This document shows positions 1-64,000 of a DNA stretch of 64,000 bases, one piece after another. Source of the stretch: an uncultured Thermoanaerobaculum sp. (GTDB lineage Bacteria > Acidobacteriota > Thermoanaerobaculia > Thermoanaerobaculales > Thermoanaerobaculaceae). How positions within the stretch are numbered: the first letter of the stretch is position 1; each line of letters opens with the position of its first letter. The notes under the pieces were generated by a model. That model was not told where the DNA came from and ran no database searches. It was given only the letters and a program-made list of their open reading frames with translations. The translations under genes and the position numbers were made by a program. Location of the stretch: NCBI GenBank assembly GCA_937934115.1, contig CALHAH010000015.1:186001-250000 (forward strand), written 5' to 3'.

Positions 1-31
1 TAAACCGCAAGGGTTTGGCGGGGAGGTGCGC

Positions 32-1150
32 ATGGAGTTTGGGATTCCCAGGGAAACAAAACCCCACGAGCACCGGGTAGCTCTCACCCCTTCGGGGGTT
101 GAAGCGCTCGTCCGGGTGGGTGCCAAGGTTTGGGTGGAACGAGGCGCTGGTGCCGGTGCGGGTTTCGAGGACGAGGATTACGAAAAGGCCGGTGCCCGCC
201 TTGCCTACAGCCGGCAGGAAGTTTTTTCTCGAGCCCAAGCGGTGGTTTGTGTCCATGGCCCAAGCCCCCAGGAGTACCACCTCCTGCGCTCGGGTCTGGT
301 GGTCATGGGTTTTTGGGCGCTGCCCGCAGCCCGCCCGGAGGATGTGGAGGCCCTTCTTACCACGGGAGCTTCGGTGTTGGGGTACGAAATTATCGAAGAT
401 GCCCATGGCCATGCTCCGGTGCTCACGTCCATGTCGGAGATTGCCGGCAGGCTGGCCGTCACCATTGGCTCGGGCTTGCTGCTCAACGAGTTTGGGGGCA
501 AGGGGATTTTGTTTTCCGGTGTGCCGGGAGTACCACCTGCCAACTTTGTGGTCATAGGAGCTGGTGCCCTGGGGCGGGCAGCGGCGCAAGCAGCGCTGGG
601 GATGGGGGCTTCGGTGGTGCTTTTGGACCGTTCGGTGGCCCATTTGCGGGCGGCAGCGCAAGCCGTTGGTCACGCCGTGCCCAGCATGCTGGCCACCCCC
701 GCCAATATTGAAAAGGCCATTGCCTTTGCCGACTTGGTCCTGCTCTCGGCGGCGGTCCGGGGCGAGCGAGCACCCCTGCTTATTACCCGCGAAATGCTAA
801 AGAAAATGAAACCCAGGGCGGTGCTCATGGATCTCTCCATTGACATGGGTGGGTGCGCCGCGACTTCTCACCCCACCTACTTTCCCGACCCTGTGTACAC
901 AGTGGACGGTATTCGCCACTTTTGCGTGCCCAACTTGCCGTCAGTCGCTGCTCGCTCCGCCACCCTTGCCCTCACCAACACGCTTTTGCCTTACCTTTTG
1001 GTGGTTGCGGAAAAAGGCTTTCTTGAAGCTTTGCGCCTCGCCCCAGAAATGGCGGCGGGTACGTACATTTACCAAGGCACGCTCGTGCATGGGGGGTTGG
1101 CTCGTATTTTTGGAAAACCGGCAATGGATCTCGCCAAGATTTTGGGATAG
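32..1150 (+). CDS. Alanine dehydrogenase/PNT family protein with altered active site
   Basis: The protein (about 372 aa) aligns along its length with bacterial L-alanine dehydrogenase (NAD-dependent alanine/pyruvate interconversion). The N-terminal HRVALTP segment, the Rossmann motif VVIGAGALG (about residues 170-180) and the distal DLSIDMGGC and CVPNLPS motifs are all in place. By my alignment to B. subtilis Ald, however, the substrate lysine in the VKVKEP motif is His (VCVHGP), and the catalytic His of the YLHLAA motif is Leu (WALPAA). The substrate-contacting Arg and the Asp of the distal motif are kept. ATG at 32 is preferred over GTG at 26 because GGGAGG sits 5 bases before it. The CoA-transferase gene follows 9 bp downstream, so the two are probably co-transcribed. 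The fold is certain; alanine as substrate is doubtful. Confidence 0.85.
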   Translation: MEFGIPRETKPHEHRVALTPSGVEALVRVGAKVWVERGAGAGAGFEDEDYEKAGARLAYSRQEVFSRAQAVVCVHGPSPQEYHLLRSGLVVMGFWALPAARPEDVEALLTTGASVLGYEIIEDAHGHAPVLTSMSEIAGRLAVTIGSGLLLNEFGGKGILFSGVPGVPPANFVVIGAGALGRAAAQAALGMGASVVLLDRSVAHLRAAAQAVGHAVPSMLATPANIEKAIAFADLVLLSAAVRGERAPLLITREMLKKMKPRAVLMDLSIDMGGCAATSHPTYFPDPVYTVDGIRHFCVPNLPSVAARSATLALTNTLLPYLLVVAEKGFLEALRLAPEMAAGTYIYQGTLVHGGLARIFGKPAMDLAKILG

Positions 1151-1159
1151 GGAGGTCTT

Positions 1160-2458
1160 GTGCAGTGGAACGAAATTTACCGCCGGCGGGTAACCACCGC
1201 TGAGGAAGCTGTAAAAGCCATCAAATCCGGGGATCACGTGTGGATTCATGGCGGGTGCAATAACCCCGAAGAGCTCATTCATGCGATGGTGGCGCGGGCG
1301 GCGGAGCTCGCCAACGTCACCGTTATCCACATCTTAACCTTTGGCCGTGCGGATTACGCCGACCCCAAATTCGAAGGGGTTTTCCGCCATCGCGCTTTGT
1401 TCACCGGACCCAATGTTCGCCAGGCGGTGAATGAGGGGCGGGCCGATTTTGTGCCGGTGCACCTGTCGCAAATCCCGCGATTGATTACCTCTGGCCTTTT
1501 GCCAATAGACGTTGCCATGATTCACATCTCGCCCCCTGATGAACATGGGTTTTGTTCGTTTGGCGTGGGGGTTGAGTGCACGAAGGCAGCGGCAGAAGCG
1601 GCGCGCACGGTCATCGCCCTCGTTAACCGCCAAATGCCGCGGGCCTTGGGTGATGCGTTCATCCACGTTTCCCGTCTTACCCATGTGGTGGAAATTGATC
1701 GGCCGGTGCTGGAGTTGCCCCAGGCCCAGGAAATTGGGCCAGTGGCCAAGGCCATTGGCAGTCACATTGCCGAGCTCATTGCGGATGGCTCCACGTTGCA
1801 AATGGGTATAGGCGAAATTCCTGATGCGGTTTTGCTTTTCTTGAAGGATAAAAAACACCTGGGCATTCATACGGAAATGTTCTCGGATGGGCTTGTGGAG
1901 CTTGTGGAGTCTGGCGTCGTCACCAACGAAAAAAAGACGTTGCACCGGGGCAAAACCATTGCGTCGTTTGTCTTGGGCTCCAAACGTACCTTTGATTTTT
2001 TGGATAACAACCCGTTTGTGGAGTTTCACCCTTCCGATTACGTCAACAATCCCTTCGTCATTGCCCAAAACGCCAAGATGGTGGCCATTAACTCCGCTTT
2101 AGCGGTGGATCTTACCGGGCAGGTGTGCGCCGATTCCTTGGGCACCTCTATTTATTCGGGTTTTGGAGGGCAGGTGGACTTCATCCGCGGTGCTGCTGCT
2201 TCGGAGGGTGGCAAACCCATCATTGCCCTGCCCTCCACCGCCAAGGGCAGCACGGTTTCGCGTATTGTGGATGTGCTGGCCCCGGGATCCGGTGTGGTTA
2301 CCACCCGCGCTGATGTTCACTACGTGGTTACCGAATACGGTATCGCGTCGCTTTTCGGCAAGAGCTTGCGGGAACGAGCCTTGGAGTTGATTGCCGTGGC
2401 TCACCCCGATTTTCGGGATGAGCTGCGAGCGGCAGCTCGAAGGCGCTGTTTGCTATGA
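1160..2458 (+). CDS. Acetyl-CoA hydrolase/CoA-transferase family (4-hydroxybutyrate CoA-transferase-like)
   Basis: A 432-aa member of the acetyl-CoA hydrolase/transferase family, which moves CoA between acetyl-CoA and a short-chain acid through a glutamyl-CoA intermediate. Visible family blocks are GIHTEMFSDGLVELVESG in the middle, and GFGGQVDFIRGAA followed by GKPIIALPSTA near the C-terminus. The length suits butyrate or 4-hydroxybutyrate CoA-transferases. The start is GTG, with GGAGG just upstream. It lies 9 bp behind the alanine-dehydrogenase-like gene, and its stop overlaps the next start by 4 bp (ATGA). The acceptor acid cannot be read from the sequence. Confidence 0.87.
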   Translation: MQWNEIYRRRVTTAEEAVKAIKSGDHVWIHGGCNNPEELIHAMVARAAELANVTVIHILTFGRADYADPKFEGVFRHRALFTGPNVRQAVNEGRADFVPVHLSQIPRLITSGLLPIDVAMIHISPPDEHGFCSFGVGVECTKAAAEAARTVIALVNRQMPRALGDAFIHVSRLTHVVEIDRPVLELPQAQEIGPVAKAIGSHIAELIADGSTLQMGIGEIPDAVLLFLKDKKHLGIHTEMFSDGLVELVESGVVTNEKKTLHRGKTIASFVLGSKRTFDFLDNNPFVEFHPSDYVNNPFVIAQNAKMVAINSALAVDLTGQVCADSLGTSIYSGFGGQVDFIRGAAASEGGKPIIALPSTAKGSTVSRIVDVLAPGSGVVTTRADVHYVVTEYGIASLFGKSLRERALELIAVAHPDFRDELRAAARRRCLL

Positions 2459-3303
2459 GTAGCTTTTTCTTGGGACCCGGCCAAAAAGGGTCTCCGCAGC
2501 GGGTGGTCTCCCTGGTGCCCAGCCTCACCGAGGCGGTCTTCCAGTTGGGCTGCGGCCAAAAAGTTGTGGCCCGCACCGATTTTTGCACCTCGCCTCCGGA
2601 GGTGTTGGCTTTGCCATCGGTGGGGGGAACCAAGACTTTTGATTTGGCGGCGGTTTTGGCGTGGCAACCCCAGTTGGTGTTGGCGGCCAAGGAGGAGAAC
2701 CCAAAGGGGAAGGTGGAAGCTTTGGCGGGCCACGTCCCAGTGCTTGTGGTGGATCCTCAGGGACCCGCAGATGTCCCTGCTCTTTGGCGACTTTTGGGCG
2801 CAATTCTGGGCGCGGAAGAAAAAGCCGAAGAACACGCCAGGGAAACTGAGGGTCTCCTCGCTGCCGCCGGTGGGCCGTCAATTCTTTGTGTGTACTTCGT
2901 GTGGAAAGACCCGTTCATGGCCGCCGGGCCCCACACCTACGTGAGCCGTCTTTTGGCTGCCTGTGGATTTACCAACACTTTACCCCTCCAGTGGCGCCGC
3001 TATCCGCGGGTAGGTGCAGCGGTGGCCTTGGCAAGCGGCGTAGGTGCACACTTTTACCCGGACGAGCCTTACAGTTTTCTGCTTCCGGACCACCTTTACG
3101 ATTGGGGCACCAGCGTCGAGGAAAAACCCGACCATTTCCTGCTTGCCGGGCGCATCGCCTGCTTTCCCGTACCAGGGGCTGACTTTACCTGGTATCCCTC
3201 GCGCACCGCCGCGGGCTTACGCCTGGGCCGGGAGTTACACCAAAGGTGCGTGGCCGCTTTAGCTAGCTTGGGCCTTGCTGGCGGCTCCGTAGCCCAACGC
3301 TAA
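2455..3303 (+). CDS. Helical-backbone metal receptor family (BtuF-like) protein, apparently without signal peptide
   Basis: A 282-aa protein of the periplasmic-binding fold used by BtuF and related cobalamin or iron-chelate binding proteins. It opens the domain with RVVSLVPSLTEAVFQLG and continues with VGGTKTFDLAAVLAWQPQLVL, both typical of the family. No hydrophobic leader or lipobox precedes the domain, and no permease or ATPase gene is adjacent, so it may be a cytosolic relative rather than a transporter subunit. The start overlaps the CoA-transferase stop (ATGA). Its 3' end overlaps the convergent gamma-glutamyltransferase gene by about 45 bp. A PduO-type adenosyltransferase lies 4 kb away, which fits a corrinoid link only loosely. 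Confidence 0.75.
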   Translation: MSSFFLGPGQKGSPQRVVSLVPSLTEAVFQLGCGQKVVARTDFCTSPPEVLALPSVGGTKTFDLAAVLAWQPQLVLAAKEENPKGKVEALAGHVPVLVVDPQGPADVPALWRLLGAILGAEEKAEEHARETEGLLAAAGGPSILCVYFVWKDPFMAAGPHTYVSRLLAACGFTNTLPLQWRRYPRVGAAVALASGVGAHFYPDEPYSFLLPDHLYDWGTSVEEKPDHFLLAGRIACFPVPGADFTWYPSRTAAGLRLGRELHQRCVAALASLGLAGGSVAQR

Positions 3304-4982
3304 TCCGTCCTTGCGCGACTGGGTGGCGCCAAAGTAGACGCCTGCCACCGGATCCCGCAGCACCGCCTGGTAGCCGCCAAATACGGTCCCTGTGGCTTCC
3401 ACTAAAAGGTGCCCTCGGCGGAGTAGCTCGCGGCGCACATCCACGGGGACTCCCGATTCCAAGGAAAGCCTGCCACCGTCGCGCATGACCGTGCCGGTGG
3501 GCTGGGAGGATCCTGTGTGGTAGAAGCGAGGCGCGTCCCCCGCTTCTTGCAGGTTCATACCAAAGTCCACGATGTTGATGACGATTTGCCCGTGCCCCTG
3601 GGGCTGCATGTCGCCGCCCATGACGCCAAAGGCCCTCATGGGGGTGCCGTTTCTGCCGACAAAGGCGGGGATGATGGTGTGAAAGGGCCGCTTTCCGGGT
3701 TCAAAGACGTTGGGGTGACCTTCTTGCAGGCTAAACAGCGCGCCGCGGTTTTGCAAACCCAAGCCTAACTCGGGAATTACGTAGCCGGAGCCGAACCCGG
3801 TGTAGTTGGATTGGACAAGGGCCACCATCATGCCGGAGGCATCACCCACCGCCAAGAACGTGGTGTCGCCGTCGGCGAGGTGAGGGTTTCCCGGCTCCAC
3901 GGCCAACGCTGCCCTCGTCATGTCAATACGGTTTGCCTGTTTTTTCGCGTACTCCTTGCTTAAGAGCGTTTGGATTGGGGTTTGGACAAAGGTGGGGTCA
4001 GCGTAGGAACGGGCCCGGTCGGCAAAGGCGAGCTTTTTTGCTTCCACCAAGAGGTGCCAGAAATCGGGATGTTCGCGACCTAGGCTTTTGCGGTCAAAGT
4101 TTTCAAGGATGTTGAGCATTTGCAGGGCGGCAAGACCTTGCGTGTTGGGCGCCAGTTCCCAAACGCTTCTTCCCCGATAGGTGGTGCTTATGGGTTCAAC
4201 CCATGAGGAGCGATGACGGGAAAAATCTTCCCACGAAAAGAAACCACCGTTTCGCTGAGAATAAGCAACTTCTTGGCGAGCAATGTCGCCCTCGTAAAAC
4301 GCCCTCCTTCCTTCACGGGCCAAAAGCGCAAGCGTGGCGGCGAGAGCCGGGTTGGCAAAAAGCTCTCCTTCTGCTGGAGCTTTGCCGCCGGGGAGAAAAA
4401 CCGGTGCAAAACCCGGCTTTGCTGCAAAAGCCCTGGCCCCGCGCTGCCACGCTCCGGAAATGACCTGTGGAATGGGGATACCTTCTTTGGCGTAGGCGAT
4501 GGTTGGCTGGAACAGCTCACCCCAGGGCAGCCGCCCAAACTTTTGATGGAGTTCCCACCACCCGTCAACGCACCCAGGGACGGTCCAAGCGTAGGGGCTG
4601 TGGAGAGGAATGGTGCCGTCAGGGGTCGGGGCAATTTTTTCCCGCGTGAGGGCCAAAAGTGCCCGCCCCGAGCCGTTGAGGCCGAAGAGCTTCCCCTTCG
4701 CAGGGTCGTAAACCATAGCGAACACGTCCCCACCGAGGCCACAAGAAACGGGCTCCATGAGAGCCCAGGCGGCGTTTACGGCAATGGCTGCATCCACGGC
4801 GCTTCCGCCCTTTTTTTAGGGTTTCCACACCAATGAGAACGGCCAGTGGGTGAGCAGCAGCCACCATGGCGGGCGACGCTCATGGAGCGTGGGGCAAAGG
4901 GCTTTCCCTCTGGCCGGTCGGCGGCTTCCGCCCCCGCAACGGCGAGAACCAGAAATGCGAAAAACCTTAAGCTGTGTCTTAT
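3259..4982 (-). pseudogene. ggt: Gamma-glutamyltransferase (YwrD-like), 5' part disrupted
   Basis: The long open part (4797 down to 3259, 512 aa) is a gamma-glutamyltransferase. It includes GLGGDVFAMVYD near its N-terminus, the processing-site threonine in DGDTTFLAVGD, and the small-subunit core. The N-terminal part is spread over two other frames. A signal-peptide-like stretch (HSLRFFAFLVLAVAGAEA) ending in SMSVARHG is in one frame, and MVAAAHPLAVLIGVETLKKG is in a second. Joining them needs a net -1 change in the A7 run (4811-4817) and restoration of about 5 bp near 4865, where one of two CATGG copies seems lost. The codon at the expected start, after GGAGGAG with 6-base spacing, is ATA (4982-4980). 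Three separate lesions argue for decay, but assembly error at the homopolymer cannot be excluded. Confidence 0.75.
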
Positions 4983-5048
4983 GGTAAGCTCCTCCGTGGT
5001 CAAAGGTAAGCAAAGGTGGCTCCCTTGCCAAGAGGTTGAGGTACAATT

Positions 5049-7685
5049 GTGCTGTCTATGGCACCTACAGCTGCGTTCCCCCGGACGCGGTTGCGAGTCT
5101 TCATGTGGCTTTGGCTGGGGCTCATAAGTGCCCAAGTTTTGCTCGTGTTGTGGACAGACACCGAACAGGTGGTGCTGAGGGAGATTGAGCTGCAGGAACG
5201 GCTGCTGCGGGGAGCGGTGGGACAGTTGACTGGGTACGTGGACGCGGTGGTTCAGGATGTTACTCGGGGGAGAGTTGACCAGCTTGCCCTGTTTTTGCGA
5301 GAGAATCCCCTTTTCGGGGTGGTGATCCACGACAAGGTTGCGAACAGGCCCTTCATTTGGCCGTTGGGCCTGGAACCGGTCGCGGAACACGTCAGTACGC
5401 TCCTACCTGCGCATCGCGGGTGGGCTTTCGTGGATGAGGACCCGTGGGCGGCGCGGGGGGTGCTGGCCTTGCGGGTGGCGGGGCTTGAGGCGCAAAGGGT
5501 TTTGCTTTTGGAACTACCCGGATGGCTGGTGAGCTTCTTGGAGCCCCCAGCCTCGGGGGAGCCGCTTTTGGTCTGGGTGGCTTCCCCTGGCGAAAAGCCG
5601 AGGTTTTTTACGTGCGAGCCCCGGTTTCAAGCCCCGGGGGGTTGGATGTGTTCTCGAAGAATGCAGGTTTTTCGCGAGGGGCATGACCTCGTTTGGCAAG
5701 AGGGGCGAGTACAACTACCGGCGGGAACGTCATTGGGAAACCGGGTGCGCTTGGCTGGGCAAAGCCTTACCCTTGGCCTTTTCGTCCCTACCCAAAGCCT
5801 GACGAGCTTCTCACCTGCGTGGTTTGTCCTCGTGGGCTTGTGGGCTTTCTTAGTGGCCAGTGCGGTGGTGGCGTGGCGGCATTGGACGAGCGTAGAAGCG
5901 CAAAGGATGGCAAAGGAGGCCTTGTTGGCTAAGCAGGAGGCCGAGCTCGCTGCGCGGGTTGCTGAGGCTTCCTGGCGGCTTTTGCTGGACGGGGTTAAGG
6001 AGCCGCTACTGTTCTTGCGGGACGATCTGGTGGTGAGGGCCAACCAGGCTGCGTCCCGTCTTTTGGGCTATGAACAGCGTGCTGATCTCATCGGCAGAAA
6101 GTTGGAAGAGCTGCTGGCACCGGAGGACCGGGAAAGGGTCAAGAAGCTCCTGCCCGCCACCAGCCTCTCCCTGGGAGCTTTTACCGCTCATTTTTTGGGG
6201 CCCCGCGGGCGCCGGCGAACGGTGGAGGTTCACCCCTGGGTCATGGAGAGTGGGGAGGAGCACGTAACGTGCCTGAGCTTGGAGGATTTCACCGCCCGTG
6301 AACGGTTGGAAAACACGCTGCGGGCTCTGCTCTCGGCTTTGAACGTGGGCGTGGGTTTTTTAAAACCCAAAGGACAGGTGGCGTGGTGCAACCCTGCGTT
6401 GGCGGCAGCTGTGGGCGTCAGGCCCGAGGAGCTGTCAGGTGCGAGTTTACTGCCTTTTGTTGTTCCTGCGTCCCGCCATGAGGTCAAAAGGGCTTTCGTT
6501 CGTGCCCTTCGCGGGGAATCAGCTAACGTGGTGGCAACCTGTCGGTGTAAGGGGGACGTGATTGCCTCCGTGGAGTTGGTGTTTCGAAGTATCCGCGTGG
6601 GTGGAGGTTTGGCTGGAGTAGTGGTGGTGGCGCAGCGAGCTGGGCTGTTTGCCGGCGCGCCGTTGTCGGAGGACGTGCTTACGCCAATGCAGGAGCTGGT
6701 GGCGTATTTCCTCCACCGCATGGCCAACGTGGTCCAGGCTTCGTTGACAAGGACATCTTCACGGCACGCAGCAGCCACGGCTCTTCGCGACGGCATGGCG
6801 GAGGTGGCCCAGCTGGTGCACCGAGCGGGCAGCTTTTTCCGCCTCCACGGTGCCGGCTTGGTAGCTTTAGACCTTAACCAGCTGGTGATGGACTTAGAAC
6901 AAGAAATTCGGGCCCTAATGCCCGCTGGGGTGCGACTCGTGGTACGGCCGTGGGTTTCTCCAGCAGTCGTTGGCGGGGATCGAGAGCAGCTCACCCTTTT
7001 CTTACAGGGTCTAGTTGAGGCTTCGGTGGAGTGCCTCCAAGGCGGTGCGGGAACGGTGGAGGTGGCGGTGGAGCAGCTGCCGGGAGGGGTTTGCCGTTTG
7101 GCGGTTAGCGATACGGGCGACCTTTACTCAGTCCACGAGGAACTGCCATCGGTTCTGCCGGCAAGGCTGCGGGCCCGAGCTTTGGCCTACTTTGTGGCGC
7201 GCCGACACCTGGGCGAGGCGGGCTTTCGCGAGCGTGCGGGCTTTGGCGCCCGGGTGTGGGCGGATTTGCCCCCAGCACTTTTGGCGACGCAACCAGGCGA
7301 GGCTGAGGTGCCTCGCCCAGGCAAGGTCATGATCGTGGATGACGAAGCTGCCATTCGCGAGGGGCTTGCGTATCTCTTGCGGTCGGAGGGCTACCAGGTG
7401 GTGGAAGCTTGCGACGGCAAAGAAGCCCTGGCGCTTTACCATGCCGATCCCGAAGGTTTTGCGCTGGTGGTCCTTGATCTCGTGATGCCGGAAATGGGCG
7501 GGCGGGAAGTCTACGCCGAGATGATGCGTCGCGAAAAACCGCCGGTGGTTTTGCTGGCTACCGGCTACTACCCGGAAAACGATCCTCTCTTGGCTCACGC
7601 CCAGGTTCTGGTCAAGCCATTCACTGCCGAGGCTTTCTTGGAGAAGGTGAAGCGGTTGGTGTTGCCGATGTCCCCGGAGGCGTAG
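5049..7685 (+). CDS. Membrane hybrid sensor protein (2 TM, PAS-like domains, degenerate kinase core, receiver)
   Basis: An 878-aa protein. One transmembrane helix lies at about 19-37 and a second at about 257-276, enclosing a 220-residue extracytoplasmic sensor. Two PAS-like domains follow (about 315-410 and 425-530), then an H-box-like LHRMANVV near 553, an ATPase-like region (about 620-745), and a complete receiver (759-878) with VDDE, the phospho-acceptor Asp in LDLVMPEMGG and the Lys in LVKPF. The ATPase region keeps DTG, but its N-box reads GLVEASVE without the usual Asn, and the glycine-rich boxes are weak, so kinase activity is uncertain. GTG 5049 has GAGGT 7 bases upstream; ATG 5058 is an alternative, given a TACAAT at 5042-5047. 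The gene diverges from the disrupted ggt. Confidence 0.8.
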   Translation: MLSMAPTAAFPRTRLRVFMWLWLGLISAQVLLVLWTDTEQVVLREIELQERLLRGAVGQLTGYVDAVVQDVTRGRVDQLALFLRENPLFGVVIHDKVANRPFIWPLGLEPVAEHVSTLLPAHRGWAFVDEDPWAARGVLALRVAGLEAQRVLLLELPGWLVSFLEPPASGEPLLVWVASPGEKPRFFTCEPRFQAPGGWMCSRRMQVFREGHDLVWQEGRVQLPAGTSLGNRVRLAGQSLTLGLFVPTQSLTSFSPAWFVLVGLWAFLVASAVVAWRHWTSVEAQRMAKEALLAKQEAELAARVAEASWRLLLDGVKEPLLFLRDDLVVRANQAASRLLGYEQRADLIGRKLEELLAPEDRERVKKLLPATSLSLGAFTAHFLGPRGRRRTVEVHPWVMESGEEHVTCLSLEDFTARERLENTLRALLSALNVGVGFLKPKGQVAWCNPALAAAVGVRPEELSGASLLPFVVPASRHEVKRAFVRALRGESANVVATCRCKGDVIASVELVFRSIRVGGGLAGVVVVAQRAGLFAGAPLSEDVLTPMQELVAYFLHRMANVVQASLTRTSSRHAAATALRDGMAEVAQLVHRAGSFFRLHGAGLVALDLNQLVMDLEQEIRALMPAGVRLVVRPWVSPAVVGGDREQLTLFLQGLVEASVECLQGGAGTVEVAVEQLPGGVCRLAVSDTGDLYSVHEELPSVLPARLRARALAYFVARRHLGEAGFRERAGFGARVWADLPPALLATQPGEAEVPRPGKVMIVDDEAAIREGLAYLLRSEGYQVVEACDGKEALALYHADPEGFALVVLDLVMPEMGGREVYAEMMRREKPPVVLLATGYYPENDPLLAHAQVLVKPFTAEAFLEKVKRLVLPMSPEA

Positions 7686-7711
7686 CTGGTCATCGCTGGG
7701 CTTTCACGTGA

Positions 7712-7717
7712 TAGCAT
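7712..7717 (+). promoter_or_regulatory. Putative -10 element of a leaderless promoter (pduO)
   Basis: TAGCAT followed by six bases and then the GTG start of the adenosyltransferase, with no Shine-Dalgarno and no convincing -35. The same TANNNT-N6-start arrangement recurs before several other SD-less genes in the window. Confidence 0.5.
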
Positions 7718-7723
7718 GACTTC

Positions 7724-8254
7724 GTGAGGGTTTACACCCGGACCGGGGACGGTGGTTATACCGCTTTGGGTAGCGGTGAGCGTGTCCCCAAGTGGGAACC
7801 GCGAGTTTCCGCGTACGGTGACCTGGATGAGGTAAACTCTTGGGTGGGGATGTTACGGGCCGAGGGGGTCCCCTCCGAAGCGGATGCGCACCTGGAGAGG
7901 GCGCAACGCGCGTTGTTTTCGTTGGGCTCCGTGCTCGCGGGAAGCCCCAGGGGCTTTCTTGCTGCCGAGGCTTCCGATGTGGTTTGGCTGGAGAACTGGA
8001 TTGACCGTATGAGCGCGGAGCTACCGCCTCTGAGGAACTTCGTGCTTCCTGGCGGCAGTCGCGCCGCGGCCGTTGCCCACCTATGCCGGACCGTTACCCG
8101 CCGGGCCGAGCGGGCGGTAGCAGCCTTGGGCGCTAACGACGAGGTGGTAGGTGCGGCGGTGCGGTTTTTAAACCGTTTGGGCGACGCCCTCTTTGTCTTG
8201 GCGCGTTGGCTTAACCATCGGCAGGGCGGTCGCGAAGTCCTTTGGCATGAATAA
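7724..8254 (+). CDS. pduO: PduO-type ATP:cob(I)alamin adenosyltransferase
   Basis: A 176-aa PduO/MMAB-family enzyme, which transfers the adenosyl group of ATP to cob(I)alamin to make coenzyme B12. Signature elements are the N-terminal TRTGDGG ATP-binding motif, GDLDEVNSWVG, the CRTVTRRAER helix and LNRLGDALFVLAR near the C-terminus. The length is usual for the family. There is no Shine-Dalgarno sequence; TAGCAT lies exactly 6 bases before the GTG start, suggesting a leaderless transcript. An adenosylcobalamin-dependent enzyme is implied elsewhere in the genome, since none is seen here. Confidence 0.93.
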   Translation: MRVYTRTGDGGYTALGSGERVPKWEPRVSAYGDLDEVNSWVGMLRAEGVPSEADAHLERAQRALFSLGSVLAGSPRGFLAAEASDVVWLENWIDRMSAELPPLRNFVLPGGSRAAAVAHLCRTVTRRAERAVAALGANDEVVGAAVRFLNRLGDALFVLARWLNHRQGGREVLWHE

Positions 8255-8353
8255 CAACGGGGAGTCTGAGAGTAAGGGCTCGCAGGGCTTGGCCAACTTG
8301 CGGCAAGCACTGTGGGGCCGTGGTACGCCCTCGATGGGGGGCAGAGGGGAAGA

Positions 8354-9313
8354 ATGACCAGCGTGCAGTTACCTGAAAAAAGCCTTGAGGTGCTGTCGGG
8401 CAACCTGGAGGAGAACTTCCGTTACCTGGGCGAGCGCCTGGGGGTCCGTGTTCAGGCTCGCGGAGACACGGTGTTTTTGGCAGGGGAGCCGCAGGCGGTG
8501 GCTACCGCTGAACGTTTGCTTTCTGATTTGGGGATCCTGGTGAGCAGGGGTTACGCCGTGGGGCGCGAGGAATTCCGCACCGCGCTGCGGGTGTTAGAAG
8601 AGGACCCGGATGTGGATCTGGTGAACTTTTTCACCGACGCTACCATCCCCGAAAGCGTCAAGCGCCTTTTGGTACCGAGAAACTTGAAACAGCGCTTGTT
8701 CATCCAGGCGGTGGTAAAAAACGACATTGTGTTTGCTGTGGGTCCGGCGGGAACCGGGAAAACCTACCTGGCGGTAGCTTTGGCGGCGGCGAGCCTTGCG
8801 GAAAAGCGGGTGCGCCGCATTGTGCTCACCCGGCCAGCAGTGGAGGCTGGCGAGCGCTTGGGGTTCTTGCCTGGGGACTTGGAACAAAAGGTAAACCCTT
8901 ACCTGCGCCCGGTGTACGATGCGCTTTACGACATCCTGGGCTACGACAAGGTGGTCAAACACTTAGAACGTGGCGTCATCGAAATTGCACCCCTCGCCTT
9001 CATGCGCGGGCGCACGTTGAACGACTCCTTTATCCTTTTGGATGAAGCCCAAAACACCACCCCGGAGCAAATGAAGATGTTCCTCACCCGCATGGGGTTC
9101 CACTCCAAAGCCGTGATTACCGGCGACGTGACGCAAATTGACCTGCCGGCCGGAGCGTCCTCGGGGTTGGTGCAAGCCCGCCTGATCCTGCGCGATATTC
9201 CGGGCATTTGCTTTTTCGACTTTACCAAGGAGGATGTGGTCCGTCACCGGTTGGTGCAGCGGGTGGTGGAAGCGTACGAGCGCTTTGAGGCGGCAAAACA
9301 CGAACGACAGTGA
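8354..9313 (+). CDS. ybeZ: PhoH-family ATPase (YbeZ)
   Basis: A PhoH/YbeZ ATPase of about 319 aa. It has an N-terminal KH-like segment, a Walker A motif GPAGTGKTYLA and a Walker B region ILLDEAQNTTPEQMKMFL, then the family block VITGDVTQIDLP. YbeZ acts with the rRNA-processing endonuclease YbeY, whose gene lies two genes downstream, and the ybeZ-HD hydrolase-ybeY-corC-era order is widely conserved. ATG 8354 is chosen because AGGGG lies 4-5 bases upstream; an in-frame start at 8312 would add 14 residues without a better site. The stop overlaps the next start (GTGA). Confidence 0.92.
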   Translation: MTSVQLPEKSLEVLSGNLEENFRYLGERLGVRVQARGDTVFLAGEPQAVATAERLLSDLGILVSRGYAVGREEFRTALRVLEEDPDVDLVNFFTDATIPESVKRLLVPRNLKQRLFIQAVVKNDIVFAVGPAGTGKTYLAVALAAASLAEKRVRRIVLTRPAVEAGERLGFLPGDLEQKVNPYLRPVYDALYDILGYDKVVKHLERGVIEIAPLAFMRGRTLNDSFILLDEAQNTTPEQMKMFLTRMGFHSKAVITGDVTQIDLPAGASSGLVQARLILRDIPGICFFDFTKEDVVRHRLVQRVVEAYERFEAAKHERQ

Positions 9314-11586
9314 ACCTGCGCACACTTTCCCGCGGTCAGAAAACCGCCTCCCACCAGCGAAGAGGCGGCGAGTGGGGTCAGAAACGGCGACGCTTTCTCG
9401 CCCAGGCGTGGCTTTTGGGACCGGCGTTTGTGGTGTTGACCACTTTCTTGGTGGCCCCGCGGCAAACGGGCCATTACCCGCTCTTAAAACCTGGGGACAT
9501 TGCCCCCACAGACGTGGTTATTCACCGCGACGTCACCCTTCCTGACGTGGAATCCACCGAGCAAAAGAGGCGACGGGCGGGTTTGGATGTACCCCCGGTC
9601 TACGTTTTCGATCCTAAGGTAAGCGAGCAAGTGAAAGCCAAACTGGCGGCCGTCGTTGCCTTGGGGCAAAAGTCCGAGCATTACGATGCTTCGCGTCTGG
9701 TTTTGGAGCTATCGCAGGTGGTGGGTCAGCGTCTGGAAGCCCATGAGGTTCAGGTGCTGCGAACGCTACGGTTTTCCCAAGAGTTGCTGTTGGCTTTGCT
9801 GGATGTGGTGGACCAGGTGTACAGGCAAGGGGTGGTGGAAGACCGCGTGGAGTTATTGCGCTGGGCCGACAAGGGTATTACCGTCAAGGAGGCTGGCACC
9901 GACAAGGAGCACCTGCAGCTGGACGTGTTTCGTTTTATAGACGCTGCCACCCTGGCGGAGACCCTGGAACAGCGCTTGGCTGCCCTGCACATCGTGGACC
10001 GTCAGCACCGCCGACCTCTAGCCGCTTTCTTGGCTCGACTTATGCCTGCCAACGTGATTTTGGATCGCGGCGAGACCTTGTCGCGCAGGATGCGGGCAGC
10101 AGCTGGCGTTGAGGAGGTATCGGTGCACCTTAACCGTGGGCGCGTGCTTTTGCGCCGTGGGGACGAGGTGAGCCCGCAGGTAGCCCGGCTTTTGGAATCG
10201 TTGGCGGCTTCCGCACAGGGCCCACGCAGTTTTTGGCCAGTTGTGGGTGCCTTCGGCATGGCTTTGCTGGTGGCCCTCATGTGGTTCTTTTATTTCCGTC
10301 GCGAGCCGGTGGCAGAAAGCGAGCAGCTCGTGCGCTACGGAAGCGTGCTGGTGGTGCTTTTTTTGGCGCTTCTCGTGGAAGGGGCAGTGTCTTTTGTGGT
10401 GGGTAGGGTGGCAGCAGCGGTAATCCGCGAACCGTTTAACGAGGTTGCGGTGTATTGGCCAGCCCTCCCGCACGCCACCGGCCCGATTCTGGCCAGCCTC
10501 ATGTTTGGGCTTTCCGTGGGGGTCTTGTTTGCCGCCAGTCAAGCTGTGCTCGTGTCTTTGATGCTGATTTTCCCCGGACACACGGTGGCCTACTCCTTGC
10601 TGGCGGCTGTGGCGGCAGCGTTTGCCACGCAAAAGGTGAAAGAACGAAACGCCCTCACCAGGGTAGGGCTTTTTTTGGCCGCCTTTAACGTCTTTTGCGC
10701 GGTGACGTTACGCCTCCACAGCCTCCCTAACCCGCAACTTCAGGAGGTTTTGGCCAACACCGCCACTGCCGCTTTGGGCGGCATTATGGCCGCGGTTTTG
10801 GCAAGCTTCTTCCTTCCGGTTTTGGAGAGTGCTACCGGTACCATCACCGATATCCGCCTCTTGGAGCTTTCCAACCCCAACCTCCCTCTGCTTCGCCGGC
10901 TGGCCACCGAGGCCCCGGGTACCTTCCAGCACTCGTTGGCGATGGCCAACCTGGCGGAGGCCGCCGCCGAAGCCATTGGCGCGAACCCGCTTTTGGCGCG
11001 GGTGTGCTGCTACTACCACGACATTGGTAAGCTCATGCGGCCTGAGTACTTCATTGAAAACCAACGGGGAGGGCCCAACCCCCACGATCACCTGTCGCCA
11101 TGGATGTCGGCATTAATTGTGGAAAAGCACGTGAAGGACGGCCTGGAGTTAGCTCGTCATTACAAGCTTCCGGAACCTATCCGTGAAGCCATTGCCACCC
11201 ACCACGGCACCAAGCTCATCCACTTTTTCTACAACCGTGCCAAACAACAGGAAACCCCGGACAAGGGGGAGGTGGAGGAGCAGGAGTTTCGCTACCGCGG
11301 CCCTAAACCCAAGTCCAAGGAAATGGGCATCATCTTGCTTGCCGATGCGGTGGAAGCGGCGGCACGCACCTTGAGCGAAGCCACGCCGGGACGGGTCCAG
11401 AGCATGATCGAGCAAGTGATCAAGAAGGTCTTGGAAGACGGGCAACTGGACGAGTGCGAGCTGACACTGAAGGATCTGGAGAAAATTTCCGCTGCCTTTT
11501 CCTGGGTCATCACTTCGGCGGGCCACCACCGCATTGATTACCCAGGCTTCGACTTTAACCGGAGGGGCAATGGCCGGCAAGCTTAA
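9310..11586 (+). CDS. pgpH: PgpH/YqfF-type membrane HD phosphodiesterase (cyclic-di-AMP hydrolase family)
   Basis: A 758-aa 7TMR-HD protein. One N-terminal TM segment (about 33-53) is followed by an extracytoplasmic domain of about 250 residues, then multiple TM helices (about 310-520) and a cytosolic HD domain. The metal-binding motifs are visible: TFQHSLAMANLAEAA, YYHDIGKL (about residue 570) and IATHHGT. In Firmicutes this family hydrolyses cyclic di-AMP; whether this organism makes that nucleotide cannot be told from the window. The GTG start overlaps the ybeZ stop and the gene overlaps ybeY by 17 bp, so it belongs to the ybeZ-era operon. Confidence 0.9.
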   Translation: MNLRTLSRGQKTASHQRRGGEWGQKRRRFLAQAWLLGPAFVVLTTFLVAPRQTGHYPLLKPGDIAPTDVVIHRDVTLPDVESTEQKRRRAGLDVPPVYVFDPKVSEQVKAKLAAVVALGQKSEHYDASRLVLELSQVVGQRLEAHEVQVLRTLRFSQELLLALLDVVDQVYRQGVVEDRVELLRWADKGITVKEAGTDKEHLQLDVFRFIDAATLAETLEQRLAALHIVDRQHRRPLAAFLARLMPANVILDRGETLSRRMRAAAGVEEVSVHLNRGRVLLRRGDEVSPQVARLLESLAASAQGPRSFWPVVGAFGMALLVALMWFFYFRREPVAESEQLVRYGSVLVVLFLALLVEGAVSFVVGRVAAAVIREPFNEVAVYWPALPHATGPILASLMFGLSVGVLFAASQAVLVSLMLIFPGHTVAYSLLAAVAAAFATQKVKERNALTRVGLFLAAFNVFCAVTLRLHSLPNPQLQEVLANTATAALGGIMAAVLASFFLPVLESATGTITDIRLLELSNPNLPLLRRLATEAPGTFQHSLAMANLAEAAAEAIGANPLLARVCCYYHDIGKLMRPEYFIENQRGGPNPHDHLSPWMSALIVEKHVKDGLELARHYKLPEPIREAIATHHGTKLIHFFYNRAKQQETPDKGEVEEQEFRYRGPKPKSKEMGIILLADAVEAAARTLSEATPGRVQSMIEQVIKKVLEDGQLDECELTLKDLEKISAAFSWVITSAGHHRIDYPGFDFNRRGNGRQA

Positions 11587-12001
11587 GGTGTCAGTGCGTT
11601 GGCAAGGGCGAGCTTTGCCGGGGCTAAGCAAACGACTGCGTGAGGTGGGGGTGGCTGCGCTGCAGCGGGTGGGGGTGGTGGAGGGGGAGCTTTCTGTGCT
11701 TTTTTGCGATGACCGCACCATGGAGCTTTTGAACCGCCGTTTCCGCCACAAGGCTAAGCCTACGGATGTGCTCTCTTTCCCGGCTCACGATCGCTTGCCC
11801 AGCGGCACCGTGCACTTGGGGGACGTGGCGATTTCCGTAGAAACCGCCGCTCGCCAAGCGGAGACGGCCGGCCACAGCCTGGAGCGAGAGCTGTGCCTCT
11901 TGCTCATTCACGGCGCCTTGCACGTGTGCGGCTTTGACCACGAGCAAGACCGCGGTGAGATGGAAGCCTTGGAAAAGCAATTGCGGGAGGAGCTTTTGTG
12001 A
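11570..12001 (+). CDS. ybeY: Endoribonuclease YbeY (16S rRNA maturation)
   Basis: A 143-aa YbeY metalloprotein with the zinc-binding H-x3-H-x5-H motif in LIHGALHVCGFDH and the upstream block KPTDVLSFP. YbeY takes part in 3' maturation of 16S rRNA and in ribosome quality control. ATG 11570 is chosen because GGAGGGG is positioned correctly before it; the longer reading from 11534 lies inside pgpH and adds no conserved residues. Its stop overlaps the corC start (GTGA). Confidence 0.93.
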   Translation: MAGKLKVSVRWQGRALPGLSKRLREVGVAALQRVGVVEGELSVLFCDDRTMELLNRRFRHKAKPTDVLSFPAHDRLPSGTVHLGDVAISVETAARQAETAGHSLERELCLLLIHGALHVCGFDHEQDRGEMEALEKQLREELL

Positions 12002-13269
12002 GCCAAGCGCTTTCTCAGTGGTGGGCGAACCCTGTCACCGCTCTGCTTTTTGCCGGGCTGGCCGCGGGAGTGGCTTTTTTGCTTATGTCCGGGGTTTTTG
12101 GGGTGGTGCGGCTGGGCAGCATTCAGTTTGCAGGCTTGCTGTCGGCGCGCAAGAACCTCCTGCCCGGCGTGCCCCGGAGCTTCGAAGCGGCTGCGGCGTG
12201 TGTGGTTTTTTTAGTGGGAGCGGTAGCGGGCTTGTGGGTACTGCTCACCGCGGTGCTTTGGCGGGCAGCAACCTTGGCCGGGGCTGGGGAGCTGGGGGCT
12301 TGGGCCGTAGTTTGCGTCACCTGGTTCAGTTTGGTGGCCTTATCTGCGCGCATGACCGTGGGAGAAAGGGCGGAGTTTTTTGCGGTGGCAGCGCTTTACC
12401 TTCTTCGTCCGGTGGCCCCGGTTATTGGCTTTCTTGCTCGTTTTCCGCACCCCCTTGCGGAAAACGCGGGAAACGGTGAGGCGCAGGAAGAAAGCGAGGT
12501 GGACGAGCACGAAGTGCGAGCTTTTATCGGCGCCGGGGAGGAGGCGGGCATCTTGGAACGCGAGGAAGCAGAGTTGGTGGCCTCCATCGTGGAGCTTTCC
12601 GACACTGTGGCCCGGGAGATCATGACCCCCCGCACCGACCTGGTGGCGTTGCCGGTGGATGCGGACTTTGAAACGGTAAAGACCGTGTTTGCCGAGTCCA
12701 TGTTCACGCGGCTGCCGGTTTACGGCAAGAGCTTGGACCACATCGAGGGGTTAGTCCACGTTAAGGACGTGCTACGGGCGGTAGCCTCCAACCAGTCACC
12801 TCCAGCGCGCACGCTGATGCGGCCAGTGCTGGTCGTTCCCGAAACCAAGCCGTTGCGCGACCTCCTTCGGCTTTTCCAGCAGAGCCGGCAGCAGCTGGCG
12901 GTGGTGGTGGACGAGTACGGCGGCACGGCGGGCATCGTGACGCTGGAGGACGTACTCGAGGAGATCGTGGGTGAAATTCAAGACGAGCACCAAAAGGAGC
13001 CCCCTGAAATCGAGCAAGAAGGGGACAGCTGCTACGTCATTGCCGGCAACGCCCACGTGGAAACCCTTACGGAGCTCTTTGGCCTCGAGTTGGAAGACGA
13101 CGCGGCTTACGATTCGGTGGCAGGTCTGGTTTTGGATCGTCTCGGACATTTACCGCGTCCCGGTGAGAGGGTGGAATACCGGGGGCTACTCTTGGAAGTG
13201 GTGGAAGTAGAGCGCCGGCGGCTCAAAAGGGTGCGCGTTTGCCCGCGCCAGGGGGGTGTTCCCGCATGA
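11998..13269 (+). CDS. HlyC/CorC family protein (DUF21 membrane domain, two CBS domains)
   Basis: A 423-aa protein with an N-terminal multi-TM DUF21/CNNM domain (about 1-150), an acidic linker, paired CBS domains containing [12 protein letters not shown] and [21 protein letters not shown], and a C-terminal CorC_HlyC transporter-associated domain. Relatives act in Mg/Co efflux or, as YbeX, near ribosome maturation. The gene sits in the classical ybeX position between ybeY and era, with 4-bp overlaps on both sides. Confidence 0.9.
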
Positions 13270-14186
13270 AAAGCGGGACCGTGGCTTTGGTGGGGCGACC
13301 CAATGTGGGGAAGAGCACCCTCATCAACGCGTTGGTGGGGCAAAAGGTGGCCATCGTTTCGCCGCGGCCGCAAACCACGCGTCACCGCATCGTAGGGGTG
13401 GTGAACGAGGCACGGGGACAGGTCGTCTTTTTTGACGTACCGGGGGTTCATCGCCCCTTACACCGCATGAACGTGCAAATGATGCACGTGCTGCGGGAAA
13501 CCATTCAGGAAGTGGATGTGGTGGTGCAAATGTTCGCCGCCGATGAACCACCCGGCCACGGCGAGGCGTTTGTGGTGGAGCTGCTCTCTGGGCTTGCCAC
13601 GCCAGTGATCTTGGTCCCCAACAAGCTGGACCTGGCACCGGCGCGCAGGCACTTGGCGGAACGCATCGCCTTTTACACCCAACGCCGTTCCTACGCTGCC
13701 ATTGTTCCTGTTTCCGCAGTCACCGGTGAGGGTATCCCTGTGCTCCTCATGCACCTTTTTGCCCTGCTTCCCGAAGGGGAGGCGCTGTTGCCCGCCGACG
13801 CTACTACCACCCAAAGCGAACGCTTTTTCATTGCTGAGCTCATCCGTGAGGCTCTCCTAGAACGGGTGGACGCCGAGCTGCCCTTTACCACGGCAGTTTT
13901 GGTTCGGCACATGGAAGAGGAAGAAAGAGGGGGCGGGCTGCCACTTTTAAAGGTGTGGGCGGACATCTTGGTGGAAAGGGAAAGCCAAAAGGCCATTGTG
14001 GTTGGGCGGGGTGGGCGAATGATTAAAGCTGTGGGCGAGGCAGCTCGGGAGCGTATTGAGAAAATTCTGGGTGTAAGGCTTTATTTGGACCTGCGTGTAA
14101 AGGCGTCTCCCGGTTGGCGGGAAAAACCCCACGTTTTGGCGGAGCTGGAGCCCGCGGACGTCCCTTGGAATGGGGAGGAAGGTTGA
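13266..14186 (+). CDS. era: GTPase Era
   Basis: A 306-aa Era GTPase, needed for 30S subunit assembly. The G1 motif GRPNVGKST, G3 DVPGV (usually DTPGI), G4 NKLD and G5-like VSAVTGEG are in order. They are followed by the KH RNA-binding domain with VVGRGGRMIKAVGEAAR and the terminal VKASPGWRE. ATG 13266 overlaps the corC stop and has GGGGGTG upstream. The T-to-V change in G3 is mild and occurs in other P-loop GTPases. Confidence 0.95.
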   Translation: MKSGTVALVGRPNVGKSTLINALVGQKVAIVSPRPQTTRHRIVGVVNEARGQVVFFDVPGVHRPLHRMNVQMMHVLRETIQEVDVVVQMFAADEPPGHGEAFVVELLSGLATPVILVPNKLDLAPARRHLAERIAFYTQRRSYAAIVPVSAVTGEGIPVLLMHLFALLPEGEALLPADATTTQSERFFIAELIREALLERVDAELPFTTAVLVRHMEEEERGGGLPLLKVWADILVERESQKAIVVGRGGRMIKAVGEAARERIEKILGVRLYLDLRVKASPGWREKPHVLAELEPADVPWNGEEG

Positions 14187-14413
14187 TCCTCGTTTACGTG
14201 GCCGACGGATGTCCCTTTTGCGAGCTTTTGCTCGCTGACTTAAAGAGACGTCGGGTGGCCTTTGCGGTGGTGAACTTGAGCCGGGAACCCGAAAGAATAG
14301 GGGAGCTGGCCCGTTGGACCTTCCAAAGGGCAGTACCAGTGGTGGTGGACCACGAAAGGTGCAGCGTGGGTTTTCACGGCCAAAGCACGGAACTGGCGGC
14401 CTTAGGGTTGTGA
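14183..14413 (+). CDS. Small glutaredoxin-like protein with CPFC motif
   Basis: A 76-aa thioredoxin-fold protein starting LILVYVADGCPFCELLLADL, with a CPFC redox site near the N-terminus, then a beta-strand (FAVVNLS) and a cis-Pro-like AVPVVV segment followed by a lone Cys. The size and order match glutaredoxin/NrdH-like domains. The start is inferred to be TTG at 14183, overlapping the era stop (TTGA) and preceded by GGGGAGGAA. Its substrate is unknown. Confidence 0.7.
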   Translation: MILVYVADGCPFCELLLADLKRRRVAFAVVNLSREPERIGELARWTFQRAVPVVVDHERCSVGFHGQSTELAALGL

Positions 14414-14423
14414 GCCTTGGAGT

Positions 14424-15368
14424 TTACAGCAAGCTAAAACTTGCCGGCAGAAAGTAACCGGCACGGGGATTTTCGTTGGCTAACCAATAGGATGCTGCGG
14501 TGACCTCCGGCTTGGGCTCCAGGATGTGATCAAAAGCCCGGGCAAATGTGGTGGGTAGGAGGCAGCTTACCGAGACGTTTTCAGCTTTTTCGCTTAGCGA
14601 ACCGGCCGTGAACTGCAAGGCCCATCCAAAAGCCGCAAGTGAGGCTTCTTCGGTGGCTCCCACCACCGGCCCGCACTGGCCTGCGCCTCCGTAGGCGTAC
14701 GCCGTGATGCGGTCGCCCTCCCGTATTACTGCCAAACGCAAGTTGCGCGAAAAGAGCCAGTACTCGTGGTCCATGGGGCGGGCAAAGCCGCGGACCAGCC
14801 GGTCCAAACGCTCTAAGTCCGCAAAGAAAGCTCGGCGTCCCACCGCTTCGGCGGTGACTTCGGTTCCCGGCTGAAGCTTGACGAGTTGATGGGCCAGGGG
14901 GAGGGCCCTCTCCACGGGCAAAAGCAAGCGCAAGAGGAGAAATGACGGCGAAAGGCCAAAACCGATGCCCAGGGCGACGTGCCACGGTGTGAGGGCGTCA
15001 AAAGCCACCTTGGTCGCTCCGGAGCGCTGACCGAAAAGCAAGGCGCGGCGGAAAAGGGCCTCGGCGGCGCCAGCCTCACGGTATTCAGGAAGGACCCAAA
15101 GCTGGGAAATCAAGAGCCAGCGGGAGCGAACGAAGCTGGCCACAAACCCTACCACTTCCGAGGCCAAGCTGGCCACCAGCACGCCGTCGGCATCGTGTTG
15201 AGCCAGGTGCTCCAGGTCCCAGCGAAGATCTGATGCTTGCGTTTTTCTTTCTGCTGTAGGGCGGGTGTCCTCCCAACCCGGAAGAAAGGAACGCATTTGT
15301 TCTGCCATATCAGAAAGCGGGCCAATACCTATTCGCGAAGTGGGCAACACCTTAATCTTGCCGCTCAT
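14424..15368 (-). CDS. GNAT-like acetyltransferase, probable double domain
   Basis: A protein of about 314 aa. The N-terminal half is a GNAT domain with ADGVLVASLASEVVGFVASF, then SQLWVLPEYREAGAAEALF, where the R/Q-x-x-G-x-A/G motif is degenerate (YREAGAAEAL). The C-terminal half, with NLRLAVIREGDRITAYAYGG, looks like a second, more diverged GNAT fold. The ATG at 15368 follows GAGGAGGGGG. It converges on the glutaredoxin-like gene with a 10-bp gap. The acceptor substrate is unknown, and the worn acetyl-CoA motif makes activity uncertain. Confidence 0.65.
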   Translation of the reverse strand: MSGKIKVLPTSRIGIGPLSDMAEQMRSFLPGWEDTRPTAERKTQASDLRWDLEHLAQHDADGVLVASLASEVVGFVASFVRSRWLLISQLWVLPEYREAGAAEALFRRALLFGQRSGATKVAFDALTPWHVALGIGFGLSPSFLLLRLLLPVERALPLAHQLVKLQPGTEVTAEAVGRRAFFADLERLDRLVRGFARPMDHEYWLFSRNLRLAVIREGDRITAYAYGGAGQCGPVVGATEEASLAAFGWALQFTAGSLSEKAENVSVSCLLPTTFARAFDHILEPKPEVTAASYWLANENPRAGYFLPASFSLL

Positions 15369-15637
15369 AACCCCCTCCTCTCCGCTCCTGCCGCCGTCCA
15401 TGAGGTTTGCCGGTCAGCACCAGACCCCAACCTCCGTGGCCCTCCCACGGGACGCTTTCGCCCGCGGCGTGCTCTGTGAAAGATCGGCTAACGCCGGCGG
15501 TACCCCACCGCGGACGAATTCTAACAGAGCGCTTGCATGAGGCATGGGAAAAGCCGTCCACCAATAACCGCTTTTGGTCTCGCCACAGCGACTCTTTCTC
15601 TTGATGACGAACTGGTGGCAGAAATTCGGTTTTCTGG

Positions 15638-15643
15638 CATAAT
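15638..15643 (+). promoter_or_regulatory. Putative extended -10 upstream of the Fe-S oxidoreductase gene
   Basis: TGGCATAAT reads as an extended -10 (TG, one base, CATAAT) 19 bp before the ATG at 15663, leaving room for the AAAGGAGG ribosome site. No good -35 is present. The divergent intergenic stretch 15369-15662 (about 290 bp) otherwise holds nothing I recognise. Confidence 0.4.
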
Positions 15644-15662
15644 TGCCGCGAAAGGAGGCGCT

Positions 15663-17666
15663 ATGCACCACGCCACGCAGCTTTTTCCAGGATCGGGGTT
15701 GGGTTTGTGGTTTTTTTGGCTTCTGCTTTTGCTGGCGATCGCCGGGGTAACGTACTCACTTTTTCGGCGTTTGCAGCTGGTGGCCGCGGGCCGGCGTGGA
15801 GTGGCGTTGGGGCAATGGGGTCGGAGGCTGTGGGATGTGCTCGTGTACGTCCTGGGGCAAAAGCGCATGTTTTCTGATCCGGTACCCGGAGTTATGCATG
15901 CTTTGATTTTTTGGGGCTTTTGCGTTTTTCTACTGCGCTCGCTGGGTCTCGTTTACGAGGGTATCACTGGCGGCAAAGAGCTTCCCTTCCTTTCTGGAGC
16001 CTTTGGTAACCTTTATGGTTTTACGAAGGATATTTTTGCGGTTTTGGTGCTCATAGGTGTAGCAGTAGCCATGTTTCGGAGGGCGGTGACGCGCCCGGCG
16101 CGCTTGGAGTACTCGGCGGACGCTTGGTTCATTTTGTGCATGATCGCCGCCCTCATGATTACCGATATCACCATGGACGCGCCCCGTATTGCCGCGGGAG
16201 CCGCTGATACCTTAGGCGGTGCAGTGGTCTCAAAAACCGTAGCTGGGTGGTTTGCGGGCTCAGCCATGGGGACGCTTTCCGGGGTGTACGCTACCTCCTG
16301 GTGGCTGCATGTGGTGGTGCTTTTCGTTTTTGCCAACTACCTCCCTTACTCCAAGCACTTTCACGTGTATCTTTCGCTGCCCAACGTCCTTTTGCGGCCG
16401 CTGGAAAAGCCAGGGAAGCTTGCCAAGATGGACTTGGAAAACATCGAAGAAGGTACCACCTTGGGTGCTGCCAAGGTTACCGACTTTACATGGAAGCAGC
16501 TTTTGGATCTTTACACCTGCACGGAGTGTGGCCGCTGCACGGTGGTGTGTCCCACCACGATTACCGGTAAGCCCCTGATCCCTAGGGACCTTACCATTGA
16601 CTTACGGGATCACCTAACCGCAAACGACACGAGCATTTTGAAGGGGAACAAAGGGGAGCTCCCGGATTTGGCGGCATCGGTGATTAACCCAGAAACCATT
16701 TGGGCCTGCACCACCTGCCGGTGGTGTGAAGAGGCGTGTCCGCTTTTTATCTCGTACACCGACAAAATCGTGGAAATGCGGCGCCACTTGGTGCTGGAAA
16801 AAGCCGAGTTTCCCGCAGAGGCCGAGCCGGCCTTTAGAGGCATGGAAACCGCTGGTAATCCTTGGCAGTTGCCGGCGGATAGCCGGGCAGATTGGGCGAA
16901 AGGTTTGGACGTGCCTAAAGCCAGCGACGGTGCGGCGTTCGAATACCTATTTTGGGTGGGTTGTGCCGGTTCCTTTGACGATCAAGGTAAGCGCACTTCA
17001 ATAGCCCTGGCTAAGCTCCTGAAGGCGGCGGGGGTCACGTTTGCCATTTTGGGTGCCGAGGAGACCTGCACCGGGGATGCCGCTCGGCGCTTGGGGAACG
17101 AGTACCTTTTCCAAATGCTTGCGCAGGCCAACGTGGAAACCCTCAACCGCTATGGAGTGAAGAAGATCGTAACCAACTGCCCACACTGCTTGCACACGTT
17201 GCAAAACGAGTACCCTGACTTTGGCGGTAATTACGAGGTAATCCACGGCACACAGCTTTTGGCCCAACTCCTGCGGGAAGGAAGGCTCAAGCTCACCAAG
17301 GAGCTGCACCAGGAGCTTACCTTCCACGATCCCTGCTACTTGGGCCGTACCAACCGGGAGTTTGATGCGCCCCGCGAGGTTCTGGCGGCCATTCCCGGCT
17401 TGCGTGTGAAAGAAGCTCCGCTTTCCCGGGAAAAGGCCATGTGCTGCGGAGCCGGCGGCGGTCGCATGTGGCTGGAGGAAAAGCTAGGCAGCCGCATTAA
17501 CCAAACCCGCTTGCAGCAGTTGGAGGCCTCGGGCTGCCAGGACGTGGCCGTGGCGTGCCCGTTCTGCGCCATCATGATTGGCAATGCCCAGGGGGAACTG
17601 GGGAGGGAGCAAGCCAAGACCACGGACGTAGTGCAGCTGGCGGCGCAGGCTCTGGGTGAGGGCTAG
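15663..17666 (+). CDS. Membrane Fe-S oxidoreductase (ETF:quinone oxidoreductase EMO-like; HdrD/GlpC-related)
   Basis: A 667-aa protein. The N-terminal part has about six TM helices and resembles a NarI-like cytochrome b domain. Two 4Fe-4S motifs follow (CTECGRCTVVCP near 285 and CTTCRWCEEACP near 348). Then come two CCG cysteine-rich domains (VGCAGSFDDQ; CPHCLHTLQNEYP; HDPCYLGR; CCGAGGGRMW). This architecture matches membrane oxidoreductases proposed to pass electrons from electron-transfer flavoprotein to menaquinone during acyl-CoA oxidation. The fadN-fadA operon nearby fits, though no etf genes are in view. The AAAGGAGG site fixes the start. Heterodisulfide-reductase-like or glycolate-oxidase-like roles are alternatives. 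Confidence 0.85.
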   Translation: MHHATQLFPGSGLGLWFFWLLLLLAIAGVTYSLFRRLQLVAAGRRGVALGQWGRRLWDVLVYVLGQKRMFSDPVPGVMHALIFWGFCVFLLRSLGLVYEGITGGKELPFLSGAFGNLYGFTKDIFAVLVLIGVAVAMFRRAVTRPARLEYSADAWFILCMIAALMITDITMDAPRIAAGAADTLGGAVVSKTVAGWFAGSAMGTLSGVYATSWWLHVVVLFVFANYLPYSKHFHVYLSLPNVLLRPLEKPGKLAKMDLENIEEGTTLGAAKVTDFTWKQLLDLYTCTECGRCTVVCPTTITGKPLIPRDLTIDLRDHLTANDTSILKGNKGELPDLAASVINPETIWACTTCRWCEEACPLFISYTDKIVEMRRHLVLEKAEFPAEAEPAFRGMETAGNPWQLPADSRADWAKGLDVPKASDGAAFEYLFWVGCAGSFDDQGKRTSIALAKLLKAAGVTFAILGAEETCTGDAARRLGNEYLFQMLAQANVETLNRYGVKKIVTNCPHCLHTLQNEYPDFGGNYEVIHGTQLLAQLLREGRLKLTKELHQELTFHDPCYLGRTNREFDAPREVLAAIPGLRVKEAPLSREKAMCCGAGGGRMWLEEKLGSRINQTRLQQLEASGCQDVAVACPFCAIMIGNAQGELGREQAKTTDVVQLAAQALGEG

Positions 17667-18066
17667 CGTTTCTCCTTCGCATCCCCATGGGGGCGGGCAC
17701 CTGCGACTGGCCCGCTTCGGGGAAACCTTGGCCCTGTGGTGGCTGCGCCTCAAGGGTTACCGCTTAGAGGCCCGCAATTGGCGCTGCCCCCTGGGAGAGC
17801 TGGACCTGGTGATGCGTTCCCGCCACGTCTTGGTGTTTGTGGAGGTAAAAACTCGCACGTCCCTCTCTGTCGGTCTTCCGGAGGAAGCTGTATCTGCAGG
17901 TAAAAAAGCGCAACTGTTGCGGGTGGCTCAAGCGTACCTATCCCAGCGCCGAGGGCCTGTTTCTTTTTGCCGCTTCGACGTGGTGGCGGTGGAAGTGCAT
18001 GGTTTCTTCCCGCGTTTGCGCCACTACCGTGGCGCGTTTTCTAGAAAAGAGTCCGGGAGAAGCTGA
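17656..18066 (+). CDS. yraN: YraN/UPF0102 family endonuclease-like protein
   Basis: A 136-aa UPF0102 protein carrying the nuclease-fold core LGELDLVMRSRHVLVFVEVK (the E...D...E-x-K pattern) and the FDVVAVE strand. The biochemical role is not settled; the fold is that of restriction/Holliday-junction nucleases. The GTG start overlaps the end of the Fe-S oxidoreductase gene by 11 bp, implying co-transcription. Confidence 0.85.
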   Translation: MRASVSPSHPHGGGHLRLARFGETLALWWLRLKGYRLEARNWRCPLGELDLVMRSRHVLVFVEVKTRTSLSVGLPEEAVSAGKKAQLLRVAQAYLSQRRGPVSFCRFDVVAVEVHGFFPRLRHYRGAFSRKESGRS

Positions 18067-18137
18067 TGGCCGATGGTGTGTCACTTCGTTGGTAAACTTG
18101 ATGCGGGTGGGTGGGGCTTTGGGTAAAGGGGGGCAGG

Positions 18138-19142
18138 ATGCAAGCACAGGGATGGGCGGCACGCGAACGTGGTGCTCAGCTTGAGCCCATAGATTACGAA
18201 CTGAAGCTCGGCTCGCCACACGAGATTTTGGTGGCGGTGGAAGCTTGTGGGATTTGCCATTCGGACATCCACATGCTGGACAACGACTGGCAGATGTCAA
18301 CGTACCCGCTGGTGCCTGGCCATGAGATCGTGGGTCGGGTGGTGGAAAAAGGAGTGGCTGTGGCAGGCCTCGCGGTGGGGCAGCGGGTGGGCATTGGCTG
18401 GCAGGCTTCAGCGTGCATGACCTGTCCCGATTGCCTTTCTGGTAATGAGAACCTCTGCGACCACCATCAGGGGCTCATTGTGGTGGGCAAAGGCGGTTTT
18501 GCCTCCCATGTCAAGGTGGATGGCCGTTTCGCGTTGCCGTTTCCGGAAGACCTGCCGGCGGAGGCAGGGCCTTTGCTGTGCGGCGGGGTCACGGTGTATT
18601 CGGCCTTGCGCCACGCAGGCATGAGCTCGGGCCAACGCATTGGCGTCATAGGGCTGGGTGGCCTGGGGCATTTGGCCGTGCTTTTCGCCTCGCGTTTGGG
18701 GAACGAGGTCACCCTCTTCACCACCAGCCCGGAAAAAGCCAAGGAGGCGGAACGTCTGGGAGCAATACGGGCGTTTGTGGTGGAACCGGGGCAAAGCCCG
18801 CCGCGCCCCCCGTATCGCTTGCAGGTGCTCCTGAACACGGTGCCATACCCTCAAGATTGGGTGGCGTACCTCAACTGGCTGGATGCCGACGGCACCTTGG
18901 TTTTGGTGGCAGGTGGGCCGCAGCCTTTGGAAATCCCTTTCTGGGCGCTTTTGACGAAACGCCGCCGAATCATGGGCTCACCCATAGGCGGGCGGGCTAT
19001 GATTAGAGAAACGCTGGATGTAGCTGTGCGTTTTGGGATTGGGCCAAAGGTGGAGGTGTTCCCCATGGCTTCTGTCAACCAAGCGTTGGAAAAGGTTCGG
19101 CAAAACCGGGTGCGGTTTCGGGCAGTGGTGCGCAACGCCTAA
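18138..19142 (+). CDS. Zinc-dependent alcohol dehydrogenase (cinnamyl-alcohol/AdhC-like MDR)
   Basis: A 334-aa medium-chain dehydrogenase. Catalytic zinc ligands are in CGICHSD and PGHEIVG. The structural zinc lobe has CMTCPDCLSGNENLC, and the nucleotide fold has GVIGLGGLGHLAV. The motif spacing, with LLCGGVTVYSAL, is that of the cinnamyl alcohol dehydrogenase/YahK subgroup, usually NADP-dependent and active on aldehydes. ATG 18138 follows a GGGGGG-rich site. It may be read from the yraN transcript (71-bp gap). The physiological substrate is unknown. Confidence 0.88.
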   Translation: MQAQGWAARERGAQLEPIDYELKLGSPHEILVAVEACGICHSDIHMLDNDWQMSTYPLVPGHEIVGRVVEKGVAVAGLAVGQRVGIGWQASACMTCPDCLSGNENLCDHHQGLIVVGKGGFASHVKVDGRFALPFPEDLPAEAGPLLCGGVTVYSALRHAGMSSGQRIGVIGLGGLGHLAVLFASRLGNEVTLFTTSPEKAKEAERLGAIRAFVVEPGQSPPRPPYRLQVLLNTVPYPQDWVAYLNWLDADGTLVLVAGGPQPLEIPFWALLTKRRRIMGSPIGGRAMIRETLDVAVRFGIGPKVEVFPMASVNQALEKVRQNRVRFRAVVRNA

Positions 19143-19161
19143 GTTTCATCCGGGTGGGCAG

Positions 19162-19183
19162 GGCGATCGTTTCGTCGCCTTTC
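19162..19183 (+). terminator. Weak hairpin between converging genes
   Basis: GGCGA, an eight-base loop and TCGCC followed by TTTCTT lie just after the alcohol dehydrogenase stop. The stem is only five base pairs, so this is a tentative terminator. Confidence 0.3.
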
Positions 19184-19197
19184 TTGGCGTTTTCTTG

Positions 19198-19992
19198 CTA
19201 AATTAGGGTTGGCGACGGCGTAGCCACGTAAATCCAATAGCGCGCTACAGGCTGAAAGCCGGCGGCAACGTAAAAGCTGTATGCGGCAGCGGTGGAACGC
19301 AGCACCGCCCATTGGCAGCCCTGCCTTTCTGCCTCAGCCATGACGAAATTAAGAAGAGCTTCACCAACACCTTGCCCGCGGGCGGAGGCGGAGGTGGCGA
19401 GGTTGTAAATGCCGGCTACCCGCCGGTCATCTATGAAGACGCTGGCGGTTCCAACGAGCTGCCCCCGGATAAAGGCCGCCGCGTGGGCGAGGGGTTGGCC
19501 TGGGCCCAGGCCAATGGCCAGTTGTTCCCCGTACGCTTCAGCCACGTCCCAAGGCAAGCCAAAGCACTCCCCGAAGACTTGGATCCAAGAAGGCCAACCA
19601 CCGTACCCATGGAGGACCTGAAGTTCCACTTCGGTGGATCGAGGCGAAACCAAAGGTGCAACCTTGCGAACCATGCCCCAAGCTTGGGCTGAAGGTCGGA
19701 AACCCAGTTCCTCCAAAAGATGGGCGAGGTTTGATGGCTGTGATCTTGGTCCCAACCAAAAACCCAAGGGCGCACCGCGTGAAAAGGTTTCGTCTCGTAA
19801 ACGAACCAGGCGGGAGGCCGCTTGGGAGCTGGGCAGCTGACAGCGAATGACTTTGTTGAAGGCCTCGTTGGGAATTGCACTTTCGCACCACAAAAGATCC
19901 GGCTCACTACGAACACGCCAACCGGGCCACAGGGAAAGGTGGGACACAAGGGATTCCACGTTGTGTTCCAGTTGCCTCACGTGGTCCACCAC
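19198..19992 (-). CDS. GNAT family N-acetyltransferase
   Basis: A protein of about 264 aa whose C-terminal GNAT domain shows the acetyl-CoA motif in NLATSASARGQGVGEALL, followed by AVLRSTAAAYSFYVAAGF, a classic motif-B ending. The N-terminal 130 residues are a less recognisable, possibly degenerate GNAT half. GTG 19992 is preferred because TACTAT stands exactly six bases before it, as at other SD-less starts in the window; an upstream TTG at 20013 is possible but has no ribosome site. The acceptor is unknown. Confidence 0.75.
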   Translation of the reverse strand: MVDHVRQLEHNVESLVSHLSLWPGWRVRSEPDLLWCESAIPNEAFNKVIRCQLPSSQAASRLVRLRDETFSRGAPLGFWLGPRSQPSNLAHLLEELGFRPSAQAWGMVRKVAPLVSPRSTEVELQVLHGYGGWPSWIQVFGECFGLPWDVAEAYGEQLAIGLGPGQPLAHAAAFIRGQLVGTASVFIDDRRVAGIYNLATSASARGQGVGEALLNFVMAEAERQGCQWAVLRSTAAAYSFYVAAGFQPVARYWIYVATPSPTLI

Positions 19993-19998
19993 AAGGGA

Positions 19999-20004
19999 AT
20001 AGTA
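19999..20004 (-). promoter_or_regulatory. Putative leaderless -10 element (GNAT gene)
   Basis: TACTAT, six bases, then GTG on the minus strand. It lies just beyond the strong terminator that ends the fad operon, consistent with independent transcription. Confidence 0.5.
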
Positions 20005-20051
20005 ATAAACCAAGACCAGAAAAGAAAGAAGTTTTTGTTGGCCGCAAAAGC

Positions 20052-20080
20052 AAAAAGGGGCGAGGCAAGGCCCTCGCCCC
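20052..20080 (-). terminator. Strong intrinsic terminator of the fadN-fadA operon
   Basis: On the minus strand a perfect 9-bp stem (GGGGCGAGG / CCTCGCCCC) with a 6-base loop is followed directly by TTTTT, then GCTTTT. It starts about 20 bp after the thiolase stop. Confidence 0.92.
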
Positions 20081-20100
20081 TGGTTGTAGCAGCCTCTTAG

Positions 20101-21264
20101 TTATGGCCTTTCCAAAAGGTACGCAAAACCCATACCGCCGCCGATGCACATGGTAACGATGCCGCGTTTGGCATTGCGTCGTTTCATCTCGCCCAGGATT
20201 TTGCACGTGAGGATGGCACCTGTGGCACCCAAGGGGTGTCCCGTGGCAATGGCGCCGCCGTTAACGTTGAACTGCTCATCGGAAAGGCCCAATTCGCGAA
20301 CACAGTAAACGGCTTGCGAAGCAAAAGCCTCGTTTATTTCCACCAAGTCAATGTCTTTGAGGGACACGTTGGCTTTGGCCAGAAGCTTGGGCACGGCCTT
20401 GGCGGGACCTATACCCATGATGTCCGGTGGTACCCCCGCCACTGCCCACTGGCGCACATAGGCTTGAATCTCCAGGCCCATGGCCTTTGCCTTTTCCTCC
20501 GACATAACCACCACAAAACCAGCGCCGTCGTTGATTTGCGAGGAGTTTCCAGCGGTGACAGTGCCGCGCGGGTCAAAGACCGGCTTGAGTTTGGCCAAAG
20601 CCTCCAAGGATGTGTCAGCCCGCGGGCCTTCGTCGGTGTCAAAGAGAAACTCTCGCCACACACCGTCGTCCATGGTGCGAACCTTGAGAGGAACGATTTC
20701 TTCCTTAAATTTGCCGGTGGCAATGGCAGCGGCAGCCTTTTGGTGGGAGCGCAGGGCAAAGGCGTCCTGGTCTTCCCGGCTGATGCCAAATTGCCGGGCT
20801 AGCACTTCCGCCGTGGTGCCCATAGCTGCGTAGGCGTTGGGCATCAAATCCATGAGCTCAGGGCTGGCAGTGAGCTTGTTGCCTCCCATGGGCACCATGG
20901 ACATGGATTCCACGCCACCGGCAATAATAATGTCCGCGGAACCGGCCTTGATGGTATCTGCCGCCCAGGCAATGGACTGCGAGCCCGAGGAGCAAAAACG
21001 GTTGATGGTGGTGGCGGGAACGTCCACAGGGAAGCCGGCCAAAAGCCAGATGAGGCGCGCCATGTTCATGCCTTGTTCCCCTTCGGGCATGGCGCAGCCT
21101 ACGATGAAGTCGTCCACCATGGCCGGGTCAAGCCCCGGCGTGCGGCGCACCAGTTCCGCAAGCACAGGGGCGGCAAATTCCTCCGGGCGTGTGTCCTTGA
21201 GGCTTCCTTTTTTTGCCCGGCCAATGGGTGTGCGGGCGTAGCTGACGATGACGGCTTGTCTCAT
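20101..21264 (-). CDS. fadA: Acetyl-CoA acyltransferase (thiolase), beta-oxidation
   Basis: A 387-aa thiolase, which catalyses the last step of beta-oxidation (3-ketoacyl-CoA + CoA to acetyl-CoA + shortened acyl-CoA). The nucleophilic Cys is in NRFCSSGSQ, the His in GGAIATGHPLGATGA, and the second Cys in TMCIGGGMGFA. AAAAGGAGG precedes the ATG. It lies 12 bp behind the multifunctional fadN-type gene and ends at a strong terminator, so the two form an operon. A biosynthetic acetoacetyl-CoA thiolase role is less likely in this context. Confidence 0.93.
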   Translation of the reverse strand: MRQAVIVSYARTPIGRAKKGSLKDTRPEEFAAPVLAELVRRTPGLDPAMVDDFIVGCAMPEGEQGMNMARLIWLLAGFPVDVPATTINRFCSSGSQSIAWAADTIKAGSADIIIAGGVESMSMVPMGGNKLTASPELMDLMPNAYAAMGTTAEVLARQFGISREDQDAFALRSHQKAAAAIATGKFKEEIVPLKVRTMDDGVWREFLFDTDEGPRADTSLEALAKLKPVFDPRGTVTAGNSSQINDGAGFVVVMSEEKAKAMGLEIQAYVRQWAVAGVPPDIMGIGPAKAVPKLLAKANVSLKDIDLVEINEAFASQAVYCVRELGLSDEQFNVNGGAIATGHPLGATGAILTCKILGEMKRRNAKRGIVTMCIGGGMGFAYLLERP

Positions 21265-21276
21265 GCTCGCCTCCTT

Positions 21277-23691
21277 TTAGTTGCGCAACGGTTTGTTGTT
21301 CAAAAGCATGTACTTGATGCGTTCCTGAGTTTTGGGTTCCCCACAGAGGGACAGGAACGCTTCCCGCTCCAAATCCAAGATGGTTTGCTCCGAAACTGGG
21401 TTGTTAATGGTGGTGTCGCCACCGCACAGGATGGTGGCAATGTGGGTGGCAATTTTTTCGTCGTGGGAGGAAATGTTGTGGGTGAGTTTGAGGTTGTGGA
21501 GGAGCATGCGTAGCGTGGCAATGCCAGAGCGTCCCGGCAGGCGGAAGGTCTTGGGCACTGGTGGTCGGTAGCCCTCCTCGGCCATGGCGATGGCCATGCG
21601 TTTGGCGGTCCACAGCTGTTGGTCGCGGTTCAGCTCCACATGGTCACAGGGGCGCAGGTACTTGAGCTCACGGGCCTCTTCGGCAGAGGTAGCTACCTTG
21701 GCCATGGCGATGGTTTCAAACGCCTTGCGGATGAAGGGGAGGTTGTCAAGGATGGGCTCATCGCTGCCCTCCAGGACGCGCTCCAACATAAAGACATGAC
21801 CGGCGCCGGCGGGGACCAAGCCCACCCCCACTTCCACCAACCCGATATAGGTTTCGGCCAAAGCACACACGCGGTCACCGCCCATGGTAATTTCCGCACC
21901 GCCACCAAAGGTAAAGCCAAAGGGGGCAGTGATCACCGGGATGGGGGCGTAACGCATGCCCATGGTCATTCCCTGGAACTTGCGGATCATCTCGTCAATA
22001 GCTTTCCAAGCTTGAGACGTGGCCCCTTCCAAGATCATCAGCAGGTTGGCACCGGCGCAAAACTGCTCCGCCTGGTGATGGATAACCAAGCCCCGAAATT
22101 CACGGGGGCCGATCTCCAGGGCCTTGTGCATGACCTCCATGATCTGGTCGTCAATGGGGTTGAGCTTCGGTTGCATTACCGAATGGAACTCCACGCAGCC
22201 GATGCCGTCGCCCAGGTCAATGAGGGAGGCACCAGGGTTTTCGTAAACGATGCGGTTTCGCCTCTTAATTTCGGGAAGCACCAAAAAGGTATCCGGTCGT
22301 GGCTCGGGCAGGTACGTCTTCTTGGCGGCATCCCAGTACTCGCGGCGGAGCTCACCCGCACGGTAAAAGCTTTCTGCCCCAAAAGCCAGCATTTCCTCAA
22401 CCCATGGGGCGGGGCTTACCCCCTCGGCCTTCATGCGCTCCACCACCGTGCGCACGCCCAGGGCGTCCCAGGTCTCGAAGGGGCCGAGCTCCCAGTTAAA
22501 CCCCCATTTCAGGGCGTTATCAATGTCCACGATGGTGTCGGCAATTTCGAAAAGCCGGCGCGAGGTGTAGGCTAAGGTATCCCGTAAAACTCGCCACGCA
22601 AATGTGCCAGCGCGGTCGTCGGCAAAGGCCAGGGTCTTAATGCGCTCGCCTGGGTCATGGATGTTTTTCGTGGCCTTGAGGGAGGGGAAGTCATAACGCT
22701 TTTTCGCACGGTAAGTGAAGGTCTTCCAATCAAGCACAAAATCCTGCTTTTCCCCGTTGGCGCCCTTTTCCCGCTTAAAAAACCCGGCCCCGGACTTTCG
22801 TCCCAGCATTTTTTGCTCCACCATACGGGTGACGAACTCCGGCACCTGGAAGTAAGGCTGGCCTTCGTCGTTGGGCAAATCCTCGCGGAGCGTGCGCACC
22901 ACGTGCACCATGGTGTCTAGACCCACCAAGTCCACGGTGCCAAAGGAAGCAGATTTGGGGTGGCCCATGGCCGGGCCCGTGATGGCGTCTACCTCATCCA
23001 CTTGATAATCCATTTCCATCATGGCGTGGAGTGTGGCCATCAGGGCGTACACACCAATGCGGTTGCCCACGAAGTTGGGCGTGTCCTTGCCGAAGACGAT
23101 GCCCTTGCCCAGTCGCAAGCGGCCGAAATCCGCCATGGCACGCACCACTTCCGGATCTGTGTCCTCTCCGGCCACGATTTCCAAAAGCCGCATGTAGCGT
23201 ACGGGGTTAAAAAAGTGAGTCACCAGAAAATGCTTGCGGAATTCCAGACTGCGGTCTTCCACCATCTTGCGAATGGGCAAACCCGAGGTGTTGGAAGACA
23301 CGATCATTCCGGGGCGCCACACCTGCTCCACACGGGCGAACAGCTGCCTTTTAATGTCCAACCGTTCTACGACCGCTTCCACGATCCAGTCACACTCGGA
23401 AAGGCGGGCCCAGTCATCCTCGAAGTTCCCAACCTCAATGAGGGGGAGGAACCTCTGGGAGTAAATCAACGAGGGCTTGGACTTTTTTATGTTTTCCAAG
23501 CCTTGAAGCGCAAGTTTGTTGCGGAAGGCTCGGTCTTGTGGTTTCAGTCCTGCTTTTTCATCTTCTGGTGTGTACGCGGGGACAATATCCAAAAGCAATG
23601 AACGAACGCCGGCGTTAGCGAGATGGGCAGCAATGCCCGATCCCATGACACCGGCGCCCAAAACAGCTACTTTGCGAATGGGTTTATGCAT
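21277..23691 (-). CDS. fadN: FadN-type 3-hydroxyacyl-CoA dehydrogenase / enoyl-CoA hydratase
   Basis: An 804-aa bifunctional beta-oxidation enzyme. The dehydrogenase comes first (KVAVLGAGVMGSGIAAHLAN; catalytic His in FLVTHFFNPVRYMRL), and the hydratase is C-terminal (oxyanion segment EQFCAGANL, Glu in GGGAEI and GLVEVGVGLVPAGAG). This order and length match B. subtilis FadN rather than E. coli FadB. AAAGGAGG precedes the ATG. It is followed by fadA, and a TetR/FadR-like palindrome lies about 110 bp upstream, so induction by long-chain acyl-CoA is plausible. Confidence 0.93.
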   Translation of the reverse strand: MHKPIRKVAVLGAGVMGSGIAAHLANAGVRSLLLDIVPAYTPEDEKAGLKPQDRAFRNKLALQGLENIKKSKPSLIYSQRFLPLIEVGNFEDDWARLSECDWIVEAVVERLDIKRQLFARVEQVWRPGMIVSSNTSGLPIRKMVEDRSLEFRKHFLVTHFFNPVRYMRLLEIVAGEDTDPEVVRAMADFGRLRLGKGIVFGKDTPNFVGNRIGVYALMATLHAMMEMDYQVDEVDAITGPAMGHPKSASFGTVDLVGLDTMVHVVRTLREDLPNDEGQPYFQVPEFVTRMVEQKMLGRKSGAGFFKREKGANGEKQDFVLDWKTFTYRAKKRYDFPSLKATKNIHDPGERIKTLAFADDRAGTFAWRVLRDTLAYTSRRLFEIADTIVDIDNALKWGFNWELGPFETWDALGVRTVVERMKAEGVSPAPWVEEMLAFGAESFYRAGELRREYWDAAKKTYLPEPRPDTFLVLPEIKRRNRIVYENPGASLIDLGDGIGCVEFHSVMQPKLNPIDDQIMEVMHKALEIGPREFRGLVIHHQAEQFCAGANLLMILEGATSQAWKAIDEMIRKFQGMTMGMRYAPIPVITAPFGFTFGGGAEITMGGDRVCALAETYIGLVEVGVGLVPAGAGHVFMLERVLEGSDEPILDNLPFIRKAFETIAMAKVATSAEEARELKYLRPCDHVELNRDQQLWTAKRMAIAMAEEGYRPPVPKTFRLPGRSGIATLRMLLHNLKLTHNISSHDEKIATHIATILCGGDTTINNPVSEQTILDLEREAFLSLCGEPKTQERIKYMLLNNKPLRN

Positions 23692-23803
23692 GGGCTCCTC
23701 CTTTCATGGAAATCTCATGCAATCACGTGCAAGCCTCGCCCGTCCGTGGCGGGCAAACGCCTCGCCGGGGATTGCGGTCTTACCTGGGCGGCGAGAAAAG
23801 GGC

Positions 23804-23821
23804 TGAATGAACACTCGTTCA
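23804..23821. promoter_or_regulatory. FadR-like (TetR family) operator upstream of fadN-fadA
   Basis: TGAATGAACACTCGTTCA is an 18-bp imperfect palindrome that closely matches the B. subtilis FadR operator consensus TGAATGAMTANTCATTCA as I recall it, differing at two positions. It lies in the 230-bp gap between the divergent fadN and acylphosphatase genes. The regulator gene is not in the window. Confidence 0.7.
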
Positions 23822-23910
23822 GTTTGCCACAGGCCAGGGGGCAAAGCAAGGCCTGCAGGGGGGAAGTCCTGCCCATGGGACCTGCGCGTGGTGAGGCGAT
23901 CCTTAGGCCC

Positions 23911-23919
23911 TGTTACAAT
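23911..23919 (+). promoter_or_regulatory. Extended -10 element for acylphosphatase
   Basis: TGTTACAAT (TG, one base, TACAAT) lies 22 bases before the ATG at 23942, leaving a short leader that includes GGTGAG. No clear -35 is visible. Confidence 0.45.
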
Positions 23920-23941
23920 TGCCATGACGGTGAGTAACACG

Positions 23942-24223
23942 ATGCGCGCGCGGCGCTTTTTGGTTTCGGGGCGCGTCCAAGGTGTGGGTTTCCGGTACTT
24001 CGTATTCCGAGAGGCCCAGCGGCTGGGTTTGTGGGGCTTTGTGCGCAATCTGGGGGATGGCCGCGTAGAGGTGGTGGCCGCCGGTTGCGAGGCTGATTTA
24101 AACCGGCTGGAGGCGTTGCTTTGGCGAGGTCCGGTGATGGCCAACGTGACCATGGTGGAAGCGGAGGAAAGCGAACCTCCCCCCAACCAAGGATTTGTCA
24201 TCCTTTCCTCCCGTCGCTCGTAG
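23942..24223 (+). CDS. acyP: Acylphosphatase
   Basis: A 93-aa acylphosphatase, which hydrolyses carboxyl-phosphate bonds in small acyl phosphates. It shows the phosphate-binding loop [10 protein letters not shown] with the catalytic Arg, and [12 protein letters not shown] with the catalytic Asn. ATG 23942 has GGTGAG seven bases upstream and gives the standard length; ATG 23924 would add six residues. TACAAT with an extended TG lies at 23914-23919 and could be its -10. Confidence 0.92.
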
Positions 24224-24240
24224 TTTCCCTGTGCTCGTGC

Positions 24241-24269
24241 TTGTCCCAAAGGCATTTGGAGGCTAGTAT
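24241..24269 (+). promoter_or_regulatory. Sigma-70-type promoter of tRNA-Arg
   Basis: TTGTCC, a 17-base spacer and TAGTAT are followed 6 bases later by the first base of the tRNA. Position and spacing are near ideal. Confidence 0.75.
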
Positions 24270-24275
24270 TGTCGC

Positions 24276-24354
24276 GGGGCTGTAGCTCAGTAACGGATAG
24301 AGCAGCGGTTTCCTAAACCGCGTGTCGCCGGTTCGAGTCCGGCCAGCCCCGCCA
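24276..24354 (+). tRNA. tRNA-Arg (anticodon CCU), CCA encoded
   Basis: The cloverleaf is complete. The acceptor stem is GGGGCTG/CAGCCCC, the D-stem GCTC/GAGC, and the anticodon stem GCGGT/ACCGC with loop TTCCTAA (anticodon CCT in DNA). The T-arm is GCCGG-TTCGAGT-CCGGC. Discriminator G is at 24351 and an encoded CCA at 24352-24354. It reads AGG codons. Its own promoter lies immediately upstream. Confidence 0.96.
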
Positions 24355-24640
24355 TGCCTAAGGCCGGCGGGCGTGTCGCTCATGCTTGGCGTTGGATCAT
24401 TCGCGGGACACGCCCGCACCCGCAACGCTCCCACCGGCCAAGCCGGATGCACGCTCCAACCACCCGTGGCCGACGCAGCCCCCCGCACCCCCAGCGCTCG
24501 GCCCAAAAAAGCCGGGCCTTTCTCCTGGGGGGCCGCTGCTCCGCGGCGGCTACGAAAAAAACTGGCGCGCACAGCTTCCAGCCGTGAGGGCCGTGAACGC
24601 GCTGGCGATGGGCTCGACGGCGCCGGCTGCAAGTTACAGC
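24355..24640. repeat. Non-coding GC-rich repeat region after tRNA-Arg
   Basis: No credible gene is present. It holds an 11-bp inverted repeat (GCGGGCGTGTC at 24367-24377 and its complement at 24407-24417). A block of about 70 bp (24451-24520) resembles 41903-41976, sharing CACCCGTGGCCG and GCCCCCCGCACCCC. A GC hairpin (24533-24549, CCGCTGCTCCGCGGCGG) is nearly identical to 41771-41787. This is a dispersed intergenic repeat of unknown origin. Confidence 0.7.
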
Positions 24641-25726
24641 TCAAAGGGAGCTTAGAATCCTTTGAAGCGCGTTGACCTCAGCTAAGGTGGTGTAAAAGTG
24701 AGGGGCCAAGCGCACCCACCCACCCAGGACACCTACCCGCACGTGCCTGGCCTGCAGGCGTCGTTGCACTTCCTCCGCGGGGAGAAAGGGGTGTTGGGCC
24801 AAAACGATGCCGGCCACCGGATGGGAGGCCCCTGGGGAGGCAACGCTCCAGCCCAACTCCAGAAGGTGGGACGTGAGCGTGCGTTGGTGAGCAAAGATGC
24901 GATTGCGCACGACTCCCAGGCCCGCAGCTAAAAGCAGCTCCAAGCTGGCGGCCCATCCCGCCAAAACTAGAGGCGAAACACCTTGGCCTTCGAAACAAGC
25001 GGCGTCACGGAGTCCTCCGGCAGAGGATCTGCGCCAGGAGGCAAAGAACGGCTGCCAGTGCGCGCGGAGTTCTGGAGTGGTGATCAAGGCGGTAACGCCG
25101 CGTGGGCCCAGAAGCCACGTGTGGCTGGGTACCAAAAGCGCTGCCACTTCCAGTTCGGGGAAACTTTCCGGGCGGCAGGGAACGGCCTGAGTTCCATCCA
25201 GGACCACGATGCACCCACGGGCCGCCAGTCTCTTTCCTGCCGTTTCAAGATCACCGACCCATCCCGCAGCATCCACCCAAGGCAGGTAAACCACAGCCCC
25301 TTCCGGCGTGTGGGTTTCCAGGATGCGATGCAAGCGTTGCCAGCGGGCCGGGGTGAGGAAACTAGGCGACCACCCCAGCCTTTGAAGGAGGGATGCCAAG
25401 GGGCGAGTGTCTTCGGGCTCTTCCGAGGTGAGAACGAACCGGGTCCCCGGCGGCAATTGGAGACCAGCGAGGAGCGCAGTGAGTGCCGTGGCGCTGTCGG
25501 GGAACAGGCTTACATCACTCGGTTGACACCCCACCACCTGAGCCAACAGCATGCGCACCTTTTGATCCACCTGGCTGAGTTCCCGAAGATCCCAAAACCC
25601 CTCGTCCTGGTGCTGGTGGAGGGCGGTACTCACGGCCACAGCCACAGGCTCAGGCACGGGAGCGAGGGAGGCGTGGTCGAGATAAAGGCAGCGCTCGCGA
25701 ATCGGGAAGACCTCCGAGAACTCCAT
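24641..25726 (-). CDS. Class V aminotransferase-fold protein lacking the PLP lysine
   Basis: A protein of about 361 aa from MEFSEVFPIRE, with the layout of class V PLP enzymes (cysteine desulfurase, isopenicillin-N epimerase, kynureninase-like). It has an early YLDHASLAPVP segment, a mid-protein VVLDGTQAV strand with the Asp that normally holds the PLP ring nitrogen, and the PSHTWLLGPRG motif. In active relatives this motif reads SxHKWLLGP; here Lys is Thr (codon ACG), so a Schiff base with PLP is not expected. ATG 25726 lies nine bases after TATACT with no ribosome site. It diverges from asnB. Function unknown; possibly a non-catalytic or re-purposed homologue. Confidence 0.7.
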   Translation of the reverse strand: MEFSEVFPIRERCLYLDHASLAPVPEPVAVAVSTALHQHQDEGFWDLRELSQVDQKVRMLLAQVVGCQPSDVSLFPDSATALTALLAGLQLPPGTRFVLTSEEPEDTRPLASLLQRLGWSPSFLTPARWQRLHRILETHTPEGAVVYLPWVDAAGWVGDLETAGKRLAARGCIVVLDGTQAVPCRPESFPELEVAALLVPSHTWLLGPRGVTALITTPELRAHWQPFFASWRRSSAGGLRDAACFEGQGVSPLVLAGWAASLELLLAAGLGVVRNRIFAHQRTLTSHLLELGWSVASPGASHPVAGIVLAQHPFLPAEEVQRRLQARHVRVGVLGGWVRLAPHFYTTLAEVNALQRILSSL

Positions 25727-25746
25727 GGCTTGGCCAGTATAGAAGC

Positions 25747-25775
25747 TTGCCCTGCTGCGGCGTACGCTGTAGATT
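25747..25775 (+). promoter_or_regulatory. Candidate promoter of asnB
   Basis: TTGCCC, a 17-base spacer and TAGATT place the transcription start within about 5 bases of the asnB ATG at 25787. No Shine-Dalgarno is present, so the message would be essentially leaderless. Confidence 0.45.
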
Positions 25776-25786
25776 GACAAACCAGC

Positions 25787-27607
25787 ATGTGCGGTATCTT
25801 TGGGTATGCCGGCAGCCGCGTCGAGTGTTCTCCGAGGGACATGGAGAAAGCTCTTTCCCTGTTGCGCCACCGTGGTCCTGACGCCACGGGCTTTGTTTTG
25901 GGCCCTGGGTGGGGCATGGGGGCGTGCCGTCTGGCTATTGTGGATTTAGTGGCCGGCGATCAGCCTGTGAAAAACGAGAGCGGGGCCATTCATGCCGTGC
26001 TGAATGGTGAGATTTACAACTACTTGGAGCTTCAGAGGGTGTTGCGGGAGCATGGGCACCGCATCCGCTCATCGGGCGATACCGAGCTCTTGGTCCACCT
26101 TTGGGAGGAGCACGGGAAGGCGTTGCTTTCGCACCTGCGGGGAATGTTCGCACTGGCCATTGTGGACGATCGTACGCAGAAGCTGTTCTTGGCCCGAGAT
26201 AGGTTGGGAAAAAAACCGCTTTATTGGATGCGATCGCATGGGGGGCTCTTCTTCGCCTCCGAGCTTAAGGCTTTGCGGCCCGTTGCCAGCTCATGGGTAG
26301 TGGATCCAAAAGCCTTGGAAGAGTTTTTGACGTTTGGCTTTGTCCCTGAGGGAAGCTGCTTTGTTCGCGGAGTGGAAAAGCTGCCACCAGGGCACTGGCT
26401 GGAGCTGGATATCCCCACCGGGGAGGTTCGCATCGCAAAATACTCAAAGCTGGAGTTCGCCCCGGACCCCACCATGGGCGAGGTGGAAGCTACCCAGCGC
26501 CTCGGTGAGCTTTTGGCTGAAGCTACGGCGCTGCGACTACGCGCCGATGTGCCCGTGGCGGTTTTCCTGTCTGGTGGTTTAGATTCGGCCACGGTGGCGG
26601 CTTTAGCCAAGCGGCTGGGGGAGGAGCCAAAGCTTCTCTTTGTGGACTTGGGCGACGGTGGTGAAAAACAGAGGGCCATAGCTACGGCTGCAAGCCTCGG
26701 TTTGTCCTTGGATGTGCTTGCTGGGGCGCAGGCACCTAGCTCTGAGCTTCTCCCCAAGCTGGCAGAGGTTTTCGATGAGCCGCTGGCCGACCCTTCGGTG
26801 GTACCCACGTATTTTGTGGCCCAGGCAGCTTCCCGCGCGGTTAAAGTGGTGCTCAACGGTGACGGGGGGGATGAACTTTTGGGCGGGTACCGCCGCTTCC
26901 TGCTGGCCGCGGCGGCGAGTGTCGCCGGGCAGTGGGTGTTGGGAGTGGGGCTAGCTACGTATGGGGTGGTTTTTCGCAAGCTGTGGATGTATCGAAGGTT
27001 TCGCGATGGCCTTAGGGATGTGAGCGGTGGCTACTTGGCCTGGGGGCCTGTGAAGTTCACTCCCGGGGAGGTAGCTTCCATCTTAGGTCGGGATGTAAGG
27101 CTAACAAGTTTCTACCGCATACTTGAACAATTGCCCGAGGAATCAGCCATAAACCGCTTGCGCGCCCTCGAGCTTTTTTTCTTTTTGCCTGGGGATTTGT
27201 TGGTGAAGATGGACCGAGCCACCATGGCCTGTTCCTTGGAGGCACGCTCGCCGTTTTTAGACCAAGAGGTGGTCCGTTTCTTGTTAACGGTGCCACCCAC
27301 GCTTTTGCTATCGAAGTTCCGCACCAAGGTTTTGCTCCGCAAGGCTACGCGCGGTCTTCTCCCCGACGAGGTGCGACGGGGCCCCAAGCGGGGGTTTGAA
27401 CCACCCTTGGCGCGGTGGCTGGCGGGTCCATGGGCGGGGGAGGTGGCGCGTGTTTTAGGCGACCCACAATGCTCTTTGCGAGGCTTTTTGCGCATGGGGG
27501 CGTTGGACAAGACCCTGTCAAGACTCGCTTCTGCTGATCCTCCGCGCTACGCCCGCGCTGTGTTTACCCTTCTCACCTTGGAGCACTGGCTTTCCCGCTG
27601 GGGCTAA
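25787..27607 (+). CDS. asnB: Asparagine synthase (glutamine-hydrolysing)
   Basis: A 606-aa AsnB. The start is fixed by the N-terminal nucleophile Cys2 (MCGIFGYAG). The class II glutaminase domain (1-200) has RHRGPDA and NGEIYNY. The synthetase domain has the pyrophosphate loop LSGGLDSATVA and ARSPFLDQEVVRFL. It makes asparagine from aspartate, glutamine and ATP. AsnB paralogues also amidate surface polymers or peptides, and the flanking membrane glycosyltransferase-like genes leave that open. Its 3' end overlaps the converging membrane-protein gene by 4 bp. Confidence 0.93.
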   Translation: MCGIFGYAGSRVECSPRDMEKALSLLRHRGPDATGFVLGPGWGMGACRLAIVDLVAGDQPVKNESGAIHAVLNGEIYNYLELQRVLREHGHRIRSSGDTELLVHLWEEHGKALLSHLRGMFALAIVDDRTQKLFLARDRLGKKPLYWMRSHGGLFFASELKALRPVASSWVVDPKALEEFLTFGFVPEGSCFVRGVEKLPPGHWLELDIPTGEVRIAKYSKLEFAPDPTMGEVEATQRLGELLAEATALRLRADVPVAVFLSGGLDSATVAALAKRLGEEPKLLFVDLGDGGEKQRAIATAASLGLSLDVLAGAQAPSSELLPKLAEVFDEPLADPSVVPTYFVAQAASRAVKVVLNGDGGDELLGGYRRFLLAAAASVAGQWVLGVGLATYGVVFRKLWMYRRFRDGLRDVSGGYLAWGPVKFTPGEVASILGRDVRLTSFYRILEQLPEESAINRLRALELFFFLPGDLLVKMDRATMACSLEARSPFLDQEVVRFLLTVPPTLLLSKFRTKVLLRKATRGLLPDEVRRGPKRGFEPPLARWLAGPWAGEVARVLGDPQCSLRGFLRMGALDKTLSRLASADPPRYARAVFTLLTLEHWLSRWG

Positions 27608-29115
27608 AGCGAGAGCTTGGGGAGTGGGCGGGCCTGGATTACCCGTACCGGAAAGCCACGGCTGCGCCACATCTGCACTGCTGCTTGCAGGTTAGGCTCG
27701 TCCTGGTTCACCCACCCAAACCCGTCGGAGCGGTAAAGGAGAACGGCGCCACGACGTTGCAAGGCCCCCGGAGACTCAAGAACCGGGCGGACCTCCCAAT
27801 CTTCCCTGGCCAGCACCCATTGGAAAAGAGCGGCAGCGTCGATAAGCCCTCCCGGATCGCTGCCCCGCACGTAAAAAAGTTTGGGCCACCCTTCCACCGA
27901 CAGGGCAATGTCCCTAAGGACGTTGGTCCCATCGGCACGAACCACGGCTACCGGACGGTCTAGGGGAAAATCGCAACAAATAGCCTTGGCCTGCGTTACC
28001 AAACGGGCGTGGGCTTCTGAAACCCGGGCCCAATCGCGGAGGTCGGCCCGCACGGTAAAGGCATGGGCGAGGAGGACGATGGAGGCCACAACCGCGCCAG
28101 TGACAGCTGCAACCCTTTGGCCGTGGGGACCTAAACGTTGGTGCAAGAGGGAAAAGCAGGCTGCCGCCAGGAGGAGAAACCCTGCGTAGGGAGCCACCAG
28201 GTACCGCGTGGGTTGGTAAGGTACCAGCAACGTGGGAAGCATCGGCGCAAAAAGCAGTGCAACTCCAAAAACGCCCGCAGCATGGCGCGCCCTGACAGCC
28301 ACCACCGCCATGGCAAGTACCACCAGGCTGGCCAACCCACCGAGAAGGGTCCATGGGAACTGCAGGGGAACGAGCTGTTCAAGGTGCAGGAAAGCGGCAA
28401 GGGTATGTGGCACTTTGGCCAAAACCGAAAGCTCGTAACGGAAGTAATTCTTATCGCCGGGGAAAACCAGAAAGTAGAGGCCAACGTAGACAACTGCCGG
28501 CGCAACGAAATATAAGCTCTTGGTAAGGCTTGCCGGGAGTGGTTGGCGGGAAAGACCCCAGGCAAGGGCGAAAACCAGGGCTGGCGTCACCACCCAAGTT
28601 TCTTTGCTAAGCATGGCGAGCACCACCAGGAGCGCCAAAAGCTTAGCGCGGGCCCGGTCTTCCGGCCGCGGCCACGCCAAAACCAGCCCGTTCCAGCACA
28701 GGAGCAAGAGGTCCTCAAAACGTATGGCCACGGATACCGCGCTTTCTTCAGTAAAGGCGGAAGTGCCCCAAAGGACACCCACTACCACAGCGAGGCCGGA
28801 TGCAAGGCCGAGTCGCCTCCCCACGAGGCTGAGCATGAGAGCAGCACAAGCATGGAGGAGGAGATTGGTAAGGTGAAAACCCGATGGATTTGTGTGCCAG
28901 AGCAAGCGGTCGAGAGCGAGCGTCCAGGTAGTGGTGGGCCGAAAGAAAGTGTCCAGATCAGCGAAAAGATACAAGACCTTATGACACGCGCGGTGGGCAT
29001 GCTGCACCCACTGGAAGTCGTCGCCCATGAGCGAAAAGGACATCGCTGGTGCCAGCAGCAGGATCGTAGCCGCGGGTGGTAGGAGCACTGTTAGTACCGT
29101 GGCCAACCGTTTCAC
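27604..29115 (-). CDS. Polytopic membrane protein, GT-C glycosyltransferase-like
   Basis: A 503-aa protein with about ten TM helices and a first loop containing SLMGDDFQW, then FFRPTTTWTLALDRLLW and HLTNLLLHACAA. These are typical of GT-C (PMT/ArnT-like) transferases, in which an acidic pair in the first loop is catalytic. The C-terminal 130 residues are soluble and probably extracytoplasmic. The start is GTG with TATAAA six bases upstream and no Shine-Dalgarno. A similar protein is encoded divergently from 29165, suggesting a pair acting on one polyprenyl-linked sugar pathway. Donor and acceptor are unknown. Confidence 0.7.
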   Translation of the reverse strand: MKRLATVLTVLLPPAATILLLAPAMSFSLMGDDFQWVQHAHRACHKVLYLFADLDTFFRPTTTWTLALDRLLWHTNPSGFHLTNLLLHACAALMLSLVGRRLGLASGLAVVVGVLWGTSAFTEESAVSVAIRFEDLLLLCWNGLVLAWPRPEDRARAKLLALLVVLAMLSKETWVVTPALVFALAWGLSRQPLPASLTKSLYFVAPAVVYVGLYFLVFPGDKNYFRYELSVLAKVPHTLAAFLHLEQLVPLQFPWTLLGGLASLVVLAMAVVAVRARHAAGVFGVALLFAPMLPTLLVPYQPTRYLVAPYAGFLLLAAACFSLLHQRLGPHGQRVAAVTGAVVASIVLLAHAFTVRADLRDWARVSEAHARLVTQAKAICCDFPLDRPVAVVRADGTNVLRDIALSVEGWPKLFYVRGSDPGGLIDAAALFQWVLAREDWEVRPVLESPGALQRRGAVLLYRSDGFGWVNQDEPNLQAAVQMWRSRGFPVRVIQARPLPKLSL

Positions 29116-29164
29116 TCTAGCTTTATAGCAAAGCGAAAGGGCACTTGCTACTATCCGTGAGGCG

Positions 29165-30667
29165 ATGCGGAACCGCGAGTGGTGGCCTTGGGCGTTGTCG
29201 TTGGGGGTGCTGGGCGTTCTTTATGGCCCCGTCGTAGGCTGGGGACCGGTCGCCGAAGATCTCCAGTGGGCGTATAAAGGGTGGGTTACGGCGCGCGATC
29301 CCGTGGCTTTTCTGCAGCCCTTTCACCAGCATTACCGGCCTTTCGTTTTGGCCTTCTTCTCTTTGGCAAGCGTATTGTTTTCAGACCATTGGTGGCTTTA
29401 TAGAGCTGCTTCTTTCGGAGTGGGAGCCACCGTACTAGTTACGGCTGGCAGGTTCTTAAAGGATCATGCTGGCTTGCCGGCGGTGGCTGCCGCGACCGTA
29501 GGTGTTCTTTGGCTGGCAGCGCCTTTAAGCGATGAAGTATTTTTCGTCACCTGCGAGGTACAGCAGCTTTTCTACTGCTTGGGTGTTTTGCTCGCGCTTT
29601 GGGCCAGGAAGAGGGAATCAATCTCAGGCTGGTTTTGGTGTGGGGTTCTTCTTGCCTTCGGCAGCAAGGAAGAAGCGGTTGTTTTGCCCGTGCTGGCGGT
29701 TATCCAAGACGCTGTGCTTTTCCGCTTGGCCCCTCGGCAGATTTGGCGGCGTACGCGCTTTCTATGGGGATTTGCGTTGGCGTATCTGCTCGTGAACCGC
29801 GTGGTAACGCAGTTCGAAGCCGGTTGGTTCTACAAAAACCCGTGGCTGGCCTTACCCAACCTCGCCACCACGTGGACCGCTTTTTGGCACCTGCATCCGC
29901 CGGTCCTGACTGGTTACAGCCAAGCGTTGGTTGCCCACTGGCCAAAAGCGGTGTTGGCCGTGGTTCTTACCGGGCTTGCTGTGGCTTCGGGTTTAGCCCG
30001 ATGGCGAGTGGTGGTTTTTTGCTTTTTTGCCGCTGGGGTCGTGCTGGCGCCCACATTGCCAGCTAACGTGCAAAGTCCGAGGTACACTTTCTTAAGCTAC
30101 TTCTTCTTCCTTACCGGTGTGGCCGTCGCCGCCCGCGAGTTGGCGTTGCGGGCTCGCCAATGGCGCGCCGGCACCATCGTGGCCTTCTGTCTAGTGGTTA
30201 TTAGTGTGGCGGCCAACGACGTTCTTGTAGTCGTGGGCGACCGCGAGGATTGGGGGCGATTCCAGCAGCTTTCCGCTCGCCTCGATGGCGAGCTGGAGCC
30301 GGTACTGGCCTCGTTGCGACAGAAAAAACCGGTCCTGTTAGTGCGTGGCAACGACTCCCAGCCGCTTTCGAATTTGGTGCGCTCGCCGCAGGGGTTGCCG
30401 AAGCTCTATTTTCCGCGCCCGGATGACCCTTATGGGGTTGTGTCGGTGAGTGCCTTGGTCAGTTGGAGGCTGCGAAGCGAAGGGATTGCTGCCAAACGAG
30501 TTCTTAACGCGGTCAGTGACCGCGCGCCTGTCGCTTTTGTCCACGAGGTAGGAGGGTTCGTGCCTTTACAATCCTACCCTGTGGATAACAATCGTCTCTT
30601 CGGTTACGGCACGGTTCTCCTTGAACCGGTCCGGGCCCTTGAATTTAACCCCCAGGCCTTCCCGTAA
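29165..30667 (+). CDS. Polytopic membrane protein, GT-C glycosyltransferase-like (paralogue of divergent neighbour)
   Basis: A 500-aa, roughly ten-TM protein with the same plan as the divergent gene. The first extracytoplasmic loop has WGPVAEDLQWAYKGW, followed by FHQHYRPFVLAFF, an internal FGSKEEAVVLPVLA, and a soluble C-terminal region of about 130 residues. The acidic pair reads ED instead of DD. Its C-terminal segment (LPKLYFPRPDDPYGVVS) parallels the other protein's LFYVRGSDPGG region. TACTAT lies ten bases before the ATG. The role in surface glycan assembly is an inference. Confidence 0.65.
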   Translation: MRNREWWPWALSLGVLGVLYGPVVGWGPVAEDLQWAYKGWVTARDPVAFLQPFHQHYRPFVLAFFSLASVLFSDHWWLYRAASFGVGATVLVTAGRFLKDHAGLPAVAAATVGVLWLAAPLSDEVFFVTCEVQQLFYCLGVLLALWARKRESISGWFWCGVLLAFGSKEEAVVLPVLAVIQDAVLFRLAPRQIWRRTRFLWGFALAYLLVNRVVTQFEAGWFYKNPWLALPNLATTWTAFWHLHPPVLTGYSQALVAHWPKAVLAVVLTGLAVASGLARWRVVVFCFFAAGVVLAPTLPANVQSPRYTFLSYFFFLTGVAVAARELALRARQWRAGTIVAFCLVVISVAANDVLVVVGDREDWGRFQQLSARLDGELEPVLASLRQKKPVLLVRGNDSQPLSNLVRSPQGLPKLYFPRPDDPYGVVSVSALVSWRLRSEGIAAKRVLNAVSDRAPVAFVHEVGGFVPLQSYPVDNNRLFGYGTVLLEPVRALEFNPQAFP

Positions 30668-30681
30668 GTTGCTGTTGCCCG

Positions 30682-32667
30682 CTAATCCCGTGGACGATCC
30701 GTCGGGGGGTGAACACTGGAATGGTGCTCACTGGCATTTCTGGAGGTACCAGCCGACGACGGGGGCGGAGCCGTTACGCGAGGTGGGCTCACGCTTTGCG
30801 GGGGGCGTGAGCTTGGGGGCGGATTCAAAGGGATTGTTTTCCCTGGTGTTCTTGGCGTGGCTTCGGTGGGTATGTCCCTGAGCCTGGGGTTTTCCCCCTT
30901 AGGGAGAGCCCGCTGGGTCTCGGGCTGGGAGGGTGGCCCCGAGCGTTCGGGGTAACTTCTGGGAAGTTGCACCCGAGGGGAGGGCTCTCGGCGGTCGGGA
31001 GCCGAACGGGGCACGACGTTTTCGCGCCGGCTGGGTCCACGGGGTGGCTCGGGGGTGTCAGGTCGAGGGGTGCGCGGCTGCCAAGAGGAAGGGGCTCGGG
31101 GGGTACCTTCGGGCCTCTCAAGCCGTTCCGGTTGGCGCCGCCCCTCCGGCAGCCTCATAACTTCGGGGTCCTGCAGCGATGGTCTGCTGCTTTCCACCGT
31201 TGGCTGCGGTCTTCGAGAGGAAGAACGCTCGGGACTGGGAAGTGTTCCATCCTGTTCGCCGGGCAGCCGCCCCGGGGAGGGCTTTGCCAGGCGCACCGCT
31301 TCTGACGTGCGGAAAACAACCGGACCCGACCCTTCCCCCATCGGACCCCGCGCTTCGCGCCGCAGGTAGCTGGTCACTTCTCGAGTGGCGGGCTCACGGA
31401 AGAGCTCACGAAACTCCGCCGGGCGTCCAAGGTCGCGCGGTGCTGGTCCAATCAAGGGCCCTGAGCGCACGATGGCCTCCCGGTCGCCAATGGAGCGAAT
31501 AATCCGATCAGAATCTAACCGCACGCGCTCAATGTGGGAATGGGTAAAACGATCCTCGGGTACAAAGGTCCACGGCCGGTGATCGATGTGGCCGAGGCGG
31601 ACCCTCCCGGAAAAATCGAAGCTCACCTCTGACCACCGATGGGGCCAGGGGTGCCCACGGTAGCCGTGTTGCCACCACCACCAGTCGTAGTAACCACGAG
31701 GGCACCAGCCCACATACCCTGGGGTGTAGATCCAATGGACCCATGCTGGCGCCCAAATGGGGTCATAAAACCAGACCCAACCAAAGCTTACGGAAAAGTA
31801 CCACGAGCCGTAGTGGTACGGGTACCATCCCCAAGGTTCGTAAGAAACCCAGCACCAACCTGCCGGGGTCCAGTACCAACGCCCGTAGGAGTAAGGGACC
31901 CAGGTGATGCTGACCCGCGGACGCCACCCCCAGGCGCGCAAGTCGCTCACGTAAACCCATTCGCCGTAGGCATCAAGAACGTAAGCCTTGGAGGCCTTCT
32001 GAACGTATTTTGCGGTGGGGGACTGGGAGGGGGTGGTGCGACGCTCCAGAACCCACCTCCAAAAATCGTCCCTATCGCCGCTCCACTCCACCCGCTGGAG
32101 CTCCTCGTTGTCAGCAACCCAAGCGGCAAAGCCCGCCCGCAGCAAAACGGAACCCATGCCTGCTGGCAGTTCCGCGGCTCCCCGGTGCGCGCCCACTTTG
32201 AGCTGATCCCCCTCCAATACCACGCGGTAAAGCCCGTTTCGGGTGAGGTAGACGTTGCCCGCTGGGGAGTTCACCAGCACCGATGCGGCTTGCGGTGCCA
32301 CTTCCACGGCAATGCCGCCGGCGGCCAAGTACAGGGCTGTGCGCGGGGCCGACGACCCGCGGCTTTGCGCAATGCCGTCAAAGTCCAACGTGGTGAACTG
32401 GTCGAGCCAAACCGTGGAGCCATCGGCTAGTTGGATTTCCATGCGAGCACCGCGAGCGGTCTCCACCCTATCTCCCGGAAGCACCGGCATGTTGACCACC
32501 GCATCCAACGTCTCTCCTTGGCTTGCCGGTTTGATGGTGGCGTAGCGTTCAAGGTACGAAATGTAGCTTAGAGAGGTCAGGTCATCCGAAACATTTTGCG
32601 CCCAGCTGGCAAAAGCTGCTATAAAGAAGCTTGCGGCTTTGACCTGCCAATGGCTTCGGGTGCTCAT
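30682..32667 (-). CDS. Secreted FecR-domain / DUF6600-like protein with aromatic-rich core and Pro/Arg-rich tail
   Basis: A 661-aa exported protein. The N-terminal signal-like helix (VKAASFFIAAFASWA) is followed by a FecR-like domain (about 60-200) with PGDRVETARGARMEIQLADG and VNSPAGNVYLTRNG. A stretch of about 130 residues is extremely rich in Trp, Tyr and Gly (for example WGWYPYHYGSWYF and GYYDWWWWQHGYRGHPW), as in DUF6600 proteins. The last 270 residues are low-complexity Pro/Arg/Ser and probably disordered. GGGAGGTAG precedes ATG 32667. Its function is unknown; a cell-envelope or extracellular structural role is likely. Confidence 0.75.
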   Translation of the reverse strand: MSTRSHWQVKAASFFIAAFASWAQNVSDDLTSLSYISYLERYATIKPASQGETLDAVVNMPVLPGDRVETARGARMEIQLADGSTVWLDQFTTLDFDGIAQSRGSSAPRTALYLAAGGIAVEVAPQAASVLVNSPAGNVYLTRNGLYRVVLEGDQLKVGAHRGAAELPAGMGSVLLRAGFAAWVADNEELQRVEWSGDRDDFWRWVLERRTTPSQSPTAKYVQKASKAYVLDAYGEWVYVSDLRAWGWRPRVSITWVPYSYGRWYWTPAGWCWVSYEPWGWYPYHYGSWYFSVSFGWVWFYDPIWAPAWVHWIYTPGYVGWCPRGYYDWWWWQHGYRGHPWPHRWSEVSFDFSGRVRLGHIDHRPWTFVPEDRFTHSHIERVRLDSDRIIRSIGDREAIVRSGPLIGPAPRDLGRPAEFRELFREPATREVTSYLRREARGPMGEGSGPVVFRTSEAVRLAKPSPGRLPGEQDGTLPSPERSSSRRPQPTVESSRPSLQDPEVMRLPEGRRQPERLERPEGTPRAPSSWQPRTPRPDTPEPPRGPSRRENVVPRSAPDRREPSPRVQLPRSYPERSGPPSQPETQRALPKGENPRLRDIPTEATPRTPGKTIPLNPPPSSRPPQSVSPPRVTAPPPSSAGTSRNASEHHSSVHPPTDRPRD

Positions 32668-32714
32668 GGCTACCTCCCTCCGCCTTGAATTCATGCAAGC
32701 TCTGTGCCATGCGA

Positions 32715-33407
32715 TTAGCTGTCAAGTCTGAGAAGCTGTTGCACCTGGCGTACCTTAATTACAGTTCGTGGTGGGTAATACCCCGAACGCAAGGTGGTGT
32801 TGGGGTATGTTACGCACTCCGGACCCATGAGGACCCCCGGGTTGGTCACGGTGTTGCAACCCGTTTTGCACTTGTCACCGAGAATAGCTCCAAGTTTTTT
32901 TAAGCCGGTGTGGATCCTGTCTTCACCTACGCGGATCGAGATTTCACCGCCCACGTTCTTGACGTTGGATAGAATCGTCCCAGCCCCCAGGTTCACTTCC
33001 CGCCCCAGGATGGAATCCCCGACGTAATTTTGGTGCGGCGCGTGGGCTTTCGGCAGGAGAATGGCGTTTTTGAGCTCAGAGTGAGCCCCGACTACCGCTC
33101 CCTCGCCGCATACTACCGGACCCCGCAGGTATGCACCGGTGCGTACACGGCAACCCCGGTCCAGCAAAACAGGCCCGCGCAGGACCACCCCCGGCTCGAT
33201 TTCCACGTCCTCGGCAATGAATACCGGTCCAGAAAGCAAGTGCACGCCTTCCGGCAACGGGGATCGTATTTCCCAGAAGCTCCAGCTTTGCAGGTAACGC
33301 GTGAGCCCGTAGGCCAGTGCTGCCCAAACCGGCTGATTGGGGGGGAACAAAGCGCGGTGGCTAAAACCATCGAGATCAAAGAAGTGCTCAGCGGTGAGGG
33401 CGTCCAT
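32715..33407 (-). CDS. Left-handed beta-helix (GlmU/nucleotidyltransferase C-terminal-like) protein
   Basis: A protein of about 230 aa built of hexapeptide repeats (VFIAEDVEIEPGVVLRGPVL, GEGAVVGAHSELKNAIL, LGAGTILSNVKN) as in the acyl/acetyltransferase half of GlmU and sugar-phosphate nucleotidyltransferases. The pattern KHAPHQNYVGDSILG-like (here HAPHQNYVGDSILG) and GAGTILSNVKN match the UDP-GlcNAc acetyltransferase side. The nucleotidyltransferase half is absent. ATG 33407 lies eight bases after TATACT without a ribosome site; TTG 33416 is an alternative. The substrate is unknown. Confidence 0.75.
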   Translation of the reverse strand: MDALTAEHFFDLDGFSHRALFPPNQPVWAALAYGLTRYLQSWSFWEIRSPLPEGVHLLSGPVFIAEDVEIEPGVVLRGPVLLDRGCRVRTGAYLRGPVVCGEGAVVGAHSELKNAILLPKAHAPHQNYVGDSILGREVNLGAGTILSNVKNVGGEISIRVGEDRIHTGLKKLGAILGDKCKTGCNTVTNPGVLMGPECVTYPNTTLRSGYYPPRTVIKVRQVQQLLRLDS

Positions 33408-33433
33408 CAGGGGCAAGTATACCCGCCTTCAGG

Positions 33434-34684
33434 TTACGGTGCTGCGTTTGCAGTACGCTTCACCACCACTACCGTTTGGTCGTCCCCGGGGGTGGACTGG
33501 CCAGAAAAGCTTGCTGTGGCATCGAAAATGAGCTTCACGATGTGGTTGGCGGGAGCGTGCCGGTGCCGGCGCACCAGGCGAACCAGGCGTTCGATCCCGA
33601 ACTCCTCGCCGGTGCGGTGGTGGAGGCACTCGGTAATGCCGTCGGTGTACATGACCAGGACGTCGCCAGGTTCAAGCTTCACGAAACCCCGCACGTACGT
33701 AGCTTTGTCAGATGGCCCAAGGACCATCCCTCCCTCCCGTAGGAAAAGGAGTTTGCCGTCTTTTTTGAGGACAAAGGGAGGGATGTGGCCGGCGTTGACG
33801 TAAACCAAGTTGCCGTTGGACTCCAGCTCGCCCACGAAAAGCGACACGAATTTGGAAGTGAGCTTGGAGCGGTTGATGATGGTGGCCAAACGCTCAACGG
33901 TACGCACGATCTTAAAATCCCTGGCCAAGCCCATGCGCAAACCCACGTAAATGTCCCGCACCTGCAAGGCTGCAGGCAGACCGTGCCCTGAGGCGTCGGC
34001 AATGGCCAAGTCGAAGATTTCGGGGGACACAGGAATAAAGTCGTAAAAATCGCCACCTACCACTTCCGCCGGGCGGGAATCACCGGCCAAATCAAACCCC
34101 GGGTACTCGGGAATTCTCTTAGGCAGTATGGAATTTTGTATGCGAAGTGCATCTTTGAGGATCTCGTCAAAACGTTCCTGGCGCAGCTTCTGGGTAAGGG
34201 CCAGCCTCACGATGTTGAGGGAAGCGGCCAGCTCCTCATCGCTGCCCCGGCCGGGGGTGACATCAAAGGAAATGATGTACTCTCCGTCACCCAAGGCAAT
34301 GGCCGCAAAGCGCTCGCCAGTCCCCAAAGCGCCTTCCAAGGCCGGATCCAGCCCGGGGGAGTTGCGGTCCATGACCACCAAACCCCGCTCCAGGAGCTCT
34401 TGAATGGGCGGGTAGGCCAACGGCACGCGGACACCCAAGGGAACCGAGGGTGTTTGCCCAAAGGTTTCCACGAGTTCGTAGCTGGTGCCTTCGAGGCGGT
34501 ACACGCGTCCGCCTACCACCCCCAGTTCGGCGTGGAAATGACCAACCATATGGTCGGCCGCAGCTCTAATGGTAGCCAGGGGCGTTTCCCCTTGCTCAAT
34601 GGCCGACAAGGTTTTCGCTACTCGGCGAAACAAGGATTTTGGCGAAGGTAAAGTGGGGATTGCCGGACGTGTTTTTTCGCGCAT
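33434..34684 (-). CDS. SpoIIE/RsbU-type protein phosphatase with N-terminal GAF-like domain
   Basis: A 416-aa protein. The N-terminal 190 residues look like a GAF domain (ADHMVGHFHAELGVVGGRVY). The C-terminal PP2C-like phosphatase has PAEVVGGDFYDF, DLAIADASGHGLPAAL, VYVNAGHIPPFVL, VLVMYTDGITE and DDQTVVVV, with the metal-binding Asp residues present. Such enzymes usually dephosphorylate an anti-sigma antagonist in partner-switching regulation, but no STAS or anti-sigma kinase gene is adjacent. An AAAGGAG site precedes the ATG. It lies 44 bp behind the TPR lipoprotein gene. Confidence 0.88.
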   Translation of the reverse strand: MREKTRPAIPTLPSPKSLFRRVAKTLSAIEQGETPLATIRAAADHMVGHFHAELGVVGGRVYRLEGTSYELVETFGQTPSVPLGVRVPLAYPPIQELLERGLVVMDRNSPGLDPALEGALGTGERFAAIALGDGEYIISFDVTPGRGSDEELAASLNIVRLALTQKLRQERFDEILKDALRIQNSILPKRIPEYPGFDLAGDSRPAEVVGGDFYDFIPVSPEIFDLAIADASGHGLPAALQVRDIYVGLRMGLARDFKIVRTVERLATIINRSKLTSKFVSLFVGELESNGNLVYVNAGHIPPFVLKKDGKLLFLREGGMVLGPSDKATYVRGFVKLEPGDVLVMYTDGITECLHHRTGEEFGIERLVRLVRRHRHAPANHIVKLIFDATASFSGQSTPGDDQTVVVVKRTANAAP

Positions 34685-34728
34685 GCGTTTTTCTCCTTTC
34701 CTCTGTACGCGGCACGCAATAAAGCGTA

Positions 34729-35847
34729 CTACCGAAGGGCACGAGCGGCCAACTCTTCCTTGAGAGCCTGCACGCGACTGTCTTGGGGGCGCAACGTAAA
34801 CGCCTTTTCCACGAGCTTTTTGGCCTTTTGCACATGGCCTTCCGCAAGCTCAGCCCGCGCCAGGGCAAGGAGGCCGTCAACGAGGTCCGGATTGAGGCGC
34901 AGGGCGCGCCGGTAAAACTTCTTTGCTTCCGCAATGCGTCCGGCTGCCAGCTCCACGTCCCCTCGCACCAAGAGCTGGTGAGGGCTTGCCTGGGCCAGGT
35001 TCGCGGCGCGGAGGGCCTGCTGGGCTTCTTGCTCACGGCCCAAGGCGCGGAATAGGGAGGCTAAGTTAGAAAGCACTGTTGGGTTTGTGGGCTCCAACTC
35101 CAAAGCCCGGCGGTAGGAGGAAAGTGCTTGGGAGATATCGCCCACACGTCTGTACGCCACCCCCAAGTTGGCCCAGATGGGTGCAAATTCTGGGACCAAC
35201 GCCGCCGCATCCTGGAAAAACGGGAGGGCCACCTCAGGGTGACCAGCCCGCAACTCGTCGGCGCCCCGGTTATTGAGGTACAGAGCAGTGATCCACATGT
35301 CATCCAAGGGCTTGATACGAATAGGCTTGACTTGGCGTGAGCGATCGAAGTCGTAGGTGTAAAAGCCGCCACCGTACTCCAACGCCGCCACAACGTGGGT
35401 GTTGACCACGATCAAATCGCCCTCTCGCTCGCTACCTATAATGCGTTGCACCAGCGCTGTGGTCACTGGAATGCCCAACGATCTCCCAAGGGCCACAAAC
35501 AAGTTCGTGAACGAAAGGCAGTTACCCTCGCGACGGAAAAAGGCTTCGGCGGCGGTGAGGGTCCCGCGGGTAAAGTACGTAAAGGGGAACTGCTCAGGGT
35601 CGAAGAGGGCGCGCTGCAGTCGCTCCAGACGCACGGGAGGATCTCCAGGCCCTGCCCACAGCGCAGCGGCTTGCCGCATGGACTCGGTGATCAGCAAGGG
35701 GTTGGGGATGCGGCCGGGATCTACTCCCCGTTTGCGCACCTCCTCCGCCCATTGCTCCGGGGACAGAAAAATAGGAGCCGGTGCCGTTTGACAGGAAAAG
35801 GCTACCAGGCAAGCTGCCGTGAAAATCCCGCGGGTACGCGCTCGCAC
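34729..35847 (-). CDS. Lipoprotein with transglutaminase-like domain and TPR repeats
   Basis: A 372-aa protein with a lipobox (LVAFSC, Cys19). A transglutaminase/cysteine-protease-like domain follows: Cys in REGNCLSFTNLFVALGRSLGIPV, His in VNTHVVAAL, Asp in FYTYDFD. Then come about five TPRs (PIWANLGVAYRRVGDISQAL; LLVRGDVELAAGRIAEAKKF). It is probably anchored in the outer or inner membrane, facing the periplasm. The GTG start is weakly supported. The downstream phosphatase and upstream disulfide oxidoreductase genes are close enough for one transcript. The substrate is unknown. Confidence 0.8.
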   Translation of the reverse strand: MRARTRGIFTAACLVAFSCQTAPAPIFLSPEQWAEEVRKRGVDPGRIPNPLLITESMRQAAALWAGPGDPPVRLERLQRALFDPEQFPFTYFTRGTLTAAEAFFRREGNCLSFTNLFVALGRSLGIPVTTALVQRIIGSEREGDLIVVNTHVVAALEYGGGFYTYDFDRSRQVKPIRIKPLDDMWITALYLNNRGADELRAGHPEVALPFFQDAAALVPEFAPIWANLGVAYRRVGDISQALSSYRRALELEPTNPTVLSNLASLFRALGREQEAQQALRAANLAQASPHQLLVRGDVELAAGRIAEAKKFYRRALRLNPDLVDGLLALARAELAEGHVQKAKKLVEKAFTLRPQDSRVQALKEELAARALR

Positions 35848-35877
35848 CCTTTCATCATGCCATGAGAGCAGGAAAGC

Positions 35878-36522
35878 TCACGAGAGGTTGCGCAGCGTTT
35901 CCACCAAGTGAGACTCGGGCACGAGACCTTCAATAAAAGCCTTGCCGCGGTTGATCACCGTGCGGGGAACGCCCCGCACCTGATAGCGGATAGCGAGGTG
36001 CGGAAACTCCGTGGCCTCCACCATGGCTGCCTTGATCTTCGGGGAGGCCGCCGCCAGGCGGAAGGCGTTGACGACCATGCCGGGACAGTAGGGGCACGTC
36101 GGGGTAACGTAGACCTCCAGCTCCACCTCATGGGTAAGCTGCGAGAGGAATGACTCCGTCTCTGGAGCAAGCTCAGGATCAGCTCCGGCCGCCAACTTCA
36201 ATCCTTCCAAAAGGCTGGCAAACTCGTAACCGGCTGGAATGCCGTAAAAACGCAACCCCACATCACCCGCAGGGCCCACCGGCACGATGGCGGGCACCAT
36301 TTCTACGCCAAAAGCGCTCACAGCTTCCGTATCCAGCACGAAGTCATGCTCGGTGAGCTTCAAGTTAGGTGAAAGCGCTGCCAGTTCCCGAAGGAGCTGG
36401 CCGGTTTCCCGGCAAAACTGGCACTCCAGCTCTTGGGTGAAAAAGTGCAGCTCCACCGGTGCCGGAAGCGCTTGCAAAATTTCTTGAACCTTCTTCGCGT
36501 CTTTTGCGGAAAGCAATGCCAT
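35878..36522 (-). CDS. Protein disulfide oxidoreductase (PDO), double thioredoxin fold
   Basis: A 214-aa protein with two thioredoxin-fold units, each with a redox motif: CQFC in the N-terminal unit (LECQFCRETG) and CPYC in the C-terminal unit (VTPTCPYCPGM). Cis-Pro loops are at VPAIV and VPRTV. This is the PDO/GrxPDO family, most common in hyperthermophiles, where it forms or isomerises cytosolic disulfides. Its presence is a hint of a hot habitat. It sits 4 bp behind the DUF1858 gene and shares its promoter. Confidence 0.9.
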   Translation of the reverse strand: MALLSAKDAKKVQEILQALPAPVELHFFTQELECQFCRETGQLLRELAALSPNLKLTEHDFVLDTEAVSAFGVEMVPAIVPVGPAGDVGLRFYGIPAGYEFASLLEGLKLAAGADPELAPETESFLSQLTHEVELEVYVTPTCPYCPGMVVNAFRLAAASPKIKAAMVEATEFPHLAIRYQVRGVPRTVINRGKAFIEGLVPESHLVETLRNLS

Positions 36523-36525
36523 GTC

Positions 36526-36744
36526 TTAACCCTCCTTGGTTTTTCTTACTTCGTGCAAAGCGCGGAGAACCTCGCTTACGTCGCTGATGCCCTTTTCCTC
36601 AGCGAGTTCTTTCAAGGTACCCCAAACGGGCTCTCCACACTGTATGCAGATGATCCCGAAGCGCCGCAGGACTGCCGGGGCTTCGGGGACGAGCTCGATG
36701 AGTTCTTCTACGCTCATTTCTGGGATTAGAGGTTCCGTATTCAT
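36526..36744 (-). CDS. DUF1858 small redox-disulfide-type protein
   Basis: A 72-aa protein with the DUF1858 pattern: IPEMSVEELIELVPEAPAVL followed by RRFGIICIQCGEPVWGTLKELA, with the CxxC pair in CIQC. Such domains are often found beside hybrid-cluster proteins or cysteine-rich oxidoreductases and may bind a cofactor or pass electrons. ATG 36744 follows GGAG and lies 13 bases from the expected transcription start. It is the first gene of an operon with the PDO. Confidence 0.85.
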   Translation of the reverse strand: MNTEPLIPEMSVEELIELVPEAPAVLRRFGIICIQCGEPVWGTLKELAEEKGISDVSEVLRALHEVRKTKEG

Positions 36745-36763
36745 AACTCCATCACCAAACAGT

Positions 36764-36792
36764 AATATAGTGCCACGAGACCCCTCTGTCAA
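36764..36792 (-). promoter_or_regulatory. Consensus sigma-70 promoter of the DUF1858-PDO operon
   Basis: On the minus strand TTGACA (36792-36787), a 17-base spacer and TATATT (36769-36764). This is the best promoter match in the window, with initiation expected near 36757. Confidence 0.85.
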
Positions 36793-36806
36793 GCCCCGGG
36801 TGCGGG

Positions 36807-36835
36807 TTGCCGAAAAACTGAGAAAGGCGCATCAT
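36807..36835 (+). promoter_or_regulatory. Candidate promoter of the crotonase gene
   Basis: TTGCCG, a 17-base spacer and CATCAT lie 20 bp before the ATG at 36856 and upstream of GAGGAGG. It matches four of six bases at each box. Confidence 0.45.
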
Positions 36836-36855
36836 CTTCGGCTTGAGGAGGGTTT

Positions 36856-37635
36856 ATGCCGGACGTGGTTTTGGTGGAGGATCGCGGCAGGGTTCGCTGG
36901 CTTACCATCAACCGGCCTGAAAAGCTGAACGCCCTTAACCGGGAGGTATTGGCGGCATTGGAGGGGGCTTTCACTCAGGCCATGGGGGAGCAGCAGGTGG
37001 GGGCAGTAGTGATAACTGGAGCTGGCGAAAAGGCCTTTGTGGCCGGGGCAGATATTGCGGAGTTTCAGGGTTTGACCGCAGCGCAAGCCCAAGCCCTGGC
37101 ACAGCGGGGGCAAAGGCTGTTTTGCGAAATCGAAGGGGCACGTAAACCGGTTATTGCTGCGGTCAACGGCTTCGCCTTGGGTGGGGGCATGGAACTCGCC
37201 ATGGCCTGCCACCTGCGGGTGGCTTCGGAAAACGCCAGATTTGGCCAGCCTGAGGTCAAGCTGGGTTTGATACCTGGTTATGGGGGAACCCAGCGGTTGC
37301 CTCGCTTGGTGGGCAAAGGCCGGGCCCTGGAGCTTTTGCTCACTGGGGCCATGCTTGATGCAGCTACGGCCCAGGCCTGGGGCTTGGTCAACCGCGTGGT
37401 GCCGCTGGCGGAATTGGCGGCGGCAACGCAAAAACTGGCCGAGGATGTCCTGGCCGTTGCTCCCACGGCCGTGGCCAGGTGTTTGGAAGCGGTAAACGTT
37501 GGGCTTGAAAGTCCATTTGCAGAAGCGTTGCAAATGGAAGCTGCGCTTTTTGGCTTGTGCGCGGCTACCGACGATTTCCGGGAAGGCGTGAGCGCGTTCC
37601 TGGAAAAGCGCCCCGCCCGCTTCCCCGGTCGCTAA
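36856..37635 (+). CDS. Enoyl-CoA hydratase/isomerase (crotonase family)
   Basis: A 259-aa crotonase, probably a short-chain enoyl-CoA hydratase. The oxyanion and catalytic segments are AFVAGADIAEFQ, NGFALGGGMELAMACH (first Glu) and GQPEVKLGLIPGYGGTQRLPR (second Glu). GAGGAGG precedes the ATG. The LeuA-like gene begins immediately after its stop, so the two are co-transcribed. It may supply hydratase activity for amino-acid or short-chain fatty acid breakdown beside FadN. Confidence 0.92.
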   Translation: MPDVVLVEDRGRVRWLTINRPEKLNALNREVLAALEGAFTQAMGEQQVGAVVITGAGEKAFVAGADIAEFQGLTAAQAQALAQRGQRLFCEIEGARKPVIAAVNGFALGGGMELAMACHLRVASENARFGQPEVKLGLIPGYGGTQRLPRLVGKGRALELLLTGAMLDAATAQAWGLVNRVVPLAELAAATQKLAEDVLAVAPTAVARCLEAVNVGLESPFAEALQMEAALFGLCAATDDFREGVSAFLEKRPARFPGR

Positions 37636-38856
37636 ATGGCTTTTTGGCACCAGCCGCCGGAAATCTTTGACTGGGACGCGCCAGCCGGTCCGCTGGGTGA
37701 GGTCCAAATTGACGACGAAACCTTAAGGGACGGGCTGCAGGGTCCTTCGGTGCAGGAGCCTGCCCTCGAGGGGAAGAGGGAGTTTTTGCATCTGGCCGCA
37801 GCCGCTGGCATCGCAGCTGTGGATCTGGGCATGCCCGCAGCCGGCCCCCGCGTGGAAGCGGAAGTGGAAGAGCTTCTGAAAGAAATCCTCACCGCCAAGC
37901 TTCCATTAAGCGCCAACTGTGCTGCGCGAGCCCTGGAGCGGGACTTGCTTCCGGTAGCCCACATCAGCCAGCGGGTGGGGGTGCCCCTGGAGCCCATGCT
38001 TTTTTTGGGTTTTTCCGCCCTTCGCCGCCAGGTGGAAGGGTGGGGGCGGGAGCACCTCCTGCGCAAGGTTTGTGAGGCGGTGGCTTTTGCCAGAAAGGAG
38101 GGCCTGGCTGTAACCTTTGTGGCTGAGGATGCCTCGCGGACTTCCCCGGAGGATTTGGAAGCCTTGACCTTGGCAGTGGCCCGCGCCGGCGCCGACCGCG
38201 TGTGCCTTGCCGACACCTCCGGCTGTCTCAGCCCCTGGGGTGCCGAAGCCCTTACGGCTTTTACCCGGCGAACCCTAGATAGCCATGGTTTTTCCCAGGT
38301 GGGCCTGGATTGGCATGGGCATAACGATCGCGGCTTGGCAGTGGCTTGTGCGCTGGCGGCAGCACGAGCCGGCGCCACGAGGGTGCATGGAACCCTTTTG
38401 GGAATTGGGGAGAGGACCGGTAACGCCCCGGTGGAGCAGCTCCTCCTTAACCTTTACCTTTTGGGTGGCCACCGCCGCGCGCTACAAGACCTCACCGCGT
38501 ACGTGAGTCGAGGTGCCGAGCTCTTCGGCCTTTCCATTTCCGCATACGCTCCCGTCGTGGGACGCGACGCTTTTACCACCGCCACTGGCGTCCATGCGGC
38601 AGCAATTCTGAAAGCCCTGGAAAAGGGCGATACCCAGCGGGCGGAGGTGGTCTACTGTCCGTTTCCCCCTTCGCTTTTGGGGCGAAAGCTGGAGGTGGTG
38701 ATAGGGCCTTTTTCCGGTGCTTCCAACGTTAGGTATTTTCTTGTCAGCCGGGGTCTCAAACCCACGCCGGAACGGGTCAAGAAAATCTTAAAAGTGGCCA
38801 AAGAGCGCCGGAAGCCTCTCGACGAACAGCAGGTTTTAGAGCTGGTCCACGGCTAG
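37636..38856 (+). CDS. HMGL/LeuA-like acyl-CoA aldolase-type enzyme
   Basis: A 406-aa member of the DRE-TIM family (2-isopropylmalate, homocitrate and citramalate synthases; HMG-CoA lyase). Visible are DDETLRDGLQGP (metal and catalytic Arg), VCLADTSGCLSPWG, the metal-binding HGHNDRGLAVA and GIGERTGNAP, and a late TTATGVHAAAILKALEK block typical of synthases. It lacks the C-terminal LeuA regulatory domain. The start directly abuts the crotonase stop, suggesting a joint pathway. The exact reaction is not decidable here; a citramalate/isopropylmalate-type synthase is my first guess. The 3' end overlaps the converging kinase gene by 21 bp. Confidence 0.8.
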   Translation: MAFWHQPPEIFDWDAPAGPLGEVQIDDETLRDGLQGPSVQEPALEGKREFLHLAAAAGIAAVDLGMPAAGPRVEAEVEELLKEILTAKLPLSANCAARALERDLLPVAHISQRVGVPLEPMLFLGFSALRRQVEGWGREHLLRKVCEAVAFARKEGLAVTFVAEDASRTSPEDLEALTLAVARAGADRVCLADTSGCLSPWGAEALTAFTRRTLDSHGFSQVGLDWHGHNDRGLAVACALAAARAGATRVHGTLLGIGERTGNAPVEQLLLNLYLLGGHRRALQDLTAYVSRGAELFGLSISAYAPVVGRDAFTTATGVHAAAILKALEKGDTQRAEVVYCPFPPSLLGRKLEVVIGPFSGASNVRYFLVSRGLKPTPERVKKILKVAKERRKPLDEQQVLELVHG

Positions 38857-41394
38857 GGCTTGGCGGCGCGTCTCGAACTGGCGAAGCAAACCCGCTTGAC
38901 GTAGGGGTTTTAAATCTGGGTCCAAATGTAAGTCCAGTCGGTCAAAGCCGTAAAGCTCCTGGCTGCGGGAAAGCCAGAGGGTTGCCCTTTGCAGCTGACC
39001 CAGATTTGCCCAAGCGACAGCAATGTTGTACGCCAGTGTTCCCCGCGCCACTTCATTTGCCCCTTGCCAGCGCTTTTCGGCTTGTTCCAAAGCTAGGTGT
39101 GCCTGTTCCCCCTCACCCAAAGCTGCATAGGCACGAGCCAGCGCTATAGCGGCGTAAGCATCGGCTCCCTCACTTTGGGCCAACGTGCGCAAAAGGGGCA
39201 GTGCTTCGTCCGGTCTACCAAGGGCAACCAGTGCTTCCCCTTTTGCTTGTTGCGCCTCTGTATCGTTGGGGTTTTCCTTTAAAAGCCTTTCCGCCTCGTC
39301 AAAAACGAGGTTCCAAAGCTCATGACGCTTTTCGTTCCAAGCTAAAAGCGAGGCCCAGTACTGTCCAAATTGGTAGATGGTAAGGCGGGGGGTAGCGGAA
39401 TAATCTAAGTACTTGCGCAGCGCTTCTTCCAAACTCTGCCGCGCCTTTGTTTGCTGCCCCATCTGGTGGTACGCAAAGGCCGCGTAAAGCCAATGGCGGT
39501 AACGCGTGGGAAAACGCCGTTGGGCTTCGGTGCAGGTGCGCAGGGCATCCTTGGGTTTACCTGCCAGCAACTGGCAATGGGCCAAAAGCTCCCAGGTAGG
39601 GCTAAAATCGGGGCGCCAAGCTTGCTTGATGAGCTTTTTGGCCAAAGGAATGGCTTTTTCCGGCCGGTCCTGCACGCGGTACAAAACCGCCATGCGGTAC
39701 AGCAAGTAACCCGAGGCGGGGAAAACCGCCAGCGCCTGGGTCAGCGCTTCCTCTTGTCGCTGGTGGTCCTCGGCAATCAAAGCCTCCGCCGCCTCCAGGA
39801 TCACCGCCTCCGTGGGAGTAGGCCGCGGGCACAAGGCGTGAGCTTCCGCCAAACGGCGGCGAGCCTCGGAAAAGTTGGCGGTGCCCTTAGCGAGAAAAGC
39901 AAGGAAAAGGGGTGCGGGCCAAAACTGCGCGTCGGCTTGCAAGGATTCGGAAAACTTTCCGCGAGCTTCAAGATAACGGGTGCGTTCGTAAAGCCTGAGA
40001 CCTTCGCGAAAGCTTCGCGCGGCGGCGCTGTGGGCGGTCCGGTCCACCAAAAAGCCAAAGAAGGCGTCATCGCTGGCCAGGTCCCGGCGAATCTGCTCTC
40101 GTTCCAACACGTTCAAGACCTCAAGGAGCAGGGTGGAAGCAAGCCCGTTCCCTTCCGCTTCCCAGAGGGCCAACCGACGCCGCTGGCCACCTTCCTGGCT
40201 TGCCGCTTCCAAGGTGACGACCGTACCTCTTTCTTCGAGGCTGAGGATGACGCCAGCCTCTGGGAGTGGGGTCAGGGAAAGCCAATTGACTGCGGCAACC
40301 TCTTGCTCCAGGTTTTTGCCAAGGCGGGCCAAGGAAGGTTTGCTGGGGTCCCAATGCACGCACACCGTGAGTCGGCGGTCCGGGTCCAGCAGCGGGGCAT
40401 GCTTCACCGGCCAAAGGAGGCGACTGGTGAAAAACCCCAACGCTAAAACGGCCACCGCTGCCAACGCCCGAACTCGTACCTGTGGGCGCTGCCGCAATCG
40501 TTGTAAGGTAGCGATGATTTCTTGGGTAGAGGGCCGCTTCTCCCTCTCCCGCGCACAGCAAGCCCGCAGGAGCGTGCGCAGGGCCCTGGGTACCCTGGGG
40601 GGTAGGGCGTTCCAGTTAAGCTTTCCTTCCAGGATATGGCCAACGATTTCAGGGATGTGGGCGCCTTGCACCAGACGCTGGCCGCACAGCATTTCGAACA
40701 CGGTGCAGGCAAATGCCCAAACGTCGCTTTTTTCGTCTGCTTCCTCACCCAGGATTTGTTCCGGAGGCATGTAGGGAGCTGTACCCACCACCATCGCCGA
40801 GTCGGAGTATTCCCACGTGCGCTCGTGGTCCGTGGACCGCGCCATGGGCTTAAAGCGTGCCAAGCCAAAATCCAAAATCTTGACGTTTCCTTTTCGGTCC
40901 ACCATCACATTGGAAGGTTTCAGGTCCCGGTGGACAATGCCCTCGCCGTGGGCTGCTTGTAGCGCCGAGGCCAACTGGAAAGCCATGAGCATGACCGTCT
41001 CTACGGGCAGCGGGCCCCGGGAAAGGATTTTTTCTAGACTTTCCCCTTTGACCAGCTCCATGACAATGGCCCGAATCACCCGCTCTGGGTTTTCTGGGTC
41101 CGGCATTTCCTCCAGCTCGTAAACCGCGGCCACGCCCGGATGGTTAATGACTGCTAAAGCTTTGGCCTCGCGGCGCAAACGCACCACCGCATCGTGGTCA
41201 TGGAGGAGCTCATGAGGTAGGAACTTCAACGCTACCTCGCGACCTAAAACCAGGTCCTGAGCCTGCCAAACTTCTCCCATGCCGCCACGTCCCAGCAAGG
41301 CTTGCAAGCGGAAATGGCCAACCACCATGCCTGGTTTCACGGCAATATGGTACGGCGTTCGCCTTCGGCTGCCAACGGGCGTGTCTTCGTCCAT
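38836..41394 (-). CDS. PknB-type Ser/Thr protein kinase with TM helix and TPR sensor region
   Basis: An 852-aa protein. The kinase domain (about 20-300) has GRGGMGEVWQA, the Lys in VALKFLP, HRDLKPSNVMV, ILDFGLARF and GTAPYMPPEQIL (PPE in place of APE). One TM helix at about 313-331 is followed by about 520 residues with repeated TPR-like helices (FLAKGTANFSEARRRLAEAH; WLYAAFAYHQMGQQTKARQSL). This kinase-TM-TPR layout is common in Acidobacteriota. The extracytoplasmic TPRs may sense a protein partner. Its target is unknown. Confidence 0.9.
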   Translation of the reverse strand: MDEDTPVGSRRRTPYHIAVKPGMVVGHFRLQALLGRGGMGEVWQAQDLVLGREVALKFLPHELLHDHDAVVRLRREAKALAVINHPGVAAVYELEEMPDPENPERVIRAIVMELVKGESLEKILSRGPLPVETVMLMAFQLASALQAAHGEGIVHRDLKPSNVMVDRKGNVKILDFGLARFKPMARSTDHERTWEYSDSAMVVGTAPYMPPEQILGEEADEKSDVWAFACTVFEMLCGQRLVQGAHIPEIVGHILEGKLNWNALPPRVPRALRTLLRACCAREREKRPSTQEIIATLQRLRQRPQVRVRALAAVAVLALGFFTSRLLWPVKHAPLLDPDRRLTVCVHWDPSKPSLARLGKNLEQEVAAVNWLSLTPLPEAGVILSLEERGTVVTLEAASQEGGQRRRLALWEAEGNGLASTLLLEVLNVLEREQIRRDLASDDAFFGFLVDRTAHSAAARSFREGLRLYERTRYLEARGKFSESLQADAQFWPAPLFLAFLAKGTANFSEARRRLAEAHALCPRPTPTEAVILEAAEALIAEDHQRQEEALTQALAVFPASGYLLYRMAVLYRVQDRPEKAIPLAKKLIKQAWRPDFSPTWELLAHCQLLAGKPKDALRTCTEAQRRFPTRYRHWLYAAFAYHQMGQQTKARQSLEEALRKYLDYSATPRLTIYQFGQYWASLLAWNEKRHELWNLVFDEAERLLKENPNDTEAQQAKGEALVALGRPDEALPLLRTLAQSEGADAYAAIALARAYAALGEGEQAHLALEQAEKRWQGANEVARGTLAYNIAVAWANLGQLQRATLWLSRSQELYGFDRLDLHLDPDLKPLRQAGLLRQFETRRQALAVDQL

Positions 41395-41399
41395 AACTT

Positions 41400-41705
41400 T
41401 TTCTACGCCTTGGTGGATTTGAAGAAAACCTGGAAAGGGTTTTGCGTTTCCTGGCGTGGTGGGGGAGTTGGTGCCTGCGCGGATGAGGAATTGGGCGAGC
41501 TTGCGGCTTCTAGGTCCAAGTCGGTGAGGAGGAGATCAAGGTCGTGGTTGTTGAACATGTCCTGAAGGGTGCGCTTGAAACGCTCCACGAAGGGGTTTTC
41601 CTTGGGGAAGCCGAAAGTAGGTCCAGAAGTGTTCGAGACCGCAGGCGTGCAGGGCTTTTGGAACTTGCCGGCGAACTCGGAACCGTTACGGTCCTCGCTC
41701 CTGTG
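41400..41705 (-). pseudogene. Degenerate transposase/integrase C-terminal remnant (IS481-like)
   Basis: Fragments of a DDE-type transposase core are readable on the minus strand in different frames. NGSEFAGKFQ comes first, then GLEHFWTYFRLP in another frame, then ENPFVERFKRTLQDMF and NNHDLDLLLTDLDL, then RKLAQFLIR and FLQIHQGVEK in a third. This is the order seen in IS481/rve-type transposases around the last Asp and Glu. At least three frameshifts break it and the N-terminal two thirds are missing. No flanking terminal repeats could be assigned. Confidence 0.7.
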
Positions 41706-42070
41706 GGGCCAACGCGAACAAATGTGGGGCCGCCGCGAAGAAATGTGGGGGCCCCGCTCCGCCTGTGGGGCCGCCGCTCCGCGGCGGCTAAGAACAAATT
41801 TCCGCAATACCCGCGCGGAGCGCGGGTCCCACATTTCGTTTTTCGTGGGGCCGGTGTGAAGAAATGTGGGGCCGCCGGTTATCTCCCGCGGGGGGCACGG
41901 CCACGCTCTTCCCCCCACCCGTGGCCGGCTTGGCCCCCCGCACCCCAACGCTTGCCCCAGCAAAGCTGGGCCTCGCTGGCATGCTCTGGACTCTTTCCTG
42001 CAAAACCCGCGCGGAGCGCGGGTCCCACATTTTGTTGTTTGTGGGGCCGGCGCTCCTCGGCCGGCACGCA
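41701..42070. repeat. Cluster of GC-rich intergenic repeats and hairpins
   Basis: About six copies of a GTGGGGCCG unit, often preceded by GAAAT, recur at irregular spacing. A 7-bp-stem hairpin CCCGCGCGGAGCGCGGG, followed by GTCCCACATTT, occurs twice (41810-41836, 42006-42032). CCGCCGCTCCGCGGCGG lies at 41771-41787. 41903-41976 resembles the block after tRNA-Arg at 24451-24520. Nothing here looks coding. Confidence 0.75.
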
Positions 42071-42400
42071 GAGAAAGCCCTCGTGAACTAGCCGGCCTTT
42101 TTCGCGGTGCTACACCGGCCACCGGTGGCTGGCGAAAAGCGACCGTGTGCCCCGCACCCATAGCGCAAGCCACTGCGTTGCTTTCCCACAACCGGCCCAG
42201 GACCGACGAGAAAGCACGGAACTTTACCACCTCACACCTCTCACCGCCTTTCCCCTCCGTGCCAGGGCTTTAAGAACGTATGAACGGCGGTGCTTCAAGG
42301 GAGAAAGACTGCCATCAATTCAACCCACCAAGAAACGTGACCTTTCCGGGAAAAGCAAGCGCGCTTCGCCTCCCCTTCCCCACACATCCACAAGCGCTAC
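42071..42400. other. Non-coding stretch, no recognisable gene
   Basis: The 340 bp between the repeat cluster and the DUF2905 gene holds no reading frame with recognisable protein content on either strand. A partial further copy of the CCCCGCACCC repeat motif is seen at about 42150-42160. Confidence 0.5.
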
Positions 42401-42406
42401 GATAAT
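42401..42406 (+). promoter_or_regulatory. Putative leaderless -10 element (DUF2905 gene)
   Basis: GATAAT, six bases, then ATG, with no Shine-Dalgarno between. It fits the spacing seen at other SD-less genes here, with one mismatch to TANNNT. Confidence 0.45.
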
Positions 42407-42412
42407 GTTTGT

Positions 42413-42622
42413 ATGGGCGCTATGGGTCGGATGCTGATTGCTATCGGCGCTATGCTTGTGATTTGCGGTGTATGGTTGCTCCTCTGGGACAAAACCGGTT
42501 GGCGCTTGCCCGGGGATATCGTGGTTCGTGGACGCCACTGGACCTTTTACTTTCCCCTTGCCACCTCGCTACTGCTTTCGGCGCTGTTGACTGTCGTACT
42601 GTGGCTCTTGTGGCGGCGTTAG
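42413..42622 (+). CDS. DUF2905 small membrane protein
   Basis: A 69-aa protein with two TM helices (about 6-25 and 46-66) around a loop WRLPGDIVVRGRHWTFYFPL, the DUF2905 signature. The role is unknown; it is probably an inner-membrane protein. It converges on the NifU-like gene with a 3-bp gap. Confidence 0.85.
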   Translation: MGAMGRMLIAIGAMLVICGVWLLLWDKTGWRLPGDIVVRGRHWTFYFPLATSLLLSALLTVVLWLLWRR

Positions 42623-42625
42623 AGA

Positions 42626-42859
42626 CTAAACGCTTTCCACACAGCGAATTTCGGGGATTTGGCTCTTGAGACGCTCCTCCACGAACCCCACTAAGGTCAT
42701 GGCAGCCATAGGGCAACCAGAGCACGCCCCCATCAACCGCACGTGAACCACGCCGTCGGATATTGCTACTAACTCCACGTCACCGCCGTCCATCGCCAAA
42801 GCCGGGCGCAAGTCCGCCAGTGCCTGCTCGACCTTCTGCCGCAAATTCTCCTCCGCCAT
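42626..42859 (-). CDS. NifU C-terminal domain (Nfu-type) Fe-S scaffold/carrier
   Basis: A 77-aa Nfu domain: LRPALAMDGGDVELVAISDG, then GACSGCPMAAMTL with the CxxC that binds a 4Fe-4S cluster between two subunits. It delivers clusters to apoproteins. ATG 42859 follows GGTGGAG. A cysteine desulfurase is encoded 9 kb away rather than beside it. Confidence 0.92.
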   Translation of the reverse strand: MAEENLRQKVEQALADLRPALAMDGGDVELVAISDGVVHVRLMGACSGCPMAAMTLVGFVEERLKSQIPEIRCVESV

Positions 42860-42964
42860 CGCTCCACCCTTTCGCCCCTCATTTTCCAACACTCTGGTTA
42901 AGCCGCCAAGGGGTCGGAAAAATTTCAGAACCTAATCGTGGGAAAATACGTTGGGGTCTTGCGG

Positions 42965-43543
42965 ATGGAGGGGGTGAGCTTGGATCGGGTGGTGGAGCGG
43001 TGCAAGGCCGGGGACCCTTTGGCCTGGGAGGAATTGGTGCAGGCCACAGCCGATCATATCTACCGCATGGCGGTGAGCTTCACCCGTAACCGCGCTGAGG
43101 CGGAGGATCTCACCCAAGAGGTTTACCTCCGCATTTGGCAAAACCTCCACCAATACGTGCCCGGTTCTTCGTTTCGCGCATGGGCGTACCGCGTGGCCCA
43201 CAACTTGTTTGTGGACCACTACCGCCGTACCCGTAAGTCGCGGGAAGCCACTTGGCTCGATGAGGAGTTCCTAGCGACCCTGCCGTCCGGGGATGACCCG
43301 TTCACCCGGGCAGTGCGCAAACAGCGCTTAGAAATTGCCCATCAGGCGTTGCAGCGTCTCCCCGAGGAGCTGGCCCAGCTCTTGCTTTTGCGGGACTTTG
43401 CTGACTGGAGCTATGAAGAGTTGGCGGCAGAGCTCGACCTGCCGCTGGGCACTGTGAAATCCCGTTTGAACCGCGCCCGCCGCGAATTGGCTATTGCCAT
43501 AAGGCAAATGGTGAGGGCTCCTGCCCCTGAGGCTGCCCCATGA
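42965..43543 (+). CDS. ECF-type RNA polymerase sigma factor
   Basis: A protein of about 192 aa with sigma region 2 (DHIYRMAVSFTRNRAEAEDLTQEVYLRIWQNL; FRAWAYRVAHNLFVDHYRR) and region 4 (LQRLPEELAQLLLLRDFADWSYEELA; LDLPLGTVKSRLNRARREL). The start is uncertain: GTG 42938, ATG 42965 and TTG 42980 are all in frame. The stop overlaps the anti-sigma gene (ATGA), the usual coupling for ECF pairs. The stimulus is unknown; the target promoter could not be identified. Confidence 0.92.
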   Translation: MEGVSLDRVVERCKAGDPLAWEELVQATADHIYRMAVSFTRNRAEAEDLTQEVYLRIWQNLHQYVPGSSFRAWAYRVAHNLFVDHYRRTRKSREATWLDEEFLATLPSGDDPFTRAVRKQRLEIAHQALQRLPEELAQLLLLRDFADWSYEELAAELDLPLGTVKSRLNRARRELAIAIRQMVRAPAPEAAP

Positions 43544-44292
43544 ATCTCTGTGTGGAGCTGTTGCGCTTGCTGGAAAAGGGGTGCTGGGAATTACCCCCCG
43601 AACTCGCCGCCCACGCTGCCAAATGTCCAGCCTGCACCACGCTTATGGCAGCCTGGCCAGAGGTAGCCGCCGCCGGCCAAACCGTCCGTAACTTGCGGGC
43701 GCCTTCAGCACTGGTAGCCAAGCTTTCCGCTCTGCCCCGCCTGCCCTTGGCTTGTGAGCAGGCGTGTGAAGCGGCAAGCGCTGTGCTCGATGGCGAAGCC
43801 AGCGAACAGCAACGGAGGGGTCTTTGGGAGCACTTGGCGCAATGCTCCGCCTGCCGGACCGCCTGGGATAGCCTCGCTGCCGTCAAACAGGTGGGCGAGG
43901 CAACCAAGGCCCCGCAAAGCTTGCTTCCGCGCCTTGCTGCCACCCCCCTGCCACGAGTCCAATCCAAGGAAAGCCGAAGGTGGCGCCTCGCAGCGGCAGC
44001 GGTGTACATCGTGGCCGGAACGGTTTTCTTAGCCATGGGTAACAGCGAGGTCATAAGCCGGCAAGGGGCAGCAAAGGTCTCGGATGCTTTCTTTTACGCG
44101 CGCGCTGCCGTGCACAACCGCGTGCGGTGGGCAGAACGGGAGGTTAGGTTGTGGCTCTCGCAAACCCAAAAGCTTGCTTGGGATTCCCTTTCCAAAGCTG
44201 TGTGTTTCTGGCAAGAAACCATCGCTCCCCAGAACAAAAACCCAAAGCCACAAAAACCCGTTTCCCAAAGTGAGGAGGAAGGACGAACATGA
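43540..44292 (+). CDS. Membrane anti-sigma factor with two zinc-finger-like modules
   Basis: A 250-aa protein. Two anti-sigma zinc-finger motifs are seen, HAAKCPAC (about 25-32) and CEAASAVLDGE...HLAQCSAC (about 80-107). One TM helix (about 150-168) and a basic, amphipathic periplasmic tail follow. It probably holds the ECF factor encoded just upstream. Two finger modules in one anti-sigma are less usual than one. It overlaps the next gene by 4 bp. Confidence 0.82.
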   Translation: MNLCVELLRLLEKGCWELPPELAAHAAKCPACTTLMAAWPEVAAAGQTVRNLRAPSALVAKLSALPRLPLACEQACEAASAVLDGEASEQQRRGLWEHLAQCSACRTAWDSLAAVKQVGEATKAPQSLLPRLAATPLPRVQSKESRRWRLAAAAVYIVAGTVFLAMGNSEVISRQGAAKVSDAFFYARAAVHNRVRWAEREVRLWLSQTQKLAWDSLSKAVCFWQETIAPQNKNPKPQKPVSQSEEEGRT

Positions 44293-44810
44293 GCATGCCA
44301 AGCAACCAAGTGGTGCCGCCGCCCCAAACACCCAAGCCGCCGACGCATAAATCACCCGGTCTTGCGGTGTTTTTTTCGCTTCTGCCGGGATTGGGGCATA
44401 TCTACCTGGGACTATACTCCCGCGGGATCGGGTTTTTTGCTGCCTTTTTTTCCGCCCTCTGGCTCGCTGAACATGCGGACCTCTCCGGTGCCATCATCGC
44501 CTTTGTGTTTTTCTTTGCAATGTTTGACGCTCACCGCATGGCGGTGCTCCTCGGGAACACACCCTTCCTGGAAGCGTCGGGTGCTGCGGCAATAAGCGCA
44601 GGGGGCATGAAAAAAGGCAATTTCACTTTAGGAATTGTGCTTTTGGCGGCGGGAACCCTGTTGCTTTACAGCAACTTCTATCCCCTGGACCTTTCCTTCC
44701 TCGCCGACTGGTGGCCCTTGAGCCTCATCCTCTTCGGCCTGTGGTTACTGGTCCAAGACCTCAAAAACAAAGGCAATAAAGCTCAAACCCCGGACCAGTC
44801 CCGACCCTAG
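44289..44810 (+). CDS. Small membrane protein with DUF5668/LiaF-like TM region
   Basis: A 173-aa protein with a Pro-rich cytosolic N-terminus and five or so TM segments. They include FFSLLPGLGHIYLGLYSRG (a TM2-type motif) and a C-terminal FTLGIVLLAAGTLLLYSNF plus WWPLSLILFGLWLLVQDL, which matches LiaI/LiaF-like DUF5668. As the third gene of the sigma/anti-sigma operon it may be part of an envelope-stress sensor. It ends at a terminator. Confidence 0.75.
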   Translation: MSMPSNQVVPPPQTPKPPTHKSPGLAVFFSLLPGLGHIYLGLYSRGIGFFAAFFSALWLAEHADLSGAIIAFVFFFAMFDAHRMAVLLGNTPFLEASGAAAISAGGMKKGNFTLGIVLLAAGTLLLYSNFYPLDLSFLADWWPLSLILFGLWLLVQDLKNKGNKAQTPDQSRP

Positions 44811-44829
44811 GTTGCCAGTCTGACCAGTG

Positions 44830-44858
44830 AAAGAGGGCGGTGTGACCCGCCCTCTTTT
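44830..44858 (+). terminator. Intrinsic terminator between sigma operon and pruA
   Basis: An 11-bp perfect stem AAAGAGGGCGG / CCGCCCTCTTT with a 6-base loop, followed by T. It lies between two converging genes and may work in both directions, although the U-tract is short. Confidence 0.85.
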
Positions 44859-44880
44859 GTGCATGCACTTGGTTTCTTAC

Positions 44881-46509
44881 TTAAGCCTCTCCCATAAACG
44901 GGTAGGCAAAGTGAGTGGGCGGGACAAAGGTCTCCTTGATTGCCCGCGGGCTTGTCCAGCGGATCAGGTTCCACATGGAGCCGGCTTTATCGTTGGTCCC
45001 CGAGGCCCGGGCACCACCGAATGGTTGCTGCCCCACCACCGCCCCGGTGGGCTTGTCGTTGATGTAGAAGTTACCCGCCGCATCCCTAAGCCTTTCAGTC
45101 ATCAAGGCAATAGCCTGCCGGTCCTGAGCAAACACCGCACCGGTCAGGGCGTAAGGGGAACCCTCATCGCAGAGGGCCAGCGCTTCCTCCAGCTTTTCGT
45201 CCGGGTACACGAAAACGGTAAGCACCGGGCCGAAGATCTCTTCTTTCATGAGCTTCAAGTTGTGGTCCTTGGCCAGCACCACCGTGGGCTGAATGAAGTA
45301 ACCCTCACTGGCATCGTAGCTACCACCGATCAGGATTTCCGCATCCGGTGAAGTCTTGGCAAACTCAATGTAAGAAACGATGCTGTCAAAGGCGGCCCGA
45401 TCAATGACCGCACCCATAAAGTTGCGGAAGTCCTCCACATCCCCAACCTTAATTTCCGCCACTTGCGCCAAAAGCTGCTCCTTGACTTGCGGCCACAGGG
45501 ACTGGGGGATGTAAGCCCGGGATGCCGCTGAGCACTTTTGCCCTTGGTACTCGAAAGCGCCGCGCACCAGGGCCGTAACAAGAGCCGGCACATCTGCCGA
45601 AGCGTGGGCAAACACGAAATCCTTGCCCCCGGTTTCCCCCACCACCCGCGGGTAGGAGCGGTAGCGGGAGAGATTCTCGGCAATGGTGCGCCACATGGCT
45701 TGGAAGGTACCGGTGGAGCCGGTAAAGTGAAGCCCTGCCAAGTGCTCCGAGGCTAAGACTGGATTTCCCACTTCGCCGCCGGAACCCACCACAAAGTTGA
45801 TCACCCCCGGTGGCAACCCCGCTGCTTGCAAAAGTTTCATCGTGTAAAAAGCCGAGTACACCGCAGTGGAGGCCGGTTTCCACACCACGGTGTTGCCCAT
45901 AAGTGCTGGGGACGTTGGCAAGTTAGCGCCAATGGAGGTGAAGTTGAACGGCGTTACCGCAAAAACAAAGCCCTCCAGCGGCCGGTACTCCACCCGGTTC
46001 CACTGTCCCAAAGGTGAAAACGGCTGATCGTCGTAAATGTGCTGCATGAAGTACGGGTTATAACGCCAAAAATCAATGATCTCGCAAGCGGAGTCAATTT
46101 CCGCTTGAAAGACCGTCTTGGACTGCCCAAGCATGGTGGCAGCGTTGAGGGTATCCCGCCAAGGACCAGCTAAAAGCTCGGCGGCTTTAAGGAAAATAGC
46201 CGCCCGGTCGTACCAAGCCATGCGCGACCAGGATTTGTGCGCCTCCAAAGCCGCCTCAATGGCCATGGCCACCTCTTGCGGCCCCGCCTTATGGTACCTG
46301 GCCAGAATATGCCCATGCCGGTGGGGCATCACACAAGTGCCCAGCCGGCCGGTGCGGACCTCCTTGCCGCCGATGATCAGCGGGATCTCGATTTGCTGGC
46401 TGCGCATTTCGGAAAGCTTCTTCTTCAAGGACACCCGCTCCGGGCTTCCCGGCGCGTACTGTTTCACCGGCTCGTTGATCGGCTTCGGGATACGAAAGCT
46501 CCCACTCAT
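44881..46509 (-). CDS. pruA: 1-pyrroline-5-carboxylate dehydrogenase
   Basis: A 542-aa aldehyde dehydrogenase of the P5C dehydrogenase type (RocA/PruA), which oxidises glutamate semialdehyde from proline to glutamate. The catalytic Cys is in GQKCSAASRAY and the Glu in VVGETGGKDFVF. VTPFNFTSIGANLP and QQPFGGARASGTNDKAGS are class-specific. ATG 46509 follows GGGAGGTGG and gives the family length; the open frame extends upstream without conserved residues. A good promoter precedes it. No proline dehydrogenase gene is visible. Confidence 0.94.
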   Translation of the reverse strand: MSGSFRIPKPINEPVKQYAPGSPERVSLKKKLSEMRSQQIEIPLIIGGKEVRTGRLGTCVMPHRHGHILARYHKAGPQEVAMAIEAALEAHKSWSRMAWYDRAAIFLKAAELLAGPWRDTLNAATMLGQSKTVFQAEIDSACEIIDFWRYNPYFMQHIYDDQPFSPLGQWNRVEYRPLEGFVFAVTPFNFTSIGANLPTSPALMGNTVVWKPASTAVYSAFYTMKLLQAAGLPPGVINFVVGSGGEVGNPVLASEHLAGLHFTGSTGTFQAMWRTIAENLSRYRSYPRVVGETGGKDFVFAHASADVPALVTALVRGAFEYQGQKCSAASRAYIPQSLWPQVKEQLLAQVAEIKVGDVEDFRNFMGAVIDRAAFDSIVSYIEFAKTSPDAEILIGGSYDASEGYFIQPTVVLAKDHNLKLMKEEIFGPVLTVFVYPDEKLEEALALCDEGSPYALTGAVFAQDRQAIALMTERLRDAAGNFYINDKPTGAVVGQQPFGGARASGTNDKAGSMWNLIRWTSPRAIKETFVPPTHFAYPFMGEA

Positions 46510-46550
46510 GGCCACCTCCCTCACCGGGTTTGTGAAAACCCGCGCAAGGC

Positions 46551-46580
46551 ATTGTACGATTCGGATGCTTTTCGGGTCAA
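46551..46580 (-). promoter_or_regulatory. Sigma-70-type promoter of pruA
   Basis: On the minus strand TTGACC (46580-46575), an 18-base spacer and TACAAT (46556-46551), with a leader of about 35 bases containing the ribosome site. Confidence 0.75.
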
Positions 46581-46729
46581 CATCGCTTTGTGCCTCCCTT
46601 CCTTGCGGGTTTTCTGAGCTCCGGCACTGTACTCGGTGCCGTGCCCTGCCTTCGCAAGTGCGAGGGGTAAAGCGCAACCGTCACCGTTAGTGCGCTGCAA
46701 AAAGAGCACCAAAAGCCTCGTTTTGCAGT

Positions 46730-48337
46730 TCAGGGGTTTGCGGCGGGCATAAGTTTGAAATCATCGAGCCAACGCCTGAAGTGCACCGGCGCCTCAGCCG
46801 GTGCAGGAGGCGGAGGAGGCTGCCAAGGTTTTTGAAGGTGAACGGAGACGGTGGGAGTTACGACCACCTCCAGACCCAACCGGTGCCAACCCAAGGGCAG
46901 CTGCCAGGGCGGTGGTACATCTTCCGCCGCGGCAGCGGCCGCCAACACCGCATGGCGCCAAACGGCAAGACTTTGCGGCAGGGGCACGAGTCGCGGTCCG
47001 GGGACGCAGGCTAAATTTAAGTACCCTGGATCTTCACACGCAAGGCCCATCCACGGGTCCCAAAGCGCCGCGGTTTCGGACACAACCCAGCCGCTATTCA
47101 CAACGGTTCCACCCTGGCAACACCGGGCAAAAACCAGCGCGGTTTTGGGAACATGCAAAAGGCTTAACAGTTCCTCCACCTGCAAGGGAGAAAAACCTTC
47201 TGGGGGCGGTACCAACAATACATCGGCAGTCGACATTTGCGCCATTTCCATGAGTTGTTCCAGGGTCGGGTACTGGGGAAGCCAGCGCTGCCATGCGACA
47301 CGGAAACGACGCAAAAAGCCGGTTTCCGGGAGATTTCGAGCAAAGACCTCCACCGCCAAGCCACTTGCCGCTTGGCGGCGTACCTTAAAAAAACTGGCGG
47401 GCGCCAGTAGCACTTCCGCGGTGACTTTTTCCCCCAAGGGCCAACTGGCCGCGTGTTCGGAAAGGGCGCGCACCGCGTGAGTATGGGCTGCCGGTTTAGC
47501 AGATGCCGCCCGCGCCATGGACGTACCTACAGTGCGCCAGTGGTACAAAACTCCTGGGAGGTGCGCAAACCGCCCCCCATGCTGCAGCACGCGCAACGCT
47601 AAGTCATAGTCCTGGGCCCCGTCAAAACCGGCGCGATGCCCTCCCACGCGCTCAATCATGGAGCGACGCACGACTCGCAAATGACACACGTAGTTAAAGG
47701 TTAGCAAAAGATGGTGGGACCACCCGGGCTTAAAACAGGGCTCACTGTGCCGACCCTCCTCATCAACCTTGTCCTCATCAGTAAAAAGCCAATCCACGTC
47801 GGGATGCCGAGCTAAATAACGGGCCGCCAGCTCCAAAGCGCGAGCGTGCAGCAAATCGTCGTGATCCAAAAAAGCTACGTAATCACCCCGGGCAAGCTTT
47901 ACGATTTCGTTACTTGCCAAGGCGATACCGAGGTTTTGTCGGGAGTGCACCACACGAATTCGCGGGTCCGAACCGGCCAACTCGTCCAGAACATTCTTCA
48001 CATGTGCTTCGGGAGAAGCATCGTTGAACAAAATAAACTCCCAATGCCGATAGCTTTGCTCCCGCACCGAGGCAATGGCAGCTCGTAAATGCTTTTCAGC
48101 CACACGATACACGGGAGTGGCCACGGTAATGAGCAAGGAGGGCATCTCACCTGGTATGTCTACCACTAGCTCCCCAGCGCCTTCCGCTTTTCGGTAAACC
48201 CGAAGCACGTGCGCACGCCGCAGTCGTTGCACCACCTTCCGAACAAAGAGCTTTGGATGCCGCAGGTAATGCAGGGCTGCTGCCAGTCGGGGAAACGGCT
48301 GTACAAGCCGGAGGACCAATACTCCAAGACGACTCAT
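46730..48337 (-). CDS. Family 2 glycosyltransferase (long, with C-terminal extension)
   Basis: A protein of about 535 aa. The GT2 domain (about 60-300) shows LLITVATPVYRVAEKHLRAA, FNDASP, VAFLDHDDLLHARALE (the metal-binding DHD) and TDEDKVDEEGRHSEPCFKPGWS, typical of O-antigen or rhamnosyl transferases. The last 200 residues, ending in a Pro-rich linker and HFRRWLDDFKL, are not assignable. ATG 48337 overlaps the stop of the upstream GT2 (ATGA), so both are made from one transcript. Probably acts in surface polysaccharide assembly. Confidence 0.88.
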   Translation of the reverse strand: MSRLGVLVLRLVQPFPRLAAALHYLRHPKLFVRKVVQRLRRAHVLRVYRKAEGAGELVVDIPGEMPSLLITVATPVYRVAEKHLRAAIASVREQSYRHWEFILFNDASPEAHVKNVLDELAGSDPRIRVVHSRQNLGIALASNEIVKLARGDYVAFLDHDDLLHARALELAARYLARHPDVDWLFTDEDKVDEEGRHSEPCFKPGWSHHLLLTFNYVCHLRVVRRSMIERVGGHRAGFDGAQDYDLALRVLQHGGRFAHLPGVLYHWRTVGTSMARAASAKPAAHTHAVRALSEHAASWPLGEKVTAEVLLAPASFFKVRRQAASGLAVEVFARNLPETGFLRRFRVAWQRWLPQYPTLEQLMEMAQMSTADVLLVPPPEGFSPLQVEELLSLLHVPKTALVFARCCQGGTVVNSGWVVSETAALWDPWMGLACEDPGYLNLACVPGPRLVPLPQSLAVWRHAVLAAAAAAEDVPPPWQLPLGWHRLGLEVVVTPTVSVHLQKPWQPPPPPAPAEAPVHFRRWLDDFKLMPAANP

Positions 48338-49260
48338 CTGCGGGTCGCCCCTCTTGCTCCTATCCCCCGCCATTTTTGCCAACCTCGCCAAAGCCGATGG
48401 AGCCACCACACCGGACCAAGTAAATGAGCTTCCGCCAGCTCGTGCACAAAACGGTTTTCCTCGCGCAGGCGAACCAATTCCGCCTGCTGCTCCCATAGGC
48501 GGCGCCGCCCTTCGTCCACAGCTCTTTCCAATTGCCACAATCGTGCTGCCACTTGATTGGGACGTATACTGCCCCAATGCTTAGCTAGAACCGCCCCAAA
48601 AGCCGCCCAACGCTCCGGTGCCATGTCACCTCCCACTGAGCCAGGGCGTACGCGGTAGATACAGGTAATCTCTGGGCAAAAGGCAAACTCATGCGAAGAC
48701 GCCAAGCGTAGCCACATATCCCAATCCTCAAGGAAAGAAAGCGATTCATCAAAGCCCCCAACTTCCAAAAGACTTGAACGGGCGACCAGAACCGCACAAA
48801 TTGGGATAAAGTTCGCTAGTGCTAAGAGATCCCGGTCAAAAGGCGTGGCAAAGGTTTCCTCCTCACCGCTGTCGATTCGAACTAGCCTACACCCGGCGTA
48901 TGCCACGTTTGCGTTGGCGGCTCGCAAGGTGTTCCACAACACCGCCAAGTGCTGCGGAAGAAAAAGGTCGTCATCGTCGAGAAACGCAATCCACGAACCC
49001 GTCGCCGCCGCAACCCCCGCATTGAGAGCCGCTGCCCGTCCTCGGGGGTGCGAGTGCTCCACCAAAGAAACCCGGACATCCTTGGCCACGGCCTCCGCTT
49101 CTTGATGGACCGGGCCACCCCCATCGTTGACCACGACAACCTCAAGGGGGCGGTGGGTTTGTGCCTCGATGCTTTGGAGTGCTTCGCGAAGCAAGCTCTG
49201 ACGATCCCGTGTGCGCACGACTACGGAAATCAATGGCGAAGAAGAACCAGCCTTGGCCAT
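48334..49260 (-). CDS. Family 2 glycosyltransferase
   Basis: A protein of about 308 aa, with GT-A motifs LISVVVRTRDRQSLLREALQ, VVVVNDGG, GSWIAFLDDDDLFLPQHL (DDD metal site) and FDESLSFLEDWDMWLRL (ED catalytic base). A C-terminal predicted coiled coil (LWQLERAVDEGRRRLWEQQAELVRLREENR) follows the domain. ATG 49260 has TAAGAT exactly six bases upstream and no Shine-Dalgarno; GTG 49266 is the alternative. It heads a two-gene operon. Confidence 0.88.
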   Translation of the reverse strand: MAKAGSSSPLISVVVRTRDRQSLLREALQSIEAQTHRPLEVVVVNDGGGPVHQEAEAVAKDVRVSLVEHSHPRGRAAALNAGVAAATGSWIAFLDDDDLFLPQHLAVLWNTLRAANANVAYAGCRLVRIDSGEEETFATPFDRDLLALANFIPICAVLVARSSLLEVGGFDESLSFLEDWDMWLRLASSHEFAFCPEITCIYRVRPGSVGGDMAPERWAAFGAVLAKHWGSIRPNQVAARLWQLERAVDEGRRRLWEQQAELVRLREENRFVHELAEAHLLGPVWWLHRLWRGWQKWRGIGARGATRR

Positions 49261-49266
49261 ACTCAC

Positions 49267-49272
49267 ATCTTA
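49267..49272 (-). promoter_or_regulatory. Putative leaderless -10 element (GT2 operon)
   Basis: TAAGAT, six bases, then ATG on the minus strand, with no ribosome site. Confidence 0.45.
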
Positions 49273-49437
49273 AAGGAAACAGGTTCTCGCTCCACAGCTT
49301 CCCCTCTCAGCGTATCTCCCACTGCACGTCGCTCGTTAAGACATCGCCCGCCACCCAACTTTCTCGAAAATGATGGCAGCAACAATTCCCAGGGACACGG
49401 GCGTGTAGCGGGTACAATTTGGAAGAGGAGGGGTGAC

Positions 49438-49716
49438 ATGGTTCAAGGCCAAATCAAAATTACTGTTCCGGAAAACTTGAGTTTGGGTACCTACGCGAAC
49501 TTTGCATCCATCGTCCATAACTTCGCCGAGTTTGTTTTGGATTTTGGGCGCATCGTTCCCGGAAGAGAGGACGTGCAGGTGGTGGCCCGCCTGGTCATGA
49601 CCCCGGTGCACGCCAAGCAGTTGCTACGGGCGCTTTCGGAAAACATCGCCATTTACGAGCATAATTTTGGAGAAATCCCGCAAGGCCCCAACGTCCCCTC
49701 TGAGCCAGCCATGTGA
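49438..49716 (+). CDS. DUF3467 protein
   Basis: A 92-aa protein matching DUF3467: NLSLGTYANFASIVHNFAEF and VVARLVMTPVHAKQLLRALSENI, with a terminal NFGEIP. The function is unknown. ATG 49438 follows GGAGGGG, and TACAAT at 49413-49418 may be its -10. Longer in-frame extensions upstream read through the glycosyltransferase gene and are not credible. Confidence 0.85.
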   Translation: MVQGQIKITVPENLSLGTYANFASIVHNFAEFVLDFGRIVPGREDVQVVARLVMTPVHAKQLLRALSENIAIYEHNFGEIPQGPNVPSEPAM

Positions 49717-49721
49717 GGCTT

Positions 49722-50789
49722 TTACCACGCGCAGGTGATGAACCCCCCGCCTAAAACCCGCTCACCCCTGTAAAAAACAGCCGCTTGACCCGGAGCCGGG
49801 GCAAAAACCGGCTCCCGAAGGCGAACCTGCACCCCTTGGCCATTTACCTCCACAAGGGCCGCTTGCGCCCGGTGATGGGAGCGCACCTGCACCTCCACCT
49901 CCAGGCTGGGGGACGGTGAGATGAGCCAGTTTACCTGCCGCACCTCCAGGAAAGACTTGGCAAGACTTGGGGCCTCACCCACGATGACCTGGTTTTTCTC
50001 AGGCCTCACCGCCACCACGTACAGGCGACGCCCTGAAGCCACCCCCAACCCGCGCCTCTGGCCCACCGTAAAACCCACAAAACCCGGGTGGCGACCGAGA
50101 ACGTGCCCTTCCTCATCCACCACCTCCCCGGGGCCAGGCAAGCGACTGCCGGCCAGTTTGCCCAGGACATCGCGGTACGTCTTCCCCTCTGGCACAAAGC
50201 ACACTTCCTGGCTATCGGGTTTGGCCGCGTTGGGTAGCCCCATCTCTACCGCCAAAGCCCGTACGTGGGCTTTGGTCATCTCGCCCAGGGGAAACATGAT
50301 CCTCTGGAGTTGCTCCGGCGTAAGCTCAAAAAGGAAGTACGACTGATCCTTTTGCCGATCCACGCCCCGCCAAAGTTGAAGCTCGCCGTTTTCTCCCCGG
50401 CAGATGCGGGCGTAATGCCCGGAAGCCACCGCATCCGCGCCAAAGGTGTCCGCAAGGCGCAAAAGCTCACCGAACTTCACCCGGGAGTTGCAACGCACGC
50501 ACGGCGACGGGGTTTGCCCCGCTAGGTAGCCCTCCACGAAAAGCCCCAGCACCTCGCGGTGAAAGGTTTCTTCCATGTTGATCACGTAATGGGGTACATC
50601 CAGAAGTGTGCACACCGCGCGGGCGTTGGTCACGTCGTCCAGGGAGCAACAGCGGGAAACCCCTAGCCCCACGCGAGAAAGATCCGCAAGGTGCAGCGTT
50701 ACACCCAAAACCTCATGCCCTTGCCTCGCAAGGAGGGCGCACGCTACGGCCGAATCCACGCCGCCGGACATGGCAACCACGACTCTCAT
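49722..50789 (-). CDS. mnmA: tRNA-specific 2-thiouridylase MnmA
   Basis: A protein of about 355 aa that thiolates U34 of tRNA(Glu/Gln/Lys). The PP-loop is AMSGGVDSAVAC. The catalytic cysteines are in TPSPCVRCNSRVKFGEL and DSQEVCFVPEG, and GHYARI and DQSYFLF are present. The start is ATG 50789 (MRVVVAMSGG); TTG 50798 is possible. It is the third gene after a cysteine desulfurase and an FHA protein, so the sulfur donor and acceptor are probably co-expressed. Confidence 0.95.
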   Translation of the reverse strand: MRVVVAMSGGVDSAVACALLARQGHEVLGVTLHLADLSRVGLGVSRCCSLDDVTNARAVCTLLDVPHYVINMEETFHREVLGLFVEGYLAGQTPSPCVRCNSRVKFGELLRLADTFGADAVASGHYARICRGENGELQLWRGVDRQKDQSYFLFELTPEQLQRIMFPLGEMTKAHVRALAVEMGLPNAAKPDSQEVCFVPEGKTYRDVLGKLAGSRLPGPGEVVDEEGHVLGRHPGFVGFTVGQRRGLGVASGRRLYVVAVRPEKNQVIVGEAPSLAKSFLEVRQVNWLISPSPSLEVEVQVRSHHRAQAALVEVNGQGVQVRLREPVFAPAPGQAAVFYRGERVLGGGFITCAW

Positions 50790-50805
50790 CCTCGGCAAAA
50801 CACCT

Positions 50806-51429
50806 TCAAAGGATTTCTGAATCCCGTACCTCGGTGACGATGAGCATCAGCGTGGTAGTTCCCAACGAAAACTCCTGTTGGCTCTCCAAGGTAGCGTGGT
50901 TGACCTTGACCCCGTCCACAAAGGTGCCGTTGGTGGAACCCAGATCCTTGATGCTCACCTCGTCGCCACGGATTTCCAGCATGGCGTGACGCCGGGAAAC
51001 TTCGCTGTCGGTGAGTTGGATGTCGCACCCGGCTCCTCGACCTAGAACCACCCGCGGCTTATCAATGCGGAAAACCTTTCCCGCGTCAGCCCCGAGAATC
51101 ACCGCCAGGGAGTACCTGCGGTCGCGCGGTAAAGGCGCAAGCTGCGGCAAATCCTCGTCCACCGGCGCGGCAAGTTGCCGTAGGTCCACTTGCTTCGTGG
51201 TTTCCTCGTGGGTTTTACCGCGGGTACGGGTAGCATCTCCCGGCTCTGCCGCCGTCCCTGGTGGGACAGTCAAAGCCGGCTGGCGCACCGTGCTTTCTGG
51301 GGCTTTGGGCTTGCGCACCTCAAAAACATGGCCACAGCGGGCACATTTCACAAGCTTGGACGGCGCATCCCCAAATTTCGATTCGTCGTACTGATAGCTG
51401 GTCTGGCAGGCAGGACAGGTAATAATCAT
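50806..51429 (-). CDS. Zinc-ribbon (MJ0042-type) plus FHA domain protein
   Basis: A 207-aa protein. The N-terminal zinc ribbon has MIITCPACQTSYQYDESKF and KCARCGHVFEV (CPAC...CARC), followed by a 55-residue polar linker. The C-terminal FHA domain has RVVLGRGAGCDIQLTDSEVS, RRHAMLEI and DLGSTNGTFVDGVKV, so it should bind phosphothreonine. The large PknB-type kinase in this window is a possible source of its ligand. It lies between the desulfurase and mnmA with gaps of 4 and 16 bp, a position not explained by its domains. Confidence 0.85.
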   Translation of the reverse strand: MIITCPACQTSYQYDESKFGDAPSKLVKCARCGHVFEVRKPKAPESTVRQPALTVPPGTAAEPGDATRTRGKTHEETTKQVDLRQLAAPVDEDLPQLAPLPRDRRYSLAVILGADAGKVFRIDKPRVVLGRGAGCDIQLTDSEVSRRHAMLEIRGDEVSIKDLGSTNGTFVDGVKVNHATLESQQEFSLGTTTLMLIVTEVRDSEIL

Positions 51430-51433
51430 GGTC

Positions 51434-52558
51434 TCACCGGCTCCGCCTTAGCACCCTCTCCAGCGCCGATACAAATGAGTCAATCTCTTGCCTTGGGGTG
51501 GCAAGACCCAAGGAAACCCGCAACGTTCTCGCAGCCAATTCGTCGAAACCCATAGCTCTTACCACAGCACTGGGCAAGCTCGCCCCTGAGCTGCATGCCG
51601 GTCCAGAGGATACTGCAAATCCCTCCAAATCCAAAGCCACCACTGCCACATGGCCCAAAAGGGGTGGCGGTAATCCCAAACAGGAAGTGTTGGGAACGCG
51701 AGACGCTTTTTGACCCAACACCACCACCTCAGGGATCCGTTCCTTAAGGAGGCGCTCCAGGTAATCACGAAGGGTAGCCACCTCTGCCCAAAGCTTTATC
51801 CTTTCCCCCACGAAGTGGCAAGCCCAGCCCAAGGCGTGCACCGCCAAAAGGGGTTCGGTGCCCCCCCTTCGTCTGAGCTCTTGCTCGCCGGGTACGAGGG
51901 CCGGCAACTCCAAATCGCTTCGTACCAACAGGGCGCCGGCCCCGGGGAAGCCTCCCATTTTGTGGGCGGAAAGCGCCAAGGTGTGGACACCAAGCTGATG
52001 GAAATCCACCGGCACCTTGCCCACCGCTTGCACCGCGTCGCAGTGGATCAACACCTTCGGGTGGGCCAGCGCCGCAACCCAGCTTTCTACCGGTTGCAGA
52101 ACCCCGGTTTCGTGGTTCGCCAGCTGCACACAAACCACAGCCGGCGGTTGTACTTTTGCCAGTGGCTCCCGGCGGAGGAGCCCTTGCTCGTCCACGGGAA
52201 GCACCTCGACGCTGGCACCCAAACCGGCGAGGGCTTCGGCAGCGGCGAATACCGAAGGGTGTTCGGTGGCACCCACGTACACGCGAACTCCACTGGGCCC
52301 TCCCAAAAGCCGCGCCAGTCCCCACAACGCCAGGGCATTGGCCTCGGTGCCCCCAGATGTGAACACCACTTCCTGAGGGCTAGCGGCCAGCAACGCGGCA
52401 ACCCGAAACCGTGCCTCCTCCACGAAACTTCGCGCCAGCCGCCCCTCCTGGTGGAGGCTGGAGGGGTTACCCCAACGCACCCCTCCCAGCTCAAGCACCT
52501 TTTCCCAGACCTCAGGCAAGGGAAAGGTAGTGGCGTTGTGGTCAAGGTAAACTCGCAT
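51434..52558 (-). CDS. Cysteine desulfurase (IscS/NifS family)
   Basis: A 374-aa class V PLP enzyme that moves sulfur from cysteine to a protein persulfide. MRVYLDHNATT opens it; FTSGGTEANALAL, the PLP lysine in SAHKMGGFPG, and the persulfide Cys in SSGPACSSGAS are intact. It starts the operon with the FHA protein and mnmA, so tRNA thiolation is the likely main outlet. ATG 52558 has no Shine-Dalgarno but has TATAAT six bases upstream. Confidence 0.94.
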   Translation of the reverse strand: MRVYLDHNATTFPLPEVWEKVLELGGVRWGNPSSLHQEGRLARSFVEEARFRVAALLAASPQEVVFTSGGTEANALALWGLARLLGGPSGVRVYVGATEHPSVFAAAEALAGLGASVEVLPVDEQGLLRREPLAKVQPPAVVCVQLANHETGVLQPVESWVAALAHPKVLIHCDAVQAVGKVPVDFHQLGVHTLALSAHKMGGFPGAGALLVRSDLELPALVPGEQELRRRGGTEPLLAVHALGWACHFVGERIKLWAEVATLRDYLERLLKERIPEVVVLGQKASRVPNTSCLGLPPPLLGHVAVVALDLEGFAVSSGPACSSGASLPSAVVRAMGFDELAARTLRVSLGLATPRQEIDSFVSALERVLRRSR

Positions 52559-52564
52559 TTTCGC

Positions 52565-52570
52565 ATTATA
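52565..52570 (-). promoter_or_regulatory. Leaderless -10 element of the cysteine desulfurase operon
   Basis: A perfect TATAAT, six bases, then ATG. Transcription would start on or next to the start codon. No convincing -35 is seen. Confidence 0.65.
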
Positions 52571-52638
52571 AAGATCGCACCCGCAACCAACGCTCCGTGC
52601 TCTGCGCCAGGCGCAAGCCTAGGTCCTCGCGCCGGTGG

Positions 52639-52644
52639 TAGGAT
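52639..52644 (+). promoter_or_regulatory. Leaderless -10 element of dnaB
   Basis: TAGGAT, six bases, then the dnaB ATG, with no ribosome site. Together with the opposite-strand TATAAT it brackets the 92-bp divergent intergenic region. Confidence 0.5.
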
Positions 52645-52650
52645 ACGCGC

Positions 52651-54063
52651 ATGGGGGCGACGTCACCTTCCCAGGTTCAACCCGTTGACGGTGCGTCCGT
52701 GCGCGTGCCGTTTAGCGAATCGGCAGAGCGCGCAGTTCTGGGCGCCATCCTCAACGACGGAAACGCCTTTTACCGGGTGGTGGATGCCCTCAAACCCCAG
52801 GACTTTTACCTCGAGCCCCATCAGTTGGTGTTTCAGGCTTTTGCCCAACTGGCCCTGGAGAATACACCCATTGACCTGGTAAGCACGGTAGCCGCGATGG
52901 AACGCATGGGTACGCTTGCTCTGGTGGGTGGCCCCTCCTTCCTGGCTCAGCTGGCGCAGGACCTGCCAGACCCAGAAGCGGTGGAGCATTACGCCGAGAT
53001 CGTACGGGAAAAGGCCATTCGCCGCCAGCTCCTTAAGGTTTCCGGGTCGCTCATGGTGGAGGCGGGGCAAGAGGGAGGTCGCGCTCTCGACCTCCTCGAC
53101 CGCGTGGAAACCATGGTCTTAGAGCTGGCGGACCGCGCCATACAAACCGGCCCACGGAGGGTAAAGGACCTGGCCTACGCCGAGCTGGAGCACCTGGAAC
53201 GCGTCGCCAAATCCGACCACCCGTTTATTGGCTTGGAAACCGGTTTTCGCCGCTTGGACGAGCTCACCTCAGGGTTTAAGGAACAGGAGCTCATTGTCTT
53301 GGCGGCACGACCAGGGGTGGGGAAAACCGCCATGGCCCTCAACATTGCCTCCCACGTGGCCGTGCGGCGCAAAAAAAACGTGCTGTTTTTCTCCTTGGAA
53401 ATGTCGGCGTCCGCCTTGGTACGACGTTTGCTGGCAGCCCAAGCCAAAGTTAGCTTGCAAAAGATCATCAGCGGCCGAATTTCTTTTAAACCCGGGCGCT
53501 CCCCCAGCGATTTGGAGCGGCTGGTGGAGGGTGCCGATCATCTCGCTGAAGCCCCCTTGTGGATTGACGACTCAGCTTCTCTGTCGATCCTCGAACTGCG
53601 AGGCAAAGCCCGCAGGCTCATGATGGAACACGGCCTGGACTTAATCGTGGTTGACTACTTGCAGCTTTTAAGCTCAGGGCTCAAAACCGAAAACCGCACC
53701 CAGGAGGTTTCCGCCATCTCCCGAGGTTTGAAAGCTGTGGCGAAACAGCTCAACGTCCCCATCTTAGCCCTGTCCCAGCTTTCCCGGCAACCGGAGCGGC
53801 GGGGCGCCGACGCCCGCCCCCAGCTTTCGGACTTACGGGAGTCTGGCTCCATTGAACAGGACGCCGACGTGGTGATTTTCATCCATCGCAAGATTGCCCC
53901 GAAAGCCGAGGAGGAAAACATGGAAGAATCCCGGAAGGCTGAAATCATCATTGCCAAGCAACGCAACGGCCCCACGGACGCCTTCCTGTTGGTGTACCTG
54001 GAACCGTACACGCTGTTTACCGATCCCGAGTTCACCGATGAAGCCGCTGCTCCCGTTTTTTGA
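52651..54063 (+). CDS. dnaB: Replicative DNA helicase DnaB
   Basis: A 470-aa DnaB. The N-terminal helical domain has SAERAVLGAILND, the Walker A is ARPGVGKTAMAL, and FFSLEMSA, the Walker B VVDYLQLL and RESGSIEQDADVV are present. It unwinds DNA at the fork as a hexamer. No intein or insertion is seen. Its 3' end overlaps mlaE by 26 bp, coupling a replication gene to lipid transport genes, probably by genome compaction rather than shared function. Confidence 0.96.
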   Translation: MGATSPSQVQPVDGASVRVPFSESAERAVLGAILNDGNAFYRVVDALKPQDFYLEPHQLVFQAFAQLALENTPIDLVSTVAAMERMGTLALVGGPSFLAQLAQDLPDPEAVEHYAEIVREKAIRRQLLKVSGSLMVEAGQEGGRALDLLDRVETMVLELADRAIQTGPRRVKDLAYAELEHLERVAKSDHPFIGLETGFRRLDELTSGFKEQELIVLAARPGVGKTAMALNIASHVAVRRKKNVLFFSLEMSASALVRRLLAAQAKVSLQKIISGRISFKPGRSPSDLERLVEGADHLAEAPLWIDDSASLSILELRGKARRLMMEHGLDLIVVDYLQLLSSGLKTENRTQEVSAISRGLKAVAKQLNVPILALSQLSRQPERRGADARPQLSDLRESGSIEQDADVVIFIHRKIAPKAEEENMEESRKAEIIIAKQRNGPTDAFLLVYLEPYTLFTDPEFTDEAAAPVF

Positions 54064-54817
54064 GGCCGTCGGCCGCCGATGGGTGGCGGTTTTCGAGGAG
54101 GTGGGCCGGTTCTTTTATATCCTGCACAGCACCATCCTGTGGACCTTCCGCAAACCGTTCGATGTGCGGGAGTGGGTGCGGCAAATGGTGCGCGTAGGCG
54201 TGGAATCCGTGCCGGTGGTGGGGCTCACTGCCCTGTTTACGGGCATGGTTTTGGCGTTGCAAACCTACCGTGGCTTTGCCCGCTTCCATGCGGAAGGGTT
54301 CGTGGCTTCGGTGGTTTCCCTTTCCCTCACGCGGGAGCTGGCACCGGTACTGGCCGCCCTGATGATTGCCGGGCGCATTGGTTCCTCCTTTGCCGCGGAA
54401 CTGGGAACCATGCGGGTCACCGAGCAAATAGACGCCCTGTACGCCATGGCCGTGGAACCCGTGCAGTACTTGGTGGTGCCGCGGGTGGGAGCAGCCACGG
54501 TCATGCTTCCCTTTCTTGTGGTCCTTGCTGATGGCATTGGGGTTTTTGGCGGTTATGCGGTGGCGGTAGGGCTTATGGGCGCAAACCCCGTGGTTTACTG
54601 GGACAAAACCTTCCAGTATTTAGACCTCAACGACGTGTTTTCTGGGCTCATCAAAGCCGCGGTTTTTGGGCTTATTTTGGCAGTGACCGGTTGTTCCAAG
54701 GGCTTTTTTACCACCGGTGGAGCGGAAGGGGTGGGACGCGCCACCACCGCTGCTGTGGTCATGGCCTCGCTAGTTATCCTGCTCTCGGATTTCTTCCTCA
54801 CCAAAATTTTGTTTTAG
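54038..54817 (+). CDS. mlaE: MlaE-type permease of an MCE lipid transporter
   Basis: A 259-aa, five-TM permease. It carries the family blocks SVPVVGLTALFTGMVLALQ, LTRELAPVLAALMIAGRIGSSFAAELGTMRVTEQIDAL and FGLILAVTGCSKGFFTTGGAEGVGRATT. With MlaF and an MCE protein it moves phospholipids between membranes. ATG 54038 is inside the end of dnaB. The three genes mlaE-mlaF-mlaD are tightly packed; mlaA, mlaB and mlaC are absent here. Confidence 0.93.
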   Translation: MKPLLPFFEAVGRRWVAVFEEVGRFFYILHSTILWTFRKPFDVREWVRQMVRVGVESVPVVGLTALFTGMVLALQTYRGFARFHAEGFVASVVSLSLTRELAPVLAALMIAGRIGSSFAAELGTMRVTEQIDALYAMAVEPVQYLVVPRVGAATVMLPFLVVLADGIGVFGGYAVAVGLMGANPVVYWDKTFQYLDLNDVFSGLIKAAVFGLILAVTGCSKGFFTTGGAEGVGRATTAAVVMASLVILLSDFFLTKILF

Positions 54818-54826
54818 GGAGGCGGC

Positions 54827-55609
54827 ATGCAAGAACAAAGCTCCGGCAGTTCCCGTCGCCTTCCTAAAATTGCCGTGATAGATCTGTGGAAGTCCTTTTC
54901 CGGCAAGGAGGTGTTGCGAGGCGTCAACCTAACCGTGGCTCCCGGTGAATCCCTGGTTATCGTCGGCGGCTCAGGCGCGGGAAAAAGCGTGCTCTTGAAG
55001 CATCTCATTGGCCTTATCCAACCCGATCGCGGTCATGTGATCGTAGACGGCGAAGACCTGGCCTGTGCCGACCCCGAAAGGTGCCTCGCCATTCGCCGAA
55101 AATTCGGCATGTCTTTCCAAGAAGGGGCGCTTTTCGACTCCATGAACGTTTTCGACAACATCGCGTTCCCCTTGCGCCGTCACACGCGCATGAGCGAAGA
55201 GGAAATTGCCGAAAGGGTGCGAGAGTGCTTAAACCTCGTGCACCTTTCCGGTATCGAAAAAAAAATGCCCGCACAGCTTTCGGGAGGCATGCGGCGGCGG
55301 GTGGGCTTTGCCCGCGCTATTGCCTTAAAACCCGAGATCCTGCTCTTTGACGAACCCAACACCGGACTTGACCCCATTACCGCTGCGGCCATTGACAGGG
55401 TCATCATGGAAATGCGTGACAAACTGCCGGTGACCATGGTCACCATAACCCACGATATGAGCTCGGCGTTTCGCATTGCTGACCGTATTGCCATGCTGCG
55501 GGACGGGAAAATCGTGGCGGTGGCTGCGCCCGAGGAGTTTCGCACGTTGCCTGACCCTTACGTACAAGGCTTTCTAGCGGGACAGCCGGTAGATGAGGAG
55601 GTGGCATGA
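54827..55609 (+). CDS. mlaF: MlaF-type ABC ATPase
   Basis: A 260-aa ATP-binding subunit with Walker A GGSGAGKSVLL, Q-loop FGMSFQEGALFDSMNVFDN, signature QLSGGMRRRVGFARA, Walker B ILLFDEPNTGLDP and switch His in ITHDM. It is preceded by GGGAGG. It energises the MlaE permease encoded upstream, and its stop overlaps the mlaD start (ATGA). Confidence 0.95.
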   Translation: MQEQSSGSSRRLPKIAVIDLWKSFSGKEVLRGVNLTVAPGESLVIVGGSGAGKSVLLKHLIGLIQPDRGHVIVDGEDLACADPERCLAIRRKFGMSFQEGALFDSMNVFDNIAFPLRRHTRMSEEEIAERVRECLNLVHLSGIEKKMPAQLSGGMRRRVGFARAIALKPEILLFDEPNTGLDPITAAAIDRVIMEMRDKLPVTMVTITHDMSSAFRIADRIAMLRDGKIVAVAAPEEFRTLPDPYVQGFLAGQPVDEEVA

Positions 55610-57081
55610 GTCAAACCGCAAAAGTTGGCGCCTTCATGTTGGTGGCGCTGGTGATTTTGGCCGTTTTTATCATCAAGATCGAGGAAATCCCCTTTGGCGC
55701 CAAGGCTGGTCGCCAAACCGTGCAGGCGGAGTTCCCATCGGTGGCTGGACTCGACGTAAAAAGCCCAGTGCGCATTGCGGGCGTACGGGTTGGAATTGTG
55801 GAAAAAATTGAGCTGGCCGGTACCCGGGCGCGCGTTACGCTGTCCCTGGACCCGCAGGTGCGGCTCCACCAAGGGGCGTGGGCCGAGGTCACAAGCCTCG
55901 GAATGCTGGGGGATAAGTACGTGGAGCTGCACCCTGGGCCCCTGGAGGCGCCGCCGCTACCCCCAGGTGTCGTGCTCTCTGGGGAAAGTCCCGTGGGTTT
56001 TGACCAAATTTTGAAAACAGCAGGCGAAATTGGGGGTGACATCAAGGAGGTCACGGCCAGCCTGCGGCGAGCCTTAGGGGGCGAGGCTGGGGCTGCCAAG
56101 CTCGAGGAGATTTTGGAAAACGTTCGCCAGCTCACCGCAGAAACCCGTAATCTCGTGGCGGCCAACCGTGCCGACGTGAGTGCTACCATCGAGAACTTCC
56201 GGGCTTTTTCTGCCACCCTCCGCGACGAACTCCCTAAGCTTGCCGATAAACTGCAAAAGCTCGCGGACAACGTAGATGCCGTGCTGGCGGAGAACCGCAG
56301 CAACGTGTCCGACACCATCGCCAACCTCAAGGACGTGTCGGGGAGGCTGCGAACCTCCGCCGACAACTTAAGCCAAATCACCACCAAGATCGCTAAGGGC
56401 GAGGGGACTATCGGCAAGCTCGTGAACGACGAAGAAACCGTGAACAACCTCAACAGCACCTTGAAATCAGTGGAATCCGGCGTGCAGAGCTTGAAAAACA
56501 CCATTGGGCGGGCCGAACGCTGGCGTTTAGACGTGACCCTGCGCACGGAGAGCCTGCCAAAAGCCGATGACTCGCGCTCAGCCTTTGGCTTTGACCTCCA
56601 CACCACCGAACGGCGGTTTTTCCGTCTCGAGCTCGTAGATTCCCCTTACGGCCGGGTTCGCAATACCCGAGAAACCGTCACCACCACCTTCCCCGATGGT
56701 CACCGCGAAACCTACGTGCAGGAAAAGCAAAAGATCACCGATGCCTCGACGGTTAACGCCCAAATTGGCTACCACTGGGGCACTACCACGGTGCGGGCGG
56801 GGCTTTTCGAGTCTGAAGGCGGCTTTGGCGTGGATCAGGCCCTGCTGCAAAACAAGCTCAAGCTTACGTTGGAAGCCTACGACTTCAACCGTGACATCAA
56901 GCCCCCCCACCTGCGGCTGGAAGGCCGGTACTTCCTCACCCCTAACATCTTTGCCTTTGCCGGTTGGGACGACCCCCGCTGGTCCTCGCGCTCGTCTTTG
57001 CTGGTGGGGGCGGGCATTACCTGGAGGGATGAGGACCTCAAGTATCTTTTGGGGACCGCAGCCTCCTTGGGTGGCAAGTGA
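55606..57081 (+). CDS. mlaD: MCE (MlaD) protein with long helical stalk and probable C-terminal outer-membrane beta-barrel
   Basis: A 491-aa protein, much longer than E. coli MlaD (about 180 aa). It has an N-terminal TM helix (about 7-22) and one MCE domain (about 35-125, VQAEFPSVAGLDVKSPVRIAGVRVG). About 150 residues of helical heptad-like sequence follow (LPKLADKLQKLADNVDAVLAENRSNV; DNLSQITTKIAKGEGTIGKLVND). About 185 C-terminal residues then alternate polar and hydrophobic in strand-like runs (STVNAQIGYHWG, TVRAGLFES, KLKLTLEAYDFNRD, HLRLEGRYFLTPNIFAFAGWDD, SSLLVGAGITWRDEDLKYLLG). I read the last part as a small outer-membrane beta-barrel, so one chain could span the periplasm. Confidence 0.85.
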   Translation: MSQTAKVGAFMLVALVILAVFIIKIEEIPFGAKAGRQTVQAEFPSVAGLDVKSPVRIAGVRVGIVEKIELAGTRARVTLSLDPQVRLHQGAWAEVTSLGMLGDKYVELHPGPLEAPPLPPGVVLSGESPVGFDQILKTAGEIGGDIKEVTASLRRALGGEAGAAKLEEILENVRQLTAETRNLVAANRADVSATIENFRAFSATLRDELPKLADKLQKLADNVDAVLAENRSNVSDTIANLKDVSGRLRTSADNLSQITTKIAKGEGTIGKLVNDEETVNNLNSTLKSVESGVQSLKNTIGRAERWRLDVTLRTESLPKADDSRSAFGFDLHTTERRFFRLELVDSPYGRVRNTRETVTTTFPDGHRETYVQEKQKITDASTVNAQIGYHWGTTTVRAGLFESEGGFGVDQALLQNKLKLTLEAYDFNRDIKPPHLRLEGRYFLTPNIFAFAGWDDPRWSSRSSLLVGAGITWRDEDLKYLLGTAASLGGK

Positions 57082-57111
57082 GGCAAACGTAAGGATGGGC
57101 AAGGCGTCGGC

Positions 57112-58440
57112 GTGAGCGTGTGGGAGTGCATCAACTGCGGCCAAACCACCAGTAAGTGGCTAGGCCGGTGCCCTGCCTGTGGTGCCTTTAACACCTTCGC
57201 GCCACAACCGGAAAAGCGGCGCACCCGCACCCGTTCCCCTGAGCCCGTGCCTTTAGACGCCATTGCTTTAGAAACTCTCCCCCGACGTTCCACCGGTCTG
57301 CCCGGCTGCGACCGGGTTTTGGGTGGCGGCTTGGTGCCCGGCTCGCTGGTGCTTTTGGCTGGCGAACCGGGGGTTGGCAAATCCACCTTGCTCCTGCAAA
57401 TTGCAAACCGTATCGCTGAGGGTGGCAAGGTTCTGTACGCCAGTGCTGAGGAATCAGCGACACAGGTAGCCCTCCGCGCCCGCCGGCTCGCCTGCCAGCA
57501 CCCCAGCGTGTTGCTTTTGGCCGAATCCACGGTGGAGGCCGTTCTCGAGGTGGTAAGCCGACTCAAACCATCACTTTTGGTGGTGGATTCGGTGCAAGCC
57601 ATGCGCTCGGAAAACGTCCCATCCATTCCCGGCAGCGTTACACAGGTACGAGAGGTGGCCGCCCGGGTGGCGGAAGCCGTGAAGAAAAACGGGCCACCGG
57701 CAATCATGGTGGGCCACGTAACCAAGGACGGCACGGTGGCGGGACCCAAGTCACTGGAGCACCTCGTGGACGTGGTGTTGGAGTTTTCCGGAAACACCGC
57801 CCACGCCAACCGCCTGCTGCGGGCCACCAAGAACCGATTCGGCCCGGCCCTGGAGCTGGCCCTCTTTTCCATGGGCGAAATGGGGCTTGAAGAAATTACC
57901 AACCCATCCCAGGCGCTTTTGGCCGATCGCGTGCCGGGAGCCCCGGGCTCGGCCGTAACTGTGGTGCTGGAAGGGCTCTCACCGCTTCTGGTGGAAATCC
58001 AAGCGCTGGTTTCCCGCTCGCCGCTTGTGAACCCGCGCCGAGTGGCCCAGGGCTTTGACGCCGGCCGTTTGGCTTTGCTTTTGGCGGTTGTAGAAAAACG
58101 AGCAGGCGCGAAGCTCGCCGATCGCGATGTGTTCGTAAACGTAGCCGGTGGTCTCGAGGTGGTGGAACCGGCGGCCGACTTAGCGGTGGTGGCGGCCGTG
58201 CTTTCCTCGCTGGCTGATGTCCCCCTCCCGGACGATGCGGTGTTTTTTGGGGAAGTGGGCCTTCTGGGGGAAGTACGAGCGGTGGGTCGCGGCGACGCCC
58301 GCCTGCGGGAAGCGCAGGCTTTGGGTTTTCGCCGCGCGTTTACGGCCAAAAGCGCTTCCCTGGAAGCAAATCCAGCCTTACGTGTGGCGGCCTTTGGGGA
58401 CATTGCTGCTCTCGCCAGGCACTTGAAGTTGCTACACTAA
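57112..58440 (+). CDS. radA: DNA repair protein RadA (Sms)
   Basis: A 442-aa RadA. It has an N-terminal zinc finger (ECINCGQTTSKWLGRCPACG), a RecA-like ATPase with GEPGVGKSTLLLQ and the RadA-specific KNRFG motif (TKNRFGPALEL), and a C-terminal Lon-like domain. It helps branch migration and processing of recombination intermediates. The GTG start is weakly supported but gives Cys6 at the usual place. It lies 30 bp after mlaD. Confidence 0.95.
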   Translation: MSVWECINCGQTTSKWLGRCPACGAFNTFAPQPEKRRTRTRSPEPVPLDAIALETLPRRSTGLPGCDRVLGGGLVPGSLVLLAGEPGVGKSTLLLQIANRIAEGGKVLYASAEESATQVALRARRLACQHPSVLLLAESTVEAVLEVVSRLKPSLLVVDSVQAMRSENVPSIPGSVTQVREVAARVAEAVKKNGPPAIMVGHVTKDGTVAGPKSLEHLVDVVLEFSGNTAHANRLLRATKNRFGPALELALFSMGEMGLEEITNPSQALLADRVPGAPGSAVTVVLEGLSPLLVEIQALVSRSPLVNPRRVAQGFDAGRLALLLAVVEKRAGAKLADRDVFVNVAGGLEVVEPAADLAVVAAVLSSLADVPLPDDAVFFGEVGLLGEVRAVGRGDARLREAQALGFRRAFTAKSASLEANPALRVAAFGDIAALARHLKLLH

Positions 58441-58457
58441 GCGTACGTAGGTACGGT

Positions 58458-60551
58458 ATGGACGAGGCCCTCACACCCAAGGTCGTGGCCCTGCTCAACG
58501 ACCTGGAAGCCTACAGACGAGCTTTGCGCTTGTACCCCGCAGGTCACCCCGGCTTGGAACCGCTCAAAGGCCGGCTGCAAAGGGACATTGGCGCACTCCC
58601 CGAAGAGCCCCTGGTGCGGCTGGTGCTGAACCCAGACCGGGTTTTTTGGGGGGAGCACGAGGTAGTGCCACCGGCTGAAGCTCCCGGGCGCCGCCTGGTG
58701 CAGCTCCTCTTCCAGCTGGGTATAGCGGTGGTGCAAATGAGTTTTCCCGAGGCCGCAGAGGGCTTGCTGGCTCTCACGCAGTTCCTCGCCAACCTGGGGG
58801 AAACCCCCCGGGAAGCCGATCGCCAAACGCTGCTGGCGGCTGCTGCGGACTTTCCTGGCGTGCAGCTGTTTCCTTTGGACCTCTCCGGGGTGCAAGTGGT
58901 CACCGAGGAGGAGGTGAGCAGCAAAGAAGGCTCGCGGTTGGCGTGGCCGCAACTGGCCAAGCTTCTAGCTCGGGATTGGGCTTTTGCCTGGCCGGGAAAG
59001 CTCAAGGAAGGGCTTTTGGACGCCGGTTCGGTGGTGGAACTGGCCAACACCTTGCCCGATCCCGGTCCCCTGTTTGAGTACCTTTTCCGTTCGGTGGCGG
59101 ATGCCTTGGAGGCATCACCTCACGCGCAGCGGCCGCTTTTGGTCTCCGAGCTGCGGCTGTTTCTTGCGGATCTTTGCCGCCTTTTGCAACCCGAACGCCG
59201 CAGCTTGGCGATGGCTGCCTTCCTCCGCCAGCCGCGGCTCGCTGACCTCCTGCGTAGCCGAGACCCCATCGCGACTTGGGAAGCTGTCTTGGACGGTGTG
59301 GAGCTCCTGCTGCTTTACGATGAGCCGGTGCCCCCTGCCATTCAGCGCCTGCTGGGAGAGTTGGCTTCTCCGGAAATCGTGACCGACATGCAAGTCCCCG
59401 TGGAGATCGTCAAGCGAGCGCGGCAGCTTTTGCCGCGGCTACCCGTCCCTGGCGAACAGGCCCCGGCGGTCGTCCCAGAGGCCAGGGGCAAGGCCACGGT
59501 GGATTGGTCGCAAATGCCTTGGGTGAGGGAGCTTTCCGCAGCTTGTGCCGAAAGCGAAGTTGCGGCCCATTTCGTGCGGATCCTGGGCGAAATGCTCACC
59601 CTCTGGCCGGGGGCCCACGCTGGTGAGGCAGCCGCCGCCCGCTTGGCGGAGGTCTTTGTGGATGCGGTAGCCGCTGGCGATTACCCCACGGCCCAGCGCG
59701 TAGCCCCTTTGGTGGGGGCCTCGCGCAGTCCCCAGTTGCAAGAAAAGGCCATGCAGCGGGCAGTAGAAGTGTTGGTGGCAGCCTTAGGTACCAGCGACCA
59801 CCAGCACCACCCCACCCTTACCGCCATCCTCGCCGGTTTGGGAGAAAAAGCGCTGCCCGCCATCCTGGAAGCCCTGGCCGCCGAGGAGCGGCTCTCTGTG
59901 AGGAAGCGCCTCTTGGAGGCCGTGCTCCGCTTTGGCCCGCGGGCGGTTCCCTACCTGCGTCCGCTTTTGGAGGACGACCGCTGGTACGTGGTGCGCAATG
60001 CGGTGTTTTGCTTGCGGAAATTGCAAGACAAAGCCATTCTCCCAGCCATCAAACGCCTTCTCCCCCGCTTTCGGCCCCAGGTGGCCGCGGAAATTCTCAA
60101 AACCCTGGTGGCCTTCGAGGATCCGGAGTGGCTGCCACTTTTGCGGCGGGAGCTGGAAACCGAGGACGACGAGCGCGCCCGCGCTGCCCTGGGTGTGGCT
60201 TCGCGTATCCGCCACCCCGCGGTAGTGCGGGCTTTGGTGGAGCGGCTGCGGGCGCAAATGGGCATGAAGCTGCGGGAACCCATCACCTTAGACCTCATTC
60301 GCGCCCTTGGCCGTCTGCGAGACGCCCGCGCCTTACCGCTGCTGCAGGAAATCCTCGATCTCAAGCAGTGGCGCTACCCGTTTACCCTTGCCCCGCTACG
60401 TCGCGAGGCAGCTATGGCCATTGCCCAGCTGGAAGGGGCTGAGGCCCAGCGTCTCGCTCACAAACTTGCGGCCGGTAAGGACCGCGAGCTTGCAGCAGCG
60501 GTGCAGCAAGGGAAAAGTTTGGCGGCAACGCGGGAAGAGGAGGAAGGGTGA
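58458..60551 (+). CDS. HEAT-repeat protein with shared N-terminal 'LYPxxHP' module
   Basis: A 697-aa protein. The N-terminal 130 residues (ALRLYPAGHPGLEPLKGRL; FWGEHEV; LVQLLFQLGIAVVQMSF) match the N-terminus of the HD-GYP protein encoded next, so both carry the same uncharacterised module. The C-terminal 300 residues are HEAT-like repeats (FGPRAVPYLRPLLEDDRWYV; RNAVFCLRKLQDKAILPAI; IRHPAVVRALVERLRAQ). There is no signal peptide, so it is probably cytosolic. Its stop overlaps the HD-GYP start (GTGA). Function unknown; a scaffold in a signalling complex is plausible. Confidence 0.75.
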   Translation: MDEALTPKVVALLNDLEAYRRALRLYPAGHPGLEPLKGRLQRDIGALPEEPLVRLVLNPDRVFWGEHEVVPPAEAPGRRLVQLLFQLGIAVVQMSFPEAAEGLLALTQFLANLGETPREADRQTLLAAAADFPGVQLFPLDLSGVQVVTEEEVSSKEGSRLAWPQLAKLLARDWAFAWPGKLKEGLLDAGSVVELANTLPDPGPLFEYLFRSVADALEASPHAQRPLLVSELRLFLADLCRLLQPERRSLAMAAFLRQPRLADLLRSRDPIATWEAVLDGVELLLLYDEPVPPAIQRLLGELASPEIVTDMQVPVEIVKRARQLLPRLPVPGEQAPAVVPEARGKATVDWSQMPWVRELSAACAESEVAAHFVRILGEMLTLWPGAHAGEAAAARLAEVFVDAVAAGDYPTAQRVAPLVGASRSPQLQEKAMQRAVEVLVAALGTSDHQHHPTLTAILAGLGEKALPAILEALAAEERLSVRKRLLEAVLRFGPRAVPYLRPLLEDDRWYVVRNAVFCLRKLQDKAILPAIKRLLPRFRPQVAAEILKTLVAFEDPEWLPLLRRELETEDDERARAALGVASRIRHPAVVRALVERLRAQMGMKLREPITLDLIRALGRLRDARALPLLQEILDLKQWRYPFTLAPLRREAAMAIAQLEGAEAQRLAHKLAAGKDRELAAAVQQGKSLAATREEEEG

Positions 60552-61684
60552 AGCCCGAACGCTGGGAAGAGCTGGTGCTTTCCGTGCTTGCGGAGCTGGC
60601 AAGCGGTCTTACGGCCATGGCCCTTTACGGCTCTTCGCACCCACGAGCAGCGGAAAGCCTGCGCCACCTTAAGGCCCTCCTGGAACAGCTTCTCGCTGCC
60701 CAACCCGCCCTGGATCTGGTGGTGCTGGGGGAGGAGTTGTTTGTGGATGAGCGCCCCTTCACCCGATCCAGCCGTCATGCCGCAGCGCTGCTCCGCCGGC
60801 TTTCCCGCCGGGGCGTGGAGCACGTGAGTTTTCGCGCGGGTGTGGCCGAAGAGGAGCTTAAGACCTTTTTGCAGGAGGTGGCAACCGGCGAAGACAGCCC
60901 CGTGCGCTCCCAACCCCACATTTTGGTGGGCAAGGTGGAACTGGCGGAAGAAGCATTGGGAGGCCCCGACCGCGAGCATGGGAGGGTTGGGCACGGCCAT
61001 TTGCCTGCGGTTCGCGATCGGATTACGCTTTTGGCGCAAATCTTCGTGGATTTTGCCACCAGCGGTTCCCTGGCCGTAGGCGATTGCCACCGCGTTATCG
61101 AGTCTCTCTGGGAGCTCTTGGAGCAAGACCCGCAACCCATGGACCATATGGCGCCGTGGGAAGGGGAAGAGCGGTGGGCAGCGGTTCATGCCCACAACAC
61201 TGCCGTGCTGGCCATGGGTATGGCAAAGCTCGGTGGGCTTTCCCGGGGGCCAGTGGCCGAAGTTGGCATCGCTGCCCTTCTTCACGATGTGGGGAAGCTG
61301 TTCATGCCCGAGGAGGCTCAGCTGCGGGAACTATCCCTTTCCGGGCCAGAGTTGGAGCTGGTGCTGGATCATCCCATGGAGGGTGCTACGGCTTTGCTCA
61401 AGGTGCCGCACTTGACGCCGTTGGCAGTCATTGTGGCTTTCGAACACCACCTCCACTACAACGGCACCGGCTACCCCCGCCTTTCCCGCCCCCGGCGCCC
61501 GCACCCGGCGGCACGGCTGGTAAGCGTGGCGGAGGCGTTTTCGGTGCTGGTAACCGCCCGGGGGTACCGCGGCCTTACCACCCGCGAATCCTCGGTGGCT
61601 TTCCTGGCGGAAAGGGCGGGTAGTGTGTACGATCCCGGCATGGTGCAAGCGCTGCAAGAGCTCGTCCTTGGCGAAGGCGCTTAG
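60548..61684 (+). CDS. HD-GYP-like phosphohydrolase with the same N-terminal module
   Basis: A 378-aa protein. The N-terminal module (MALYGSSHPRAAESLRHLKA; EELFVDERPF; LLRRLSRRGVEHVSFRAGV) resembles that of the HEAT protein. The C-terminal HD-GYP-type domain has VHAHNTAVLAMGMAKLGGL, ALLHDVGKLFMP, DHPMEGATALL and AFEHHLHYNGTGYPRL. The metal-binding HD and both later His sites are kept, but the canonical HHExxDGxGYP reads HHLHYNGTGYP, so cyclic-di-GMP hydrolysis is plausible yet not assured. It starts at GTG overlapping the HEAT gene. Confidence 0.85.
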   Translation: MKPERWEELVLSVLAELASGLTAMALYGSSHPRAAESLRHLKALLEQLLAAQPALDLVVLGEELFVDERPFTRSSRHAAALLRRLSRRGVEHVSFRAGVAEEELKTFLQEVATGEDSPVRSQPHILVGKVELAEEALGGPDREHGRVGHGHLPAVRDRITLLAQIFVDFATSGSLAVGDCHRVIESLWELLEQDPQPMDHMAPWEGEERWAAVHAHNTAVLAMGMAKLGGLSRGPVAEVGIAALLHDVGKLFMPEEAQLRELSLSGPELELVLDHPMEGATALLKVPHLTPLAVIVAFEHHLHYNGTGYPRLSRPRRPHPAARLVSVAEAFSVLVTARGYRGLTTRESSVAFLAERAGSVYDPGMVQALQELVLGEGA

Positions 61685-61709
61685 GTGACAATAGTAACGC
61701 AAGGACCTG

Positions 61710-64000
61710 CTATTCCACAAAGTAGCCGGCCACCGTGCGCACGGAAACGCCAGGCTTTTTCACCTTTACCGTTACCGAGCGGAACGTACCCGCGGGAGCA
61801 TCGCTAGCAGAGCTGTACGCCAAGAGGTACTGGCTGCGCAACTCCCTCTCGATTTGCCCGTAGACCGGTTGTAAATTGGGCGGAACGGGCAAAAAGAAAG
61901 CCTCCCCACCGGTGGCTTTTGCCAGCCGCGAAAGCTGGGAGCGGGCCTTTACCGCGGTCAGAGGTACCCCGATGGCAATGGTGTACACCGTAACGCCGCT
62001 GCGCTGCGCAAAATCCAAGGCCCGTTCAAAAGGGGCTCGAGAAGCGGTGTCCTCGCCGTCGGTGAGCACCACCAGCGCCCTGCGTCCACGTACGCCGGAA
62101 AACTGGAAAACACCGTAAATCACCGCGTCCCAAAGGGCCGTTTCCCGCTCGGCACGCAAGGTAACCAAAGCTCGCTCCAGGCTGCCAAAATCGGCGGTAA
62201 AAGGGGCCAAGAGGACGGGTCGGTCAGAAAAAGCAATGACGAACGCCCGGTCTTTCGGGCGCAGGAGGCTTTTGACGAACCCTAGAACTACCTTTTGCAC
62301 TTCTGGCAGTGTCTTTTCCATGGAACCCGAGGTATCAATGACCAGTCCCACGCGGATGGGCAAGTCCTGTTCTCGGGAAAAGTGAAGGAGCTCTTGGGGG
62401 ACGCCTTCCTCGAACACCGCAAAATCCTCTTTTCTCAAGTCGGCCACAGGCTTTCCCCATCGATCCAGCACCAACACCGGCAACTCCACCGCTTGCACCC
62501 GCACCGTGGAGATAAACTGCGGGGCGTTCACCAGCTGCACGTCCTCAGCTTGGCTGCCGTCAGAAAGCACCGCCAGGGCCCGCACGTAACCCAGCTCTTT
62601 GCCCAAACGCACCGGCAGCACCGCAGAAAAAGGCGAGCTGTAAAGGGTCGCCAGGTGTTGGTCGTTAAAGTAAAGCTCCACGCGCTCCAGTTTCTGATCC
62701 GAGGGAACATTGACGGATGCATGTACCGAAAGACCCTCAGGGCGCTGGTCAGCCTTCGTAATTGGGCCCAGCCGTACAAAAAACCGCTCCCGTCCCACGT
62801 TAAGCACCACCTCGGCCCGGTCCAGCTCACCTCCTTTCTGGTCGTAGGCCACAGCCGTCACCGTGGCCAACCGTGGCAGCGGCCCCAGGTCCAGCTCCAC
62901 GTCAAAGGGGGGGCGATTCTTTGTGAGCACTGCCTTGCCATCCAGCAGAAACTCCACCTTGGCAACACTGGCATCCGCCAGCGCGGTAAACCGCTGCACG
63001 CCGGCAACACCTTCCCCTTGTGGGCCTAGCAGCGTGAGCAACTTTTCTTTTGCGTGGGTTGGACCGCCTGCCGCAGGCGTGAGGTCCCAGTCCTCGGGTA
63101 GCTGCACCGTAAAGGGGAGCTCCACCACCCCCGCCCGCTTTCCGTGGGAGTCGGCCACCTTCAAACGCAAGGTATAGTCGCCGGCCCGCAGCTCCCTTTC
63201 CACCACCAGCGGCAAGACCTGGGAATCGGCAGGAAAGGTAAAGGCGTACCGGAAGCGGTCGGCCATGTCTCCGGCGCGGGCCACCTCCCCCACCACGTCC
63301 AGCTGCACCACCTCCGCTTCCCCCACTTTGGTCGTAACCAAACCAGCTCGCGGTACCTCACAGGCAAAACGCACGATGCCCTTGGAACCCCGCCGACCCA
63401 CCACCTCCACCCGCGGTGCAAACTCGAAAGGCTCGGCGTCTTTGGGCAGCAACGTAGAGAAGGCCAAAAACCGCTGCTCCACCGATTCCTTCCCCAGGCT
63501 TGTGGTTTCCGCCACCAAATGCTCCAGCCTTTGCCTCACCCCCGGATCGGAGAGCCAGTACTCGGCCGCGGCCAGGAGATTGAGGAGCTCGTCCACGTTT
63601 CCACAGCGGAACTCCGGGCGTTCCAGGCGGCTCATGGTGGGACGGCGCAGAGCTTGTTGCGCTGTGGGGGTGTAAAGAACCCACCGGGTTTCAAAGGGGT
63701 CCCACATGCGAAACCGCCCCAGACCGTAAGGCTTGTAGAAAAGAAGCGTCACGCCCTGCCCTAACCCTGGGATATAGGCGTACCGCCAAAACTCCAAGGG
63801 GTAAAAAACCTCTTGGCAATCCACCGGTAGCCGCGCGGTGGGCGGGCCATGGAGGAGCAAGATCCGCGCCCGGTCCTCGGTGGTGTTGCCGAATTCTTGC
63901 CGGCACGTTTGCAGGCGATCCTCATAAACCTTCCGGAAGCTTCCCCCCATCCCTACGTGCTCGCCCCAGATTTGCCATAGGCGGTTTGCAAACTCCTCGC
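61710..64000 (-). CDS. GWxTD-like and VWA domain protein of acidobacterial type (5' end beyond window)
   Basis: The frame stays open to the right edge, so the N-terminus is missing; an internal ATG lies at 63950. The visible part (about 763 aa) begins with a GWxTD-like region (EEFANRLWQIW; FRKVYEDRLQTCRQEFG; RARILLLHGPP), then beta-rich Ig-like segments. A VWA domain has the MIDAS motif DTSGSMEKTLPEV, TALWDAVIYGVFQF and VVLTDGEDTASRAPF, closely like the VWFA-related family frequent in Acidobacteriota. It is probably exported. The role is unknown; adhesion or envelope assembly is a guess. Confidence 0.82.
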   Translation of the reverse strand, partial: EEFANRLWQIWGEHVGMGGSFRKVYEDRLQTCRQEFGNTTEDRARILLLHGPPTARLPVDCQEVFYPLEFWRYAYIPGLGQGVTLLFYKPYGLGRFRMWDPFETRWVLYTPTAQQALRRPTMSRLERPEFRCGNVDELLNLLAAAEYWLSDPGVRQRLEHLVAETTSLGKESVEQRFLAFSTLLPKDAEPFEFAPRVEVVGRRGSKGIVRFACEVPRAGLVTTKVGEAEVVQLDVVGEVARAGDMADRFRYAFTFPADSQVLPLVVERELRAGDYTLRLKVADSHGKRAGVVELPFTVQLPEDWDLTPAAGGPTHAKEKLLTLLGPQGEGVAGVQRFTALADASVAKVEFLLDGKAVLTKNRPPFDVELDLGPLPRLATVTAVAYDQKGGELDRAEVVLNVGRERFFVRLGPITKADQRPEGLSVHASVNVPSDQKLERVELYFNDQHLATLYSSPFSAVLPVRLGKELGYVRALAVLSDGSQAEDVQLVNAPQFISTVRVQAVELPVLVLDRWGKPVADLRKEDFAVFEEGVPQELLHFSREQDLPIRVGLVIDTSGSMEKTLPEVQKVVLGFVKSLLRPKDRAFVIAFSDRPVLLAPFTADFGSLERALVTLRAERETALWDAVIYGVFQFSGVRGRRALVVLTDGEDTASRAPFERALDFAQRSGVTVYTIAIGVPLTAVKARSQLSRLAKATGGEAFFLPVPPNLQPVYGQIERELRSQYLLAYSSASDAPAGTFRSVTVKVKKPGVSVRTVAGYFVE

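Follow-up and report, generated by a model that had tools for sequence, protein, structure and literature searches.

Can a single MlaD chain connect the inner to the outer membrane without a periplasmic shuttle? The question is raised by an mlaD gene whose product continues, after its MCE domain, into long helices and a C-terminal beta domain. We analyzed this gene in a window of 64,000 nucleotides (positions below are those of the window), taken from a genome of 2.42 Mb that is 96.7% complete (G000). The closest relative that we found is labelled Thermoanaerobaculum and shares 82% identity. Our evidence makes it very likely that the locus encodes a lipid ABC transporter of the elongated MlaEFD type, a shuttle-free bridge for which the barrel serves as outer-membrane anchor.

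An elongated mlaD in a conserved operon

The features of the locus are as follows:

54038..54817, + strand: mlaE, ABC permease subunit (PF02405, E 2.4e-80; TIGR00056 above cut-off)
54827..55609, + strand: mlaF, ABC ATPase subunit (PF00005, ABC_tran, E 2.3e-32)
55606..57081, + strand: mlaD with C-terminal predicted barrel, 491 aa
55612..55683, + strand: N-terminal transmembrane helix, residues 3-26 (AF2 helix, hydrophobic sequence)
55714..55938, + strand: MCE domain, residues 37-111 (Pfam MlaD PF02470, E 4.3e-21; Foldseek)
55999..56511, + strand: helical stalk, residues 132-302 (AF2 secondary structure)
56524..57024, + strand: predicted beta-barrel domain, residues 307-473 (read as ten amphipathic strands and an external polar hairpin, 350-378)
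57028..57072, + strand: C-terminal helix, residues 475-489, with a conserved DEDLKYLLG motif

The genes mlaE and mlaF lie directly 5' of mlaD, whose start codon overlaps the mlaF stop codon (ATGA). Read from the sequence, the likely start of mlaE is the ATG at 54038, overlapping the end of dnaB. The best NCBIfam match of the mlaF product is MlaF (NF008809), with a score under the cut-off of that model. The operon is preceded by dnaB and followed by radA, and the order dnaB-mlaE-mlaF-mlaD-radA is the same in most of the Acidobacteriota loci that we examined. Across 52651-58440, lipid transporter genes are thus fixed amid the replication and repair genes dnaB and radA, an odd yet stable neighborhood. 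The MlaD protein aligns over its full length with 28 homologues, with conserved synteny.

An earlier note, made from the sequence of the window, had described mlaE and mlaF as the only mla genes beside mlaD, and the neighboring genes read the same way to us: MlaA, MlaB and MlaC are not encoded adjacent to the operon. For MlaA and MlaC the absence extends to the whole genome, at 96.7% completeness, where no member of either family was found and controls with E. coli and Caulobacter were positive. Four matches to STAS_2 occur elsewhere in the genome, none adjoining the barrel-mlaD operon, so that an MlaB could still be encoded on family grounds. TamB is present and Omp85 has three matches, as expected with an outer membrane. 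At G000:C23:35330-39018 (L061, L067), a TamB-family gene and, shortly 3' of it in the same orientation, an Omp85 gene form a likely tamB-tamA/bamA pair. The genome also carries a second complete mlaE-mlaF-mlaD operon on the same contig as the first (L040:4182-6887; G000:C15 about 10.2-12.9 kb, - strand). The MlaD of this second operon, 394 aa long with a helical tail, has no match to a profile of the barrel domain.

The N-terminal part is MlaD, and a predicted helical stalk follows

Pfam finds a single MCE domain, scoring 75.4 bits to PF02470 where the cut-off is 25.1, and Foldseek matches this domain to the E. coli and P. aeruginosa MlaD structures. With a transmembrane helix, an MCE domain above the curated cut-off, and a MlaE permease and MlaF ATPase encoded alongside, the protein belongs to the MCE/MlaD family. 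It falls short of the canonical Proteobacterial MlaD equivalog, TIGR04430 (87.9 bits against a cut-off of 135), and the genome lacks the MlaA and MlaC of the canonical six-component Mla system. The domain order proposed earlier (transmembrane helix, one MCE domain, helices, beta part) is recovered, the MCE domain by Pfam and the other parts by AF2.

The long helices after the MCE domain that characterize elongated MlaD proteins are found here at residues 132-302, with a break at GEGTIGKL (about residues 265-272). The stalk put forward in the earlier note is therefore present, at a length nearer 170 residues by AF2 than the roughly 150 first estimated. It is modelled with low confidence in the AF2 monomer (29 sequences); the stalk of Veillonella parvula MlaD is likewise low-confidence in prediction (PMC10665443). 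Within residues 146-263, hydrophobicity has a period of 101 degrees at a strength reached in none of 1000 shuffles. Helices that are hydrophobic along a single face should show such a period, and a face of this kind could line a tunnel. If straight, the stalk would measure ~18 nm over its 118-residue helix and a further ~4 nm over its second piece.

The C-terminal domain resembles an outer-membrane barrel

Structure prediction, a check that the earlier note had suggested for the monomer, returned a barrel-like C-terminal domain when this domain was modelled alone (AF2 pLDDT 84, pTM 0.71), giving the AlphaFold2-predicted C-terminal outer-membrane barrel typical of elongated MlaD. The top 50 fold matches in the PDB are membrane beta-barrels in almost all cases. 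The ten-stranded designed barrel TMB10_163 gives the highest TM-score (0.63, by target length), and OmpLA, OmpA and porins rank after the TMB10 designs. Individual E-values in this list are modest (2e-4 and weaker), and the consistency of the list weighs more than any single match.

DSSP assigns 12 strands to residues 307-473. Two of these, 350-361 and 367-378, have polar residues along their whole length and are predicted less confidently; part of this stretch is missing from deltaproteobacterial relatives. Residues 350-378 may form an external hairpin, which would leave ten strands, the number given for elongated MlaD barrels and seen in the best-scoring design, and would place both termini in the periplasm. 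Under the ten-strand reading, the periplasmic turns are short (2-4 residues) and the external loops mostly longer. The beta part spans about 167 residues by AF2 rather than the 185 or so proposed before, and the terminal motif said to end it takes in the final strand together with a helix at the C terminus.

The alternation of hydrophobic and polar residues along the strands was equalled by just 1 of 2000 column shuffles. Given this amphipathicity, the 28 full-length homologues and the conserved synteny, the fusion to mlaD is not a chance one. Conservation also differs between the two faces of the strands. On the polar side mean entropy is 1.21, against 1.67 on the hydrophobic side (p 0.003), and the invariant residues Q386, R397, G399, E423 and D455 are all on the polar side. 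In the MCE domain of the same alignment the pattern is reversed, with 1.89 for polar and 0.83 for hydrophobic positions. A fixed polar side and a variable hydrophobic side are what a lipid-facing barrel should show, whereas a soluble barrel should resemble the MCE domain. This test rests on the alignment and not on fold matching; the strand borders alone are taken from AlphaFold. Pfam has no family for the C-terminal domain, alone or in the 29 relatives, and a sequence-profile search against solved structures gave no real match for it. From fold prediction, fold search and inside-out conservation, which together bear out the barrel of the earlier note, we strongly infer that the C-terminal domain is an outer-membrane beta-barrel.

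Distribution of the barrel, MlaA and MlaC

The barrel profile matched 86 of 297 Acidobacteriota genomes, with one copy each, and 53 of 297 genomes of a second phylum, that of a deltaproteobacterial relative. At the loci that we read, the barrel is fused to MlaD and adjoins mlaF (and mlaE) where the available stretch permits; at a few, neighbors went undetected within a short flank. A collection of plasmids yielded one plain MlaD match only. In several Acidobacteriota, among them G232, G178, G162 and G120, the match to the barrel profile is confined to its second half (positions 82-176 or so), in ORFs of 436-569 aa. To judge from these sequences, the first half of the barrel may have diverged or been partly lost there.

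No MlaA was found in any of the 297 sampled Acidobacteriota genomes, with or without the barrel. Because MlaA is lacking phylum-wide, its absence from G000 agrees with the barrel without being specific to it and is not on its own an argument that the barrel replaces it, and with MlaA at 0/297 co-occurrence is a weak test in Acidobacteriota of the barrel replacing MlaA and MlaC. MlaC-family genes occur in 6 of the 297 genomes, and the barrel is present in five of these six. In one of the six (G001, L069:144-4790), the MlaC-family gene comes right after an outer-membrane efflux (OEP) gene and before an aminotransferase gene, beside a divergent MMPL gene and with no mlaEFD at this locus, the one read through. 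In another (G099, L072), MMPL and OEP genes share a contig with the MlaC-family match. This gene content suggests that an MlaC-like carrier may serve an MMPL exporter in some Acidobacteriota. In a small sample of deltaproteobacterial relatives, MlaA was present in 0/6 genomes with the barrel versus 2/6 barrel-less genomes of mixed groups, and MlaC in 1/6 versus 2/6.

A probable shuttle-free bridge and its alternatives

The architecture of the protein, its conservation and the absence of MlaA and MlaC are direct observations. For the hexamer, the tunnel and the lipid substrate we reason by analogy. Six MlaD chains, as in solved MCE proteins, would assemble their MCE domains into a ring that sits on the inner-membrane MlaE2F2 core. 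Their helices, judging by periodicity and length, may come together as a bundle that spans the periplasm and provides a tunnel or groove with a hydrophobic lining. The barrel of each chain, probably ten-stranded, would anchor the far end of this tunnel in the outer membrane, as fold, conservation and analogy suggest, and the MlaC shuttle and MlaA lipoprotein would become unnecessary. Transport is probably retrograde, as in V. parvula and E. coli. The shuttle-free link between the two membranes that the earlier note proposed is well supported by the barrel evidence, by a genome without MlaA or MlaC and by the V. parvula counterpart (PMC10665443).

The role of the barrel itself can be read in several ways. 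It may stay soluble in the periplasm, outside the outer membrane, as a beta domain binding lipid or protein at the tunnel end, since alternation also occurs in soluble beta domains and the fold list includes one lipocalin-like match (3bdr). The remainder of the top 50 matches, however, are almost all membrane barrels, the polar-side conservation is opposite to that of the soluble MCE domain, and the short periplasmic turns and mostly longer external loops are like those of outer-membrane proteins, making a soluble domain improbable. If the domain is in the membrane, six barrels, or one barrel fused from several chains, could ring a central channel that conducts lipid over the outer membrane. 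MCE proteins are hexamers, and a TolC-like trimeric fusion was raised as possible by the authors of the V. parvula study, who nevertheless held a hexameric ring unlikely from AlphaFold and a single barrel too narrow for a phospholipid (PMC10665443). Here each chain has the sequence of a complete barrel whose polar interior is conserved, in keeping with their view, and we give such a conduit little chance; none of the present findings supports a ring of six. In a bolder version, the six full barrels per hexamer would make a new kind of multi-barrel ring in the outer membrane, with phospholipid passing through or around it, while the barrel-less transporter works alongside and perhaps moves lipid the other way, which we regard as very improbable.

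It is also conceivable, if rather unlikely, that MlaD works with a further outer-membrane partner or shuttle and that the barrel is an accessory anchor only. With its second, barrel-less mlaEFD operon, the cell seems to run MCE transport without a barrel as well, but the genome holds no MlaA or MlaC family member and the conserved operon includes no additional gene. We favor the shuttle-free bridge, with the barrel most likely acting as anchor and docking site and lipids entering or leaving beside it. Anchoring is likelier than conduction because conserved polar and charged residues seem to plug the interior of the barrel.

Implications

The idea of a one-chain, trans-envelope MlaD is right in its main part and has already been published (PMC10665443); the present protein adds a member. 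The word "Acidobacteria" is absent from the main text of that paper. The conservation of such a protein across Acidobacteriota and groups related to them is independent support for the one-chain, trans-envelope MlaD as a common arrangement, and the MlaA-MlaC shuttle would then be the exception rather than the rule. The pattern of fixed polar and free hydrophobic positions provides alignment-based evidence for membrane insertion. Annotation by Pfam overlooks the barrel domain, for which it has no model. If the lineage is thermophilic, as the relative's name Thermoanaerobaculum suggests, it could supply stable proteins for solving the barrel arrangement.

Comparison with known systems

With the E. 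coli MlaFEDB-MlaC-MlaA system, the locus shares MlaE, MlaF and, within MlaD, the TM-MCE part. The E. coli MlaD (183 aa), in contrast, has a short helical end after its MCE domain, and its system uses MlaC and MlaA. PqiB and LetB (YebT), also MCE proteins, cross the periplasm with no need of a shuttle, as proposed here. They do so by stacking several MCE rings and lack an outer-membrane barrel, unlike the single MCE domain, stalk and predicted barrel of the present protein. Mycobacterial Mce1 (8FED/8FEF), which ranks first among the fold matches of the full model, likewise has an MCE domain followed by long helices that form a tunnel. In the heterohexameric Mce1, every chain donates a single strand to one small barrel that all of them share (cited in PMC10665443), whereas each chain of the present MlaD has its own complete barrel domain.

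The closest counterpart is the elongated MlaD of V. parvula, described by Grasekamp et al. 2023 as a trans-envelope bridge with a C-terminal barrel, together with 103 such sequences (PMC10665443). V. parvula MlaD fractionates to both membranes (PMC10665443). The likeness is one of architecture, the two barrels being compared by layout: a transmembrane helix, a single MCE domain, a helical stalk of about 150-170 residues and a C-terminal beta-barrel, encoded in an operon with mlaE and mlaF in a genome that lacks MlaA and MlaC and has TamB. The present protein differs in its length (491 aa versus 419) and in its extra polar hairpin and C-terminal helix; helical extensions occur in some elongated-MlaD members (PMC10665443). 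It also comes from another phylum, and its genome encodes a second mlaEFD that is free of the barrel.

Follow-up and report, generated by a model that had tools for sequence, protein, structure and literature searches.

The locus considered here raises the question of why two overlapping genes, one for a HEAT-repeat protein and the other for an HD-GYP enzyme, encode the same N-terminal domain, and whether their products act together. Accounts of HD-GYP proteins usually deal with sensor domains, such as REC or GAF, on the same polypeptide. In this pair, regulation probably comes from a separate protein that begins with a paralog of the enzyme's N-terminal region and is kept beside the enzyme across two phyla. 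The two genes lie in the window, the whole 64,000-nucleotide stretch of DNA from an uncultured Thermoanaerobaculum sp. that was analysed. They overlap by 4 bp, as the initial annotation had stated, and the open reading frames are found as described (Table 1). Another Thermoanaerobaculum pair (L032) also overlaps by 4 bp (HEAT end 753, HD-GYP start 750).

Table 1. Features of the HEAT/HD-GYP gene pair and its upstream neighbour, in window positions
Feature	Position	Strand	Evidence and remarks
radA (sms)	57112..58440	+	17 bp upstream of HEAT gene; TIGR00416 2.1e-145; context only, outside the conserved pair
Module-HEAT protein gene	58458..60551	+	697 aa, ATG; ORF; HEAT_2 1.7e-11, HEAT_PBS 6.3e-6
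Shared N-terminal domain, HEAT copy	58473..58850	+	Residues 6-131; E 8.5e-12 with a HEAT-only profile that excludes the window
YxxxHP motif, HEAT copy (Y26-P31)	58533..58550	+	Alignment A2: Y invariant, H and P at least 90%
HEAT alpha-solenoid (predicted)	59745..60545	+	Residues ~430-696; HEAT_2 matches; AF2 pLDDT blocks mostly 79-93
4-bp overlap, HEAT stop / HD-GYP GTG start	60548..60551	+	ORF coordinates; same overlap in L032
Module-HD-GYP protein gene	60548..61684	+	378 aa, GTG; ORF; HD_5 1.7e-18; closest solved sequence relative PmGH 4mcw, E 1.3e-14
Shared N-terminal domain, HD-GYP copy	60554..60892	+	Residues 3-115; HEAT-only profile, E 6.8e-23; AF2 model
YxxxHP motif, HD-GYP copy (Y27-P32)	60626..60643	+	Alignment A1: Y, H, P nearly invariant
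HD-GYP catalytic domain (H, HDxGK, H, EHH, GYP)	61187..61654	+	Residue alignment with relatives and PmGH

By profile comparison, both proteins unambiguously begin with one homologous domain of about 115 residues, which carries an LYxxxHP signature. The pattern picked out by the initial annotation is present in each: L-Y-x3-H-P (Y26, H30, and P31 in the HEAT protein; Y27, H31, and P32 in the HD-GYP protein), a strand (FWGE and FVDE, respectively), and then LLxxLxxxG(I/V). Direct BLASTP of one window protein against the other detects no similarity, and so their relationship emerges only with profiles. For the proof of homology, HEAT and HD-GYP profiles were built separately, with the window proteins excluded. 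When 26 HD-type and 34 HEAT-type domains are aligned in this way with hhalign, the probability is 99.7 and the E value 1.4e-26 (9.4e-26 with the window proteins included), which bears out the earlier suggestion of a shared N-terminal module. The HEAT-only profile matches the window HEAT protein over the residues given in Table 1 and the window HD-GYP protein over residues 8-115, and it has no match among reversed decoys. As a phmmer query, the window HD-GYP protein finds the HEAT N-termini of relatives through its residues ~10-114 (best E 4.1e-11, L020). The HD-only profile recovers 33 of 35 HEAT domains. The window's own HEAT copy is absent among the matches of this profile at E <= 1, indicating that it is a diverged member of the family, recognisable only via its relatives.

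No relative of the shared domain was found in Pfam, NCBIfam, PDB sequences, or PDB folds; in sets of 27 and 31 members, each Pfam model matches one member at most (best E 0.0018). The AF2 model of the domain from the HD-GYP protein (135 residues) has a mean pLDDT of 80, and in the model of the HEAT protein, made from 2 sequences, the domain is poor (pLDDT blocks 26-57). A Foldseek comparison of the former model with solved structures gives no confident fold match (best E 0.85). Among the VIA-align matches listed, the best is FliS (Z 5.0, 70 residues, 2.8 A), and the FliS rows as a group (Z 3.6-5.0) may reflect just a common helical arrangement. A match to Octarellin (0.0012) was dropped, since this is a designed protein and the match covers 37 residues only. 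PADLOC anti-phage models match 6 proteins, each over a short HD or HEAT segment only, the best being 2.7e-13 over ~100 residues of a 1972-residue model (L033), and do not match the window HEAT protein. The view of the initial annotation that the pair belongs to no named system agrees with searches of openly accessible papers and of Pfam, NCBIfam, PADLOC, and the PDB. The domain is worthy of a name, and it lies on proteins whose annotation would otherwise reflect just the HEAT or HD-GYP portion.

The HEAT repeats of the window protein exceed the Pfam cut-offs (HEAT_2, 44.7 bits with a cut-off of 27.7; HEAT_PBS, 26.7 bits with a cut-off of 20.9). Its score against the NCBIfam phycobilin lyase / NblB model, 33.7 bits, is far below the cut-off of 300. 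For the partner proteins of five loci (L102-L105 and L113), Pfam gives no HEAT-repeat match. The sequence RWYVVRN was dropped as a functional HEAT motif, being present in 16 of 59 only.

Within its own genome, the shared domain occurs exactly twice, in the two proteins of the window pair. Of 297 Acidobacteriota genomes, 107 carry it, as do 97 of 148 genomes of a second phylum; the two sets have no genome handle in common, which is why the second phylum is taken to differ from Acidobacteriota. Among 150 matches listed, 88 have a listed partner within 3 kb, and part of the remaining loci were then retrieved. Retrieval reveals partners that are missing from the genome listing: for example, each of the four HEAT frames of 800-803 aa (L137-L140) proves to have one, with the HD-GYP of L140 broken into two frames. 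The locus sample is non-random: L034-L053 come from HEAT matches, L079-L118 from module matches, and L137-L156 were selected for their unpaired or odd appearance. One locus (L112) is cut by a contig end. In 63 loci, there are 58 HD-GYP genes with the domain, and 57 of them come immediately after a HEAT gene, or a fragment of one, that also carries it, so the pairing first seen in the window is kept; the 58th is a HEAT/HD-GYP fusion (L109). From the HEAT stop to the start of the HD module, the distance is -18 to 185 nt (median 6), and tandem double pairs (L052, L053, L099, L100, and L118) preserve the HEAT/HD alternation. Judged by gene order, the two genes form, in both phyla, a fixed cassette that is inherited as a unit and led by HEAT. 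Viral contigs gave no match. Among plasmids, 523 records match the HD-GYP protein of L082 and 21 match the HEAT protein of L033, in neither case over 80% of the protein.

In a tree of the domain, HEAT-type and HD-type copies fall mostly into separate groups, each spanning both phyla, and the HEAT/HD label needs 4 changes compared to a shuffled mean of 40.6. Partner distances correlate with r 0.71-0.75 over 51 pairs, the highest of 1000 permutations being 0.14; such a correlation is also expected from common ancestry alone. The fusion consists of a segment (residues 132-371) with 50% identity to the N-terminal half of a HEAT partner, followed by one (residues 372-542) with 66% identity to the HD-GYP domain of an HD partner.

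This pattern bears on whether the two proteins touch. A shared sensor or homodimerisation domain would allow HEAT and HD-GYP homo-oligomers to answer one signal without contact. One domain on two outputs is just how a shared sensor is expected to look, YxxxHP is conserved in both kinds of protein, and N-terminal sensors are common in HD-GYP proteins, PmGH having a GAF domain according to passages of PMC4159591. Furthermore, a HEAT gene stands without HD-GYP in 8 of the 63 loci (L040, L045, L049-L051, L111, L114, and L117) and in 6 of 20 further loci picked as odd (L144, L146, and L152-L155), indicating that the HEAT protein can dispense with its partner. However, sensor domains usually spread, and among 126 carriers of this one, no other output type is recognised (120 are HEAT or HD-GYP proteins; 6 are broken, cut, or unrecognised). 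In addition, the adjacency of 57 of 58 and the L109 fusion fit a complex better. We therefore consider separate responders rather unlikely. Hetero-oligomerisation of the pair, one of two possibilities raised in the initial annotation, would be the best inference; response to a common signal, the other, may also play a part.

The other half of the question concerns the enzyme. The HD_5/HD-GYP domain of the window protein is above the cut-off (67.4 bits versus 27.2). With metal-ligand roles and subfamilies taken from passages of PMC4159591, six of its seven ligands (PmGH numbering H189, H221, D222, H250, H276, H277, and D305) are identical, and D305 is E. All seven positions are kept in 53 of 58 sequences (D or E allowed at D305), and K225 is kept in 56 of 58. 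The window protein has the GYP motif; across the 58 sequences, 48 have it. At the E185 position, 49 of 58 have Y or W (Y alone in 45), and the window has W, as part of W-A-A; it thus lacks the carboxylate and the T-G of the trinuclear (E/D-T-G) subfamily. Bellini et al., in the passages of PMC4159591 on this subject, predict a binuclear rather than trinuclear centre for Y/F-type HD-GYPs, which carry Y or F where PmGH has E185, and by its residues the cassette enzyme probably falls with this Y/F subfamily. The proposal of the initial annotation, HEAT as scaffold and HD-GYP as effector, fits the predicted solenoid and the retained ligands.

Some members may nevertheless be inactive: 10 of 58 have a changed GYP and 5 of 58 have changed ligands, and in the window enzyme itself E replaces both D305 and D183, and N occurs within DGxGYP. 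The HD-GYP protein might instead turn over little c-di-GMP and work mainly as its receptor or as an interaction partner (a trigger enzyme), the HEAT protein carrying the message. These same changes would suit such a role, as would the PmGH variants E185A and D305A, which passages of PMC4159591 describe as impaired though not dead. Yet a pure scaffold would not need the seven ligand positions kept in 53 of 58, and we regard this role as improbable. Still less probable is a substrate other than c-di-GMP, for example 3',3'-cGAMP. HD-GYP enzymes named as specific for 3',3'-cGAMP do exist (PDB 5z7c), and the residue before HH differs between cassette enzymes (E in 56 of 58) and the other HD-GYPs of the window's own genome (0 of 7), but some of the pairs have GGDEF genes as neighbours.

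On the evidence of gene neighbourhoods, diguanylate-cyclase genes are enriched directly beside the pair. Among the nearest neighbours, 7 of 120 are GGDEF genes; the count is 2 of 111 in second position and 0 of 375 farther out (nearest versus further, Fisher p 4e-5). A GGDEF neighbour is seen in 8 of the 63 loci and 4 of the 20 odd ones, with Pfam confirmation in L082, L083, L084, L096, L105, L138, and L146; the window is without one. Its own genome has 9 GGDEF, 8 HD_5, and 2 PilZ matches. What does adjoin the pair in the window is the order dnaB-mlaF-MCE-radA-HEAT-HD, shared with G144 and, as MCE-radA-HEAT-HD, with G262. A role in DNA replication or repair with radA and dnaB would follow from this operon, yet radA is beside the pair in none of the other loci searched, where the pair persists. 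As that context is confined to close relatives, a RadA/DnaB-linked function was rejected as very improbable.

Taken as a whole, the sequence evidence favours, at a rough probability of 0.52, a two-protein c-di-GMP phosphodiesterase complex, with HEAT scaffold and HD-GYP enzyme held together through their paralogous N-terminal domains. These domains would bind one another or assemble into a mixed oligomer, tethering the enzyme to the HEAT solenoid; the solenoid would dock it on a target, or else on a diguanylate cyclase acting as partner, and gate its activity, so that c-di-GMP would be controlled locally. A wider form of this idea, which we offer tentatively, is a widespread c-di-GMP machine in which the unnamed domain, duplicated before the sampled lineages split or moved between them as a unit, joins HEAT scaffold and HD-GYP. 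In some operons, a kinase and a diguanylate cyclase belonging to the machine would accompany them, placing the synthesis, breakdown, and reading of c-di-GMP at a single site. The pair is thus a concrete candidate for the control of local c-di-GMP pools in Acidobacteriota.

Several known systems resemble parts of this cassette. With HEAT / PBS-lyase-like repeat proteins, the window HEAT protein has HEAT_2 and HEAT_PBS repeats in common (residues 467-634), but it also has the shared domain at its N-terminus and a long helical stretch in the middle. A link between HD-GYP and GGDEF is also common to the RpfG-type complexes described in passages of PMC4159591; here, the link is one of gene neighbourhood only, and the constant partner is the HEAT protein, whereas the GGDEF gene adjoins only sometimes. 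The Y-T-F/Y motifs of the cassette resemble the Y-T-Y and F-T-F clusters named for the Y/F subfamily in PMC4159591, whose passages on that subfamily mention neither a HEAT partner nor the shared N-terminal domain. Bd1817 (PDB 3tm8), an unconventional HD-GYP, matches the window protein in sequence (E 1.5e-7), but it is without the GYP tyrosine and activity, according to passages of the same paper, and the window protein retains GYP. Finally, PmGH of Persephonella marina (4mcw) has H189, HD, H250, HH, K225, and GYP in common with the cassette enzyme. Unlike PmGH, the cassette enzyme has the unnamed N-terminal domain rather than GAF or REC, an aromatic residue at the E185 position, and EHH for xHH, and its gene almost always adjoins that of a HEAT protein.

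The window lies on contig C15 (186001-250000) of a 2.42-Mb draft genome, whose nearest named relative, Thermoanaerobaculum sp. SKYB76 (Acidobacteriota; locus L032), has an HD-GYP protein 78% identical to that of the window. As the initial annotation had it, a HEAT-repeat gene and an HD-GYP gene are both present and overlap by 4 bp. Pfam finds the repeats and the catalytic domain, and none of its models matches the N-terminus of either protein. Upstream, the order of dnaB, the lipid-transport genes, and radA is retained in genome G144 and partly in G262; these neighbours (dnaB, mlaF, MCE, radA) are common to close relatives only.

Coordinates of the pair, its neighbours, and features at related loci
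Feature	Locus	Position	Strand
HEAT-repeat gene	window	58458-60551	+
HEAT repeats (Pfam)	HEAT protein	from ~residue 467
HD-GYP gene	window	60548-61684	+
HD-GYP domain (Pfam)	HD-GYP protein	residues 219-363
dnaB, lipid-transport set (MlaF-like ATPase, MCE protein), radA; co-directional, leading into the pair	window	52651-58440	+
Acidobacterial VWFA-domain protein (TIGR03436, 8.8e-59), convergent with the pair; also adjoins the pair in L032 and L034	window	61710-63998	-
Natural fusion	L109	7857-9506
MshEN-domain protein gene, directly 5' of the pair	L143	4538-5047
M4 (thermolysin-family) peptidase gene, directly 3' of the pair	L043	5744-7405
M4 (thermolysin-family) peptidase gene, directly 3' of the pair	L100	13586-15283

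The N-termini of the two proteins had been proposed to share one module. BLASTP of one window protein against the other detects no similarity in this region; the bridge is provided by relatives, since the window HD-GYP protein matches HEAT-protein N-termini elsewhere in Acidobacteriota. Comparison of a profile of 26 HD-GYP domains with one of 34 HEAT domains, the window proteins left out of both, establishes the common domain (probability 99.7, E 1.4e-26, 123 columns aligned). A profile of HEAT domains alone picks up the domain in both window proteins, and reversed decoys gave no matches to the domain profiles. A profile of HD domains alone does not detect the copy in the window HEAT protein, and thus this copy is diverged. 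In alignments of both kinds the Y, H, and P of a YxxxHP signature are the most conserved positions. An AlphaFold2 model built from five sequences is compact (mean pLDDT 80), with helices at 3-27, 32-51, 76-87, and 101-113 and strands at 54-60, 63-66, and 92-96; no convincing match to the model was found among solved structures.

The source genome has exactly two carriers of the domain, both in the window pair. At E 1e-5 the domain is present in 107/297 Acidobacteriota genomes and in 97/148 genomes of the phylum of locus L033, and the number of matches per genome is even in 62/107 and 78/97, respectively. The 63 wide loci examined yielded 126 carriers: 62 HEAT, 58 HD-GYP, and 6 neither. The pairing is indeed conserved, as 57 of the 58 HD-GYP carriers have a HEAT carrier directly upstream on the same strand, counting HEAT fragments where a contig or reading frame breaks. 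The sole exception, in L109, is a natural fusion of the HEAT partner's N-terminal half to the HD-GYP domain, in which both the HEAT repeats and the domain copy of the HD protein are missing; it rests on one draft genome and may be an assembly error, though the contig is 147 kb. The six carriers of neither kind comprise two with HEAT repeats in an adjoining frame (L048, L081), one truncated by a contig end (L091), and three whose partner shows HEAT repeats neither with the HEAT profile of this analysis nor with Pfam (L103-L105). Partners in L102-L105 and L113 keep the shared domain but show no HEAT repeats by Pfam, and in L104, L105, and L113 the GYP motif and metal ligands are also gone. A further 20 loci, selected for an unpaired or odd appearance, gave 11 pairs, 6 HEAT-only loci, and 3 truncated by contig ends; with 8/63 in the wide set, HEAT-only loci are therefore real. 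At four of these (L049, L050, L051, L117) the HEAT gene is preceded on the same strand by a non-GYP HD-domain gene that runs into it.

A tree built from 122 domains, with few columns and many unresolved forks, requires 4 changes of the HEAT/HD label (shuffled mean, 40.6) and 12 of the phylum label. Thus, HEAT and HD domains form mostly two old groups, with both phyla inside each. Distances for the two partners correlate at 0.71-0.75 across 51 pairs (top permutation, 0.14), and in 30/51 both partners have the identical nearest neighbour. For the acidobacterial loci L039 and L036, the nearest relatives of both partners lie in the second phylum, as expected if the pair is inherited or transferred as a unit.

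Apart from GGDEF genes, neighbourhoods of the pair differ widely. GGDEF genes occur at 7/120 nearest positions, 2/111 second positions, and 0/375 beyond (nearest versus beyond, Fisher p 4e-5), and at 8/63 loci. L083 reads histidine kinase, REC-REC-GGDEF, HEAT, HD-GYP; in L138, and similarly L137 and L139, a GAF-GGDEF gene overruns the HEAT start. Directly 3' lie REC-PAS-GGDEF (L082, L084) or PAS-GGDEF-EAL (L096), and in L146 a REC-GGDEF gene follows a HEAT gene without HD-GYP. No GGDEF gene adjoins the window pair; the source genome, with matches to 9 GGDEF, 8 HD_5, and 2 PilZ, does have a c-di-GMP network. The MshEN family, met beside one pair, includes c-di-GMP binders.

The co-expression, homology, and catalytic residues of the pair are read from sequence, and its binding, docking, and gating are inferred. 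Proteins made together with paralogous starts would most simply pair through their shared domains. The HEAT solenoid would then tether the phosphodiesterase to a target, which may be a diguanylate cyclase, allowing local making and destruction of c-di-GMP. The chief rival takes the shared domain as a sensor, the two proteins never being in contact.

No description of such a pair was found in searches of the open-access literature or in the libraries covered, Pfam, NCBIfam, PADLOC, and PDB. Both terms, HD-GYP and HEAT repeat, occur in three papers, PMC7824862, PMC3071791, and PMC3826837; in PMC7824862 the mentions are unrelated to such a pair.

The enzyme itself can be compared with PmGH of Persephonella marina (PMC4159591), onto which 58 cassette sequences were mapped. 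Ligand positions are kept at H189 (57/58), H221 and D222 (58/58 each), H250 and H276 (57/58 each), and H277 (56/58), and K225 is retained in 56/58. Position D305 is D in 54/58 and E in a further 2; the window protein has E, versus D in the close relative L032. The GYP motif is unaltered in 48/58, and an E preceding HH marks the group (56/58, versus 0/7 other HD-GYPs of the source genome). At E185, 49/58 have Y or W, the window protein W, which places most cassette HD-GYPs, by sequence, with the Y/F subfamily, for which PMC4159591 predicts a binuclear centre.
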